From an uncultured Clostridium sp. (GTDB lineage: Bacteria; Bacillota_I; Bacilli_A; RF39; UBA660): a stretch of DNA of 46,439 bases. Each line of letters opens with the position of its first letter. Within the stretch, counting starts at the first letter, position 1. The position numbers and the translations under genes are program-made. The notes beneath the pieces are model-generated. The model made no database searches and had not been told where the DNA came from. It saw only the letters and a program-made list of their open reading frames with translations. Positions 1 to 46,439 of this stretch are shown here, piece by piece. The DNA lies in assembly GCA_947427095.1 (NCBI GenBank), contig CANEGO010000011.1, positions 1-46,439 on the forward strand, in the 5' to 3' direction.

Positions 1-2
1 TA

Positions 3-152
3 AGAAGAATAGAAGCAGAGAACGATCGAGATGAATTCTCAACGAGAGTTCTTATTATGGCGATTATGATATATAAACCAGATGCCAATTTCTACTTTAA
101 AAAATGGCAAGAAAATGAATTACTACTTAAAGAAAAGAATCACGACTTTTGA
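3..152 (+). CDS. C-terminal fragment of an unidentified protein (cut by window edge)
   Basis: An open frame runs from the window edge to the TGA at 150-152 and encodes about 49 residues rich in charged side chains, ending in Asn-His-Asp-Phe. No start is inside the window, so only the C-terminus is seen and the family cannot be named. The stop codon sits inside a terminator hairpin. Codons such as CGA and ACG are commoner here and in the next gene than in the core genes to the right, which hints at an acquired segment. Confidence 0.5.
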   Translation, partial: RRIEAENDRDEFSTRVLIMAIMIYKPDANFYFKKWQENELLLKEKNHDF

Positions 153-168
153 TAGTCGTATTTTTTTT
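142..168 (+). terminator. Rho-independent terminator
   Basis: ACGACT (142-147) pairs perfectly with AGTCGT (154-159) around a six-base loop and is followed by a run of eight T. It overlaps the stop codon of the partial gene before it. Confidence 0.85.
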
Positions 169-216
169 GTCGAAATTTCATGATATAATAGAATAGTGAC
201 AAGGAGTGATGACACA

Positions 217-663
217 ATGAAATTTATTCACTATGGTCACGATAAATTCGAGAAAGACAAATTCGAACCAGTAAAGAATAGGCTCGATGCATCAAAGCCA
301 AAAGGCGGACTATGGGCAAGTAGGATAGACTCAACGAGCAGTTGGAAAGATTGGTGCGAATCTACAGAGTATGAAATAGAACGATTAAATACAAGTTTTA
401 TGTTTACTTTGAAAGAAGATGCCAAAGTATTAAGAATCACAAACTCGAAGCACTTAGAACAACTACCAAAGATGAAGAATCAACTACCGATACCAACGAT
501 GTGGTCAATGATTGACTACGAGGCATTAGCTACAGAGTACGATGCACTAGAGGTTCTAATAAGTGAGGATCACGAGTTATACTTTAGTCTTTATGGTTGG
601 GATTGCGACTCCATAGTAATAATGAACCCAGAAGTCATTATTCAAGAGAGCGATAAACAGTAA
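217..663 (+). CDS. Small unknown protein, possibly ADP-ribosyltransferase-like
   Basis: Encodes 148 residues. ATG 217 is chosen because AAGGAG lies about ten bases upstream; the longer GTG frame from 196 would start upstream of this site. The N-terminus carries a His-Tyr-Gly motif and then a Lys-Pro-Lys-Gly-Gly-Leu-Trp-Ala-Ser segment. This is the sort of layout seen in small phage- and plasmid-borne relatives of the H-Y-type ADP-ribosyltransferase fold. That family assignment is from memory of the pattern and is weak. No signal peptide or membrane segment is visible. The next gene starts 17 bases on, so the two are probably co-transcribed. Codon use resembles the partial gene to the left rather than the core genes. 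Confidence 0.45.
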   Translation: MKFIHYGHDKFEKDKFEPVKNRLDASKPKGGLWASRIDSTSSWKDWCESTEYEIERLNTSFMFTLKEDAKVLRITNSKHLEQLPKMKNQLPIPTMWSMIDYEALATEYDALEVLISEDHELYFSLYGWDCDSIVIMNPEVIIQESDKQ

Positions 664-680
664 GTTTGTAGAGGTGTTGT

Positions 681-1184
681 ATGAAAAAGAAAATAATTAT
701 AATTTCAGTAGTAATAATTTTAGTAGTTTTATTATTTCCAATTAGAAATCAACTAAAAGATGGTGGCACAGTAGAATATAAAGCATTAGTTTATAAAGTG
801 TCTAAGGTTCATAAGCGTTCAGAAACATACCATGAAGATGGCATTAAAATTGAAATTCTAGGAAAAGAACTATTTAACAATGTTAAGGCTAAACTTATTG
901 AAAAAAATCCACCATTTAGTGAAGAAAAATTGGGTAATATGGCATTAGAATACTTTTTTAAAACTACACCAGAGTGGACTCTAGACCCAAATGTATCAAA
1001 AGATGAATATCATCTTGGTATGGCTTATGATATAGAAAAATATCAAAAGCAAGATATGGTTATTATTGAGATTAGGCATATACATAACAATATCAACAAT
1101 ACTTTAGATGCAAGATATTATATAAATATTTATACTGCAAAAGGGTTTGATGATTCAGGAAATGAAATTGATTTAAACTTATAA
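681..1184 (+). CDS. N-terminally anchored extracytoplasmic unknown
   Basis: Encodes 167 residues. Residues 1-22 are Met-Lys-Lys-Lys followed by a long Ile/Val/Leu stretch, giving an uncleaved signal anchor or an atypical signal peptide without a lipobox cysteine. The remaining 145 residues are soluble, mixed charged and probably face outward. GAGGTG precedes the ATG with normal spacing. I do not recognise a named family; proteins with this layout are common in low-GC Firmicutes. It follows the preceding gene closely and ends before the PNPOx-like gene, so the three may form one transcript. Confidence 0.6.
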   Translation: MKKKIIIISVVIILVVLLFPIRNQLKDGGTVEYKALVYKVSKVHKRSETYHEDGIKIEILGKELFNNVKAKLIEKNPPFSEEKLGNMALEYFFKTTPEWTLDPNVSKDEYHLGMAYDIEKYQKQDMVIIEIRHIHNNINNTLDARYYINIYTAKGFDDSGNEIDLNL

Positions 1185-1187
1185 TTA

Positions 1188-1654
1188 CAAATTACAATTT
1201 GAAAGTGGGATGAAGTTTTATGAATTTAAAGAAAATAGAAAAATTTATTGATAAACAAAAAGTTAGTTTTATATGTTCTATTGATGGGGAAAATTGTCCT
1301 AATGTAAAAGCAATGTTAAAACCTAGAAAGCGAAAAGGATTAAAAGAATTTTATTTTTCTACTAATACTTCATCTATGAGAGTAAAGCAATATCAAAAAA
1401 ATTCTAATGCTAGTATTTACTTTTACCACAAAGGACTAATTAAGTATGTAGGGGTTATGTTAAAAGGTAAAATGGAAGTCTTAACAGATCAAGAAACTAA
1501 AAATATGATTTGGAAAAATGGAGATACAATGTTTTATAAAAAAGGTGTAACCGATCCAGATTATTGCGTTTTAAAGTTTACTGCTACAAGTGGTAGATAT
1601 TATTGTGATTTAAAGACAGAAAGTTTTGATATAGAGTAATGCAAATTACAATTT
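1188..1654. repeat. 13-bp direct repeats flanking the PNPOx-like gene
   Basis: CAAATTACAATTT occurs exactly at 1188-1200 and at 1642-1654, one copy on each side of the gene at 1220-1639. It may be a footprint of insertion or duplication of this unit, or a chance match in AT-rich DNA. Confidence 0.4.
1220..1639 (+). CDS. Pyridoxamine 5'-phosphate oxidase-like FMN-binding protein
   Basis: Encodes 139 residues, the usual length of the general-stress-protein-26/PNPOx-like split-barrel family. The opening helix is followed by strands typical of the flavin-binding barrel: SFICSIDGENCPNVKAM, then FYFSTNTSSMR and the central YFYHKGLIKYVGVMLKGKM. The family binds FMN, F420 or haem and usually acts as a small reductase; the substrate cannot be told from sequence. 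It is preceded by a GGATGAAG-type ribosome site. A 13-base direct repeat (CAAATTACAATTT) lies just before the gene and just after its stop, and a strong terminator follows, so it behaves like a small self-contained unit. Confidence 0.75.
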   Translation: MNLKKIEKFIDKQKVSFICSIDGENCPNVKAMLKPRKRKGLKEFYFSTNTSSMRVKQYQKNSNASIYFYHKGLIKYVGVMLKGKMEVLTDQETKNMIWKNGDTMFYKKGVTDPDYCVLKFTATSGRYYCDLKTESFDIE

Positions 1655-1663
1655 AACGATTAG

Positions 1664-1693
1664 AGCAGTGTCGAATACGATGTTGCTTTTTTT
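1664..1693 (+). terminator. Rho-independent terminator after PNPOx-like gene
   Basis: A ten-pair stem (1664-1673 with 1678-1687, including three G-T pairs) has a four-base loop and a tail of at least six T. Confidence 0.8.
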
Positions 1694-1770
1694 AAGAAAG
1701 AAGATGAGAACATAGAAACGAGGAATATACGAAAATAGAATCAAGCGAAGGGAGGTGGTAACCCCTTATA

Positions 1771-1976
1771 GCAGTGACTCTCGTAGTGGTAGATGACAGG
1801 GAAACCCCTGTTTTTTACTTGAAAAATAGGGCAAAAGCAAAATTTGTTATAAAAATGTTATAAAATTGTTAAAAAAGTGTTCACAAACTCCGAACTTTAT
1901 GCTACAATTATATACGTACTCGAGTGGGGACCAGCCTTTTTATAGGGGTTCGGTATCTGACCACTAGAGGCACCAC
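1771..1976. repeat. Imperfect inverted repeat, about 36 bp arms, making two complementary RNAs
   Basis: The segment 1771-1811 and the reverse complement of 1941-1976 align over their whole length with small gaps. The shared blocks are GTG, CTCT, AGTGGT, AGAT and AACCCCT. Transcripts reading rightward through the two arms would therefore pair with one another, or the arms would fold together if on one transcript. The right arm has its own promoter and terminator. Confidence 0.55.
1796..1816 (+). terminator. Terminator-like hairpin in the gap 1694-2248
   Basis: ACAGGG (1796-1801), loop AAAC and CCCTGT (1806-1811) are followed by five T. No convincing open reading frame ends here. A strong GGGAGGTGG ribosome-site-like sequence lies at about 1750-1758 but has no good start codon at the right distance, so the transcript it ends is probably non-coding or a degraded peptide gene. 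Confidence 0.6.
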
Positions 1977-2007
1977 TTAGATAACAAAAGACCTTATGGT
2001 CTTTTTT
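1915..2007 (+). ncRNA. Candidate small structured RNA with own promoter and terminator
   Basis: A promoter is visible as TTCACA (1880-1885), a 17-base spacer and TACAAT (1903-1908), giving a start near 1915. The transcript would run about 93 bases to the terminator at 1987-2007 and contains no reading frame. AGTGG at 1923-1927 can pair with CCACT at 1961-1965. Bases 1941-1976 are complementary to the upstream segment 1771-1811, so an antisense-type regulator is the simplest reading. No known RNA family was recognised. Confidence 0.4.
1987..2007 (+). terminator. Rho-independent terminator of the small RNA
   Basis: AAAGACC (1987-1993), loop TTAT and GGTCTTT (1998-2004) are followed by further T residues. 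Confidence 0.85.
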
Positions 2008-2156
2008 TCTTTTGCTCGAACCTACGACCGTCCTTATTTTTTAAATAAAAGTATATTTTGAATTAAAATCGACATTTCTTGCTCTAACCAACTGCTAATA
2101 TAACACCTAAAAAAGAGGGGTAATATGAAAGAAGAATTTTAAAATATTAAATAGTA

Positions 2157-2196
2157 AATAATAAAACTGGGTTTGCATTAACTCGGTTTTATTATT
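2157..2196 (+). terminator. Hairpin terminator, probably bidirectional
   Basis: An 11-base arm AATAATAAAAC (2157-2167) pairs with GTTTTATTATT (2186-2196). Between 2008 and 2156 I see only a five-codon frame (Met-Lys-Glu-Glu-Phe, ATG 2125) behind a good AGAGGGG ribosome site, which could be a leader remnant. Confidence 0.6.
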
Positions 2197-2248
2197 CTAT
2201 AAATTATGTTAAAATTATACATGGTAAAGATATTTTTGGAGGGTGGTT

Positions 2249-2782
2249 ATGAAAATTTATATAGTAAGACATGGGCAAACTGAATCAAATGTAGAGAATA
2301 AATTGTTAGGATTAGTTGATGAAGATATAAATAGTGTAGGAATATTGCAAGCTAAAAAAGCAAAAGAAACTTTACGTAATGCTAAAATAGATATTTGTTT
2401 TACGTCGCCACTGAAAAGAACTAAGCATACGGCCTCTATTATATGTGAAGATAAAATTCCTATGATAATTGATGAAAGATTAGAAGAAAGAGGTTTCGGG
2501 ACTCTTGAAGGTGGGGCTCATAATGGAAAGTACACTCATGATTTTTGGGATTTTTATTTAAATAAAAATGAATATGATGTAGAACCATTGCAATGTTTAT
2601 TTTCTAGAACTAAAACGTTTTTAGAGTATTTAAAGAAAAACTATATGGATAAGAATATTTTAATAGTTAGTCACGCCGCCACTATTAGAGCAATACATTT
2701 TAATATTATAGGATTTAATAAAAATACAAACATGCTATCTTTTATACCAGATAACGGGAAAATTTTTGAGTACGATATTTAG
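2249..2782 (+). CDS. Histidine phosphatase superfamily protein (phosphoglycerate mutase-like)
   Basis: Encodes 177 residues. ATG 2249 follows GGAGGGTGG at the proper distance, which rules out the GTG two codons upstream. The N-terminus has the catalytic RHGQTESN motif; a second arginine is in the TSPLKRTKHTA block, the acid in ERGFGTLEG, and the second catalytic histidine in LIVSHAATIRA. The reaction is phosphate transfer through a phosphohistidine; small members like this are usually broad phosphatases rather than glycolytic mutases. The next gene (HAD phosphatase) begins ten bases after its stop, with that gene's ribosome site touching the stop, and a transporter follows, suggesting one pathway for a phosphorylated metabolite. 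Confidence 0.85.
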   Translation: MKIYIVRHGQTESNVENKLLGLVDEDINSVGILQAKKAKETLRNAKIDICFTSPLKRTKHTASIICEDKIPMIIDERLEERGFGTLEGGAHNGKYTHDFWDFYLNKNEYDVEPLQCLFSRTKTFLEYLKKNYMDKNILIVSHAATIRAIHFNIIGFNKNTNMLSFIPDNGKIFEYDI

Positions 2783-2792
2783 GAGTAGAATT

Positions 2793-3521
2793 ATGGAAAA
2801 AGCAAGGAAAGTAATTATATCAGATTTTGATGACACGTTATACGTCAACAATAAAATAAGTGATAAAGATATAAAAAGCATTGATAAATTTAGAAAAGTA
2901 GGAAATTTATTTGTTATAGCAACCGGTTCTTCTTATACATCTTTTTTAAGAAAAGTAGGAAGTTCGAAATTAAATTATGATTATTTAATAGTAAACCATG
3001 GTAGTACCATTTTTAAAGAAGATAATGTTATGTTTAATGAGGTATTGGATTTTAATATCCTAAAAGAAATAGTGAAAAAATATAACTTGGAGGATAATAA
3101 TAATTATACCCTTGTTAAAAATACTTTAGGTAATTTCTTTTCTACTGCAAGGGAAGGCTTGGTTACACCTTACACAAAAAACATAACAAAAATTCACTTA
3201 GAATTTACTGATGAAAATTTTAAGAAAGAATTTGCTTACTTAAAGGTAAACTATGGTGAGAAAATAAATATATATGAAATATCTAGTAATAATTTAGAAA
3301 TAATATCTAGTAAGGTAAGTAAGCTAATAGCAATAGATAAAATTTTAAAGTTGGAAAATATAAATAACAATCATGTATACACTATTGGCGATGGAAATAG
3401 TGATATAGAAATGATAAAAAAATATAACGGTTATGCTATGAAATCTTCAGTTTCCGAACTAAAGAAACATTGTATTAAAGAAGTAGGTAGCGTATCTGAG
3501 TTAATAAAGGATTTATTATGA
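2793..3521 (+). CDS. HAD-superfamily hydrolase, Cof-like sugar-phosphatase type
   Basis: Encodes 242 residues. ATG 2793 sits behind AGGAGTAGAATT. Motif I is SDFDDTLY (nucleophile and general acid Asp about 10 and 12), motif II is in VIATGSSYTS, and motif IV is TIGDGNSDIEMIK near the C-terminus. This is the pattern of the type IIB (Cof/sucrose-phosphatase) HADs, which dephosphorylate sugar phosphates and similar metabolites; the substrate is not evident. The stop overlaps the start of the MFS gene by four bases (ATGA), so the two are translationally coupled. Confidence 0.85.
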   Translation: MEKARKVIISDFDDTLYVNNKISDKDIKSIDKFRKVGNLFVIATGSSYTSFLRKVGSSKLNYDYLIVNHGSTIFKEDNVMFNEVLDFNILKEIVKKYNLEDNNNYTLVKNTLGNFFSTAREGLVTPYTKNITKIHLEFTDENFKKEFAYLKVNYGEKINIYEISSNNLEIISSKVSKLIAIDKILKLENINNNHVYTIGDGNSDIEMIKKYNGYAMKSSVSELKKHCIKEVGSVSELIKDLL

Positions 3522-4711
3522 AAAAGAATTATTATAGCTTATTATTAATTAGGGTACTTAAAAATACTATTCAAATATTTATTGATAGTTTCTTTGTTTT
3601 ATATTTTATGCAATTATCAAATGATAATATAATGAAACTTGGCACGTATAATTTATTTCTTTATACTGCTTTAATTCTGATTATATTTTTAATTAGGAAT
3701 TTATTAAAAAAGAAAAATAGAATTTATCTGCTTAGAGCAGGAATGATTTTTAATTTTTTGTTTTTTCTTCTTATCATTTTGTTAAATAAGAACATAATTA
3801 AGTATGCACCATTATTAGGAATTATATATGGTTTTGAAGAGGGATTATTTTTTTCTATATTTAATGTGTATGAAAGTACGATAGAAAAGAAAAAACTTGC
3901 TAAATATTCAGGAACATACACTGCTTTGAATTCTATTTTATCTATTGTTATACCAATTATTTTTGGCTCCGTTATGAGCTTTAAGGGGTTTGAAAAATGT
4001 ACCATGATAGTTTTGGTGTTAGTATTAATAAAATTGATTTTAACGTTTATTTATTCTGATGAAAACGTAACTAAAGCAAATAAAATTAACTTGAAAAAGT
4101 ATTTTAAAGTAATAAAAAGAAATAAGGAACTTTTAGATGGCCATATGGCGTCATTTACAAACGGATTAACGTATGGAGGAGCATTTAACTTGCTTATAAC
4201 TATATACATAATAAAGGTGTTTAAAACAGGTTTTAGTTTAGGTATTTTAACATCAATATTTTCTTTAATTACAGCTTTAGCTAGTGTTATATTTGCAAAT
4301 TATATAAGTAGGAAAAAATATAAAAATTTGATTATAATTTGTAATGGATTAACTATTGCTACTTTGATATTAATGGTTGTTAAATGTAATCCAATAACGA
4401 TTATAATATTTAATTTTGTTCAATCTTTTGCAAAAACTTATTCTACTTTAATTAATACTAATAATGCTATAATTTTATCCCAGAAAAAAGAAGTAAAAGA
4501 TAAGTATAAGGAAGAGTACTACATGACTCATGAGATGTTTACATATGTAGGAAGACTTATAAGTTATATTGTCTTTTGCATGTTAGCGTTTGCAAATACT
4601 GAGTTTAAGACTAATGTGATAATGTTAATATTCATAATCTTTATGATACTTCGAACCATATTTCAAATTAGATTACAAAATTGTGTTATTAAGGAGGATA
4701 AAAAAACATAA
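3518..4711 (+). CDS. MFS-type membrane transporter
   Basis: Encodes 397 residues with about eleven or twelve hydrophobic segments separated by short, lysine-rich cytoplasmic loops, the usual size and shape of a major facilitator carrier. No substrate-specific motif is obvious. A conserved-looking Gly-rich segment (LGIIYGFEEGLFFSIFN) lies near residues 96-112. It is translationally coupled to two phosphatases, so an importer or exporter of the dephosphorylated product is a reasonable inference. No terminator is visible immediately after it; the next gene has its own ribosome site and a TATAAT-like box. Confidence 0.75.
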   Translation: MKKNYYSLLLIRVLKNTIQIFIDSFFVLYFMQLSNDNIMKLGTYNLFLYTALILIIFLIRNLLKKKNRIYLLRAGMIFNFLFFLLIILLNKNIIKYAPLLGIIYGFEEGLFFSIFNVYESTIEKKKLAKYSGTYTALNSILSIVIPIIFGSVMSFKGFEKCTMIVLVLVLIKLILTFIYSDENVTKANKINLKKYFKVIKRNKELLDGHMASFTNGLTYGGAFNLLITIYIIKVFKTGFSLGILTSIFSLITALASVIFANYISRKKYKNLIIICNGLTIATLILMVVKCNPITIIIFNFVQSFAKTYSTLINTNNAIILSQKKEVKDKYKEEYYMTHEMFTYVGRLISYIVFCMLAFANTEFKTNVIMLIFIIFMILRTIFQIRLQNCVIKEDKKT

Positions 4712-4771
4712 AATAATAATTGTAAAAATATACTAATGTTAGTATAATATAAATAATAGGAGTTGAATTAA

Positions 4772-5122
4772 ATGATATCTGCAGAAATAACTAAATGGAT
4801 AATGCTAATACTTGTTATCGGTGCCGTAATATTTGTAATTAAAGCTGGTATGAAGATTATAAACATACTTATTATGGTCTTGATATTAGGATTTTGCTGG
4901 TTTTCCTTCTTTACTGAAGAAGGAGCAGCAAGACTTTCTATAGCCTTAACTGGACACCCAATAATAGCGTATACAACGGATATGGAAAAGCAAGATAGTT
5001 TATCAACCAACGAGGTAACATATTACAAAACTAGTAAGGATGTTATCGTTGATGGTAAAAGACAAGAATATGTAAAATGTTACACAAAATGGATAGTGAG
5101 AATTCCAAATGTAGGACAATAA
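4772..5122 (+). CDS. Small membrane protein, unknown
   Basis: Encodes 116 residues. Two adjacent hydrophobic segments (about 7-25 and 30-45) are followed by a soluble tail of about 65 residues that ends in RIPNVGQ. ATAGGAG lies upstream at good distance. No family is recognised. A terminator overlaps its stop codon, so it ends a transcription unit before the tRNA genes. Confidence 0.6.
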   Translation: MISAEITKWIMLILVIGAVIFVIKAGMKIINILIMVLILGFCWFSFFTEEGAARLSIALTGHPIIAYTTDMEKQDSLSTNEVTYYKTSKDVIVDGKRQEYVKCYTKWIVRIPNVGQ

Positions 5123-5140
5123 CGCTAGTTATTGTTTTTT
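5116..5140 (+). terminator. Rho-independent terminator
   Basis: ACAATAAC (5116-5123), loop GCTA and GTTATTGT (5128-5135) are followed by five T. The left arm contains the stop codon of the gene before it. Confidence 0.85.
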
Positions 5141-5193
5141 AAAAAAAAAATATTGCTATTTAAAAGTATTTGTAGTAAAATATTATTGCATTT

Positions 5194-5270
5194 GGATGCT
5201 TAGCTCAGTTGGTTAGAGCACCTGCCTTACAAGCAGGGGGTCATAGGTTCGAGTCCTATAGCGTCCACCA
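5194..5270 (+). tRNA. tRNA-Val (anticodon TAC)
   Basis: Acceptor GGATGCT pairs with AGCGTCC. The anticodon stem CCTGC/GCAGG encloses CTTACAA with anticodon TAC. The T-arm is ATAGG TTCGAGT CCTAT, and the CCA end is encoded. Length is 77 bases. Confidence 0.97.
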
Positions 5271-5335
5271 TTTATTTTGTTAAAAGTATTTTCAAAATAA
5301 ATGTTATATGATATAATTAACTAGTAAATTCAAAT

Positions 5336-5411
5336 GGACTGTTAGCTCAGTTGGTAGAGCAACTGACTCTTAATCAGTGGGTCTAGGGTTCGAATCCCTA
5401 ACAGTCCACCA
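5336..5411 (+). tRNA. tRNA-Lys (anticodon CTT)
   Basis: Acceptor GGACTGT pairs with ACAGTCC. The anticodon stem ACTGA/TCAGT encloses CTCTTAA with anticodon CTT. The T-arm is TAGGG TTCGAAT CCCTA, and CCA is encoded. Length is 76 bases. Confidence 0.97.
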
Positions 5412-5423
5412 GTATTGATAATA

Positions 5424-5449
5424 AAACTGCACGCATGTGTAGTTTTTTT
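5424..5449 (+). terminator. Terminator after tRNA-Lys
   Basis: AAACTGCAC (5424-5432), loop GCAT and GTGTAGTTT (5437-5445, one G-T pair) are followed by more T. It closes the two-tRNA unit. Confidence 0.75.
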
Positions 5450-5478
5450 GTTATAATATAAAAGAGGTGATATAAAAA

Positions 5479-6363
5479 ATGGGAAAATCCAAAGTTTACT
5501 TTACGAAAAATATTACACCGCAAAGTTTAGTTCAGATTTATAAAAAACTCGGTATTGAGTTAAAAGGAAACGTTGCGGTAAAGCTTCATTCTGGGGAAGA
5601 AGGAAACCAAAATTATGTTAAACCAGAGTTTGTCAAAGAAATAATAGATTATGTTGGTGGTACGGTGGTAGAATGTAACACAGCTTATGAAGGGGCTAGA
5701 AATTCTACTATAAAACATAAAGAGTTAATAAAAAAACATGGTTGGTCTAAGTATTTTAATGTTGATATAATGGACGCTGAGGGGCCAGATAAATTACTTG
5801 ATATTCCAAATGGTAATGTTATAAAGAAAAATTATGTTGGTAAAAATATTGATAATTATGATTCGATGTTAGTGTTATCACACTTTAAGGGACATCCCAT
5901 GGGTGGCTATGGAGGAGCTTTAAAACAGCTGTCAATAGGAGTTTCTTCGAGTGCAGGCAAAGCATATATTCATAGTGCTGGATTATTAACAGATCAAACT
6001 AAATTATGGGATAATTTACCAAAGCAAGATAGGTTTTTGGAAAGTATGGCGGATGCTGCATTATCAATTGTGGATTATTTTAAAGAAAATATTTGTTATA
6101 TAAATATAATGTGTAATTTATCAGTAGACTGCGATTGCTGCTCTGTGGCTGAAGATCCTTGCATGAAAGATATCGGTATTATGGCCAGTTTGGATCCAGT
6201 TGCGATTGATCAAGCTTGTATTGATATGATATATAATTCATCTGATCCGGGTAAAGACCATTTTATTCAAAGAATAGAAAGGCAAAATGGAATCCATACA
6301 GTAGAAGCTGCTTTTAATATTGGCGTTGGAAATAGAGAATATGAATTGATTAACATAGATTAA
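5479..6363 (+). CDS. DUF362 domain protein
   Basis: Encodes 294 residues, the usual size of the stand-alone DUF362 family. Signature blocks are VAVKLHSGE near residue 33, the central LSHFKGHPMGGYGGALKQLSIG and the C-terminal DPVAIDQACIDMI. Cysteines in NLSVDCDCCSVAEDPCM could bind an iron-sulfur cluster or other metal, although a full 4Fe-4S ferredoxin motif pair is not present. The family's biochemical role is unknown. It starts behind AGAGGTGATA right after the tRNA terminator and has its own promoter-like TATAAT. Confidence 0.8.
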   Translation: MGKSKVYFTKNITPQSLVQIYKKLGIELKGNVAVKLHSGEEGNQNYVKPEFVKEIIDYVGGTVVECNTAYEGARNSTIKHKELIKKHGWSKYFNVDIMDAEGPDKLLDIPNGNVIKKNYVGKNIDNYDSMLVLSHFKGHPMGGYGGALKQLSIGVSSSAGKAYIHSAGLLTDQTKLWDNLPKQDRFLESMADAALSIVDYFKENICYINIMCNLSVDCDCCSVAEDPCMKDIGIMASLDPVAIDQACIDMIYNSSDPGKDHFIQRIERQNGIHTVEAAFNIGVGNREYELINID

Positions 6364-6413
6364 ATTTTTAAATAAAGTAATTTTGTTATTTTATTAAGAT
6401 TGTAGGAGGTATT

Positions 6414-6731
6414 ATGGCATACATTGATTTAGTAGTATTAATTGTTTTGATAGTATTTGTAATAATTTATTCTAAAAGGTTTCAAACTTATATATTTGGT
6501 TTTGGAATGATTGATATATTATTTAGAATTTTAAACATTATAAATGGTTTTATACCAGTAAAAGAAGTGAGAACTTTTATTGATACATATATCCCAGCCT
6601 CAGTTCCACATGTTATAAATCATTATACAAAAGGTATATTTAATACGGTATTAATATGGATATATGTAATTATAATGGCTATATTTTTGTATTACGTAGT
6701 AAGAATATTTATTAAAAGAAAAAAGATTTAA
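6414..6731 (+). CDS. Small integral membrane protein, unknown
   Basis: Encodes 105 residues with hydrophobic segments at about 3-20 and 78-98, and a weaker amphipathic stretch between them. The C-terminus is basic (KRKKI). GTAGGAGGT precedes the ATG. No family is recognised. It may share a transcript with the DUF362 gene 50 bases upstream. Confidence 0.6.
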   Translation: MAYIDLVVLIVLIVFVIIYSKRFQTYIFGFGMIDILFRILNIINGFIPVKEVRTFIDTYIPASVPHVINHYTKGIFNTVLIWIYVIIMAIFLYYVVRIFIKRKKI

Positions 6732-6776
6732 TATAAAAATTTAGTGTGTATAACAAATAAAAAGGAGAAAATAAAT

Positions 6777-7232
6777 ATGCAAATAGTAGAAAAAATGAAA
6801 AAAGCAGAAGAAAAAGAAGAAGCGTTAAAAGCTATTGATGAAATGGTTAAATTTGCAAAAAATAGTTTGGAAAGAGAATATGCAAACTTTTGCAATCATG
6901 ATGTAGTTTTAAAAATTTATGGTTCTCATCATGCTAAAGATAGAATGGAACCAGATTATTATTGCTTGGGTTGTGGGTGCTATTTTCGTAATCCTGAAAT
7001 GCTTGAGGAGGAAAATGAAAATGCCATTATAATTGATTTAACTAGTTTAGATGGTAACAGATATGTTGGTACTAAAAATATTTTATTATCTTATATACAA
7101 TACCTTGCAGTTGATGCAAGTTTAAAAATTCCGGAATATAGTGATGCTGATTTTGTAGAAATGATAGAGCAAAATAAAAGTTTTATAAAAATACCTGAAG
7201 GTTTCAAACCAAAAGATGTAAATTTACACTAA
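6777..7232 (+). CDS. Unknown soluble protein with a possible zinc-binding cysteine cluster
   Basis: Encodes 151 residues. ATG 6777 is preferred to the longer frame from 6744 because AAAGGAG sits nine bases before it. The N-terminal third is a charged helix. The middle holds Cys-Asn-His and, 30 residues on, CLGCGCYF, which could bind zinc. No family is named. The gene ends in a terminator. Confidence 0.6.
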   Translation: MQIVEKMKKAEEKEEALKAIDEMVKFAKNSLEREYANFCNHDVVLKIYGSHHAKDRMEPDYYCLGCGCYFRNPEMLEEENENAIIIDLTSLDGNRYVGTKNILLSYIQYLAVDASLKIPEYSDADFVEMIEQNKSFIKIPEGFKPKDVNLH

Positions 7233-7258
7233 CATTAGTTTGCTAGTGTTCTTTTTTT
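7231..7258 (+). terminator. Rho-independent terminator
   Basis: AACATTAG (7231-7238), loop TTTG and CTAGTGTT (7243-7250) are followed by C and seven T; the stem overlaps the stop codon. Confidence 0.8.
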
Positions 7259-7305
7259 ATTATTTTGATATACTTAAATAGTACAACAATTGGAGGTAAA
7301 TGAAA

Positions 7306-9465
7306 GTGAATGAAAATATTGTTAAAGAAATAAGTTTAGAAATAAATGTAGATGAATGGCAAATTAAAGCAACTCTTGAAATGTTAGAAGAAGGGAGCAC
7401 CATTCCGTTTATTGCAAGATATAGAAAAGAAAAAACAGGAGCTCTTACTGAGGAACAAATAAAAGTAATTGGTGATGCATATGAATACCAAGTTAATCTT
7501 TTAAAAAGAAAAGAAGATGTTATAAGATTAATTGATGAAAAAGGACTTTTAACTGATGAACTAAAAGAACAAATAATGAAGTGTACAAAACTAGTTGAAG
7601 TAGAAGACCTTTATAGACCATATAAAGAAAAGAAGAAAACTAAGGCTACAGAAGCTATTAAAAACGGTTTAGAACCACTAGCTAAGATGATAATGTCATG
7701 TCCAACGAGTGGTGATATAACATCTATGGCAAGTAAGTTTTTAAATGAAGTAATAACTGATACAAGTAAGGCTATAGAAGGAGCAAAATACATAATTGCA
7801 GAGTGGATTTCTGATAATGCAGCATTTAGAAAATACATTAGAAATAACATGTATAAATTTGGCGTATTAGAAACTAAATTAAAGAAAAATGCTAATGATG
7901 AAAATAAGACTTATGAGATGTATTATGATTATAATGAAGCTGTAAGCAAGATAAAACCTCATAGAATCTTAGCCATAAATCGTGCTGAAAAAGAAGGCGT
8001 TATATCTGTTAAAATAGATATAGAAAACGCTAAAATAATAGAGTTTTTAGAAAGAAAAAATATAAAAAATAATAATAGCTTTTGCGCGGTATACATAAAA
8101 GAAGCAATTGAAGATAGTTATAAAAGATTAATTTTTCCATCGGTTGAAAGGGAAATAAGAAGTGACTTAACCGAGAAGGGTGAAGCGGCTGCTATAGATA
8201 ACTTTGGTAAAAATTTGGAAAGCTTACTTCTTACTCCACCTATGAAAGAAAAAGTTGTTTTAGCCTTTGATCCTGGATTCGTTAATGGTTGTAAGCTTGC
8301 AATTATTGATAAAACGGGAAAGTATTTAGATAGTACTGTTATAAAGCCATTTTTAAATAACGTATCAGAAGATAGAGTAAATAAATGTAAATTAGAAGTT
8401 GCGGCTTTAATAAAAAAATACAACGTAGATATAATTGCAATTGGAAATGGAACCGCATCACGTGAATCAGAGAAGTTTTGTGCTGATATGATAAAAGAAT
8501 TTAACATGCCATGTAAATATGTAATAGTATCAGAGGCTGGAGCATCAATTTATAGTGCAAGTAAAATAGCAATAGAAGAATTTCCTGATTTGGCAGTTGA
8601 AAAAAGAAGCGCGGTATCAATTGGAAGGAGACTTCAAGATCCATTATCGGAACTTGTTAAAGTGCCACCAGAAGGAATAGGTGTTGGTTTATATCAGCAT
8701 GATGTGGCAGTCAAAAAATTATCAGAAAGTTTAGACTTCGTTGTATCAAAAACGGTTAATAGTGTAGGGGTAAACGTAAATACGGCATCGGCTTCACTTT
8801 TGAAATATGTATCAGGTATTAAGAAAAACAACATTGAAAAATTAATAAACTATAGAGAAGAACATGGTAGAATAAATTCTAGAGATGAAATAAAGAAAAA
8901 GAAACTATTAACTGATAAAGTTTATGAACAAGCAATTGGATTTTTAAGAATTACCGAAGGTACTAGCATATTAGATGAAACTGGTATTCACCCAGAAAGT
9001 TATGATGTTACTTTAAAATTACTTGATGAATTAGGTTTTACTTTAAAAGATGTTGGAACTGATAATTTAATAAATAGTTTAAATAAAATTGACATAAATA
9101 ACTACGCTTCTAAATTAAATACGGATACTTATACATTAGAAGATGTAATAAGTAGTTTAAAAAAACCAAATAGGGATCCAAGGGATGAAATGCCTCAACC
9201 AATATTAAAAAGTGACGTTTTAAACATTGAAGATTTAAAAGTGGGTATGAAGCTTCAAGGAACAGTTAGAAACGTAGTTGATTTTGGTGCTTTTATCGAT
9301 ATTGGACTTCATAATGATGGGTTAGTTCATATTTCTAAAATATCAAAAGATTATATAAAACATCCGTCAGATGTTTTATCTGTTGGTGATATAGTTGATT
9401 GTTATGTTGAAGAAATATTTAAGGATAAGGAAAAGGTTTCTTTGAGTTTAATTAAGCCTATTTAA
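7306..9465 (+). CDS. tex: Tex family S1 RNA-binding transcription accessory protein
   Basis: Encodes about 719 residues, full length for Tex. GTG 7306 lies nine bases after GGAGG; ATG 7300 is too close to that site. In order: N-terminal Tex domain (GSTIPFIARYRKEKTGALTE), YqgF/RuvX-like domain near 325-450 (VLAFDPGFVNGCKLAI), helix-hairpin-helix segment near 490-560 and C-terminal S1 domain from about 650 (GMKLQGTVRNVVDFGAFIDI). Tex is a cytoplasmic nucleic-acid-binding protein linked to transcription fidelity and expression of certain toxins. It stands alone between terminators. Confidence 0.93.
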   Translation: MNENIVKEISLEINVDEWQIKATLEMLEEGSTIPFIARYRKEKTGALTEEQIKVIGDAYEYQVNLLKRKEDVIRLIDEKGLLTDELKEQIMKCTKLVEVEDLYRPYKEKKKTKATEAIKNGLEPLAKMIMSCPTSGDITSMASKFLNEVITDTSKAIEGAKYIIAEWISDNAAFRKYIRNNMYKFGVLETKLKKNANDENKTYEMYYDYNEAVSKIKPHRILAINRAEKEGVISVKIDIENAKIIEFLERKNIKNNNSFCAVYIKEAIEDSYKRLIFPSVEREIRSDLTEKGEAAAIDNFGKNLESLLLTPPMKEKVVLAFDPGFVNGCKLAIIDKTGKYLDSTVIKPFLNNVSEDRVNKCKLEVAALIKKYNVDIIAIGNGTASRESEKFCADMIKEFNMPCKYVIVSEAGASIYSASKIAIEEFPDLAVEKRSAVSIGRRLQDPLSELVKVPPEGIGVGLYQHDVAVKKLSESLDFVVSKTVNSVGVNVNTASASLLKYVSGIKKNNIEKLINYREEHGRINSRDEIKKKKLLTDKVYEQAIGFLRITEGTSILDETGIHPESYDVTLKLLDELGFTLKDVGTDNLINSLNKIDINNYASKLNTDTYTLEDVISSLKKPNRDPRDEMPQPILKSDVLNIEDLKVGMKLQGTVRNVVDFGAFIDIGLHNDGLVHISKISKDYIKHPSDVLSVGDIVDCYVEEIFKDKEKVSLSLIKPI

Positions 9466-9547
9466 TTATTCTTTTTTAAATTTATATATGACAATAAAGT
9501 TGACTTTTTTCAGTAATGTAGTATTATAATTGCTACGAGGGATTAAA

Positions 9548-10579
9548 ATGAAAAATGGTGAAAGAAAATTGACTGGAATAAAGCAAATTATAAATGATTT
9601 TAGAAGTGTTATAACTAAAAATATTGAAGATTGTAATCAAGTGTTTTTAATTGCTCATGAAAACCCGGATTTTGATGCTATTGCCTCACTTGGTGCGATG
9701 GCCTTAATTTGTAAAAAACACAAAAAAGCGCCTTACATAATAATAGATGATAAACTTGATGATTTATCTGATGAAATAAACGAGATGATTGATAAAATAA
9801 AAGAAAAATTTATTGTCATATCGGTTGAAGATTATGAAAATAATGTGACTGACAATGATCTTTTAATAGCAGTAGATGTTAATAAAGATTTTAGGACTGC
9901 GTTATCCGGTAAATATAAGCAATTTAAGAATATAATAATAATAGATCATCACTCAGAGGATGAAAATACTATTAAAACGAAAAATAAACTAATACAGCTT
10001 GATGTTTCAAGTTGTAGCGAGATAATGTATTATTTGCTTAATCAGTATAAAATAACATCAAGTGATCTTTCATATTATACTTTTTTGTTGGCCGGTATTT
10101 ATCTTGATACCAATAAACTTAGTAAAAATAAATTTTCAAGTACTCTTGATGCGGTGAGTGGCCTTATTAATCGTGGTGCTGATCAATCAAAAGTTGATGA
10201 TTTTTTTGCTCTCGATTTTGAAAGTGACCGTAGGGTTCACTCGCTTGTAAACCGAATGATTCCTGTTACAACAACGGTACTTGTATCAGTTTGTGATGAT
10301 GGTGAATTTACAAAAGAGGAAATAGCTAAAGCCGCGGACTATTCTTTAAATTATAAATGCGATGGTACTATAATTGTTGCTAAAATGAAGGATGGCAGTT
10401 TCGGAGTTAGTGCTCGTGGCAAGGGTATTGATAGACTAGGGATAGATAATATAATGCTTATTTTAAATGGTGGTGGAGGAAATAGTGTTAATGCGTCATG
10501 CCCACCAATTTTTAAAGATGCAGAAGAATTAAAGAAGGATATCGTTGATATTCTTAGACTTAGAAAGTTAAATAAATAG
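9548..10579 (+). CDS. DHH/DHHA1 phosphoesterase, GdpP-type catalytic half (likely c-di-AMP or short-oligo phosphodiesterase)
   Basis: Encodes 343 residues from ATG 9548, behind GAGGGATTAAA. The DHH domain shows HENPDFDAIAS near the N-terminus, DVNKDF and the DHH motif itself in IIIDHHSEDE; the DHHA1 end carries LNGGGGNSVNAS. This matches the DHH-DHHA1 half of GdpP. The transmembrane, PAS and degenerate GGDEF domains of GdpP are absent, so it resembles DhhP/NrnA-like soluble enzymes that cleave cyclic di-AMP, pApA or nanoRNA. Which substrate is used cannot be told here. A TTGACT/TATAAT promoter precedes it and a weak terminator follows. Confidence 0.82.
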   Translation: MKNGERKLTGIKQIINDFRSVITKNIEDCNQVFLIAHENPDFDAIASLGAMALICKKHKKAPYIIIDDKLDDLSDEINEMIDKIKEKFIVISVEDYENNVTDNDLLIAVDVNKDFRTALSGKYKQFKNIIIIDHHSEDENTIKTKNKLIQLDVSSCSEIMYYLLNQYKITSSDLSYYTFLLAGIYLDTNKLSKNKFSSTLDAVSGLINRGADQSKVDDFFALDFESDRRVHSLVNRMIPVTTTVLVSVCDDGEFTKEEIAKAADYSLNYKCDGTIIVAKMKDGSFGVSARGKGIDRLGIDNIMLILNGGGGNSVNASCPPIFKDAEELKKDIVDILRLRKLNK

Positions 10580-10600
10580 GAGTAAGTAATTGCTCTTTTT
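10580..10600 (+). terminator. Short terminator hairpin
   Basis: GAGTAA (10580-10585), loop GTAA and TTGCTC (10590-10595) are followed by five T. The stem is short and includes one T-G pair. Confidence 0.6.
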
Positions 10601-10613
10601 ATTTTGCACTATT

Positions 10614-10649
10614 TAGTACTTGACAATACAAAGTACTAGGTGTTATTAT
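10614..10649 (+). promoter_or_regulatory. padR promoter with overlapping palindromic operator
   Basis: TAGTACTT (10614-10621) and AAGTACTA (10631-10638) form a perfect inverted repeat with a nine-base spacer. It covers the -35 box TTGACA (10620-10625); the -10 TATTAT is at 10644-10649. A PadR dimer bound here would block RNA polymerase, consistent with the autorepression usual in this family. Confidence 0.75.
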
Positions 10650-10669
10650 ATGAATGTGAGGTGATTACT

Positions 10670-10993
10670 ATTAATACCCAGTTTAAAAAAGGAGTTCTAG
10701 AACTCCTTGTACTTCTACTAGTAGAAGATGAAGATAAATATGGTTATGAACTTGTTGAAGCGGTTTCTAAAATAGTTGATGTTAACGAAGGAACTATTTA
10801 TCCAATACTTAAAAGGTTAACTAACGAAACTTATTTTGAAACATATTTAAAAGAGTCAACCGAAGGTCCGCCTAGAAAATATTATCACTTAACTGTCTTA
10901 GGAAAAGAAAGAAAGGATAAACTGCTAGCTGAGTGGACAAGATTTAATGAAAGCGTAAGTAAATTCATAAAGGAGAGTGGACGAAGTGAATAA
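10670..10993 (+). CDS. PadR family transcriptional repressor
   Basis: Encodes 107 residues when started at ATT 10670, which gives Asn-Thr-Gln-Phe-Lys-Lys-Gly, the family's standard N-terminus, five bases after GAGGTGA. The only upstream in-frame GTG (10640) lies between the promoter boxes, so it cannot be the start of mRNA from that promoter. The winged helix is obvious: YGYELVEAVSK and GTIYPILKRL. It acts as a dimeric repressor and probably controls itself and the downstream DUF1700 gene, which overlaps its stop codon. ATT is a rare start codon and may keep the protein level low. Confidence 0.85.
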   Translation: MNTQFKKGVLELLVLLLVEDEDKYGYELVEAVSKIVDVNEGTIYPILKRLTNETYFETYLKESTEGPPRKYYHLTVLGKERKDKLLAEWTRFNESVSKFIKESGRSE

Positions 10994-12416
10994 GAAAGTT
11001 TTTTTAGAGAAGTTGAAGAAAAAACTTAAAATATTAAAGGAAGATGAATTAGATGATATCATTGAAGAATATGAAGACCATATAAATGAAAAGATATCTT
11101 CTGGTAAAACAGAAGAAGAAGCGGTAAAAGATTTTGGTAATTTTGATGAATTAGTAAAAGAAATCCTATCGGCTTATAAAATAAATGAGGACTATGATAA
11201 ACCAACAAAAGAAAAGAACGTGGTAGCGGATTTTATTGATACTTGTGTTTCTTTTGTTAAAGATTTAGCTAGAAACTTAGGTAATAGAGGAGCCGATGAC
11301 ATAATTAAGTTTATAATAGAATTTGTTGTTTTAATATTATTTATCGCAATATTAAAATTACCTGTTTTATTTGTAGAAGAAGCGGGGGAATGGTTGTTTG
11401 AAAGGCTTGTATCTCCTTTTGGGTATGCTCTTGCAAAAATATGGAAATACATGATTGAAATAATGTATCTTATTTTAGCCATAGTTGGAATTGTTAACTT
11501 TGTAAAAAAAAGATACATGGAAGGTGAAAACGTGGAAGAAAAAGAATTAATAAAAAAAGAAAGCATAAGTAAAAACAATACTAAGACGATTGAAAAGCAA
11601 AAAAACGTAAAAAAAGAGAAAAAGGAAGGTAATGGTACGTTTGCAAAGGTCTTAATTACGATAATAAAGGTGTTTTTAGTATTTGTGTTAGTGCCTGCAA
11701 TCTTTAGCTTTTTAGGAGCATTCGTTTGCATAGTAATAGGAATTGTATTATTGGCACAAGGGTTACCGTATTTTGGAATATTCCTATGCGGGTTAACTTA
11801 TATTAGCTTAAATTATATATTTATTGATTTATGTTTTAGGTTTATTTTTAATAAAAAGTTAAATGCAAAAGTGCTACTTGTAAGTGTAATTACTAGTGTT
11901 GCGTTATTTGCGATAGGAATAGGACTATCATTTTATGAAGTAGTTAATACAACATATGTTGATGGTGTACCTGATGGATATATGAAAATAACCAAAGAAA
12001 AAAGAGAAACTTATAGTGAAAATACAAAACTAACGTGTAAAGATTTATATCATGGAAATTGTTCTTATGAAATAGATGATACTTTAGGTGATGATATAGT
12101 TGCAACCGTAACTTATTATGACTTTAACAAAGATTTTGATATTACTGATGATTTAGAATATAAAAGAAAAGAAAATGAAGAATATTCAATAAAAGAAATT
12201 TATGATTTGGTAATAAATAATTTAAAGAAAAGAAAACTATATAATTATAATAAGTTATCAGAAATAGATGTTAAGATAAAAGTTAGCAGTGAAGTAAAAG
12301 ATAAAATAAGAGAAAATAATAAAAAAGAGTGCAAAGACTACGACGTGTGTGATTGTAGTGTTTATGGTTGTAATTATTATAACGTAGATGAAGATGATGA
12401 TTGGTACGATGAATAA
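10986..12416 (+). CDS. HAAS/DUF1700 domain membrane protein paired with PadR
   Basis: Encodes 476 residues from GTG 10986; AAGGAG lies ten bases upstream, whereas the GTG at 10977 touches it. Residues 1-65 form the helical HAAS (DUF1700) domain with DELDDIIEEYEDHI and DFGNFDELVKEI. Two membrane segments follow (about 108-125 and 155-172), then a lysine-rich linker, two to four more membrane helices (225-320) and an outward tail ending in a Cys-rich acidic stretch. HAAS proteins bind or are controlled by PadR partners and often sense envelope stress. The overlap with padR supports that pairing. A strong terminator follows. Confidence 0.75.
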   Translation: MNKKVFLEKLKKKLKILKEDELDDIIEEYEDHINEKISSGKTEEEAVKDFGNFDELVKEILSAYKINEDYDKPTKEKNVVADFIDTCVSFVKDLARNLGNRGADDIIKFIIEFVVLILFIAILKLPVLFVEEAGEWLFERLVSPFGYALAKIWKYMIEIMYLILAIVGIVNFVKKRYMEGENVEEKELIKKESISKNNTKTIEKQKNVKKEKKEGNGTFAKVLITIIKVFLVFVLVPAIFSFLGAFVCIVIGIVLLAQGLPYFGIFLCGLTYISLNYIFIDLCFRFIFNKKLNAKVLLVSVITSVALFAIGIGLSFYEVVNTTYVDGVPDGYMKITKEKRETYSENTKLTCKDLYHGNCSYEIDDTLGDDIVATVTYYDFNKDFDITDDLEYKRKENEEYSIKEIYDLVINNLKKRKLYNYNKLSEIDVKIKVSSEVKDKIRENNKKECKDYDVCDCSVYGCNYYNVDEDDDWYDE

Positions 12417-12440
12417 GATTAGAAATTTTTCTAATCTTAT
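12415..12440 (+). terminator. Rho-independent terminator, possibly bidirectional
   Basis: AAGATTAGAA (12415-12424) pairs with TTCTAATCTT (12429-12438). It overlaps the stop of the DUF1700 gene. Confidence 0.8.
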
Positions 12441-12489
12441 TTAATTTGTGCTATAATTGGTTTATAGTAAGTAAGAAAGGAAATATATT

Positions 12490-12984
12490 ATGAAACAAGA
12501 TGTAGTAAACGCAATTATAGAAATACCTTTTAGATCTAGAAATAAATATGAAGTGGACCATGAAACAGGTAAAATTAAGTTGGACAGGGTTTTATATTCT
12601 GCGATGGGTTATCCGGCTGAATATGGGTTTTTGGAAAATACTTTAGCGCTTGATGGTGATCCTCTTGATATTTTAGTTATTGGAACCGAACCAACTTATC
12701 CAGGATGCGTAGTTCCAGCAAGGGTAATAGGATATTTAGAAGCAGTTGATAATGGTTTTGAAGATTATAAACTAATATCGGTTGTAGATGTTGACCCAAG
12801 ATATAATGAGGTGCAAACTTTAGAAGATTTATCTCCTTTTATATTAGATGAGATTAAAAATTTTTTTGAAAACTATAAAACACTTCAAAAGGTTGAAGTT
12901 AAGGTAGGAGGCTATCATAATAAAGAAGAGGCTTTAGCGTTAATTGAAGTTTGCAAGAAAAGATACGAGGAAAACGGAGAATAA
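12490..12984 (+). CDS. ppa: Inorganic pyrophosphatase, family I
   Basis: Encodes 164 residues, typical for bacterial family I enzymes. The family signature is seen in the substrate pocket EIPFRSRNKYE, the YPAEYGFLENT segment and the metal-binding DGDPLDILVIG. It splits pyrophosphate made by nucleotide and tRNA synthesis, including that released by the NadD, NadE and CoaD enzymes encoded in this window. AAAGGA precedes the ATG. The downstream MBL gene begins right after its stop, so the two probably share a message. Confidence 0.93.
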   Translation: MKQDVVNAIIEIPFRSRNKYEVDHETGKIKLDRVLYSAMGYPAEYGFLENTLALDGDPLDILVIGTEPTYPGCVVPARVIGYLEAVDNGFEDYKLISVVDVDPRYNEVQTLEDLSPFILDEIKNFFENYKTLQKVEVKVGGYHNKEEALALIEVCKKRYEENGE

Positions 12985-12986
12985 GA

Positions 12987-13769
12987 GTGAAAAGGATAGG
13001 ATGGATATTAATTATAGTAATAATTCTTTTAATGGGTTCTTTAATAGTTTATAATTGTCTTGATAAAGAGGAAAAAGTGGAATCTAAGGAAAAAAAGACA
13101 ACTGATGTTGTGACGACAACAAAAAAGAAGGAGAAAAATGAAATGGATGGTATAACACTTAATTATCATGCGTCAATAAAAATAAAAAAGGAAGGTAAAG
13201 TAATTTATTTTGATCCTTTTAAAATAGATAATGTATCAAATGATGCAGATTATATATTTATTACTCACTCTCATTATGACCATTACTCTGAGGCAGATAT
13301 TAAAAAGGTTATGAAAGATGATACTAAATTCATCATAACTAGTGATTTACAAAGCAAGGTTATAAATCTTGGCGTTTCTAAAGAAAACGTAACGGTTGTT
13401 TATCCTAATGAAAATTATACAATTGATGAAATAAAGTTTGATACCATTCCGTCTTATAATACTAATAAAACATATCATAAAAAGTCTTATAACTGGGTTG
13501 GGTACAATATTAATGTTGGAGGCGTTAAGTATTACGTTGTTGGAGATAGCGATGTAACCGACGAATTTAAATCGGTTAAATGTGATGTTATATTTGTGCC
13601 AGTTGGTGGAACTTATACAATGACGGATATTGAAGCTGTCGAAGCTATAAATGAAATGAAACCTAAATATGCTGTCCCGATTCACTATGGTGAGGCTGGT
13701 TCTAAAGAAAATGCAGAAAACTTTGTAAAAAAAATAAATCAAAATATTAAGGGAGTTATATTAAAATGA
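12987..13769 (+). CDS. Membrane-anchored metallo-beta-lactamase-fold hydrolase (UlaG/YtkL-like)
   Basis: Encodes 260 residues from GTG 12987, eight bases after GGAGA. Residues 1-23 form a signal anchor. A Lys/Glu/Thr-rich linker follows, then the MBL domain: DYIFITHSHYDHYSEAD supplies the metal ligands, VVGDSDVTDEF the bridging acid and PIHYGEAGS the last histidine. The fold fits the UlaG-like (lactonase or phosphodiesterase) branch. Having the domain outside the membrane is unusual for UlaG-like enzymes. The stop overlaps the start of the next gene (ATGA). Confidence 0.75.
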   Translation: MKRIGWILIIVIILLMGSLIVYNCLDKEEKVESKEKKTTDVVTTTKKKEKNEMDGITLNYHASIKIKKEGKVIYFDPFKIDNVSNDADYIFITHSHYDHYSEADIKKVMKDDTKFIITSDLQSKVINLGVSKENVTVVYPNENYTIDEIKFDTIPSYNTNKTYHKKSYNWVGYNINVGGVKYYVVGDSDVTDEFKSVKCDVIFVPVGGTYTMTDIEAVEAINEMKPKYAVPIHYGEAGSKENAENFVKKINQNIKGVILK

Positions 13770-14461
13770 GAAATAAGTATAAGTTAAGAGCAAGCTATGT
13801 TCCTAATTTTGGATATCAATTTGAATTAGATGAAGGGACAATGGACGGTTTGAATTTTAGTATTGATGAAGATGATAATCTTACGTTGCATTATGGTGAT
13901 AGTACTTATCCTGATTATGAAGAAAATAAAAAACGAAGATTAACGGTAATTTATAATAACTTTTTTAAAAATTTATTACCGGACATTTCCATAGAGGAAC
14001 TAGAACGTGAAACATTACATATTGATGGTTTATTTGAAATGGTTGAAAATTATATCATCGATCGAGATATGTATGTTGGAATAGACAAGTTTGATATTTT
14101 GCTAGAAGAGAACCCTTATAGAACTTTTTATGATGAAGATACTGGTAAAATATCATATTATATTAAAGATTACCGTATAAAAGATGAAACAGGAATAGTA
14201 ATTTTACCTGACGGAACATTTTTCACATGTTTAAGTACTAAGTTTACAAATCTTGATGAAAAGCAAAAAGATTTAAGAAAGCAAATAATAAAAGAATTTA
14301 TATATGATGAATTAAAGGTGAAAATTGATTTTGGAAGAAAAGCAGATGGTAAACTTTTTTCAACAAAAACTCTTTATGAGAGAGCTTATTCTTCCTTATT
14401 GATTAATAAAAAGCAAACTTCATATAGCGATTCTGAAAAAAATTCAAAATTAAAAAAATAG
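13766..14461 (+). CDS. Unknown acidic protein coupled to MBL hydrolase
   Basis: Encodes 231 residues, rich in Asp, Glu, Tyr and Lys, without a signal peptide or membrane segment. It overlaps the preceding stop by four bases and is therefore translationally coupled to it. No motif or family is recognised. The C-terminus is a polar Ser/Lys tail. The context suggests a partner of the anchored hydrolase, but this is inference only. Confidence 0.55.
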   Translation: MRNKYKLRASYVPNFGYQFELDEGTMDGLNFSIDEDDNLTLHYGDSTYPDYEENKKRRLTVIYNNFFKNLLPDISIEELERETLHIDGLFEMVENYIIDRDMYVGIDKFDILLEENPYRTFYDEDTGKISYYIKDYRIKDETGIVILPDGTFFTCLSTKFTNLDEKQKDLRKQIIKEFIYDELKVKIDFGRKADGKLFSTKTLYERAYSSLLINKKQTSYSDSEKNSKLKK

Positions 14462-14498
14462 TTATATTTTTAATAAATTGAAGGATAGAAGTATTTTT

Positions 14499-14840
14499 AT
14501 GAAAATTAAACGAATTTTAAGAAATGGAACTTGGGTATTTTTTATAGCAATGGGAATACAGGCTTTAACATTTAAAATTCCATATGTAACAGTATTGGGT
14601 GCGTATTTTTTAATTACTAGTTTTATATTTTTTCCGTGGTTAGATAAAACGCTTAACTTAATAGGGATAAAACTTTCTAGTAAAAATAAGTGGTTTTTAG
14701 TAGTTATAAATCTTTTTGTTTCAGCTTATTTAATTAAATCGGATGAAACAAACTTTTATAAATGTATTTTACCAATAACCCTAATGATTTTAATATGGGT
14801 GATGACAATTTTTAATGTTAAAAGAAAACTTAATAAATAA
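14499..14840 (+). CDS. Small four-helix membrane protein, unknown
   Basis: Encodes 113 residues from ATG 14499; the in-frame TTG 14478 is less likely because AAGGAT lies after it. Four hydrophobic segments (about 13-30, 34-50, 60-75 and 85-105) with short loops fill nearly the whole protein. No family is recognised. It ends the operon begun by ppa; no clear terminator is seen before the NAD promoter. Confidence 0.55.
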   Translation: MKIKRILRNGTWVFFIAMGIQALTFKIPYVTVLGAYFLITSFIFFPWLDKTLNLIGIKLSSKNKWFLVVINLFVSAYLIKSDETNFYKCILPITLMILIWVMTIFNVKRKLNK

Positions 14841-14912
14841 AGAAAAAATAGGTGATGATATCTTTTTAAGATTCAGCACTTTTTAAAATTATAAAAAATA
14901 TTAAAAAAAGTG

Positions 14913-14941
14913 TTGACAAATTCGCATGTTATTAATATAAT
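14913..14941 (+). promoter_or_regulatory. Consensus promoter of the NAD operon
   Basis: TTGACA (14913-14918), a 17-base spacer and TATAAT (14936-14941) are a perfect sigma-A promoter. The start point is expected near 14948. The -10 box lies inside the first operator palindrome. Confidence 0.88.
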
Positions 14942-14952
14942 GTTAGTAACAG
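14926..14952 (+). promoter_or_regulatory. NAD operon operator 1
   Basis: ATGTTATTA (14926-14934), nine bases, then TAGTAACAG (14944-14952) form an inverted repeat with two mismatches. It encloses the -10 box, so occupancy would stop initiation. Arms and spacing equal those of operator 2. Confidence 0.75.
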
Positions 14953-14979
14953 ATGAGAAATCTGATAATTTTTTAAGTC

Positions 14980-15006
14980 ATGTTATTAATAAAATGATAA
15001 TAACAT
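14980..15006 (+). promoter_or_regulatory. NAD operon operator 2
   Basis: ATGTTATTA (14980-14988), nine bases, then TAATAACAT (14998-15006) form a perfect inverted repeat. It begins 54 bases after operator 1, about five helical turns, which suits cooperative binding. A second TATAAT (15006-15011) abuts it. The likely ligand is the NrtR-like protein at 22260-23090. Confidence 0.75.
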
Positions 15007-15045
15007 ATAATATGATAGGTATGAAAAAAAGGAGATGATGTTACT

Positions 15046-15102
15046 ATGATTAATTTAGTTAAGTGTAGCGTAATTAAAAAAGGTTCCCTGATATATTATT
15101 AA
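15046..15102 (+). CDS. Possible 18-residue leader peptide of the NAD operon
   Basis: AAAGGAG precedes ATG 15046 by 11 bases, and the frame ends at TAA 15100-15102. The peptide is Met-Ile-Asn-Leu-Val-Lys-Cys then a Lys/Ile/Tyr tail. It sits in the 275-base leader between the promoter and pncA. It might be a translated leader or a chance frame in AT-rich DNA; no attenuator hairpin with a T-run follows it. Confidence 0.3.
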   Translation: MINLVKCSVIKKGSLIYY

Positions 15103-15167
15103 ATAATTATGGAAAAACAATTTTTATTATTTTTGAAAATAATAAAAGAACTAGTTAGCTAACTAGA

Positions 15168-15194
15168 AAAAAATTTTAATTTATGATATTAACA
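15168..15194 (+). repeat. 27-bp repeat, copy 1, upstream of pncA
   Basis: This segment is identical to 15802-15828 except for one base. The second copy spans the stop codon of pncA, so this copy looks like the tail of a former duplicate of that junction. A perfect 16-bp palindrome (CTAGTTAG/CTAACTAG, 15151-15166) lies just before it. Confidence 0.6.
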
Positions 15195-15222
15195 GAAAGA
15201 TAAAAACAAAGGAGAGATAAAA

Positions 15223-15813
15223 ATGAAAAGAATAGAAGAAATTGAAAAAGCGTTAATCGTTGTTGATATGGTTAACGGATTCGTAAAGGAAGGAAATATG
15301 GCAACTCCTTATATGAAAGCTTTAATTCCGGTAATAGGAGAATTATTACAAGATTTTGAAAAAGATGAAGAAGGAATTATATTTATTAAAGAGTCACACG
15401 ATGAAAATTGTGCTGAATTTAATAAGTTTCCAGAACATTGTAAGGAGGGAACTTGGGAAGCAGAAATTATTGAAGAGTATGCACCATACGTTGATAATGC
15501 GTTAGTATTTAAAAAAAATACTACTATGTCAGTATTTGCGCCAGGTTTTATTGAAACACTTAGAAAAATGAAAAACCTAAAAAAGGTTATATTCGCAGGT
15601 GGTTGTACTGATATTTGTTCTATGGAAGCTGCGTTACCAACTATAAAATTCTTTGATAGTGAAAATAGAGATGTTGAAGTTATTTTTCCAATGAACGCAA
15701 ATGATACTTATGATGCACCAAATCACAATAGAGAAGAGTATAACGAAATGGCTTATAAATTTATGAAACAAGCTGGTATAAGTGTTGTAAAAAAATATAC
15801 TAAAAAATTTTAA
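15223..15813 (+). CDS. pncA: Nicotinamidase
   Basis: Encodes 196 residues of the isochorismatase-like fold. It deamidates nicotinamide to nicotinate, the first salvage step. The catalytic triad can be seen: Asp15 in IVVDMVNG, Lys97/98 in VFKKNTTMSV and Cys132 in GGCTDICS. Metal-site histidines are in KESHDEN and FPEHCKE. AAAGGAGAG lies before the ATG. First gene of the operon behind the two-operator promoter; pncB follows after 47 bases. Isochorismatases share the fold, but the NAD context settles the function. Confidence 0.9.
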   Translation: MKRIEEIEKALIVVDMVNGFVKEGNMATPYMKALIPVIGELLQDFEKDEEGIIFIKESHDENCAEFNKFPEHCKEGTWEAEIIEEYAPYVDNALVFKKNTTMSVFAPGFIETLRKMKNLKKVIFAGGCTDICSMEAALPTIKFFDSENRDVEVIFPMNANDTYDAPNHNREEYNEMAYKFMKQAGISVVKKYTKKF

Positions 15814-15828
15814 TTTGTGATATTAACA
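15802..15828 (+). repeat. 27-bp repeat, copy 2, between pncA and pncB
   Basis: This near-identical copy of 15168-15194 covers the last codons of pncA and part of the spacer before pncB. The single difference is G15817 against A15183. Confidence 0.6.
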
Positions 15829-15860
15829 AAATATAAATAAGAGAAAGAAGGAAAATAATT

Positions 15861-17351
15861 ATGGAAAAGAATAATAAAACGATGATGACAGATTTTTATG
15901 AATTAACAATGGCTCAAACTTATTTTGATGCCGGAAAGAAAGATGAAATAGCTTATTTCGATACTTTCTTTAGAAAAAATCCTTTTGAAGGAGGATACAC
16001 AATATCTAATGGTGTTGATAACATAATAGAATATATTAATAATTTTAAGTTCACAGAGGAAGATATTGAATATTTAAGAGAAACCGGTAGTTTTACTGAA
16101 GAATTTTTAGATTATCTTAAAGATATGAAATTTACTGGTGATATATATGCTGTTCCAGATGGAACACCAGTATTTCCAAATGAACCAGTAATTACTGTTA
16201 AAGCCCCTATTATAGAAGCTCAAATAATTGAAACAGCAGTGCTTGCACACTTTAATCATGGTTCACTTGTATCAACTGCTGCTAAAAGAATTACTAATGA
16301 GGTCAAAGGTATTCCAGTAATGGAGTTTGGTGCAAGAAGAGCAAGAGGCGTTGACTCAGCAATAGAAGCAAGTAAGTATGCTTACATAGGGGGTTGTGCT
16401 GGAACTTCAAATGTATATGCTGCTAAAAAATATGATATACCTGTAATGGGAACTATGGCACATAGTATGATTCAAAATTTTGACACAGAATATGAAGCAT
16501 TCATGGCTTATGCAAAGAGTAATCCGGATAATTGTGTATTCCTAGTTGATACTTATGATACTTTAAAAAGTGGTATTCCAAACGCAATTAGAGTAGCTAA
16601 GGAATATTTAATTCCAAATGGACACAAGTTTAAAGGTATTAGAATTGATAGTGGAGATTTAATTTACCTATCTAAAGCTGCCAGACAAATGATGGATGAA
16701 GCGGGATTCCCTGATGTAAAAATTTGCTTGTCAAATGGACTTAATGAATATAGCATTAGAGATTTTGCAAGTAAAGGTGCTGTAATTGATTCTATTGGTG
16801 CTGGTGATAACATTGCTGCTGCTAAAGAAAGAGTAGGTGGTGTTTACAAACTAGTTGCAATAGAAAAGGATGGGAAAATTATTCCAAAAGTAAAAGTATC
16901 TGGTGATACTGTTAAGACTACTAACCCTGGTTATAAGAAGGCATATAGATTTTATGATCAAGATACCCATAAAGTATTAGGTGATGTTATAACAACTTAC
17001 GATGAAGTTATTCCTAAGGATAAATATACACTTGTTGATGAACAAAATCCATGGAAGCAAACTTTAATTGAAGATTATTATGTAAGAGAGTTACAAGTTC
17101 CTATTTTTAAAGACGGAAAATTAGTGTATAACGAACCCAACATTCATGAGAGAAAAAAATACTGTGATGCCGAGTTTGCTACCCTTACTGACAGAATAAC
17201 CGATGTATCAAATCCTCATACTTATTATGTTGATTTAAGTGAGAAGGAAAAAGAGTTAAAAGAATATATGTTGTTTGAAGCAACTAAAAAGGCAGCTGAA
17301 ACAGCAATGGAAAACAATGGTTATGCAAAAACGATTGGAGGCAAAAAATGA
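15861..17351 (+). CDS. pncB: Nicotinate phosphoribosyltransferase
   Basis: Encodes 496 residues, the length of the Gram-positive type. It joins nicotinate and PRPP to nicotinate mononucleotide, usually with ATP hydrolysis through a phosphohistidine. Visible blocks are MMTDFYELTMAQTYF at the N-terminus, EFGARRARGVDSAIEASKYA, the phosphorylated-His loop GTMAHSMIQ (His201), the phosphate site GIRIDSGDLIYLS and the C-terminal Cys/Asp-containing KKYCDAEFATLTDR. The stop overlaps the Nudix start by four bases. Confidence 0.95.
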   Translation: MEKNNKTMMTDFYELTMAQTYFDAGKKDEIAYFDTFFRKNPFEGGYTISNGVDNIIEYINNFKFTEEDIEYLRETGSFTEEFLDYLKDMKFTGDIYAVPDGTPVFPNEPVITVKAPIIEAQIIETAVLAHFNHGSLVSTAAKRITNEVKGIPVMEFGARRARGVDSAIEASKYAYIGGCAGTSNVYAAKKYDIPVMGTMAHSMIQNFDTEYEAFMAYAKSNPDNCVFLVDTYDTLKSGIPNAIRVAKEYLIPNGHKFKGIRIDSGDLIYLSKAARQMMDEAGFPDVKICLSNGLNEYSIRDFASKGAVIDSIGAGDNIAAAKERVGGVYKLVAIEKDGKIIPKVKVSGDTVKTTNPGYKKAYRFYDQDTHKVLGDVITTYDEVIPKDKYTLVDEQNPWKQTLIEDYYVRELQVPIFKDGKLVYNEPNIHERKKYCDAEFATLTDRITDVSNPHTYYVDLSEKEKELKEYMLFEATKKAAETAMENNGYAKTIGGKK

Positions 17352-17935
17352 GAAAGGAAAAACTAGATGAATTGGAAATCATAATAGATGGTTTTAAGAC
17401 ATTAAAAAAAGAAAGGTTAAACAAAGAAGCCAGATTTATTAAAAGTGAAGTGTATTCTTGTTCTTTAAATAATGGTAAAATAATTACAAGGGAAAAAATA
17501 GTTAAAAATGGAAAAGATGGTAGTGCTGCTATCATCCTTCCTGTAACTTTAGAAAACAACGTAATATTAACGGTTGAACCAAGGGTGTTTTCTAAAAGAA
17601 CAGTTGGTATTGGTATTCCAGCAGGATACATAGAAGAAGGTGAAGATCCATACGTTGCAGCGTTAAGAGAACTAGAAGAAGAAACCGGATACGTTCCAAA
17701 TAAAATGATTAGCTTAGGCGGTTTTTATCAAGATATGGGCTGTTCATCAGCTTATAATGAAGCTTTTATAGCAATGGGTTGTGAAAAGAAAACAAACCAA
17801 CACTTAGATCCAGGAGAGTATATTAAGTATTTTGATTGTACTTATGAAGAGGCTCTTGAATTAATCGATATGGGCTATATAGAAGGATGTAACGCAATAA
17901 TAACTTTAGGAAGGGCTAAAAGGTACATGAAATGA
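17348..17935 (+). CDS. Nudix hydrolase, ADP-ribose pyrophosphatase type
   Basis: Encodes 195 residues with an intact Nudix box: the glycine in AGYIEEGEDPYVA starts it and RELEEETGY completes it. The preceding LTVEPRVFSKRTVGIGIPAG and following GGFYQDMGCSSAYNE fit the ADP-ribose pyrophosphatase (NudF-like) branch, which yields AMP and ribose 5-phosphate. In this operon it would recycle ADP-ribose released from NAD consumption or from the glycohydrolase encoded downstream. It overlaps both neighbours by four bases, so it is translationally coupled. Confidence 0.85.
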   Translation: MRKEKLDELEIIIDGFKTLKKERLNKEARFIKSEVYSCSLNNGKIITREKIVKNGKDGSAAIILPVTLENNVILTVEPRVFSKRTVGIGIPAGYIEEGEDPYVAALRELEEETGYVPNKMISLGGFYQDMGCSSAYNEAFIAMGCEKKTNQHLDPGEYIKYFDCTYEEALELIDMGYIEGCNAIITLGRAKRYMK

Positions 17936-18729
17936 TAAGTATAAAAGAAGGATTGAATAAAAAAATAAGTGATATTAACGTTAATAACTTTTACGTGGTT
18001 GCAGATTTTGATAAAACTATAACATCTAAAAAAAGTAATACTACCTTTTCTTTGTTTTCTAAAAGTGGTTTTTATCCTAAATCATATTTAGAAGAAAGAA
18101 ATAGAAACTATGATTATTATAGACCGCTAGAACTAGATCCTAAAATAGATAAAAAACAAAAATCTAGCATAACTAAAAAGTGGCAAACTGCTAGCTATCA
18201 ATTAATGCTTAAATATAATGTTAAAGAAAAAGATATAAAAAGAATACTAAACATTTCGGGAATGTTAACTTTAAGAGATGGTGCTAAAGATTTCATTAAG
18301 TTATTAAACGAAAAAAATATTCCTCTTATTATTAGCTCAGCTGGGATTGGAAATTTTATCAAAGAATTATTAGTATTAAATGATTGTTATTCAAATAACA
18401 TATTTATTAATGCAAATATGCTGGAATTTAAAGATGGGGTAATAATAGATAGCATTAAAGATATAATTCATAGCATGAATAAAAATAATATTGTTCTAAC
18501 AGAAGATTTTTCTGATAAAATAAAAGATAAGGACTTTACTATAATTATAGGTGATCAATTAAGTGATTTAGATATGGTAAGTAATTTACCATATGAAAAT
18601 AGTATTTCTTTTGGATTCTTAGAATCTAATATAAATGAAAATAGGCCCTTATTTAAAGATTCATTTGACGTAGTATTAGAGAATAATGCTTCGTTTGATG
18701 AAATAAGTAAAATATTAAAAATTAAATAA
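17932..18729 (+). CDS. HAD phosphatase related to pyrimidine 5'-nucleotidase (cN-III/UMPH-1)
   Basis: Encodes 265 residues. HAD motif I is VADFDKTITSKKSN (Asp25 and Asp27), motif II is in IISSAGIGNF near 135, and motif IV is IIGDQLSDLDMV near 205. The order, size and the tail IKDKDF...ENSISFGFL...FDVVLENNASFDEI match the cytosolic 5'-nucleotidase III family. Those enzymes remove the 5'-phosphate from pyrimidine, and in some cases nicotinate or nicotinamide, mononucleotides. Its place between ADP-ribose Nudix and nadE suggests NaMN or NMN as substrate, but UMP/CMP cannot be excluded. Confidence 0.72.
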   Translation: MISIKEGLNKKISDINVNNFYVVADFDKTITSKKSNTTFSLFSKSGFYPKSYLEERNRNYDYYRPLELDPKIDKKQKSSITKKWQTASYQLMLKYNVKEKDIKRILNISGMLTLRDGAKDFIKLLNEKNIPLIISSAGIGNFIKELLVLNDCYSNNIFINANMLEFKDGVIIDSIKDIIHSMNKNNIVLTEDFSDKIKDKDFTIIIGDQLSDLDMVSNLPYENSISFGFLESNINENRPLFKDSFDVVLENNASFDEISKILKIK

Positions 18730-18744
18730 GAAAAGAGGATTAAA

Positions 18745-19515
18745 ATGAAAAAAGAATTTAACGCGGAAGAAGAAACAAAAAAAGTTATCAAGTTTATAAG
18801 AGATTATTATGATAAAAATAATTTGGGTGGTGTGATAATCGGTATATCAGGTGGAAAAGATAGTGGTGTTGTAGCAGGGTTATTTACCAAAGCTTTAGGA
18901 AAAGAAAACGTAATAGGAGTTACTCTTCCATGCCATTCAAAAGACGAAGATAAAAGTCATGCAAAATTAGTTAGTGATTATTATGGCTTTCCTTTAATTA
19001 ACTTTGATATAACAGGTGTATTTGATAGTTTTAAAAATGAATTAGCTTCTTTAGGAGAATTTAAAGAGGAAGACTTAAAAAATAGTGACATAAATTTAAA
19101 ACCTAGACTTAGAATGGCAACACTATATTATTTGGCGGCTATGTACTCAGCTATTAATGGTAAAACATATTTGGTTTCAGGAACCTCTAATAAATGTGAA
19201 TTATACGTGGGTTACTTTACTAAAGGAGGGGACTCTGTTCATGATATTTCACCAATTGCGGATTTTACGGTTGAAGAAGTTATTAAAATAGGAGAGTATT
19301 TAAATGTTCCAAAAGAGGTCCTTTACAAAGCACCTAATGATGGTTTATCTAATCAAACTGATGAAGATAAGTTAGGAGTTAAATATAATGAAATAGCATC
19401 TTACATGAATGATAAAACTAGTGTAGATAAAATAGTTGCGGATAAAATAAGAAAATTACATGAAAATAATAAGCATAAGTTTAATATACCGACTTATAGA
19501 AAAGATGAAAACTAA
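18745..19515 (+). CDS. nadE: NAD synthetase, ammonia-dependent
   Basis: Encodes 256 residues without a glutaminase domain, so free ammonia (or an outside glutaminase) supplies nitrogen. The PP-loop GISGGKDSGVVAGLF is present near residue 34. SGTSNKCELYVGYFTKGGDS and the C-terminal FNIPTYRK are standard for the family. It adenylates nicotinate adenine dinucleotide and amidates it to NAD. A 15-base gap to the preceding HAD gene and 17 to nadD keep it inside the operon. Confidence 0.95.
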   Translation: MKKEFNAEEETKKVIKFIRDYYDKNNLGGVIIGISGGKDSGVVAGLFTKALGKENVIGVTLPCHSKDEDKSHAKLVSDYYGFPLINFDITGVFDSFKNELASLGEFKEEDLKNSDINLKPRLRMATLYYLAAMYSAINGKTYLVSGTSNKCELYVGYFTKGGDSVHDISPIADFTVEEVIKIGEYLNVPKEVLYKAPNDGLSNQTDEDKLGVKYNEIASYMNDKTSVDKIVADKIRKLHENNKHKFNIPTYRKDEN

Positions 19516-19532
19516 ATAAAACAGGAGGTATT

Positions 19533-20066
19533 ATGAAAGTAGGAGTATTTGTTGGAAGCTTTGATCCGGTGCATAATGGACATACTAACGTAATGAATTA
19601 TTTAGTAGATGAAAAAGTGGTTGATAAAGTATTAGTTATTGCAACTGGTAATTATTGGAACAAGCAAAACATTACCAGTTTAGATATAAGACTCAAAATG
19701 CTAGACTTAATAAAAAATGATAGTATAATAATCGATAGAAACCATAATAAATTAGAATATACTTATCAAATATTAAACGCTTTAAAAAAAGAAAATCCTA
19801 ACGATGAATTTTATTTAGTAATAGGAGCTGACAATGCAAATACTCTTCATAAATGGAAGTGTTATGATGAAATAATAAAAAATGGAATAATAATTGTTTC
19901 AAGAGATGATATAAAAATAAATCTTAATTTACCTAAATTAATTGTAATAAATAAAAACTTTGGAAATATATCATCTACTAAAATTAGAGATAATAAAGAC
20001 GATTATAAAGAATACTTAAATAAAGACGTATATGAATATATAAATAAAAATGGATTATATAGGTAG
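19533..20066 (+). CDS. nadD: Nicotinate-nucleotide adenylyltransferase
   Basis: Encodes 177 residues of the nucleotidyltransferase fold: GVFVGSFDPVHNGHTNVM at the N-terminus gives the HxGH-type ATP site and NISSTKIRDN the second motif. It joins ATP and nicotinate mononucleotide to NaAD. The protein is a little shorter than average NadD but complete. The strong AGGAGGT site is five bases before ATG. CoaD at 27172 has the same fold but different flanking residues. Confidence 0.9.
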   Translation: MKVGVFVGSFDPVHNGHTNVMNYLVDEKVVDKVLVIATGNYWNKQNITSLDIRLKMLDLIKNDSIIIDRNHNKLEYTYQILNALKKENPNDEFYLVIGADNANTLHKWKCYDEIIKNGIIIVSRDDIKINLNLPKLIVINKNFGNISSTKIRDNKDDYKEYLNKDVYEYINKNGLYR

Positions 20067-20075
20067 GTGATATAT

Positions 20076-20951
20076 ATGTTGGGCGCAATAATAGGAGATG
20101 TTGCAGGTTCTACTTATGAGGTTAAAGAAGTAATAGAAAAAAAGAAAAAATCTAAAGTAAGTGCGGTGGAAAGAAGACGAATTTTAGATAGCAACGTTTC
20201 TTTGTTTCCTTTTCTTTCGTCGGTAACAGATGATAGTGTTTTAACGGTTGCTATTGCAGATGCTTATCTAAATGTTAAAGATTATAAAGATACTTTAAAA
20301 GAATATGGATTAAGAGAAGTAAGTAATGGGCTTGATTTATATGGTAGAAGTAGGTTTGGAAAAGGTTTTATGAAATGGCTTGATGATCCTAGTTTAAATA
20401 ATAGTTATGGTAATGGATGCGCTATGAGAATAAGTAGTTTACCTGTTTTGATAGACGATATTGATGAATTAAAAAAAGAAGTTTATAAAGCAACTGTTCC
20501 AACTCATAACCATGAAGAATCGCTTTTATGTGCCGAAGCACTTTCAGTTGCTATTTTTATGGCAAAGAATGGTAACTCAAAAAGGGAAATTAAATCATAC
20601 ATAGAAAATAATTATTTTAGTCTTGATTTTAATTTAGAAAATTCACAAGAAACATATGAGTTCACAAGCAAAGCAATAGGTTCAGTTCCACAATCTATAT
20701 ATGTTTTTTTAGAATCTAATGGTTTTGAGGATTCTATTAGAAAAGCGATTTCTATAGGCGGAGATACTGATACAATAGCGTGTATGACTGGTGCTATCGC
20801 TGAACAATATTATGGAATTCCTGATGATATAAAAGAAAAAATTAAAGATTATATACCTGATTATATGGATGATATAATAAGAGAGTTTTACGAAAGAAAG
20901 AAGGATAAAAATGGATGCAAAAAAATTAGTAGAAAAGTTAATAGAAAATAA
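20076..20951 (+). CDS. ADP-ribosylglycohydrolase (DraG/ARH family)
   Basis: Encodes 291 residues from ATG 20076, after AGGTGATATAT; the longer frame from GTG 20067 overlaps this site. The paired metal-binding motifs are clear: SVTDDSVLTVAIADAYL near residue 52 and SIGGDTDTIACMTGAIAEQYYG near 230. The family removes ADP-ribose from protein side chains or nucleic acid, or cleaves ADP-ribose compounds. The released ADP-ribose can be fed to the Nudix enzyme of the same operon. Its last 41 bases overlap pncC. Confidence 0.88.
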   Translation: MLGAIIGDVAGSTYEVKEVIEKKKKSKVSAVERRRILDSNVSLFPFLSSVTDDSVLTVAIADAYLNVKDYKDTLKEYGLREVSNGLDLYGRSRFGKGFMKWLDDPSLNNSYGNGCAMRISSLPVLIDDIDELKKEVYKATVPTHNHEESLLCAEALSVAIFMAKNGNSKREIKSYIENNYFSLDFNLENSQETYEFTSKAIGSVPQSIYVFLESNGFEDSIRKAISIGGDTDTIACMTGAIAEQYYGIPDDIKEKIKDYIPDYMDDIIREFYERKKDKNGCKKISRKVNRK

Positions 20952-21381
20952 TAAAACAATCTCTACCATGGAGTCTTGTACTGGTGGTGCTTTAGTAAGT
21001 GCAATAACAGATATAGAGGGAGCTTCAAGTATACTTAAATATTCTGCGGTTACTTATTCTAATGAGTTTAAAATAAAAATGGGAGTATCAAAGGAAGTTA
21101 TAGATAAATACTCTGTTTATAGTAAAGAAACGGCTGATGAAATGAGTTATAATATATCTAAGTTTACTAACAGCGATTATGGCGTTGGTATAACTGGTAA
21201 ATTAAATAGGGTAGATGAAAATAATCCTTATGGAAAAAATAACGTTGTATTCATTAGCATTTATGATAAAGAAAAGAATAAGTTTTATAACGAAAGTGTA
21301 AAAGCTATCAAACCTTCTAGGAAAGAAAACAAAAAACTGGTTATCGATAAAATAATAGAAGAAATGATTGAAATTTTATAA
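20911..21381 (+). CDS. pncC: NMN deamidase (CinA C-terminal domain, stand-alone)
   Basis: Encodes 156 residues, a single CinA-C domain without the N-terminal MocF domain. The catalytic serine lies in STMESCTGGALVSA near residue 20, and GVGITGKLNRVDE supplies the substrate loop; the usual GIAGP is changed to GITGK. It hydrolyses nicotinamide mononucleotide to nicotinate mononucleotide, returning NMN to the NadD/NadE route. The start overlaps the ADP-ribosylglycohydrolase end by 41 bases. Confidence 0.88.
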   Translation: MDAKKLVEKLIENNKTISTMESCTGGALVSAITDIEGASSILKYSAVTYSNEFKIKMGVSKEVIDKYSVYSKETADEMSYNISKFTNSDYGVGITGKLNRVDENNPYGKNNVVFISIYDKEKNKFYNESVKAIKPSRKENKKLVIDKIIEEMIEIL

Positions 21382-21398
21382 AGGAAGGTGATTATATA

Positions 21399-22190
21399 GT
21401 GATAAAAAGTTATAGAATCTTTAGAAATGATAACGATAAATCAACCAAAGTAGAACAAGTTATTAACGAGAAAATGAAACTAAATGGATTTATTTATGAT
21501 GATTCTAATTATGATTTAGCTATTGCAATTGGTGGTGATGGTTCTTTTTTAAGGATGATTAAACAAACTAACTTTAATAGTGATATACTATATGTTGGAA
21601 TAAATGCTGGAACTTTAGGTTTTGCGCAAGAAGTATCGTTAGAAGAAGTAGATGATTTTATAGAGGAGTTAAAAAACAATAACTATAAAATAGATAGTAT
21701 TGGAGTACAAGAAACTAAGGTGGTAACAGAAGATGTTGATTCTTACTTTTATTCTTTAAATGAAATTGTAATTAGACAAGAAGATTTAAATACTATTGCG
21801 CTAGATATTTTCGTTGAAGATGAATTGTTAGAAAGCTTTGTAGGTGATGGAATTTTAATATCAACGTCATTTGGGTCTACTGCTTATAATTTAAGCCATG
21901 GTGGAAGTATAGTTTATAATACTTTTCATACTCTTCAAATAACTCCTGTTGCGCCTCTTAATAATAAATCATATCGTAATTTACTTAATTCTGTTATTTT
22001 GCCTGAAAATAAAAGGGTAACTTTAATACCAAAAAGAAGTAAAGATATATTGATTACGGTTGATGGAGAAAATAACGTTTATAAAGATGCAAATAAGATA
22101 GAAACAGTAGTAGATAAAAAAAGAATAAAATGTTTAAGAAGAAAAGATTATGATTTTTCTAAAAAGATAAATGAAAAGTTTTTAAAATAG
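21399..22190 (+). CDS. nadK: NAD kinase
   Basis: Encodes 263 residues from GTG 21399, behind AAGGAAGGTGATT. The catalytic GGDGSFLRM motif is at about residue 48 and is followed by GINAGTLGFAQE. The conserved NEIVIRQ and the loop SFGSTAYNLSHGGSIV are present. It phosphorylates NAD to NADP, last step of the operon. A strong terminator overlaps the stop, so the transcript ends here and the NrtR-like gene is a separate unit. Confidence 0.95.
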   Translation: MIKSYRIFRNDNDKSTKVEQVINEKMKLNGFIYDDSNYDLAIAIGGDGSFLRMIKQTNFNSDILYVGINAGTLGFAQEVSLEEVDDFIEELKNNNYKIDSIGVQETKVVTEDVDSYFYSLNEIVIRQEDLNTIALDIFVEDELLESFVGDGILISTSFGSTAYNLSHGGSIVYNTFHTLQITPVAPLNNKSYRNLLNSVILPENKRVTLIPKRSKDILITVDGENNVYKDANKIETVVDKKRIKCLRRKDYDFSKKINEKFLK

Positions 22191-22209
22191 TTACACGAGT
22201 AACTATTTT
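22184..22209 (+). terminator. Terminator of the NAD operon
   Basis: An 11-base arm AAAATAGTTAC (22184-22194) and GTAACTATTTT (22199-22209) enclose ACGA. The tail is C followed by TTATTATTTT. Confidence 0.85.
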
Positions 22210-22228
22210 CTTATTATTTTAAATATGT

Positions 22229-22234
22229 TATAAT
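22229..22234 (+). promoter_or_regulatory. Extended -10 promoter of the NrtR-like gene
   Basis: TATAAT at 22229-22234 is preceded by TG at the extended -10 position. No copy of the 27-bp NAD operator is seen here, so autoregulation is not evident. Confidence 0.6.
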
Positions 22235-22259
22235 CAAATTATAAAAAAGAGGTGCTATC

Positions 22260-23090
22260 ATGGACGGAAAATTATACAATTCAGAAGAAGAGTTTTTAAA
22301 AGAGTATGACTCTAGTATGTTTGAAAAATTATCTATGACAACGGATATTTTGATAATGAGTGTATCTAGTGAAGAAACTGGAAATTATAGAAAACTAACC
22401 GAAAAGAAGTTTAGTATCTTATTAGTTAAGAGGGATAACTATCCGTTTAAGGATAAATGGTGTTTGCCAGGTGGTTTTGTTGGTATTGATGAAACACTTG
22501 ACGAGGCTGCAAAAAGAATATTAAAAAACGAAACGAACTTAAAGGATATTTATATTGAACAGTTATATACTTTTAGTGGGATCGATAGAGATCCTAGAAT
22601 GAGAGTTGTATCAACTTCTTATATGGCATTAGTGGATAAAAATAGATTAAATGATAAATTATGTGCTAATGCATCTTGGTTTAACGTTTTTATCTTAGAA
22701 GATGAGAAATCTTATCACGTAACTTTAGATAATGGAAATGAACAAATAAAGTTTATAGTTGGTAAAAAGCTAAGAGACTTAACAACTGATAGATATGATT
22801 TTAAAGTAATTAAAAATGATAAATTAGCCTTTGATCACCCACTTGTTATAATAAGTGGTCTTGAAAGGCTTAAGAACAAGATAGAGTATACTGATATAGT
22901 ATTTAACATGATGCCTGAGTATTTTACTTTAGGAGAATTACAACAAGTATATGAAGTAATATTAGGTAAAAAATTACTTGATCCAGCGTTTCGTAGAATA
23001 ATAGCTAATAAAGTAGAAAAAACCAACAAAATGAAAACCGGAGAAGGACATAGGCCATCAGTGTTATTTAGATATAAAAACAAGAAATAA
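22260..23090 (+). CDS. nrtR: NrtR-like Nudix-related transcriptional regulator
   Basis: Encodes 276 residues. A Nudix-like domain spans about 20-160 and a C-terminal winged helix (YFTLGELQQVYEVILGKKL, then FRRIIANKVEK) ends the protein, the NrtR arrangement. The Nudix box is degenerate: after LPGGFVGIDETLDEAAKR the catalytic Glu pattern is replaced by ILKNETNL, as in NrtR proteins that bind ADP-ribose without hydrolysing it. NrtR represses NAD genes and is released by ADP-ribose or a related ligand. It stands directly after the NAD operon, whose promoter carries two matching palindromes. The gene symbol rests on domain order and context. Confidence 0.85.
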   Translation: MDGKLYNSEEEFLKEYDSSMFEKLSMTTDILIMSVSSEETGNYRKLTEKKFSILLVKRDNYPFKDKWCLPGGFVGIDETLDEAAKRILKNETNLKDIYIEQLYTFSGIDRDPRMRVVSTSYMALVDKNRLNDKLCANASWFNVFILEDEKSYHVTLDNGNEQIKFIVGKKLRDLTTDRYDFKVIKNDKLAFDHPLVIISGLERLKNKIEYTDIVFNMMPEYFTLGELQQVYEVILGKKLLDPAFRRIIANKVEKTNKMKTGEGHRPSVLFRYKNKK

Positions 23091-23115
23091 GTGATTTTTG
23101 ATAATTTAGTATGGG

Positions 23116-23140
23116 AAGATAACTGTGAGGTTATCTTTTT
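23116..23140 (+). terminator. Rho-independent terminator after nrtR
   Basis: AAGATAAC (23116-23123), loop TGTGAG and GTTATCTT (23130-23137) are followed by T residues. Confidence 0.85.
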
Positions 23141-23239
23141 AAAATGCTATGATTTTTTAGATAAAGTTTATATATTTAAATGTCTTATATCATTTTTTTG
23201 AATCTATGTTATAATATATAGCAAATATGGAGGTTTTGT

Positions 23240-25579
23240 ATGCTAAAAAATATTTTTGAAAAGGTTCTTGCAGGAGCTTTTTTGAAGTTTGGAAAGTTAG
23301 ATAATATGGATATACATTTACTTTGTAAAGATATTTTATCTAAATTTAATAATAATTATGGGTGCTTTTTTAGTAGTCTTTTAAATATATGGAGATTTAT
23401 CAAAAAATACTCAGATGGAACTCTTAGTTTAAGAGAAGAATTTACGCTTGATAGTGTTATAGATTATGAATACTTACTTAATAGTGGGGATTATTATGAA
23501 AAAAATCTTGAAAAATATTATCATGAAGGTATAACGCTAAAAGAGATTTTAGAACGTATTTGTGATGACGATATAATAAAAAAGTATTTTGATAATTTAG
23601 ACGTTAATAAGTATTATGAAGAAAAAGAAAGCTTTTTAAAAAAACAAAAAGAAGAACTTTTAAATAATGCCAATGTTTTATTAATTTCAGATGATGAGGA
23701 AGAATATAATAAAATTATAAAATTTGGATTTAAAAAAGTTGATTGGTTTAAGTCTAGTGTGGTTGCAGATAATTATTTTAAAGAAAATAAGAAAACTCTT
23801 AATAAATATCATATTTTAATGAGGGGATCTCAGACATATTTAAACATTAAATATGAATTTGAAGATATATTGAAAGAAAATAGAAATATCGTTAGAAGCG
23901 GATACTCTATATGTCATTTTTCTGATCTTCCAGATAAACATTTTTTTGAAAACTTTAGAGATGAATTAACTTGTAATAGGTGGCAAGTTAATTCACCAAA
24001 TTATAATGATATATTAGAGAGTATAGTTACTGTATCAATAATGAAAGAGGTTTTGGGTAAAATAGATAAAAAATATTTAAATGCAAAACCAATTGAAATA
24101 ACTAGTAATCCAAATAAACTTCCATTACCTAGTAAAAAAGAAGATATAAAAATATTATGTTTAAAAGGATATAATGATTTAAATTGTGTTAAAAGTGTTG
24201 CAGATAAGCTTGGACTTAATATAACCTTTAAAGAGAATAATAATTTTGATAGTTATATTAATAGGAATATGGGGGATTATGACATTATATTTGCGCATAA
24301 TTCATGTCATCCAGAAATTTTAAGGTATAAAAAAGAAGCTATAGAACAGTGTAAAGAAACAGGAAGACAGTTGGCTTTATTTATGACTTATGACAGTGTT
24401 GAAACATATTCTTCCGATGAGAATGGAGAATGGGAATTTGGAAAATATGGAAATGAATTAAAATTAAAATATATATTAGTAGATGAGTCATTAAAGGATG
24501 ATGATGTAAAAGAAGGTAGCTTTCACGTAATAAATGGGGAAAATGCGGATAAAAATGTTATGATGGCTACAGTTGAAAGCGCTGTAAATATTTATAATGA
24601 TAGATTAAAACAAATTAATGGTGTAGGAATAAAAGATATTGATTTTAAAACAGCTGATGAATATGATAAGGAATATAAATTACTTAAGGAAAAAGATAAT
24701 GAAAGAATGGAGAAAATTTTAAAACCAATAAAAGATATGAATAATATGTTAAGTACCATTGATAGTTATTTAGTATATAAAAATTGGTTAGATGAAGAAG
24801 ATACTAACTTTAAGATAAATAAAGGAAAAGATGGACTTATTATAATAGAAGAAATTGCTTTAGGAAAACCAGTTGCAAGGTTAGCTACTATAGATAAGAA
24901 TAATGATACATTTAGGGATTTTATATTTAGTTACGAAGATGAAAATCACTCTATTAAAGATAAAAAAAGATATGGTTTTTATACTAGCAAACATAATGAT
25001 GAATTATATGTACCAGAAAAACCGGATGAATATACTTTAAAAAGATTAAATGAGTTTGAAGAAAAGATAAATAAAACGTTGGGACCATTAGATTATAAAG
25101 CTTTTAATATTAAATTAAAAGCCGAAAGAAAGATTTCTGAATTTGATGATTTACATAAATCAGTTTTGGGCTATTTAAAATATAGAGAATATAATTTAAT
25201 TCCAGAAGTATTCTCTAATTTTAAAATATCACAAAGTACTAATGGTATAAGAATTGCTATAATGCAAGGTGAAAGATGTATCGCTGCGCTAACATTTAAA
25301 AATAATTATGACGGAAAAGAAAGAACGATTATGATTGAACAAATTAATAAAAAGGGATTTTTATCAAAGCCTCAATTGGTTGGTTGTGTAGTAGGTAATA
25401 ATAGTAATATTAGTAAGCCAACCGATAAGCAATTAATTATAATAAACAAGGTAAAAGAAATAATTGAAAATCAAATATCTCCTGCTAATAAAAAAGCTTC
25501 ATTATTATATGAAGATTCAGAATTAGGAAATTATTCTACTACTTTCGGTGGCAAAAAATATACTAAAAAAATTTATTAA
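23240..25579 (+). CDS. Large orphan protein, 779 residues, function unknown
   Basis: The gene is read alone behind GGAGGTTTTGT and a TATAAT box, and ends at a terminator. I recognise no family. It appears soluble, with no signal or membrane segment. Two stretches look like alpha/beta (Rossmann or receiver-like) units: NANVLLISDDEEEYNKIIKF near 145 and DIKILCLKGYNDLNCVKSVA near 295, the second followed by DYDIIFAHNSCHPE. A coiled charged region lies near 455-515, and the last 250 residues hold a repeated beta-rich pattern (two segments resembling each other: GLIIIEEIALGKPVARLATI and GIRIAIMQGERCIAALTF). It could be an intracellular sensor or scaffold, but that is a guess. Confidence 0.6.
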   Translation: MLKNIFEKVLAGAFLKFGKLDNMDIHLLCKDILSKFNNNYGCFFSSLLNIWRFIKKYSDGTLSLREEFTLDSVIDYEYLLNSGDYYEKNLEKYYHEGITLKEILERICDDDIIKKYFDNLDVNKYYEEKESFLKKQKEELLNNANVLLISDDEEEYNKIIKFGFKKVDWFKSSVVADNYFKENKKTLNKYHILMRGSQTYLNIKYEFEDILKENRNIVRSGYSICHFSDLPDKHFFENFRDELTCNRWQVNSPNYNDILESIVTVSIMKEVLGKIDKKYLNAKPIEITSNPNKLPLPSKKEDIKILCLKGYNDLNCVKSVADKLGLNITFKENNNFDSYINRNMGDYDIIFAHNSCHPEILRYKKEAIEQCKETGRQLALFMTYDSVETYSSDENGEWEFGKYGNELKLKYILVDESLKDDDVKEGSFHVINGENADKNVMMATVESAVNIYNDRLKQINGVGIKDIDFKTADEYDKEYKLLKEKDNERMEKILKPIKDMNNMLSTIDSYLVYKNWLDEEDTNFKINKGKDGLIIIEEIALGKPVARLATIDKNNDTFRDFIFSYEDENHSIKDKKRYGFYTSKHNDELYVPEKPDEYTLKRLNEFEEKINKTLGPLDYKAFNIKLKAERKISEFDDLHKSVLGYLKYREYNLIPEVFSNFKISQSTNGIRIAIMQGERCIAALTFKNNYDGKERTIMIEQINKKGFLSKPQLVGCVVGNNSNISKPTDKQLIIINKVKEIIENQISPANKKASLLYEDSELGNYSTTFGGKKYTKKIY

Positions 25580-25617
25580 TTAAATACAAAACCATATAAT
25601 TTATATAAAAAGAGTAT

Positions 25618-25653
25618 AAACAAGAAATAATTTATTTTACTTCTTGTTTTTTT
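25618..25653 (+). terminator. Terminator shared by converging genes
   Basis: AAACAAGAA (25618-25626) pairs with TTCTTGTTT (25641-25649) and is followed by more T. It ends the 779-residue gene and includes the last codons of the lysR gene on the other strand. Confidence 0.75.
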
Positions 25654-26531
25654 GTTATTATTTTAATCATTTCTTTAGTCGCAAAACTAGGTAAGTTTTT
25701 ATTTGAATAGGCAATACCAATACTCCTTTTTGGTATTTTTTCTTTTAGTTTAATTTCGAATAATTCTCCATTTTTTAATTCTTCTTCAATGTAATTTCTT
25801 GTTAAATAACCAATACCTAAACCAATTTTAGTAAATTCGGTTACTAACCCGTAACTTGCAAGCTCCATGCTTGGATTTAATATAGTATTATTTTCTTTTG
25901 TAAAGCTATCTAAAAACATTCTTGTATTTGATTCTTTAGCTTGTAATATTAGAGGATAATTATTTAGCTTTTCTAAACTTATTTCTTTGTTTTTTAAATA
26001 AGTATATTTTTTATTTGCGGCAAATACATCTTGAATATCCTTACATTTAAAGATGGTGATGTCACTTGTGCTTTTATAAGGGAGATTTAAAATAACTAAG
26101 TCAAGTAACCCGTTTCTTAGTTTTTCGAACAATACCTTGGTAATGTTTGTATCTATCTTAATTTCAATACGTGGATGAAGGTCATGAAATTTTTCTAGAA
26201 ACGGTGTTAGAAAATATTTTGTGAGAGTTGTTGATACTCCAATTTTAATCGTTCCGGTTTCTAAATTTATTAAATCATTGAACTTATTTTCAGCATTATT
26301 AATATATTCTAAAGCTATTTTAATGTAGTTATAAAACTCTTTTCCTTCTTCCGTTAAAATAACTCCTTTTTTTGTTCTGTTAAATAGTTTACCACCTAGA
26401 TTGTTTTCTAGGTTTTTAATTGCTTTACTAACTGCGGGCTGACTTATAAATAGTTCTTCAGCGGCTTTAGTGATATTTTTTTTATTTGCAACCGTGTAAA
26501 AAATTCTATATAGTTCAAAATTAATATTCAT
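25632..26531 (-). CDS. LysR family transcriptional regulator
   Basis: Encodes 299 residues, standard length. The N-terminal helix-turn-helix is evident (YRIFYTVANKKNITKAAEELF then SQPAVSKAIKNLE) followed by the effector-binding domain (TIKIGVSTTLTKYFLTPFLEKF). GGAGGTTATC precedes the start on the minus strand. It is divergent from coaE, and a palindromic T-N11-A-type site lies in its own untranslated leader. The likely targets are itself and the CoA operon. The effector is unknown. Confidence 0.92.
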   Translation of the reverse strand: MNINFELYRIFYTVANKKNITKAAEELFISQPAVSKAIKNLENNLGGKLFNRTKKGVILTEEGKEFYNYIKIALEYINNAENKFNDLINLETGTIKIGVSTTLTKYFLTPFLEKFHDLHPRIEIKIDTNITKVLFEKLRNGLLDLVILNLPYKSTSDITIFKCKDIQDVFAANKKYTYLKNKEISLEKLNNYPLILQAKESNTRMFLDSFTKENNTILNPSMELASYGLVTEFTKIGLGIGYLTRNYIEEELKNGELFEIKLKEKIPKRSIGIAYSNKNLPSFATKEMIKIITKKQEVK

Positions 26532-26542
26532 GATAACCTCCA

Positions 26543-26559
26543 GTTATGTATGACATAAC
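26543..26559. promoter_or_regulatory. LysR-type operator in the divergent lysR/coaE gap
   Basis: GTTATG (26543-26548), five bases and CATAAC (26554-26559) form a perfect palindrome that meets the LysR T-N11-A rule. It lies in the 5' leader of lysR just downstream of that gene's promoter, as expected for autorepression, and about 45 bases upstream of the coaE start point, as expected for activation. Confidence 0.75.
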
Positions 26560-26573
26560 AAATATGTATTTTA

Positions 26574-26602
26574 ATTATACCCTAAACGAATATATAATAC
26601 AA
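26574..26602 (-). promoter_or_regulatory. Overlapping divergent promoters for lysR and coaE
   Basis: On the minus strand TTGTAT (26597-26602), a 17-base spacer and TATAAT (26574-26579) drive lysR. On the plus strand TATAAT at 26593-26598 with a poor -35 (TTTAAT, 26570-26575) would serve coaE. The boxes overlap, so only one polymerase can bind at a time. Confidence 0.7.
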
Positions 26603-26621
26603 GTAGATAGGAGGTAAAAAT

Positions 26622-27197
26622 ATGATTATATGTTTGTGTGGAAGATCTAATTCTGGTAAGGGAACGATAGCAAAAACTTTCACTTGTTTAGATAATAATA
26701 TAATTCATTTAGACATTGATAAGATAGCACACCATGTAAATGATAAAGAAGAAGTAAAAGAAGAATTGGTTGATACTTTTGGCTTACAAGTGTTAGATAA
26801 CGGGAAAATAAACAGAAAGAAACTTGCAAGCATTGTATTTAATGACAAAGATGAAATGAAAAAACTTGAGGCAATTACGTGGAAGCACATGGAAAAAGAA
26901 ATAGATAGTTATATTAGTGATAATAAGGAGAAAATAATTGTTTTAGATTATATTATGCTTCCTAAAACTAAGTATTTTGAAACTTCAGATTTGAAAATAC
27001 TTGTTAAAGCACCTTACGAAGAAAGACTTAAAAGGGCAATCATAAGAGATAACATAACAAAAGAATTATTTGATCAAAGAGAAGGTGCTGCGATTAATTA
27101 CGTAGATGAAGATTTTGATTACGTAATAGATAATGACAAAGCAGATGTAAAAAGAAAGGTGGTAAAAATTTATGAGCAAAGTATTATATCCAGGTAG
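26622..27197 (+). CDS. coaE: Dephospho-CoA kinase
   Basis: Encodes 191 residues. The P-loop GRSNSGKGTIAK is near the N-terminus, DIDKIAHHV and the lid segment VFNDKDEMKKLEAITW follow as in CoaE. It phosphorylates the 3'-hydroxyl of dephospho-CoA, the last step of CoA synthesis. TAGGAGGT precedes ATG. The last 26 bases overlap coaD, which carries out the preceding step, so the two are tightly coupled. Confidence 0.9.
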   Translation: MIICLCGRSNSGKGTIAKTFTCLDNNIIHLDIDKIAHHVNDKEEVKEELVDTFGLQVLDNGKINRKKLASIVFNDKDEMKKLEAITWKHMEKEIDSYISDNKEKIIVLDYIMLPKTKYFETSDLKILVKAPYEERLKRAIIRDNITKELFDQREGAAINYVDEDFDYVIDNDKADVKRKVVKIYEQSIISR

Positions 27198-27672
27198 TTT
27201 CGATCCGATAACAAAGGGGCATATGAACATTATTGACCAAGCATGTGGTTTGTTTGATGAGGTTGTTGTTGGAGTACTTATTAATCCAAATAAAAAGAAC
27301 TCATTTTTTAATCCCGAAGAAAGAGTAGAATTAATAAAAAATATTTATAAGGATAACGGTAAAGTAAAAGTAATTACTGCTAAAGGGGCAGCTGTTGATG
27401 TTGCAATGGAAAATAATTGCTCTGCAATCGTAAGAGGGTTAAGAGGAATTACTGATTTTGATTATGAGATAAGCATGCAACAAGTAAATAAAGAAATAAG
27501 TGATTATAAAGTTAATACAATATGTTTTTTTGCGGATCCTAATTATCAATTTTTATCCTCAAGCATGGTAAAAGAAGTATTTGTGCTTGGTAAAGATATT
27601 TCAAAATACGTAGATGATAGTGTGCAAAAAAAGATGGAGGTGAAAACTTATGGAAGTAAGAACATTAGGTAG
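27172..27672 (+). CDS. coaD: Phosphopantetheine adenylyltransferase
   Basis: Encodes 166 residues. YPGSFDPITKGHMNII holds the T/HxGH ATP site, IVRGLRGITDFDYE the conserved Arg-Gly-Leu-Arg segment and LSSSMVKEVFVLG the SSSxVKE motif specific to this enzyme. It adenylates 4'-phosphopantetheine to dephospho-CoA. It overlaps coaE by 26 bases and the following MBL gene by 23. Confidence 0.95.
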   Translation: MSKVLYPGSFDPITKGHMNIIDQACGLFDEVVVGVLINPNKKNSFFNPEERVELIKNIYKDNGKVKVITAKGAAVDVAMENNCSAIVRGLRGITDFDYEISMQQVNKEISDYKVNTICFFADPNYQFLSSSMVKEVFVLGKDISKYVDDSVQKKMEVKTYGSKNIR

Positions 27673-28471
27673 TGTATCACCATATCCTAAAGATGATAAA
27701 AATGGTGTTAGTTATTTAGTAAAAAGTGGTAACCATAAAATACTTTTGGATAGTGGTGCGGGATCAAGTAGGTTACTTAACATGGAAGAAGATTTGAATG
27801 ATTTAATAATAATTATTAGTCATCTTCACAAAGACCATTACCCTGGTTTGTTAGACATAGGCTATGCTTCTTATGTTAATAAAAATTTAGGATATTTAAA
27901 GGATAAAATAAAGGTTTATATACCGTGTGATGATGAAGTTTTAACTATTGAAAATTATGAAGGAGAAGATGGGTTTAGCTATAGACGGAGTGTAACAAAA
28001 AAACTTCCTGACTATGAATATTTAATTAATTTTGGAGAAGAAAATTATTTAGAATTCATAGATTATAAAAGTATTGATTTAAAGTTAGATGATATAAAAA
28101 TTACATCAGCAAAAAATCCACATCAATTAAGTACTCATAGTATAAAAATAGAGGACTTATCTAGTACCTTAGTTTATTCAGCTGATACTGGATATAAAAA
28201 TAATAGCTTAAAGGCTTTTGCAAAAGATGCAGATTTATTTATATGTGAGTCAACCTTTTTAAAAGGTCAACCAAAAAAAGGAGACAATCATTTATATGCT
28301 TATGAGGCTGGATTAATTGCAAATAGTGCAAATGTAAAAGAGCTTATGCTTACTCATTTTTATCCAGAAATAGATAAACAAAAATATGTTGATGAAGCAG
28401 CAGAGGAATTTAGTGGCCCTATAAGACCGTCAATAGAAGGTGAGGTAATTAAATTAGGAGGTATTAAATGA
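27650..28471 (+). CDS. Metallo-beta-lactamase-fold hydrolase (RNase Z-like branch)
   Basis: Encodes 273 residues. The metal motif is SHLHKDHYPGLLD near residue 60; VYSADTGYKNN and LMLTHFYPEID provide the remaining ligands, and ESTFLKG is typical of the RNase Z/phosphodiesterase-like branch (YhfI-like). The exact substrate is unknown. It sits between coaD and a Nudix-PHP fusion with overlaps on both sides, so it may act on the same CoA- or nucleotide-derived compounds. Confidence 0.75.
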   Translation: MEVRTLGSVSPYPKDDKNGVSYLVKSGNHKILLDSGAGSSRLLNMEEDLNDLIIIISHLHKDHYPGLLDIGYASYVNKNLGYLKDKIKVYIPCDDEVLTIENYEGEDGFSYRRSVTKKLPDYEYLINFGEENYLEFIDYKSIDLKLDDIKITSAKNPHQLSTHSIKIEDLSSTLVYSADTGYKNNSLKAFAKDADLFICESTFLKGQPKKGDNHLYAYEAGLIANSANVKELMLTHFYPEIDKQKYVDEAAEEFSGPIRPSIEGEVIKLGGIK

Positions 28472-29982
28472 TAATAGATTATAATCCAAATAATTTAGAG
28501 GAAAAAGGTGTAGAAGAGTATGTAGAAAAAGTAAGGTTATTAATAAAGAATGATAAAGATGAAATTTTAGTTGCAAACTACGGTGGTGCATATCTTCTTC
28601 CTGGTGGAAAAGTAGATGATAATGAGTTTGTAATGGAAGCCTTAAAAAGAGAGATAAATGAAGAAGTAGGTCTTAATATAGACGAGTCTTTAATTAGCCT
28701 AGTTACTACTTTTAATTATTATCAAAAGGATTATCCAAAAAGAAATGGTAAAGTTTTAAACAGAAAAGTAACCACTCATTATTATAAAACCAATATGAAT
28801 ATAGACCTAAGTAAATATGAAAGAAAACTAACCCAAAAAGAGGTAAAGGGTAATTTTAAATTAGAGTGGATTAAAGAGGAAAATTTAAAAGATGTTATTA
28901 AAAATAATCCTAATATTAAAGACAATTCAAGAGTGAGTTATATGAATGATGAGCTGCTTAAGGTGTTAGATGTATATAATAAAAATCATGAAGAGGAAAA
29001 AAGTAGTTTTGATATAAGTAATAAGGTAACTAAAATGTATTTAAAAAGTGAAGAACAAGAATTTTTAGGTGCGATGAATACACTTAATAGACTTTATAAT
29101 GACACGATAATAGAGCCTTATATAAACAGTGAAAAAATAATTGATTTGCATACTCATACAAATTATTCAGATGGTGATTTATCGCCGGATGAATTAATTA
29201 AATTAGCGATAGATAATAATATTGGAACACTTGGTATTACCGATCATGATACAATTTGCGGTATAAAAGAAATCAATAGAGATGATTCTTTAATCATTGA
29301 CAGTGGTATTAATATAATTAATGGTGTTGAATTATCTGCCAAAACTGCTAAAGGTAGGATGCACATATTAGGTTATGATTTTGATGTTAATGATAAAGAC
29401 TTAAATGATAAGATGAACGAACTAAAAAATAATAGTATATATTCTGTAATGGCAATAATAAATCAGTTAAAAATAGATTATGGTATAGTATTTGATAGTT
29501 TAGATATAAATGAATTATTTAGTAACTTAGGAAATATAGGTAGACCACATGTTGCTAAGTTATTGATAAAATATGGATATGTAAAAGACGTGAAGGAAGC
29601 ATTTAATAAATACTTAACGGATGCTTATAAAAAAACAAAAATATTAAATAAAGGAATATCATGTAAAGAATGTATTAGTTTAATAAAAAATGCCGGTGGT
29701 ATTAGCGTATTAGCTCATCCTAATCAATTGTTATTAAATGATGAAGAGTTAGAAGAAAAAATGAAAGAAATGATATCTGTTGGTTTAGATGGTATTGAAG
29801 TATATCACAGTGGACATTCTAAAGAGGAAACTAAAAAGTATTTAGAAATTGCAAATAAATATAATTTATTAATTTCAGGTGGTTCTGATTATCATGGAAA
29901 AAGTGTTAAACCTGATGTTGATATAGGAAAAACATCAAACGGAAAAATTAAGAGATTATCTTTATTAAGTAAAATTAAATAA
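28468..29982 (+). CDS. Nudix-PHP two-domain hydrolase
   Basis: Encodes 504 residues. Residues about 10-165 form a Nudix domain with an intact box (PGGKVDDNEFVMEALKR then EINEEVGL). After a linker, about 220-500 form a PHP domain of the YciV/TrpH branch: IDLHTHTNYSDGDLSPDE, GITDHDTICG, VLAHPNQLL and GGSDYHGKS supply the metal ligands. YciV-like enzymes dephosphorylate nucleoside 3',5'-bisphosphates and can degrade RNA from the 5' end. Joined to a Nudix pyrophosphatase in a CoA operon, it may cleave CoA or an RNA 5' end and then process the adenosine 3',5'-bisphosphate or RNA. It is the last gene of the operon, with a terminator immediately after. Confidence 0.82.
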   Translation: MIIDYNPNNLEEKGVEEYVEKVRLLIKNDKDEILVANYGGAYLLPGGKVDDNEFVMEALKREINEEVGLNIDESLISLVTTFNYYQKDYPKRNGKVLNRKVTTHYYKTNMNIDLSKYERKLTQKEVKGNFKLEWIKEENLKDVIKNNPNIKDNSRVSYMNDELLKVLDVYNKNHEEEKSSFDISNKVTKMYLKSEEQEFLGAMNTLNRLYNDTIIEPYINSEKIIDLHTHTNYSDGDLSPDELIKLAIDNNIGTLGITDHDTICGIKEINRDDSLIIDSGINIINGVELSAKTAKGRMHILGYDFDVNDKDLNDKMNELKNNSIYSVMAIINQLKIDYGIVFDSLDINELFSNLGNIGRPHVAKLLIKYGYVKDVKEAFNKYLTDAYKKTKILNKGISCKECISLIKNAGGISVLAHPNQLLLNDEELEEKMKEMISVGLDGIEVYHSGHSKEETKKYLEIANKYNLLISGGSDYHGKSVKPDVDIGKTSNGKIKRLSLLSKIK

Positions 29983-30014
29983 AAAAGTGTAATGTTTAAA
30001 GTTGCACTTTTTAA
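29982..30014 (+). terminator. Terminator of the CoA operon
   Basis: AAAAAGTGTAA (29982-29992) pairs with TTGCACTTTTT (30002-30012, one T-G pair). It overlaps the stop codon of the Nudix-PHP gene. Confidence 0.8.
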
Positions 30015-30072
30015 ATTTTATTAAAATCATAAGTTATGTTATAATAAAAAGGTGTTAAAAGGAAGTGGAAAC

Positions 30073-31122
30073 ATGAAAAAAAGAGTAGCCGTTGGTATGA
30101 GTGGTGGTGTTGATTCATCGGTTGCAGCAGTACTACTTCAAAAAGAAGGTTATGAAGTAGTTGGTATAACGTTTAGGTTCACTGAAGATTTTGATGAGAA
30201 AGATGCTGCTTTAGTATGCGAAAAATTAAGAATAGAGCATCACGTAATAGATTACCGAAAAGAATTTAAAGAAAAAGTAATAGATAAATTCATAGATGAT
30301 TATAAACGAGGTATTACTCCTAATCCTTGCGTTATGTGTAATAGATATGTTAAATTAAACTTTCTTTATGAACAAATGATAAAACATAATTGTGATTATA
30401 TGGCAACGGGACATTATGCTAAGGTAATAGATGGTAAATTATATAAAAGTATTGATCAAAATAAAGATCAAACATACTTTTTATGTGAGATGACAAATGA
30501 TCAATTATCAAGAATTTTATTTCCATTAGAAGGAATAGATAAATCAAAAGTAAGAAAAATAGCAGAAGAAAATAATTTAATAAACGCTTTAAAAAAGGAC
30601 TCTACAGACGTATGTTTTATAAATAGTACTTTTAAAGATTATATATCAAATAATATAAAAGATAGTAATGGTGATGTTATTGATGTATCTACTAATAAAA
30701 AAGTAGGTGAGCATAACGGATTATTTCATTATACAATAGGTCAAAGAAGGGGACTTAATATAGGTGGAAATACCGATAGAATGTTTGTTGTAGGAAAGAA
30801 TATAGAAAAAAATATACTATATGTTGCAATTGGTAGTGACACTGATTATCTAACGTCTACCTCTTGCTTACTTGAAGATGCTAACCTTTTTTCTAATGAT
30901 ATAAATTTAACTAATTTAACAGCAAAGTTTAGGTACAGGCAAAATGAAATCTCGGTTAACATAGAATTAATGGATGATAATAGAATATTAGTTAAATATC
31001 CAGAGGGTATAAAATCAGTTACTCCAGGACAAGTATGTGCTATATATAATGGTAACTGTTGCATCGGTGGCGGAGTAATTAAAGAAGTAATGAAAGATGG
31101 TAAAAAGTTATGGTATTTATAA
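30073..31122 (+). CDS. mnmA: tRNA-specific 2-thiouridylase
   Basis: Encodes 350 residues from ATG 30073, after AAAGGAAGTG. The PP-loop GMSGGVDSSVAAVL is at the N-terminus. The two catalytic cysteines are Cys86 in NPCVMCNR and Cys181 in DSTDVCFIN. HYTIGQRRGLNIGG and the C-terminal beta-barrel segment SVTPGQVCAIYNG are standard. It thiolates uridine 34 of tRNA-Lys, -Glu and -Gln. It has its own promoter region and no downstream partner. Confidence 0.95.
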   Translation: MKKRVAVGMSGGVDSSVAAVLLQKEGYEVVGITFRFTEDFDEKDAALVCEKLRIEHHVIDYRKEFKEKVIDKFIDDYKRGITPNPCVMCNRYVKLNFLYEQMIKHNCDYMATGHYAKVIDGKLYKSIDQNKDQTYFLCEMTNDQLSRILFPLEGIDKSKVRKIAEENNLINALKKDSTDVCFINSTFKDYISNNIKDSNGDVIDVSTNKKVGEHNGLFHYTIGQRRGLNIGGNTDRMFVVGKNIEKNILYVAIGSDTDYLTSTSCLLEDANLFSNDINLTNLTAKFRYRQNEISVNIELMDDNRILVKYPEGIKSVTPGQVCAIYNGNCCIGGGVIKEVMKDGKKLWYL

Positions 31123-31273
31123 ATATCATAATTTTTTAATTTGTGAAAATCTTATAAAATCAGATTTTTTATTAATGCACAATTTACTAAAACAATTAAA
31201 TTACTATACAACAATAATTATTTTGTTAAAAAAAGGGTACAAAACTTGATTTTGTATAATTATAAATCTATGT

Positions 31274-31487
31274 TAGTATGCTTTTGGAACGTTTAAATAT
31301 TTGGGTGTCAGCCTCTTTTTTCGATAAGAATAAGGAGGTGATGTTGTATGAAAAACAAAGTCTTTCGTTATATCACCATCATTTTATCTCTTTTATTAGC
31401 AATAATAATCGTAATAAAAAAATGACACCAGTTGAATAACTAGTGTCAAAACCAATTTGGGGTTGACATTCAAATAACGAACGTTCC
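31274..31487 (+). promoter_or_regulatory. Toxin mRNA start and 5'-3' long-distance pairing arms
   Basis: TTGTAT (31252-31257), a 16-base spacer and TAGTAT (31274-31279) would start a transcript near 31285. Two segments near its 5' end, GGAACGTT (31286-31293) and the 15 bases at 31299-31313, pair with AACGTTCC (31480-31487) and the 15 bases at 31461-31475. The second helix is continuous over 15 pairs, including three G-U. Such 5'-3' closure is a known way to keep type I toxin mRNA inactive. Confidence 0.65.
31348..31425 (+). CDS. Candidate type I toxin, 25-residue hydrophobic peptide
   Basis: AAGGAGG with nine-base spacing precedes ATG 31348. The peptide has a basic N-terminus (Met-Lys-Asn-Lys-Val-Phe-Arg), a single Ile/Leu-rich membrane helix and a Lys-Lys end, like Fst-, Ldr- or TxpA-type toxins that insert in the membrane. 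The stop codon forms the first bases of an antisense terminator stem. An antisense RNA overlaps the 3' end, and a long-distance 5'-3' helix encloses the reading frame. No named family is claimed. Confidence 0.65.
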   Translation: MKNKVFRYITIILSLLLAIIIVIKK

Positions 31488-31515
31488 CTTTTATTTTATG
31501 AAGTTTCCTTCATCT
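31416..31515 (-). ncRNA. Candidate antisense antitoxin RNA
   Basis: On the minus strand TTGATT (31545-31550), a 17-base spacer and TAATAT (31522-31527) predict a start near 31515. The RNA runs leftward about 100 bases to a nine-pair hairpin (31423-31431 with 31440-31448) followed by seven U (31416-31422). The stem is perfect, with one G-U, only on this strand; on the plus strand it has a C-A mismatch. It covers the last codons of the peptide gene and the 3' arm of the mRNA helix. A 5' hairpin has a GAAA loop. Confidence 0.65.
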
Positions 31516-31602
31516 ACATACATATTAACATAACTTAGTTTAATAATCAATTAATTTATTATAGATTTGTAGTATAATTGTATTAAAAGTAGGAGGCTTT
31601 TT

Positions 31603-32163
31603 ATGGAAGTAATAAATCATTTAAGTTATAATTCGGTTGTTATACTATCTTTCTTTTTCATATCTTTATTTAGTCTTATGTTAAATTATTTAACAAAAGG
31701 GAAAAGTAATAAAACTTTATTTTCTTCGTATAGAAGTAATATGTTAAGTCCACTTACTTACGTAAGATTAGTTACTCATATATTTGGACATGCCGATTGG
31801 AACCACTTTATGAATAACTTTTTATACATTCTTTTAATAGGGCCAATGATAGAAGAAAAATACGGAAGTATAAATTTGATTATAATGATTTTAGTAACCG
31901 CTATAATAACTGGAATATTAAACTCTATATTTAGTAATAAAAGAATACTAGGTGCAAGTGGTATAGTATTTATGCTTATTGTACTTTCTTCATTTGTTAA
32001 TATTGCTGCTGGTAAAGTACCTATTACTTTGATTTTAATATGCATTTTTTACGTAGTAAATGAAATTATATCAGGAATATTTAAAAAAGATGACGTATCA
32101 CACATGGGCCACTTAATAGGTGCAATATGTGGCTTTGTTTTTGGATTTTATATATTTAAATAA
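31603..32163 (+). CDS. Rhomboid family intramembrane serine protease
   Basis: Encodes 186 residues with about six membrane helices. The oxyanion/loop region HADWNHFMNNFLYI, the catalytic serine in LGASGIVFML and the catalytic histidine in SHMGHLIGAI are all present, so it should be active. It cleaves membrane proteins within the bilayer; the substrate is unknown. It is slightly shorter than most bacterial rhomboids but has the six-helix core. AGTAGGAGGC precedes the ATG. Confidence 0.88.
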   Translation: MEVINHLSYNSVVILSFFFISLFSLMLNYLTKGKSNKTLFSSYRSNMLSPLTYVRLVTHIFGHADWNHFMNNFLYILLIGPMIEEKYGSINLIIMILVTAIITGILNSIFSNKRILGASGIVFMLIVLSSFVNIAAGKVPITLILICIFYVVNEIISGIFKKDDVSHMGHLIGAICGFVFGFYIFK

Positions 32164-32187
32164 ATGAACTAATTAGTTTAGCCCATT

Positions 32188-32685
32188 TTAATTTGTTATT
32201 TCTTTTATTATTTTATATGCTTCATATAATTTTTCATCAATTCCCTTAGGACAATAAAGTGGAGATGTAGAAGGAAGATATATAGCTTCTTTTTTAGTTT
32301 TAGGTAAACAATATTTATTATATAAATCAAATGACTTCCTACCAGTTGTAAATATTTGCTTTACTTTTGTTTCTTTTAATAATTTATTTATATTGTTTAC
32401 TTTAACATTTTCTATAGAACTATCACTAGAACCTGTAATTAAACAGGATTTAATTGTATCCCATAAAGCTATTTTATGGCGTTTTAAAAAGTCTTTTTTA
32501 TCATTTATTGTAACAGGTATATCTTCATCATAAATTCTAGCTAACGTCTTCCAAAACCTGTTTTGCGGATGCATGTAGTAAAAACCAAGCTCTCTTGATT
32601 TAATAGATGGCATACTTCCTAATATTAATACTTTAGAATCAGTGTTGTAAAAAGGTTCTAATTCATGATTTACTTTTTGTTTCAT
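32188..32685 (-). CDS. DNA-deoxyinosine glycosylase (Mug/UDG superfamily)
   Basis: Encodes 165 residues. The UDG-like motifs are LILGSMPSIKSRELGFYYMHPQNRFWKTLA near the N-terminus (motif 1 and the PQNRFW block) and the C-terminal STSPLY. This pattern is annotated in Firmicutes as DNA-deoxyinosine glycosylase, which removes hypoxanthine from DNA. It is transcribed towards the rhomboid gene. AGATGATGA before the minus-strand start is a weak ribosome site. Confidence 0.82.
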   Translation of the reverse strand: MKQKVNHELEPFYNTDSKVLILGSMPSIKSRELGFYYMHPQNRFWKTLARIYDEDIPVTINDKKDFLKRHKIALWDTIKSCLITGSSDSSIENVKVNNINKLLKETKVKQIFTTGRKSFDLYNKYCLPKTKKEAIYLPSTSPLYCPKGIDEKLYEAYKIIKEITN

Positions 32686-32771
32686 ATCATCATCTCCATA
32701 AAAAAATAATTAATACTATATTAAATATAACATAATTTTGGTATAATTGATTTATGAAAGAAGGTAGTAAA

Positions 32772-33485
32772 GTGAAAAAGAAAAACATTTTAATATTTTT
32801 AATAGTAATCATAGTATTATTAGCAATAGCATTAGGAGTTTATTTAATAACAAATAAAAATGATAATAAGGTAAATAACAAAATAACTGATGCAGTTAAG
32901 TTTAAAAATGAATATGAAAAGTTAAATGGAAGTAAAAATGATAATGGATATACATATCCTAAGGTTAGTTTAAAAGAAAATAATCAGTTTGTTTATGCAG
33001 ATTCTAAAAAAGTAGTAGAAACAATAAAAAGTGGTACTGGTTTAATATATTTAGGATTTCCTAAATGTCCATGGTGTCGTAACGCAGTAAACGTTTTACA
33101 ATATGTTAATGCTGAAGAAATCTTATATTTAGATATGTCAGATGAAAGAGATGCATATGAAATAGTAGATGGTACTTTAACTAAAACAAAGGAAGGTACC
33201 AAAGAATATTACGAGATGTTAGAACTTTTAGATTCTATTTTAACTGATTATGAAATAGATGATATAAAGGTAGGAGAAAAAAGAATTTACGTTCCTTTGG
33301 TAATTGGAGTTAAAGATGGAAAAATCGTTGGATATCATGCTGATACAACTAATTTAAATGAAGGCCAAACTCCATATGATTTATTAACGGATAAACAACA
33401 AAGCGAATTAAAATTAATATATGATGAAATAAATGCGGATGTAAATGGTGATGCCTGCGGTTTAGAAGCGGGTCACGGATGTTAG
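32772..33485 (+). CDS. Membrane-anchored thioredoxin-like protein
   Basis: Encodes 237 residues from GTG 32772, eight bases after GAAGGT. The ATG at 32754 falls at the predicted transcription start (TATAAT ends at about 32746) and is less likely. Residues 3-26 are a signal anchor. The active site is FPKCPWCRNAV (CPWC, glutaredoxin/thioredoxin-like) near residue 100. The C-terminus is Cys-Gly-Leu-Glu-Ala-Gly-His-Gly-Cys, a second possible redox pair. It probably acts in extracytoplasmic disulfide exchange. Confidence 0.72.
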   Translation: MKKKNILIFLIVIIVLLAIALGVYLITNKNDNKVNNKITDAVKFKNEYEKLNGSKNDNGYTYPKVSLKENNQFVYADSKKVVETIKSGTGLIYLGFPKCPWCRNAVNVLQYVNAEEILYLDMSDERDAYEIVDGTLTKTKEGTKEYYEMLELLDSILTDYEIDDIKVGEKRIYVPLVIGVKDGKIVGYHADTTNLNEGQTPYDLLTDKQQSELKLIYDEINADVNGDACGLEAGHGC

Positions 33486-33500
33486 CATAAGGAGAGTAAC

Positions 33501-34025
33501 ATGAAACAGTTGACTAATGATAAAATTTCCTTTAATGATATAATTTTTAAAATGAATCAATACGTTATGCAACAAAGTAATTGTTTTGAACCTGACATTG
33601 AAAAACAAAAAGAATTAGTGGAATCTTGTTTAAAAAAATATACTATAGAAAAATTACAAGAATTAAATTCTAATAAAATGATTAGTGATGAAGATGCAAA
33701 AGAATTAAGCATGATTGATCTTTTTGAAGAATTAGCTGGTATGATTCCAAAAGAAAAGCATTTTGATACACTAAGATTTTATACTCATTATATTTTAGAA
33801 ATAGCAGGTTCCTTACAGGGATGGAGTATTACTTGGTGGAACAATGATGATCAAGAAGATTTAGAAGTTTTGTTTAATATGGACGGAAAGTGGGATAAAT
33901 TAAATACTCCTTTAAACGAAGATTATGTTAAAACTTTTGTATTTGTTTATGATATCTTTCAGAATAATTTCATGGTAAAAGATTCAGCAAAAAAGATTAC
34001 TAGCAAATCAGAAAATAATGAATAG
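33501..34025 (+). CDS. Unknown soluble protein, 174 residues
   Basis: It begins 15 bases after the thioredoxin-like gene behind AAGGAGAG. The sequence is acidic and helix-rich with a tryptophan-rich patch (LQGWSITWWNNDDQEDLEVL) near residue 112. No signal peptide, membrane helix or family is recognised. It may be co-transcribed with the gene before it. Confidence 0.55.
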   Translation: MKQLTNDKISFNDIIFKMNQYVMQQSNCFEPDIEKQKELVESCLKKYTIEKLQELNSNKMISDEDAKELSMIDLFEELAGMIPKEKHFDTLRFYTHYILEIAGSLQGWSITWWNNDDQEDLEVLFNMDGKWDKLNTPLNEDYVKTFVFVYDIFQNNFMVKDSAKKITSKSENNE

Positions 34026-34036
34026 GAAAAATTAAT

Positions 34037-34403
34037 ATGCAAGAAGAAATTTTTGATGTATATACAAGATATGGTAAATATTTAGGAACAAAGCCTAAGT
34101 CTTTTTGCCATAGTAATAATCCTGGAGTATATCATAAACCTGTATGGATATGGATTGTAAATAGTGATTATGAATATATTGGTGAATATATATGATAAGA
34201 ATTTTGAAATTGCACAAATTTATCTAACTTAGCTAGATATTAAAATCAGTGATTTTAATTTATGTAATGAAGAGGTGGCAGAAGTTAAGTAGCTACCATT
34301 AGATGAGTTTAAAAAAGTATTTTATTCAAATGAATTTTGTGGTTTTGAGATAGAATATAAAGATATGATAGTTAAATTATTAGAAGAAAGATTAAATAAA
34401 TAA
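34037..34403 (+). pseudogene. Decayed Nudix hydrolase gene
   Basis: The first 52 codons (from ATG 34037) give a normal Nudix N-terminus: EEIFDVYTRYGKYLGTK and KPVWIWIVNSDYEYIGE, ending at TGA 34193-34195. The tail reappears as DFNLCNEEVAEVK, then a stop TAG in place of the family's tryptophan (TGG), then LPLDEFKKVFYSNEF and an end at TAA 34401-34403. The central part with the Nudix box is deleted. So it has an internal deletion plus nonsense mutations and can make no enzyme. Confidence 0.75.
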
Positions 34404-34429
34404 AAGAGGTATAAAAACCTCTTTTATTT
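34398..34429. terminator. Bidirectional terminator
   Basis: A 13-base arm (34398-34410) pairs perfectly with 34417-34429 around ATAAAA. T-runs occur on both strands. It lies between the decayed Nudix gene and the converging collagen-like gene. Confidence 0.85.
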
Positions 34430-35219
34430 ATTTATTTATAATTTCAGCTTTACATAATGATACAAATGCTGGATTACTATTATTATTTCCAACTATTACG
34501 ACCATTCCATATTCACTTCTTAATACATCACCTTGCGCCACTGTTTGTCCACCAGCATTAATATCAACGTTTGGTGTTCCAGCTGGTAAATATGCTCTTG
34601 CTGCTGCTTCACAGTTTGCATCGCATCCAGTTGGTAGTGGATCAGGCGCTGGTAAATAAGTTATTGCTTCATTATAGGTACTACTTGTAACTGTAATTGA
34701 TGCTATTCTGCATATTGATAAAGCTTCTTCAGGAACTCCTTGTGTGTTTACTAATTGAAATATTCCAGAATTAGGATTACTATCAGGCCCAGGTAATAAA
34801 GAACTAGGTCTTCCACTAGCATTATTTCCACTTTCCATTGCAACTATCAAGTTATCGTTTGGATATAATGTAATTATTTGTTGAATTATATTTCTCATTT
34901 GATCTACGCAGAAGCATGATGCACTAGAAGCTGCTGGTCCTGTTGGCCCGATTGGACCGGTAGGTCCGGTTGCACCAGTAGGCCCAGTTGCTCCGGTAGC
35001 GCCAGTTGCCCCAGTAGGTCCAGTTGCACCAGTAGGTCCAGTCGCACCAGTAGTGCCAGTTGCCCCAGTAGGTCCAGTTGCGCCACCTGATGGACCCGTT
35101 GGTCCGGTTGGGCCTGTAGGACCTGGAATAAATCTTGGACAACAGCATTTTTGGTGTTTCATTTCTTTTAGTGCGTTACTTAAAATACTTCCTTCATAAC
35201 AGTTATTCTCGTTAGTCAT
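34428..35219 (-). CDS. Collagen-like Gly-X-Thr repeat surface protein (BclA-like)
   Basis: Encodes 263 residues. A 30-residue head with a Cys-Cys-Cys cluster is followed by about 22 Gly-X-Y triplets (Gly-Pro-Thr and Gly-Ala-Thr) at about 32-97, then a 165-residue globular tail with several cysteines. Such proteins form triple helices on spores or cell surfaces (exosporium BclA type). No LPXTG or signal peptide is seen; Cys may crosslink it. The repeat DNA could change in length by recombination. GGGAGATAAAAC precedes the start on the minus strand. Confidence 0.88.
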
Positions 35220-35322
35220 GTTTTATCTCCCTTTCAAGGTATTTTATGTATAATGGAAAATAAGACTTATTTAAAATGGTGTATAAAATATGATATAATT
35301 TTTATAAATTGGAGGTTTTGTT

Positions 35323-36000
35323 ATGCCTGATGTATTGTTAGATAAAAAAGAAGAATTAGAAAAATTAAATAAAAGTTATGATAAGATGCAGAAAAAATAT
35401 GGTGCTAAAGAATTAGACTCCATTTGCAATGGTGGAAAAATAGATAATCCTGATATTTGTTTTGTATTTATGAATCCAACTGGTAGAAATTTATCTAGTG
35501 AAAAATCATGGACTGGTAGAAAATCTCCGTGGTTATGTACGAAAAATATATGGAAATTATTTAATAAGGTAGGACTTATGGATGATGATATTTATAATGA
35601 AATATTATCTAGAAAACCAAAGGAATGGGATTATGATTTTTCAGATAAAGTCTATAAAAACGTTGAAGATAATAATTATTTTATAACTAATTTAGGTAAG
35701 TGTACGCAAGTAGATGCAAGGCCACTTCCTGATGAAGTTTTAGGTAGTTACTTAAAACTATTATTAAAAGAAATAGATATAATAAAACCAAAAGTAATTA
35801 TAACTTTTGGTAACCAAGTAAGTTCTATAATTCTTAATAAGAAAATATCGGTGTCAGAAAATAGGAAGACTTACTATGAAAAGAAAATAAAAGGAAATAC
35901 TTATAAAATATTTCCAGTTTATTATCCAGTTGGTAATGGTATATTTAACATTGATAAAGCCATTGAAGATATAAGATGGATAATAGATAATTATTTGTAA
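35323..36000 (+). CDS. Uracil-DNA glycosylase superfamily protein
   Basis: Encodes 225 residues. FVFMNPTGRNLSS is the motif 1 region, FITNLGKCTQVDARPLP the middle and IKPKVIITFGNQVS the beta-strand before motif 2; VYYPVGNG stands where family members have HPS/H. This is the layout of the small UDG-like (type 4/5-like or UDG-fold) proteins, without the Fe-S cysteines of family 4. It may excise deaminated bases, but a missing catalytic histidine cannot be judged by eye. Strong GGAGG and own promoter precede it; a terminator follows. Confidence 0.72.
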   Translation: MPDVLLDKKEELEKLNKSYDKMQKKYGAKELDSICNGGKIDNPDICFVFMNPTGRNLSSEKSWTGRKSPWLCTKNIWKLFNKVGLMDDDIYNEILSRKPKEWDYDFSDKVYKNVEDNNYFITNLGKCTQVDARPLPDEVLGSYLKLLLKEIDIIKPKVIITFGNQVSSIILNKKISVSENRKTYYEKKIKGNTYKIFPVYYPVGNGIFNIDKAIEDIRWIIDNYL

Positions 36001-36036
36001 ATAACAAGTTTATGCTTATAAGCTTGTTATTTTTTA
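36000..36036 (+). terminator. Rho-independent terminator
   Basis: AATAACAAG (36000-36008) pairs with CTTGTTATT (36023-36031) and a T-run follows. Confidence 0.85.
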
Positions 36037-36082
36037 TATCCTAGTTAAATATAATAGTTAATAGAAAGAAAGGAAGTAAAAA

Positions 36083-36430
36083 ATGACCGAAGATTATATT
36101 TTAGATTTCGTGATACCTCAAGGTCCTACTGGTCCTACCGGTGCAACAGGTGCACAAGGTGTTGCAGGCGCAACTGGTCCTACTGGGCCTCAAGGATTAC
36201 AAGGTGTAATTGGACCGACAGGTCCAACTGGTGCAACTGGCGCTACTGGAGCAACCGGACCAACTGGAGCAGCTAGTACTGTTGCGGGTCCAACCGGACC
36301 AACGGGCCCTACTGGATTAACAGGCGCAACCGGAGCAACGGGTCCAGCACCAACACTAGCTATAGGAACAGTTACAACCGGCGCACCAGGAACGCAAGCA
36401 AGCGTAACGATAAGACCAGCAACGCCATAA
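36083..36430 (+). CDS. Short collagen-like protein
   Basis: Encodes 115 residues: a leader [13 protein letters not shown], then Gly-X-Y triplets to about residue 90, then a 25-residue tail with no globular domain. AAGGAAG precedes the ATG. Leader and repeats resemble those of the gene right after it, which lies in the same frame with only TAA and TAG between them. It may be a truncated relative, or the two may form one complex. Confidence 0.75.
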
Positions 36431-36451
36431 GACTAGGAAGGAGAATCTAAT

Positions 36452-36943
36452 ACGGAATACTTAATAGATTTTACGATACCGCAAGGGCCTACCGGTCCAA
36501 TAGGACCGACAGGACCAGCTACTGGACTTAATGCATATGGTGGTAAATATAATAATACAACGCAGACAATAAACCTAGGAATAGGAACCCAATCACAGAT
36601 TAATTTAGCTACTGCTATGCCTAGTTTAAACGTTACTAATACAACTACTAATAGTATTGTTGTAACGCAAGCTGGAACTTATGAAATTAATTATTTTGTT
36701 AACTTAAGTGCTGCTGTTGCTACTACTGTTACGATGGCTGTAAGAGCAAATGGAACTAACATACCATCAACCGTTATATCAAGGGCTTTGTCTGTAGGAA
36801 CAAACTCTATATATAGTGGAAGCACCGTCGTAACGCTTGCAGCAGGAACAACTTTAGATATGGCCGTATCAGCCCTACTTGCAGTAGGGATAACCTTAGG
36901 TAGCGGCGTTAACGCATCATTATCAGTTAAGAAGTTAAACTAA
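36452..36943 (+). CDS. Collagen-like protein with BclA-type C-terminal domain; start codon is ACG
   Basis: From codon ACG 36452 the product would be (Met)-Glu-Tyr-Leu-Ile-Asp-Phe, matching the leader of the neighbouring collagen gene, then [11 protein letters not shown] and a beta-rich jelly-roll-like C-terminal domain. A good AGGAG site (36439-36443) is eight bases before the ACG, and no in-frame ATG, GTG or TTG lies between it and the stop at 36434. So the start is ACG (T to C) or the gene is silent. The ATG at 36617 would lose the whole leader and has no ribosome site. Confidence 0.6.
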   Translation, partial: TEYLIDFTIPQGPTGPIGPTGPATGLNAYGGKYNNTTQTINLGIGTQSQINLATAMPSLNVTNTTTNSIVVTQAGTYEINYFVNLSAAVATTVTMAVRANGTNIPSTVISRALSVGTNSIYSGSTVVTLAAGTTLDMAVSALLAVGITLGSGVNASLSVKKLN

Positions 36944-36970
36944 TTAAAAAGTTTTTTATACATAAGTTAA

Positions 36971-37016
36971 AAAATTAAGAGCTAAGCTATATAAAGCCTA
37001 GCCCTTAATTTTTTTT
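36971..37016. terminator. Terminator between converging genes
   Basis: AAATTAAG (36972-36979) pairs with CTTAATTT (37004-37011) over an imperfect inner stem (GCTAaGC with GCcTAGC). T-runs are on both sides, so it probably serves both strands. Confidence 0.7.
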
Positions 37017-38554
37017 ATTATTTTTGTACAGCTATTAAGTGTTTTTTCTGTAGGTGTATTAACAAGTTCATCATAAATTTCTAAAAATAATGAGTTTGGA
37101 TTAGTTAGCACATCATATATTTGTATTATAAGTGATTCTGGAAGCATTTTAATATAAGGTTCTATTAAAGATTGTATTTTAGTATACAAAGTTTTTATAT
37201 ATTCAATTTCTCCATATCTACCCCAAGAACTAAAAAGGGCAATATTTCTTAAAAATAATCTTATGAAAGTATCTAAAAAGTTTTCTATCTCGGCATCTTT
37301 TACTGTATTTTTATAAACGTAATTTAACTTTTTTAGTGCTAATACTTTTTTATCAGTATTATTTTGTTGAAACATTATTTGAAGCAAAAGATTAGAAATA
37401 TCACCAACTGGTTTTAATGCTTGTACATTAAATTTTGGAAAATAAAAATCTTTTAAAGTTGAAAAATTATTTTTTTCTAAAAATTTTTCAACTGAACTTT
37501 TACCTTGTAAATTTATGAAATCAGAATTTTTATAACAGTCTAGAAGTATAAGGTTTATGTCTGAATAACAATTAGAAAATATATTATTATGTTTAGCAAG
37601 TGAAGCATTAAATATTCTAATAGTATTAAATTTTTTTATGAATTCTAAATTTACTCCATCTATATTTTTTAAATGCTCATACATATCATCGGAAATATCT
37701 TTAAGAACGCTATAATTTTTATTTTTACTTTTTAAGGGGTTGTAAATACAAGATATATCTAAATCGGAAAATGTAGATATATAACCATATTTTTTATATA
37801 AACCATAAGACCCTTGAATAAAACTTTGTTCACAATGATATGTTAGACTTTCAAGCATCATAGAATAGATATAATCGTCCAAAAGTAGTTTTGTATCTAA
37901 ACCATATAATTTTTTTATAGATGCACACGAACTTTCAAATTGTTCTGAATTAATAAAAAGAGGTGTTTTATTATTATTTGGTTTAGTGGTTTTACCGATT
38001 AAAACAGGTATAAAATCTTGCGCTTCACCTGTTACATTTATGTAAGAATGAGATATGTTATCCTCCTTTTTATGGATATGACCGTGATAGTTTTTTGCAT
38101 TGGTGCAATTGATAAATTCATTTAATATACCTTGAAAAGTTATATCTTCTTTTGCCCCCTTAATTAATGGTTCATGAGAAAAAAAGTTATCATTTATTTT
38201 AATTGGAGTTTTATAAACTCCTTCGAAACCTAAAGAATGATATTTTTTTTCTATGCCTTTTTGGTCGTGGTTACCTAATACTAAGTATTTATGCCCGTTC
38301 ATGTTTTTGCAGCTGGGACCTACTTCAGAATTTCTAAGACAAAAGTCTCCTAAGAAAAGTACGATATCATTTTCTTTAACTACTTTATTATGCATGTTTA
38401 TGATGTATTCGTTCATTTCATTTACACTTTTAAAATTAGTTCTGGTATAACCAATTATATTATTATGAAATAAGTGATGATCCGAGCTTACATAGATATT
38501 ACTGTTAGGATATTTTCTACATAGCATATCATATATGTCCTGGCAAAAAGTCAT
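36998..38554 (-). CDS. Fused metallophosphoesterase and nucleotidyltransferase protein
   Basis: Encodes 518 residues; the start at 38554 lies eight bases after GGAGG, and the longer frame is rejected. Residues 20-195 form a calcineurin-like phosphoesterase: VSSDHHLFHNN, FLGDFCLR, VLGNHDQKG, FFSHEPL and YHGHIHKK give the full metal set. Residues from about 250 contain GSYGLYKKYGYISTFSDLDI, the GS-x-SDxD motif of the pol-beta nucleotidyltransferase fold, followed by SDINLILLD as the possible third acid. The remaining 200 residues are helical. I do not know a named family with this order. It may combine removal and addition of nucleotides on RNA or DNA ends. Confidence 0.75.
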   Translation of the reverse strand: MTFCQDIYDMLCRKYPNSNIYVSSDHHLFHNNIIGYTRTNFKSVNEMNEYIINMHNKVVKENDIVLFLGDFCLRNSEVGPSCKNMNGHKYLVLGNHDQKGIEKKYHSLGFEGVYKTPIKINDNFFSHEPLIKGAKEDITFQGILNEFINCTNAKNYHGHIHKKEDNISHSYINVTGEAQDFIPVLIGKTTKPNNNKTPLFINSEQFESSCASIKKLYGLDTKLLLDDYIYSMMLESLTYHCEQSFIQGSYGLYKKYGYISTFSDLDISCIYNPLKSKNKNYSVLKDISDDMYEHLKNIDGVNLEFIKKFNTIRIFNASLAKHNNIFSNCYSDINLILLDCYKNSDFINLQGKSSVEKFLEKNNFSTLKDFYFPKFNVQALKPVGDISNLLLQIMFQQNNTDKKVLALKKLNYVYKNTVKDAEIENFLDTFIRLFLRNIALFSSWGRYGEIEYIKTLYTKIQSLIEPYIKMLPESLIIQIYDVLTNPNSLFLEIYDELVNTPTEKTLNSCTKIIKKIKG

Positions 38555-38621
38555 ATATAATTCCTCCTTTAATTTGATAGATATCCTACAATAAATTTTA
38601 TAAAAAGTCAAAAAAATAGGA

Positions 38622-39317
38622 TATGAACCTATTTTGTGTACAGGAAGGCCATGTGATTATGCAAAAAAGTTGAATGATACTATAAATGGTAGCCAATATA
38701 TCATTTACAACAATGGAGCTGGAATTTATGACGGTAACAAAAAAACGATTTTATATGAAAATCCAATGAAAATAGAAGGAATTCTTGAATTATATTCTTT
38801 TGCCAATCAAGAAGATGTTAGGTTTATTCTAGCTTGTAATGGAACAAGATATGTAAATAGAATTAAGCATAATGATGGTTCTGAAACTCTTTTTGATTTA
38901 CCACTCGAAAAATTTCTTCAAAGTAATAAAGTTATAGCAGTAACTATAGCTGGTCCTGATTTTGATATTGTTAAGTAAATGAATAGCAAAATAAATAATA
39001 TTGAATCTGTTAAAATAATAAATCAGCATAAGTCACTAATTGATTCAAATTTTCCTAAGATTGGAACAATTTATTATGATATAGTGGATACTAATTCATC
39101 AAAGGGTAATGCAGTAAAATATTTTTGTGATATATTTAATATTTCTAAGGAAAATAGAATTGCTATTGGTGATGATCACAATGATATTTCTATGTTTAAT
39201 GAATGTGGAACTAAAGTTGCTATGGGAAATGCGCTACCTGTTTTAAAAGAGTTGGCAGACTACGTTACAGATGACAATAATAACGATGGCGTAGCTAATT
39301 TTTTATTAGAAAAATAA
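38622..39317 (+). pseudogene. Decayed Cof-type HAD phosphatase gene
   Basis: The frame reads PILCTGRPCDYAKKL, QYIIYNNGAGIYD and, after an in-frame TAA at 38976-38978, MNSKINNIESVKII and IAIGDDHNDISMFNECGTKVAMG. This is a Cof HAD protein cut by one nonsense codon. The N-terminal part with motif I (the nucleophile Asp) is missing: 38555-38621 holds no such sequence. It therefore cannot be active. Confidence 0.8.
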
Positions 39318-39451
39318 CAGGAAATTTAACAGGAGATAATAATGTTCTATCAACGATAATATTTAATGGAAAATCAATACTCCCATATAGGAATTTATTA
39401 AAACTTATAGTATAATTATATCGACAAGAACACTTGCAAATGGAGAATATT

Positions 39452-40471
39452 ATGATAGAAAATAATGATAAATATTTTGAAATATTAAATGATATTAAGA
39501 AAACCTTAATTACTACTAGAAATAAAATAGTAGAAAATGCCAATAAAGATTTAGTATTGATGTATTATAATATCGGGTTAAAACTAATAGAAAACAATAA
39601 ATGGGGCTCATCTTTTATAGATACTTTAGCAAAAGATTTAAAAATGGAATTTCCAACTTTAAAAGGAATGTCTGCCAGAAATTTAAGATATATGCAAAAA
39701 TTTGCTGCAGAATTTGACAATGATGAATTTTTGCAACATGATGTTGCAAAATTACCTTGGTCTTCTGTCACAACTATAATGGATCAAGTAAAAGAAAAAG
39801 AACAAAGAAATTGGTATATAAAAGAATCTATTAAAAATGGCTGGGCAAGGCCTGTAATTGTTCATCAAATAGCAAGTAAATTGTATGAGAGACAAGCATT
39901 ATTAGAAAACAAAACAACTAATTTTGATGAAACATTACCATCTCCTAATAATGAACAAGCAAAAGAGTTGTTAAAAAATCCTTATATTTTTGATTTTATA
40001 ACGGCTGATAAGGATTTGAAAGAATTAGATATTGAAAGAGAATTAACTGCTAATATAACTAAATTATTATTAGAGCTTGGCAATGGATTTGCCTTTGTTG
40101 GAAGACAATATCATTTAGAAATAGAAAATGAGGACTATTATATAGATTTACTATTTTATAATTTAAAAGTTAGGAGTTATGTAGTAATTGAATTAAAAAC
40201 AACAGAGTTCAAACCCGAATATGCTGGTAAATTAAATTTTTATTTAAGTGCTGTTGATAAATATATCAAAGATGAAAATGATAATCCAACATTTGGCATA
40301 TTACTATGTAAGGATAAGAAAAGAGTAACCGCTGAATTAGCATTAAAAGATATTAATAAACCTATCGGAGTTAGTGAATATAAAATATTATCGGAGATAC
40401 CAGAATTTTTAGAAAATACCTTGCCTAGTATTGAAGATATAGAAAAAAGATTGGAGGAAAATTCAGAATGA
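39452..40471 (+). CDS. YhcG-type PDDEXK nuclease protein (DUF1016)
   Basis: Encodes 339 residues from ATG 39452, six bases after GGAG. The N-terminal domain (about 1-170) is the DUF1016 winged-helix unit with LPWSSVTTIMDQVK and RNLRYMQKF. The C-terminal half carries the nuclease core: YYIDLLFYN, then YVVIELKTTEFKPEY with the E-x-K pair. This family is common near restriction systems and mobile elements; its target is not defined. It is intact next to degraded genes, which suggests recent entry or selection. The stop overlaps a tiny frame at 40468. Confidence 0.88.
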   Translation: MIENNDKYFEILNDIKKTLITTRNKIVENANKDLVLMYYNIGLKLIENNKWGSSFIDTLAKDLKMEFPTLKGMSARNLRYMQKFAAEFDNDEFLQHDVAKLPWSSVTTIMDQVKEKEQRNWYIKESIKNGWARPVIVHQIASKLYERQALLENKTTNFDETLPSPNNEQAKELLKNPYIFDFITADKDLKELDIERELTANITKLLLELGNGFAFVGRQYHLEIENEDYYIDLLFYNLKVRSYVVIELKTTEFKPEYAGKLNFYLSAVDKYIKDENDNPTFGILLCKDKKRVTAELALKDINKPIGVSEYKILSEIPEFLENTLPSIEDIEKRLEENSE

Positions 40472-40537
40472 ATATAAATATTAACAAAGCAGAAAAGCCT
40501 GAAATTATTTCACTAGAAGATGCCGAAGGAGTTATCA

Positions 40538-40986
40538 ATGGAATTATATAGGAGTGCAAGTTTACAATCTCAATTTAGGGGTTATGATTATTTTAATGAT
40601 AAAAAGGTTATTTCTTTTAAACATTTGGAAAATTCTATATATGTTGAGAAAGTAAAAGGTAGCAGTGTTACATATAATGTTACTATATAGAACATCCTGA
40701 AAAAAGCTCACATTGTAACTGCTCACATGCTAAAGGAACAAAAATTGTATGTAAACATATGGTAGCATTATATTTTGCTATATTCCCCGAAAAAGCAAAA
40801 CAATTTATGAAAGAAATTGTTGAACACAATAAAAAAGTTGAAGAATATGAGCAAGAATTGGAAATAAAGATGCAAAAATATATAAAACCAATGTCTAAAA
40901 AAGAATTGGAAGAGGCTCTTTTAGAATGCTTATATCAAGTAGATTGGCTTTACAATAATTTTATAAGAGATAGAGTTGGATATTAA
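40538..40986 (+). pseudogene. Frameshifted SWIM zinc-finger protein gene
   Basis: The first frame gives MELYRSASLQSQFRGYDYF and YVEKVKGSSVTYNVTI up to TAG 40688-40690. The rest continues in another frame: EHPEKSSHCNCSHAKGTKI then VCKHMVALYF, the CxC...CxH SWIM zinc motif, to 40986. A one-base loss (or two-base gain) near 40688 splits the gene. No slippery site is apparent, so a mutation is likelier than programmed frameshifting. Confidence 0.75.
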
Positions 40987-41005
40987 ATCTATCTTTTTTA
41001 TGCAT

Positions 41006-41107
41006 TAAAAAAGCGAACCTGACAAAGTTCGCCATTATTTACATTGGAGCCTTAACGATACACGTATGCGAAAAAAAATACTCCCAAGGTTGATTAAATC
41101 AACTGAT
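41006..41107 (-). ncRNA. Candidate minus-strand small RNA 1
   Basis: A promoter reads on the minus strand as TTGAAA (41136-41141), 16 bases and TATAAT (41114-41119). The RNA would run about 100 bases to a GCGAAC/GTTCGC hairpin (41013-41032) followed by seven U. A 5' hairpin (GTTGAT/ATCAAC) and a GCTCCAA segment, which is complementary to ribosome-binding sites, are visible. It has no reading frame. Small RNA 2 at 44342 has the same order of parts. Confidence 0.55.
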
Positions 41108-41151
41108 AAATAAATTATAGCAGATATTAGAATTATTTCAAGTGGGAGTAT
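41078..41151. repeat. 9-bp perfect inverted repeat around the small RNA promoter
   Basis: ATACTCCCA (41078-41086) and TGGGAGTAT (41143-41151) are exact complements. A third copy, ATACTCCCA, is at 39377-39385, upstream of the yhcG-like gene. Function is unknown; it may be a protein site or a mobile-element trace. Confidence 0.45.
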
Positions 41152-41219
41152 GGAAAATTTCAGTCTTGTATAGTATAATTTTATTAGTAATTATCGTGGA
41201 TTTGAAGTTGGAGGTTAAA

Positions 41220-42110
41220 ATGTTTGCTTTAGAAAATATATTAAGTTATACAAGTAATAATATACAAATTATAGGTATATTTATAGCAATTATAGGCGGA
41301 TTAGTTGCTACTAAATTACTTAATGCAAAAATAGAAAAAGATACTTTGAAGGAAAAATTGGATAAAATTAAAAAGGAAATAGAATTTAATAAGACAAAAA
41401 AATCAGGAAAAGAACAGAAAATTTTCTTAAAAAAGAAAGAAGATTATATGTATTATATTTATGACAAAATAATAGAAAAAAATTTTGACATAAATAACTA
41501 TGAAGATTATGGTTTAACAGAAGAACAACGTTTATCAATCATTGAAGAAATTAAAGAAATTATCTCAAAAGCATTAGAGATATTTAAGGGAAAGCATAAA
41601 AAAAGCGAAGTTGATAATATATTAAAACAAAATCATATCCAAGAAAATACTATAGAGCATACCATATATGATTATGTTGGATATGAAACAGGGGATTCTT
41701 CAAATAGCATGAGCCCATTCGGAACAATGCTTCCTAATTTAAGTGACATTAGAATGGATTCACGTTTTTCCTCACTACAGGAAAATTTAGAAAAAAGAGA
41801 TTTAAATAATCGTATAGATGAATTAGACGAAATTTTAAAATGGAAATTAATAGAGAAAGAGGATATAGAATCAAAATTAATTGCTATCAGCAACAATTTG
41901 AATGTAAAAAATGATATTATATTATTTATTTTAATAACCATATTTGCAATCTTAATTCCACAAATAGTATTGTCAATTTATCCACTTTTTATAGATTTTA
42001 AATGGCTGAAATATGTATTTGCAATTTATAGTATATTAGCTTTCATATTTTCAATGGTAGCAATGTTATATTATATATATGTTTTGTTTAAAAGGATAAT
42101 TAAAGATTAA
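41220..42110 (+). CDS. Membrane protein with long cytoplasmic coiled segment, unknown
   Basis: Encodes 296 residues from ATG 41220 behind GGAGGTTAAA; a promoter box TATAAT at 41174-41179 excludes the longer frame. One membrane helix is near residues 15-33, a lysine/glutamate-rich region with coiled-coil character spans about 40-220 and two helices close the protein (about 230-290). No family is recognised. It heads a run of four close genes with repair- and RNA-related products. Confidence 0.55.
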   Translation: MFALENILSYTSNNIQIIGIFIAIIGGLVATKLLNAKIEKDTLKEKLDKIKKEIEFNKTKKSGKEQKIFLKKKEDYMYYIYDKIIEKNFDINNYEDYGLTEEQRLSIIEEIKEIISKALEIFKGKHKKSEVDNILKQNHIQENTIEHTIYDYVGYETGDSSNSMSPFGTMLPNLSDIRMDSRFSSLQENLEKRDLNNRIDELDEILKWKLIEKEDIESKLIAISNNLNVKNDIILFILITIFAILIPQIVLSIYPLFIDFKWLKYVFAIYSILAFIFSMVAMLYYIYVLFKRIIKD

Positions 42111-42124
42111 GTTGGCGGTAATTT

Positions 42125-42871
42125 ATGAATAAAGATGAAATATTAAGAAAAATAGATATTTTATATATAATGTGGAAACAAGGCAGTCTTGGTGGAGAAA
42201 TAATGCCAGAAGATGAAAATCCAGGGTTAGAAAAATCATCTTTAGAAAACTACTTATATTTTACTTTACCAATGGCTTTAAACTATCAAAGGAATTCTTA
42301 TACTTTATGGGAAGCTGCTAATAAAACTTATAAAGATAAAGAAACTAGTTTTGTTTTTAATCCAAATATAGTAGTAAATAAAACCTTTGAGGAAGTTCAG
42401 TATGCACTAACTAAATATAAAGTAGCACTACAAAAAAATAAACAAACCGAAATATGGATAAGGTTATGTAATACTTTCGTTAATTTATATAACGGAGATA
42501 TAAGAAAGTTATTTGATACTTTTGATAATGACGTTGATAAAATAAGAAAATTTATTCAAAAGGAAAAAAGATGTGATTTTCCTTATTTAGCAGGAACAAA
42601 GATATGTAATTACTGGTTATACGTAATATGGCAATATACTGATAGGGAGTATAAAAACATAGAAAGCCTAACCGTTGCTCCAGATACACATGTGTGTAAA
42701 GCAACACTTAGATTAGGTTTAATAAATGAAGAAGAATTTAATTCTAATAATGTTCAAAAAATAGTAATTGATAGATGGAATAAATTATTTAAAGGAACAA
42801 AGTATAAGCCAATTGATATTCATACTGCATTATGGTTATGGAGTAGAAATGGTTTTAAGGAGATAAAATGA
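42125..42871 (+). CDS. HhH-GPD-like DNA glycosylase homologue
   Basis: Encodes 248 residues. Near residues 153-166 lies FPYLAGTKICNYWL, like the helix-hairpin-helix with its lysine, and near 185-200 lies TVAPDTHVCKATLRLGLI, which matches the P-(V)DTHV-x-RLG block holding the catalytic aspartate. Length and the shape without an Fe-S cluster recall archaeal AGOG-type 8-oxoguanine glycosylases. The assignment is by motif only. It overlaps the HD-domain gene by four bases. Confidence 0.6.
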   Translation: MNKDEILRKIDILYIMWKQGSLGGEIMPEDENPGLEKSSLENYLYFTLPMALNYQRNSYTLWEAANKTYKDKETSFVFNPNIVVNKTFEEVQYALTKYKVALQKNKQTEIWIRLCNTFVNLYNGDIRKLFDTFDNDVDKIRKFIQKEKRCDFPYLAGTKICNYWLYVIWQYTDREYKNIESLTVAPDTHVCKATLRLGLINEEEFNSNNVQKIVIDRWNKLFKGTKYKPIDIHTALWLWSRNGFKEIK

Positions 42872-43557
42872 TAGAAAAAGTACAAGAAGAAGTTTATAAG
42901 TTATTAAGTAGTGATGATTCAGGACATGATATGAGTCATATTAATAGAGTTTTAAAATTATCATTAGAATTTTCAGAAAAAGAAAATGCTGATAAGACAA
43001 TAGTATCTTTAATAGCATTATTACATGATGTAGATGATTATAAATTATTTGGAAATGAAAGTGAAGAAAAATTATTAAATGCTAAAAGAATTATGGGAGT
43101 TGCAAAGATAGATTTTGATACACAAACTAAGGTGTTGTCCGAACTTGATTGTATAGGATATAGTAATTTATTAAAAGGAAAAAGACCTACATCAATAGAA
43201 GGTAAGATTGTGTCTGATGCAGATATGTGTGATACGTTAGGAGCAAATGGAATACTTAGGATTTATAAGTATAGTTTAAAACATGGAAAACCGTTTTTTG
43301 ATAAAAATATTTTCCCAGTTGAAGATATGTCAGCTGATAAGTATACTAGAAAGTGCGCAGATTCATCCGTTTGCCATATATTTGAGAAACCTTTAAAACT
43401 TAAGAAATTAATGTTTACAGAAGCAGGTTTTAAGGAAGCATCTAAAAGGCATCAAATGATGGTTGATTTTCTATACCAGTTATTCGATGAAGAAAAAGCA
43501 GATGATTGGAAGATTTATTTAGATAAATATTTAGAAAAGGAATATAAAAATGAATAA
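42868..43557 (+). CDS. HD domain phosphohydrolase
   Basis: Encodes 229 residues. The metal motif is GHDMSHINRVLKL (H...), ALLHDVDDYKLF (HD) and VSDADMCDTLGANGI (D), as in YpgQ/YedJ-type nucleotide phosphohydrolases. Such proteins hydrolyse nucleotides or deoxynucleotides. Coupled by ATGA overlap to the glycosylase-like gene, it may remove damaged or excess nucleotides; this is inference. It overlaps the next gene by eight bases. Confidence 0.78.
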   Translation: MIEKVQEEVYKLLSSDDSGHDMSHINRVLKLSLEFSEKENADKTIVSLIALLHDVDDYKLFGNESEEKLLNAKRIMGVAKIDFDTQTKVLSELDCIGYSNLLKGKRPTSIEGKIVSDADMCDTLGANGILRIYKYSLKHGKPFFDKNIFPVEDMSADKYTRKCADSSVCHIFEKPLKLKKLMFTEAGFKEASKRHQMMVDFLYQLFDEEKADDWKIYLDKYLEKEYKNE

Positions 43558-44095
43558 TACTACTTTGATATTTAAACCTATTATTGATAATAAAGATTTA
43601 GTGCCCAAATGTATATATGATTTTGTAAATAATTGGACTGAAACTGAAAAAAGAAAATTTTTAGTTGCAGAAATTAATCCATTATTTGCAGATGGAAATG
43701 GATTATGTATGCAGTATAAAATTGATAAAAAATGTGGTTATAATTGTCTTATTGTGGAGTGTAAAAGGAATGACATAGTAAAATATTGTGCCTTAGTTGT
43801 TCCGATTGGTTATAAATATAATATGGGAAGCGTAGTAAGAAAATATATGAACTCAAGGGTTGTTTCTGTAGCGCCATTAGAATATGTTTTAGATAGAACA
43901 GGAATGGAATATGGAAGTATAACTCCTATCGGCTTACCTAAAGAATGGAAAATATTAGTTGACTCTATGATAAAAGAACAATCTCAAATTATTATAGGTG
44001 GCGGCTTAGTTAAGTCAAAAATCTCATTACCAGTAGATCTATTTCTTAAACTTCCTAATGTTGAAATAGTAGAAGGAATAGCAAAAGAAATTTAA
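43550..44095 (+). CDS. YbaK/ProX-like aminoacyl-tRNA editing domain protein
   Basis: Encodes 181 residues. The C-terminal half carries GMEYGSITPIGLPKEWKILV and IIIGGGLVKSKISLPVDLFL, the typical G-x-SPIG and GGG...K blocks of the YbaK fold, which deacylates misacylated tRNA in trans. The N-terminal 80 residues are less typical, with LCMQYKIDKKCGYNCLIVEC. It ends the close operon with the HD and glycosylase-like genes. Confidence is moderate because no search was done. Confidence 0.65.
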   Translation: MNNTTLIFKPIIDNKDLVPKCIYDFVNNWTETEKRKFLVAEINPLFADGNGLCMQYKIDKKCGYNCLIVECKRNDIVKYCALVVPIGYKYNMGSVVRKYMNSRVVSVAPLEYVLDRTGMEYGSITPIGLPKEWKILVDSMIKEQSQIIIGGGLVKSKISLPVDLFLKLPNVEIVEGIAKEI

Positions 44096-44116
44096 TAATA
44101 AGGTAGGAGGTAGCAT

Positions 44117-44341
44117 ATGCCAAGTTTTAATATACATTTAGCAGTAGCTAAAAGATATATAGAAAAACATAATGATATAAAAAATACTTTGGATCTTTAT
44201 AAAGGATCAATTGCACCAGATTTAACAAATAATAAAAACAATACCCATTATACAGCGCCAAGAAAAGATAATGATACTATGAGTATTCAGTTAACAAAAA
44301 AAGTCCTCCTTCCTAGAAAGGAAACTAAAGTCTTTATATAA
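44117..44341 (+). pseudogene. N-terminal remnant of a zinc-dependent phospholipase C-like gene
   Basis: The first 50 codons (MPSFNIHLAVAKRYIEKHN, then LYKGSIAPDLTNNKNNTHYT) match the N-terminus of the zinc-dependent phospholipase C-like family with its first histidines and aspartate. From about codon 55 the sequence departs into a polar tail and stops at 44339-44341, where the family runs to about 200 residues or more. The break lies just before small RNA 2, so an insertion or deletion probably removed the rest. GGTAGGAGGT precedes ATG. Confidence 0.65.
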
Positions 44342-44447
44342 AATAAAAACTCACGAACCTTTTATAGGCCGTAAGTTGTTTTCAAATGGAGCGAGTGTCG
44401 TAGATATCTACAACTTTTCTTCTCTAGTGATATAAATATCACTCACT
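44342..44447 (-). ncRNA. Candidate minus-strand small RNA 2
   Basis: On the minus strand TTGAAT (44476-44481), 16 bases and TATATT (44454-44459) predict a start near 44447. The RNA ends after about 106 bases at a terminator stem (about 44349-44377) with a U-rich tail. It has a perfect eight-pair 5' hairpin (AGTGATAT/ATATCACT), a GTAG/CTAC stem and a GCTCCA segment before the terminator, in the same order as small RNA 1. No reading frame is seen in 44342-44602. Confidence 0.5.
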
Positions 44448-44602
44448 ACCAATAATATACCATAAAGATTAATAAATTCAAATACTTTATTTAAATTTTT
44501 TTGTTAGTTAGTTCTATGTTCGAAATGTAGTAATATTGCGAACATTGTAAATAATTTGTGGAACTTATAAAAATATGATATAATTTAGTAGGAGGGATAA
44601 TT

Positions 44603-44938
44603 ATGGACGAGAAGGAAATTTTGGCTATAAAATTAGGTTTTGAATCAGCAGAAGAAATGGAAAAATATCATGATTTATGTAGAGGGGATATTAAAGATGG
44701 CATTATCATGACAAAAGAAGTATGCACAAAACATATTACTGGAAGTGGGTTTGAAGACTTATTAAACGCCCCACGAGAAGAAAGATTAGAAAAAAAGATT
44801 TTCTTTGATTTTGGTGGATTAGTCGAATGTGCAAAAATGGGTGATAATGAAAGTGCACAACAACTTAAATCTTTAATAGATTTTGAATTATCAGAATTAA
44901 GTAAATGCTATGATGCTAAAGAACAAAAGACATTATAA
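44603..44938 (+). CDS. Small unknown protein, 111 residues
   Basis: An extended TGATATAAT promoter (44577-44584) and GTAGGAGGG lead into ATG 44603. The protein is acidic and helical, with KLGFESAEEMEKYHDLCRG at the start and two further cysteines. No family is recognised. It faces the relaxase gene tail to tail and may be cargo of the mobile element. Confidence 0.55.
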   Translation: MDEKEILAIKLGFESAEEMEKYHDLCRGDIKDGIIMTKEVCTKHITGSGFEDLLNAPREERLEKKIFFDFGGLVECAKMGDNESAQQLKSLIDFELSELSKCYDAKEQKTL

Positions 44939-44988
44939 AAAATAAAATAATTGCAATATTTTATCAAGAGCAGACAAAAAAAAGATGA

Positions 44989-46371
44989 TTACATATCAAT
45001 TTCGTAATCATCTTTTCCTTTGTTTTTATCGTTTTCTTTATTCCAAATATAGTCATCTTGAATTGATTCAATAGTTTTATCACTAAATATTCCATGAGTA
45101 TATAAATTTTTTGAAAAATTCCAATAATCTTCACGTTCTTTTTCTTTTCCAAACATTTTATCTTTAATAAATTTAACTAATCTATCAAATAAATTTTCAA
45201 AAAAATTAATAGTATTTTGTAATTTAGAATTTTTTTCTTTAAGATCATCAATTTCGTCTTTCTGTTTATCTACTTTCTTTTCAAGTGATTTTACTTTAAT
45301 ATTTAAAGCATTATTATTTTCAGTTAGTATTTTAACTTTTTCTCTATTTTCCTTTAATTCAATTTCAACATCATTTAAAGTGATAGATAGTTTTTGCATT
45401 TTCTTATATTCTTTATTAGTTGAATCTACTTGCTGAATAAATTTATCAATTTTATCTTTATCAGTTTGTTTAATAACATATTTGTCTTTATTCGTTAAAG
45501 TAGTTTTTAAATTATTAATTATATCTTTAACTTCATTAGAATTATTATCTAGTTCTAATGATTTTTTATTGGCAATTTCTAATCGTTCTTTATTTTTTGA
45601 TAATTCTTCTTGCATTTCAATATAGTTTCCCATATCTTTAACATTTATATCTTTATTTCTACCTTTTTGTTTAGTTTTTAATACATTATTTAAACCATAT
45701 TCTTTATTAAAATTAGCAATACATAAAATTCTCATTTTATCTTGCAATTCTATTAATTTTGCTTTAGTAAATACATCAGATTTACCAACTTGTTTAGACA
45801 TACCATTTTTGCTTTTATATTTAATTGGAACACCTACGATATGCATATGTGGACTAGTTTCATCATAATGAATAATTGCACTTGCTACTTTAAAGTTAGG
45901 AATTAAAGTTTCTAAATCTTTAACTTGTTCTTTATATACATTAGACATTTTATGCTTAAATTTATCATCTTTGGTATCCCAATATTTTTTATCTCCAAGT
46001 TCTATAATAATTTCACAAGCCAAATCATTTTTAGAATTATCACTAATCTTTTTAAAGTAATCATCTATTTTTCTATCATCTCTTGTTTGTTTAGAATTGT
46101 ATTCTAATCTTGCTTCTTCAAACTCATCTTTATATAATTTTTGAACATCACTATATAAAGAAGTTGTCCCTCTAACTATTTCAATTAAGTGTTGTTTGTC
46201 ATCATACTTACGATAATTATGTTTATCAACACGAGATAATTGTCTAGCATTTTGAATCGCATTATTTGATAGAGAAGTAGTTCCACTAGCATTAGATTTT
46301 GCTCTTGCTCTTGATACATTTTTTCTATTCTTATCACTACCCAAATGTAGTGAATAAGCAAGTTCTGACAT
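44989..46371 (-). CDS. MOBV/Pre-type plasmid mobilisation relaxase
   Basis: Encodes 460 residues from the start at 46371. The metal and catalytic region is ASAIIHYDETSPHMHIVGVP (HxDE...PHxH), typical of Mob_Pre proteins, near residues 155-175. It is preceded by the family's HNYRKYDDKQHLIEIVRG block and followed by a long coiled-coil half (270-420) used for dimerisation. The enzyme nicks oriT to start conjugal transfer of a mobilisable plasmid or integrated element. Other Pre proteins start Met-Ser-Tyr-Ala; here it is Met-Ser-Glu-Leu-Ala-Tyr. Confidence 0.88.
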   Translation of the reverse strand: MSELAYSLHLGSDKNRKNVSRARAKSNASGTTSLSNNAIQNARQLSRVDKHNYRKYDDKQHLIEIVRGTTSLYSDVQKLYKDEFEEARLEYNSKQTRDDRKIDDYFKKISDNSKNDLACEIIIELGDKKYWDTKDDKFKHKMSNVYKEQVKDLETLIPNFKVASAIIHYDETSPHMHIVGVPIKYKSKNGMSKQVGKSDVFTKAKLIELQDKMRILCIANFNKEYGLNNVLKTKQKGRNKDINVKDMGNYIEMQEELSKNKERLEIANKKSLELDNNSNEVKDIINNLKTTLTNKDKYVIKQTDKDKIDKFIQQVDSTNKEYKKMQKLSITLNDVEIELKENREKVKILTENNNALNIKVKSLEKKVDKQKDEIDDLKEKNSKLQNTINFFENLFDRLVKFIKDKMFGKEKEREDYWNFSKNLYTHGIFSDKTIESIQDDYIWNKENDKNKGKDDYEIDM

Positions 46372-46392
46372 ATATAAATCACATCCTCGTAT

Positions 46393-46430
46393 AATCAATC
46401 TTAGGAGAAATCCTATAGATTGATTTTTTC
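46393..46430 (+). terminator. Hairpin upstream of the relaxase gene: terminator or part of oriT
   Basis: AATCAATC and TAGGA (46393-46406) pair with TCCTA and GATTGATT (46411-46425) around a GAAA loop with a small bulge, followed by six T on the plus strand. It looks like a terminator. Its place just upstream of a relaxase gene, where oriT hairpins are found, leaves that alternative open. The sequence stops 9 bases later. Confidence 0.5.
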
Positions 46431-46439
46431 TTTCTATTA

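What the first reader, a model, noticed from the sequence alone, without database searches (positions are those of the whole stretch)
14913..15006. Two phased 27-bp palindromic operators control a nine-gene NAD operon
ATGTTATTA-N9-TAATAACAT is perfect at 14980-15006, and a two-mismatch copy with the same 9-9-9 geometry at 14926-14952 covers the -10 box of a perfect TTGACA-17-TATAAT promoter. The sites start 54 bp apart, about five turns. Directly after the operon sits a Nudix-like protein with a degenerate catalytic box and a C-terminal winged helix (NrtR pattern). Seeing the palindromes is direct; that NrtR binds them is inference. The 27-bp length and the nine-base spacer seem longer than the NrtR sites I know.
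Basis: partly seen in the sequence, partly recalled or inferred. Interest (0 to 1): 0.75.

Follow-up and report, generated by a model that had tools for sequence, protein, structure and literature searches.

The report
NrtR repressor sites before NAD operon
The two DNA palindromes are very probably the docking sites of NrtR, a known type of NAD-sensing repressor whose gene follows the operon, and the same sites recur before NAD genes in dozens of related uncultured gut bacteria: a well-supported but essentially ordinary regulatory switch with a sequence motif of its own.

Summary
The palindromes are real and at the stated coordinates. They are conserved operators of the NrtR-family (Nudix plus winged-helix) repressor encoded just after the nine-gene NAD salvage operon. 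A profile built from relatives' sites finds 155 copies in 80 NrtR loci, none in a shuffled control, and 119 of them lie beside NAD genes. In a 117-genome scan, strong sites (E ≤ 1.1e-4) occur in exactly 15 genomes. All 15 carry a close NrtR ortholog plus pncB, and five of them were held out of the profile. The family lacks the rival NAD regulator NiaR. One site almost always (59 of 62 loci with sites) sits on a TTGACA-17-TATAAT promoter with the -10 box at its centre. Others lie in the leader, often next to the ribosome-binding site. This window holds four sites (two strong, two weak), all in this operon.

Corrections: the "27-bp, nine-base spacer" is not unusual. The spacer is itself conserved, the informative span is about 25 bp (what the AraR dimer of this family covers), and GTT...AAC sits where the Mycobacterium NrtR box has it. 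Helical phasing is not strict (53-58, 40-42 and 46-50 bp all occur). Binding and the effector (ADP-ribose expected) remain untested. Known kind; taxon-specific motif.

The parts
14913..14918 (+). -35 box TTGACA of the NAD operon promoter
   Evidence: (12/12 match); conserved 13 bp upstream of the promoter-type operator in 59 of 62 loci with sites
14936..14941 (+). -10 box TATAAT, in the centre of operator O1
14926..14952 (.). operator O1 (ATGTTATTAATATAATGTTAGTAACAG), overlaps the -10 box; proposed NrtR site
   Evidence: (E 3.8e-6, best match in the genome), conserved in relatives
14980..15006 (.). operator O2 (perfect palindrome ATGTTATTAATAAAATGATAATAACAT), in the leader; proposed NrtR site
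   Evidence: (E 1.6e-5); counterparts in the leader of relatives' operons
15183..15209 (.). weak operator-like copy O3 just upstream of the pncA ribosome-binding site
   Evidence: E 0.013; 19.1 bits; part of a segment repeated at 15802-15837
15817..15843 (.). weak operator-like copy O4 between pncA and pncB; the relative L037 has a strong copy here (5956)
   Evidence: E 0.019; 17.8 bits
15223..15813 (+). pncA-like nicotinamidase (isochorismatase family)
   Evidence: PF00857
15861..17351 (+). pncB, nicotinate phosphoribosyltransferase
   Evidence: NF006695, above its cut-off
17348..17935 (+). Nudix hydrolase, probably ADP-ribose/ADP-compound pyrophosphatase
   Evidence: PF00293; weak NudE and AdpP-family matches
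17932..18729 (+). UMPH-1-type HAD 5'-nucleotidase; not found in the operons of the two closest relatives
   Evidence: (PF05822)
18745..19515 (+). nadE, NAD synthetase
   Evidence: TIGR00552
19533..20066 (+). nadD, NaMN adenylyltransferase
   Evidence: TIGR00482
20067..20951 (+). ADP-ribosylglycohydrolase family protein
   Evidence: PF03747
20911..21381 (+). pncC/CinA-type NMN amidohydrolase
   Evidence: TIGR00199, PF02464
21399..22190 (+). nadK, NAD kinase; last gene of the operon
22186..22207 (+). hairpin AATAGTTAC-ACGA-GTAACTATT (-7.5 kcal/mol) followed by a T-rich run: possible terminator separating nadK from nrtR
   Evidence: not found by the stricter consensus scan
22226..22234 (+). possible extended -10 (TGTTATAAT) of a separate nrtR promoter, within a weak operator-like sequence (13.4 bits)
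   Evidence: inference
22260..23090 (+). NrtR-family repressor: Nudix-like domain with degenerate Nudix box plus C-terminal NrtR winged helix
   Evidence: (PF21906 NrtR_WHD 64.2 bits, PF00293)

Best explanation
The palindromes are operators of the NrtR-family repressor encoded at 22260-23090. A dimer binds a palindrome of about 25 bp, consensus wTGTTATTAAYANAATRTTAATAACAw. Bound at O1, whose centre is the promoter's -10 box, it should block RNA polymerase from the single strong promoter. A second dimer at O2 in the leader (and perhaps weaker ones at O3 and O4) should strengthen repression by cooperation or as a roadblock. When NAD is consumed, ADP-ribose, the effector of most studied NrtR proteins, would bind the catalytically degenerate Nudix domain, move the winged helices out of register with the DNA and release the operon for NAD salvage (pncA-pncB-nadD-nadE, pncC, nadK). 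Shown here: the sites, their conservation, their link to NAD genes and to the NrtR ortholog, the protein family and the promoter overlap. Inferred: binding, repression, ADP-ribose as effector, and cooperation between sites.
For: Sites confirmed and unique in the genome at 2 or fewer mismatches. The protein has NrtR_WHD and Nudix domains. Its predicted fold (pLDDT 81) matches a full-length Enterococcus Nudix/wHTH protein (2fml, Z 23.9), AraR (Z 22) and Shewanella NrtR bound to a 27-mer DNA (3gz6, Z 21.0). Its Nudix box G-X5-E-X7-RILKNETNL lacks two of the REUXEEXGU glutamates (signature quoted in PMC4666351). In 80 NrtR loci from GTDB genomes there were 155 sites of 19 bits or more against 0 in Markov-shuffled sequence; 119 lie beside NAD genes, most often pncA (86). 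Of 62 loci with sites, 59 have one lying on a TTGACA/TATAAT promoter with the -10 in its centre, and 50 have tandem sites. Among 117 genomes, E of 1.1e-4 or better occurs in exactly 15, all with an NrtR ortholog of 60% identity or more and pncB; five of these gave no site to the profile (5/5 against 0/101, p about 1e-8 ignoring phylogeny). Genomes with only distant paralogs lack strong sites. No NiaR in this family. G005 appears to have lost pncB, strong sites and most of nrtR together. A similar promoter-overlapping site precedes nrtR-pncB in another family with a 52-53% NrtR (L021, L022).
Against: No binding, footprint or expression data. The protein scores 154 bits against a cut-off of 400 in NCBIfam's NtrR model, so it is not a close ortholog of the studied ones. 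Its WHD also matches AraR_C weakly (31.6 bits). Relatives with about 47% NrtR (G033, G054) have the NAD operon or part of it but no such sites, which could be operator drift or a different regulator. 18 of 80 loci had no site of 19 bits or more, many on short contigs. The genome also encodes two NrtR-like paralogs (51% and 34%).
Confidence: 0.9

Rival explanations
1. Another regulator (an NrtR-like paralog elsewhere in the genome, NiaR, or an unrelated factor) binds the palindromes, and the adjacent NrtR acts elsewhere.
For: The genome has paralogs at C2:64489 (51%) and C1:129k (34%).
Against: The 51% paralog turned up only in G000 and G058, whereas strong sites occur in 15 genomes. The 34%-type paralogs occur in many genomes without strong sites. 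Neither paralog's neighbourhood looks like an NAD operon. NiaR's 3H domain is absent from this genome and, apart from one sub-threshold match, from its family. nrtR and the sites travel with the same operon.
Confidence: 0.06
2. The repeats act in RNA: the leader copies form stem-loops beside the ribosome-binding site that tune translation or mRNA stability, possibly as an uncharacterised NAD-responsive element.
For: Many leader copies end 11-25 bp before the gene match, and the arms could pair in RNA.
Against: The promoter-type copy lies around the -10 box and is mostly not transcribed, yet it is as well conserved (59 of 62 loci). Stems would be 7 bp of nearly pure A-U. No Rfam family matches. 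In leader copies the outer C is often G (position +11 G 71%), which breaks the pair instead of keeping it.
Confidence: 0.03
3. Chance palindromes in an A+T-rich genome, kept only because the first overlaps the promoter.
For: Relaxed matches (3 mismatches in 18, or 2 in the 14-base core) are at control level genome-wide.
Against: Only these two match at 2 or fewer mismatches in 18; 155 sites against 0 in shuffled relatives' loci; exact genome-level link with NrtR; copies away from the promoter are conserved too.
Confidence: 0.01

Closest known systems
NrtR family repressors of NAD metabolism (Shewanella oneidensis, Synechocystis, Mycobacterium smegmatis, Streptococcus)
   Same: Nudix-like sensor with degenerate catalytic box plus C-terminal winged helix; gene beside NAD genes; odd-length palindrome at the promoter; controls NAD salvage or synthesis. 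The Mycobacterium box GTTTTCGA-N7-TCGAAAAC (PMC6800001) has GTT...AAC at the same distance from the centre (+/-9 to 11) as here.
   Different: The operator sequence differs from the Mycobacterium and Streptococcus motifs; several tandem sites per operon; the target here is one nine-gene salvage operon; effector untested.
AraR of Bacteroides thetaiotaomicron (NrtR family, arabinose-responsive)
   Same: Best Foldseek match; the dimer covers 25 bp; tandem operators 3 or 42 bp apart before the main operon (PMC4666351).
   Different: Controls arabinose genes with a GTGT-type 21-bp motif and L-arabinose effector; no NAD context.
NadQ (COG4111) of Agrobacterium
   Same: Regulates NAD biosynthesis with a related C-terminal HTH (PMC5343134; 7q94).
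   Different: N-terminal domain described as not similar to that of NrtR; different motif (ttATRCTCannntGAGYATaa); the protein here has a clear Nudix domain match.
NiaR (3H domain) repressor of niacin salvage in Bacillota
   Same: Same physiological role, controlling niacin salvage genes.
   Different: Unrelated protein; its 3H domain was not found in this genome.

Membership tests
NrtR (Nudix-related transcriptional regulator) | N-terminal Nudix-like domain and C-terminal NrtR winged helix | tested here: met
   PF00293 49.0 bits (cut-off 21.1) and PF21906 NrtR_WHD 64.2 bits (cut-off 27); fold matches 3gz6 at Z 21.0, rmsd 2.3 A over 201 residues
NrtR (Nudix-related transcriptional regulator) | Nudix catalytic signature impaired | tested here: met
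   RILKNETNL in place of REUXEEXGU; not restored in any of 17 orthologs/paralogs aligned. Loss of activity itself not assayed
NrtR (Nudix-related transcriptional regulator) | Genomic link to NAD metabolism genes, conserved in relatives | tested here: met
   nrtR lies beside NAD genes in this genome and in most of the fetched relatives
NrtR (Nudix-related transcriptional regulator) | Conserved palindromic operator at regulated promoters | tested here: met
NrtR (Nudix-related transcriptional regulator) | Matches curated NtrR equivalog model above cut-off | tested here: not met
   NF050029 154.1 bits against a cut-off of 400; that narrow model describes close orthologs, so this speaks against equivalence to those, not against family membership
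NrtR (Nudix-related transcriptional regulator) | Protein binds the operator; binding relieved by ADP-ribose (or NAD in NdnR) | not testable with these tools
   needs gel shift or footprint
NiaR | 3H domain (PF02829) | tested here: not met
   no match in the genome (93% complete)
AraR (NrtR-family sugar regulator) | Linked to arabinose genes and GTGT-type operator | tested here: not met
   NAD genes, different motif

The most novel reading that the evidence does not exclude
A lineage-specific NrtR variant with a multi-site control scheme: one operator centred on the -10 box and others at about -41 and +55 from it, often abutting the ribosome-binding site or lying between genes of the operon, so that dimers may both block initiation and stall elongating polymerase, and with the regulon extended to PRPP synthetase in some relatives.
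Probability: 0.2. Interest if true: 0.45.

Novelty: new member of a known kind. Interest (0 to 1): 0.3.

Why it matters
It assigns a regulator, an operator motif and a predicted regulon to NAD salvage in a large group of uncultured gut Bacilli with small genomes. The motif, present beside NAD genes in dozens of genomes, allows regulon mapping in organisms that cannot be cultured and gives a clear gel-shift target.

Tried and rejected
Rfam search of 14400-15900: nothing. Relaxed genome-wide pattern (23-bp core, up to 2 mismatches): 87 against 62 in control, so not informative. Next-best genome match of the site model outside the operon, C3:4400, lies inside a coding gene and is judged chance. 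The original NrtR regulon paper (Rodionov 2008) was not obtained: the one look-up tried used a DOI one digit off from the one later seen in a reference list (gkn047), so its absence from the library was not fully checked, and its motif logos could not be compared. Strict helical phasing as a design rule: rejected, since spacings of 53-58, 46-50 and 40-42 bp all occur. The 9-9-9 geometry as drawn: replaced, because positions -4, -2, +2 and +4 are conserved as well, also in copies outside the promoter. Strong-site absence in G009 is uninformative: its contig begins inside nadE.

Full report
Observation. The sequence bears out the description exactly. The perfect site is at 14980-15006 and the two-mismatch site at 14926-14952. 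TTGACA is at 14913-14918 and TATAAT at 14936-14941, so the -10 box sits in the middle of the first site. The shuffled expectation for up to 3 mismatches in the window is 0.59 against 4 seen. In the whole genome (1.28 Mb, 27 contigs, 93% complete) only these two sites match with two or fewer mismatches. The promoter is the only 12/12 sigma-70 match in the region.

The operon and the protein. The nine genes are pncA-like, pncB, a Nudix hydrolase, a UMPH-1 HAD phosphatase, nadE, nadD, an ADP-ribosylglycohydrolase, pncC and nadK. They are packed closely or overlap. A hairpin with a T-rich tail follows nadK (22186-22207, -7.5 kcal/mol; the stricter scan does not list it), and TGTTATAAT precedes nrtR, so nrtR may have its own promoter (inference). 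The protein at 22260-23090 has Nudix and NrtR_WHD domains. Its Nudix box reads RILKNETNL where active enzymes have REUXEEXGU (signature from PMC4666351). The AlphaFold model (pLDDT 81) aligns over nearly its full length with 2fml, AraR and Shewanella NrtR bound to a 27-mer.

Comparative test. NrtR orthologs of 60-91% identity were found in 15 other genomes of the same family, mostly among the same NAD genes. Their NAD promoters carry the same palindromes, typically TTGACA...TGTTATTAATATAATGTTAATAACA, plus extra copies upstream or downstream. A profile was built from those sites and run over 80 NrtR loci fetched from GTDB genomes with organism names (uncultured Bacilli and Erysipelotrichaceae/Tenericutes MAGs). 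It gave 155 sites of 19 bits or more in 62 loci and none in Markov-shuffled sequence. 119 lie beside one of the operon genes. Of the remaining 36, many precede PRPP synthetase genes, one pair precedes a glutamine-dependent NAD synthetase, and others precede small ORFs without a Pfam match.

Link to the regulator. A sequence-only model of the site was run over 117 whole genomes. Matches of E 1.1e-4 or better occur in 15 genomes: G000, G006, G013, G020, G022, G032, G045, G047, G052, G053, G056, G057, G058, G062 and G067. All carry the close NrtR ortholog and pncB. The one other genome with a full-length close ortholog, G009, has a contig that starts inside nadE, so the upstream region is not held. 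Five of the 15 (G032, G047, G052, G056, G057) contributed no site to the model (5/5 against 0/101, p about 1e-8; relatedness ignored). Class-level genomes with pncB but no NrtR show no strong sites at pncB. NiaR's 3H domain is absent here. G005 keeps pncC, nadK and a 54-residue nrtR remnant but has no pncB and no strong site, consistent with joint loss. In another family a 52-53% NrtR precedes pncB and has a related, promoter-overlapping site (L021, L022).

Site architecture. 59 of 62 loci with sites have one on the promoter with the -10 in the centre. Others lie in the leader, often ending 11-25 bp before the gene match, or 41 bp upstream. Spacings cluster at 53-58 bp (38 pairs) and 40-42 bp (13), with 46-50 bp (9) and others, so a fixed helical phase is not maintained. 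The window has two more weak copies at 15183-15209 and 15817-15843, the second matching a strong copy in L037 (5956). Base conservation runs from about -12 to +12 and includes the supposed spacer (positions -4, -2, +2 and +4 also in non-promoter copies).

Is the length odd? No. In this family the AraR dimer covers 25 bp, and both AraR and SoNrtR were crystallised with 27-bp DNA (PMC4666351). The Mycobacterium box GTTTTCGA-N7-TCGAAAAC is 23 bp (PMC6800001) and places GTT and AAC 9-11 bp from the centre, exactly as GTTATTA-N9-TAATAAC does. The Streptococcus motif differs (21 bp, PMC6800001). NrtR motifs are known to vary by taxon (PMC4666351, PMC5343134).

Mechanism. Apo-NrtR at O1 would cover the -10 and block polymerase; O2 would add to it. 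ADP-ribose, which releases Shewanella, Synechocystis and Streptococcus NrtR from DNA (PMC4666351, PMC12735969), would be the signal of NAD breakdown. NAD itself is the effector in Corynebacterium NdnR (PMC4666351). The operon's Nudix and ADP-ribosylglycohydrolase genes fit an ADP-ribose signal, but this is inference.

Verdict. A real, conserved and well-supported NrtR regulon with its own motif in uncultured gut Bacilli. Known kind; moderate to low interest.

Noticed in passing
window 15046-15210: Between O2 and pncA lies a leader of about 200 bp with a short ORF behind a strong AAAGGAG (MINLVKCSVIKKGSLIYY) and two A+T-rich hairpins, one containing CTAGTTAGCTAACTAG. L037 has a similar arrangement with a different short peptide; L035 lacks the insert. 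Its 3' end is repeated at 15802-15837.
   Followed up: partly
window 17932-18729: A UMPH-1-type 5'-nucleotidase gene sits inside this operon but was not found in the operons of the two closest relatives (L035, L037).
   Followed up: partly
117 relatives: Within this family pncB occurs in only 16 of the genomes searched, all with an NrtR of 47% identity or more; most members, including many of the same genus, have neither. How they obtain NAD was not examined.
   Followed up: no
L104:4513, L106:6624/6672, L109:6885/6934, L120:1861, L126:7338/7352, L127:2320/2369, L144:1530/1586, L154:5173/5220, L159:100/146: The same operator, often in tandem, precedes genes for PRPP synthetase (L106 confirmed by Pfam, the rest by sequence likeness), suggesting that the co-substrate of PncB is controlled by the same regulator.
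   Followed up: partly
L117:2017-2421, L150:1021-1443, L161:1479-1910, L167:4217-4627: Small proteins (134-143 aa) that look alike and have no Pfam match where tested lie just downstream of the operators in several relatives: a possible unknown member of the NAD regulon.
   Followed up: no
G000:C2:64489-65247 (L053:6472-7251): A second NrtR-like protein (51% identical, shorter N-terminus), followed by an unknown 222-aa gene; its targets are unknown.
   Followed up: partly
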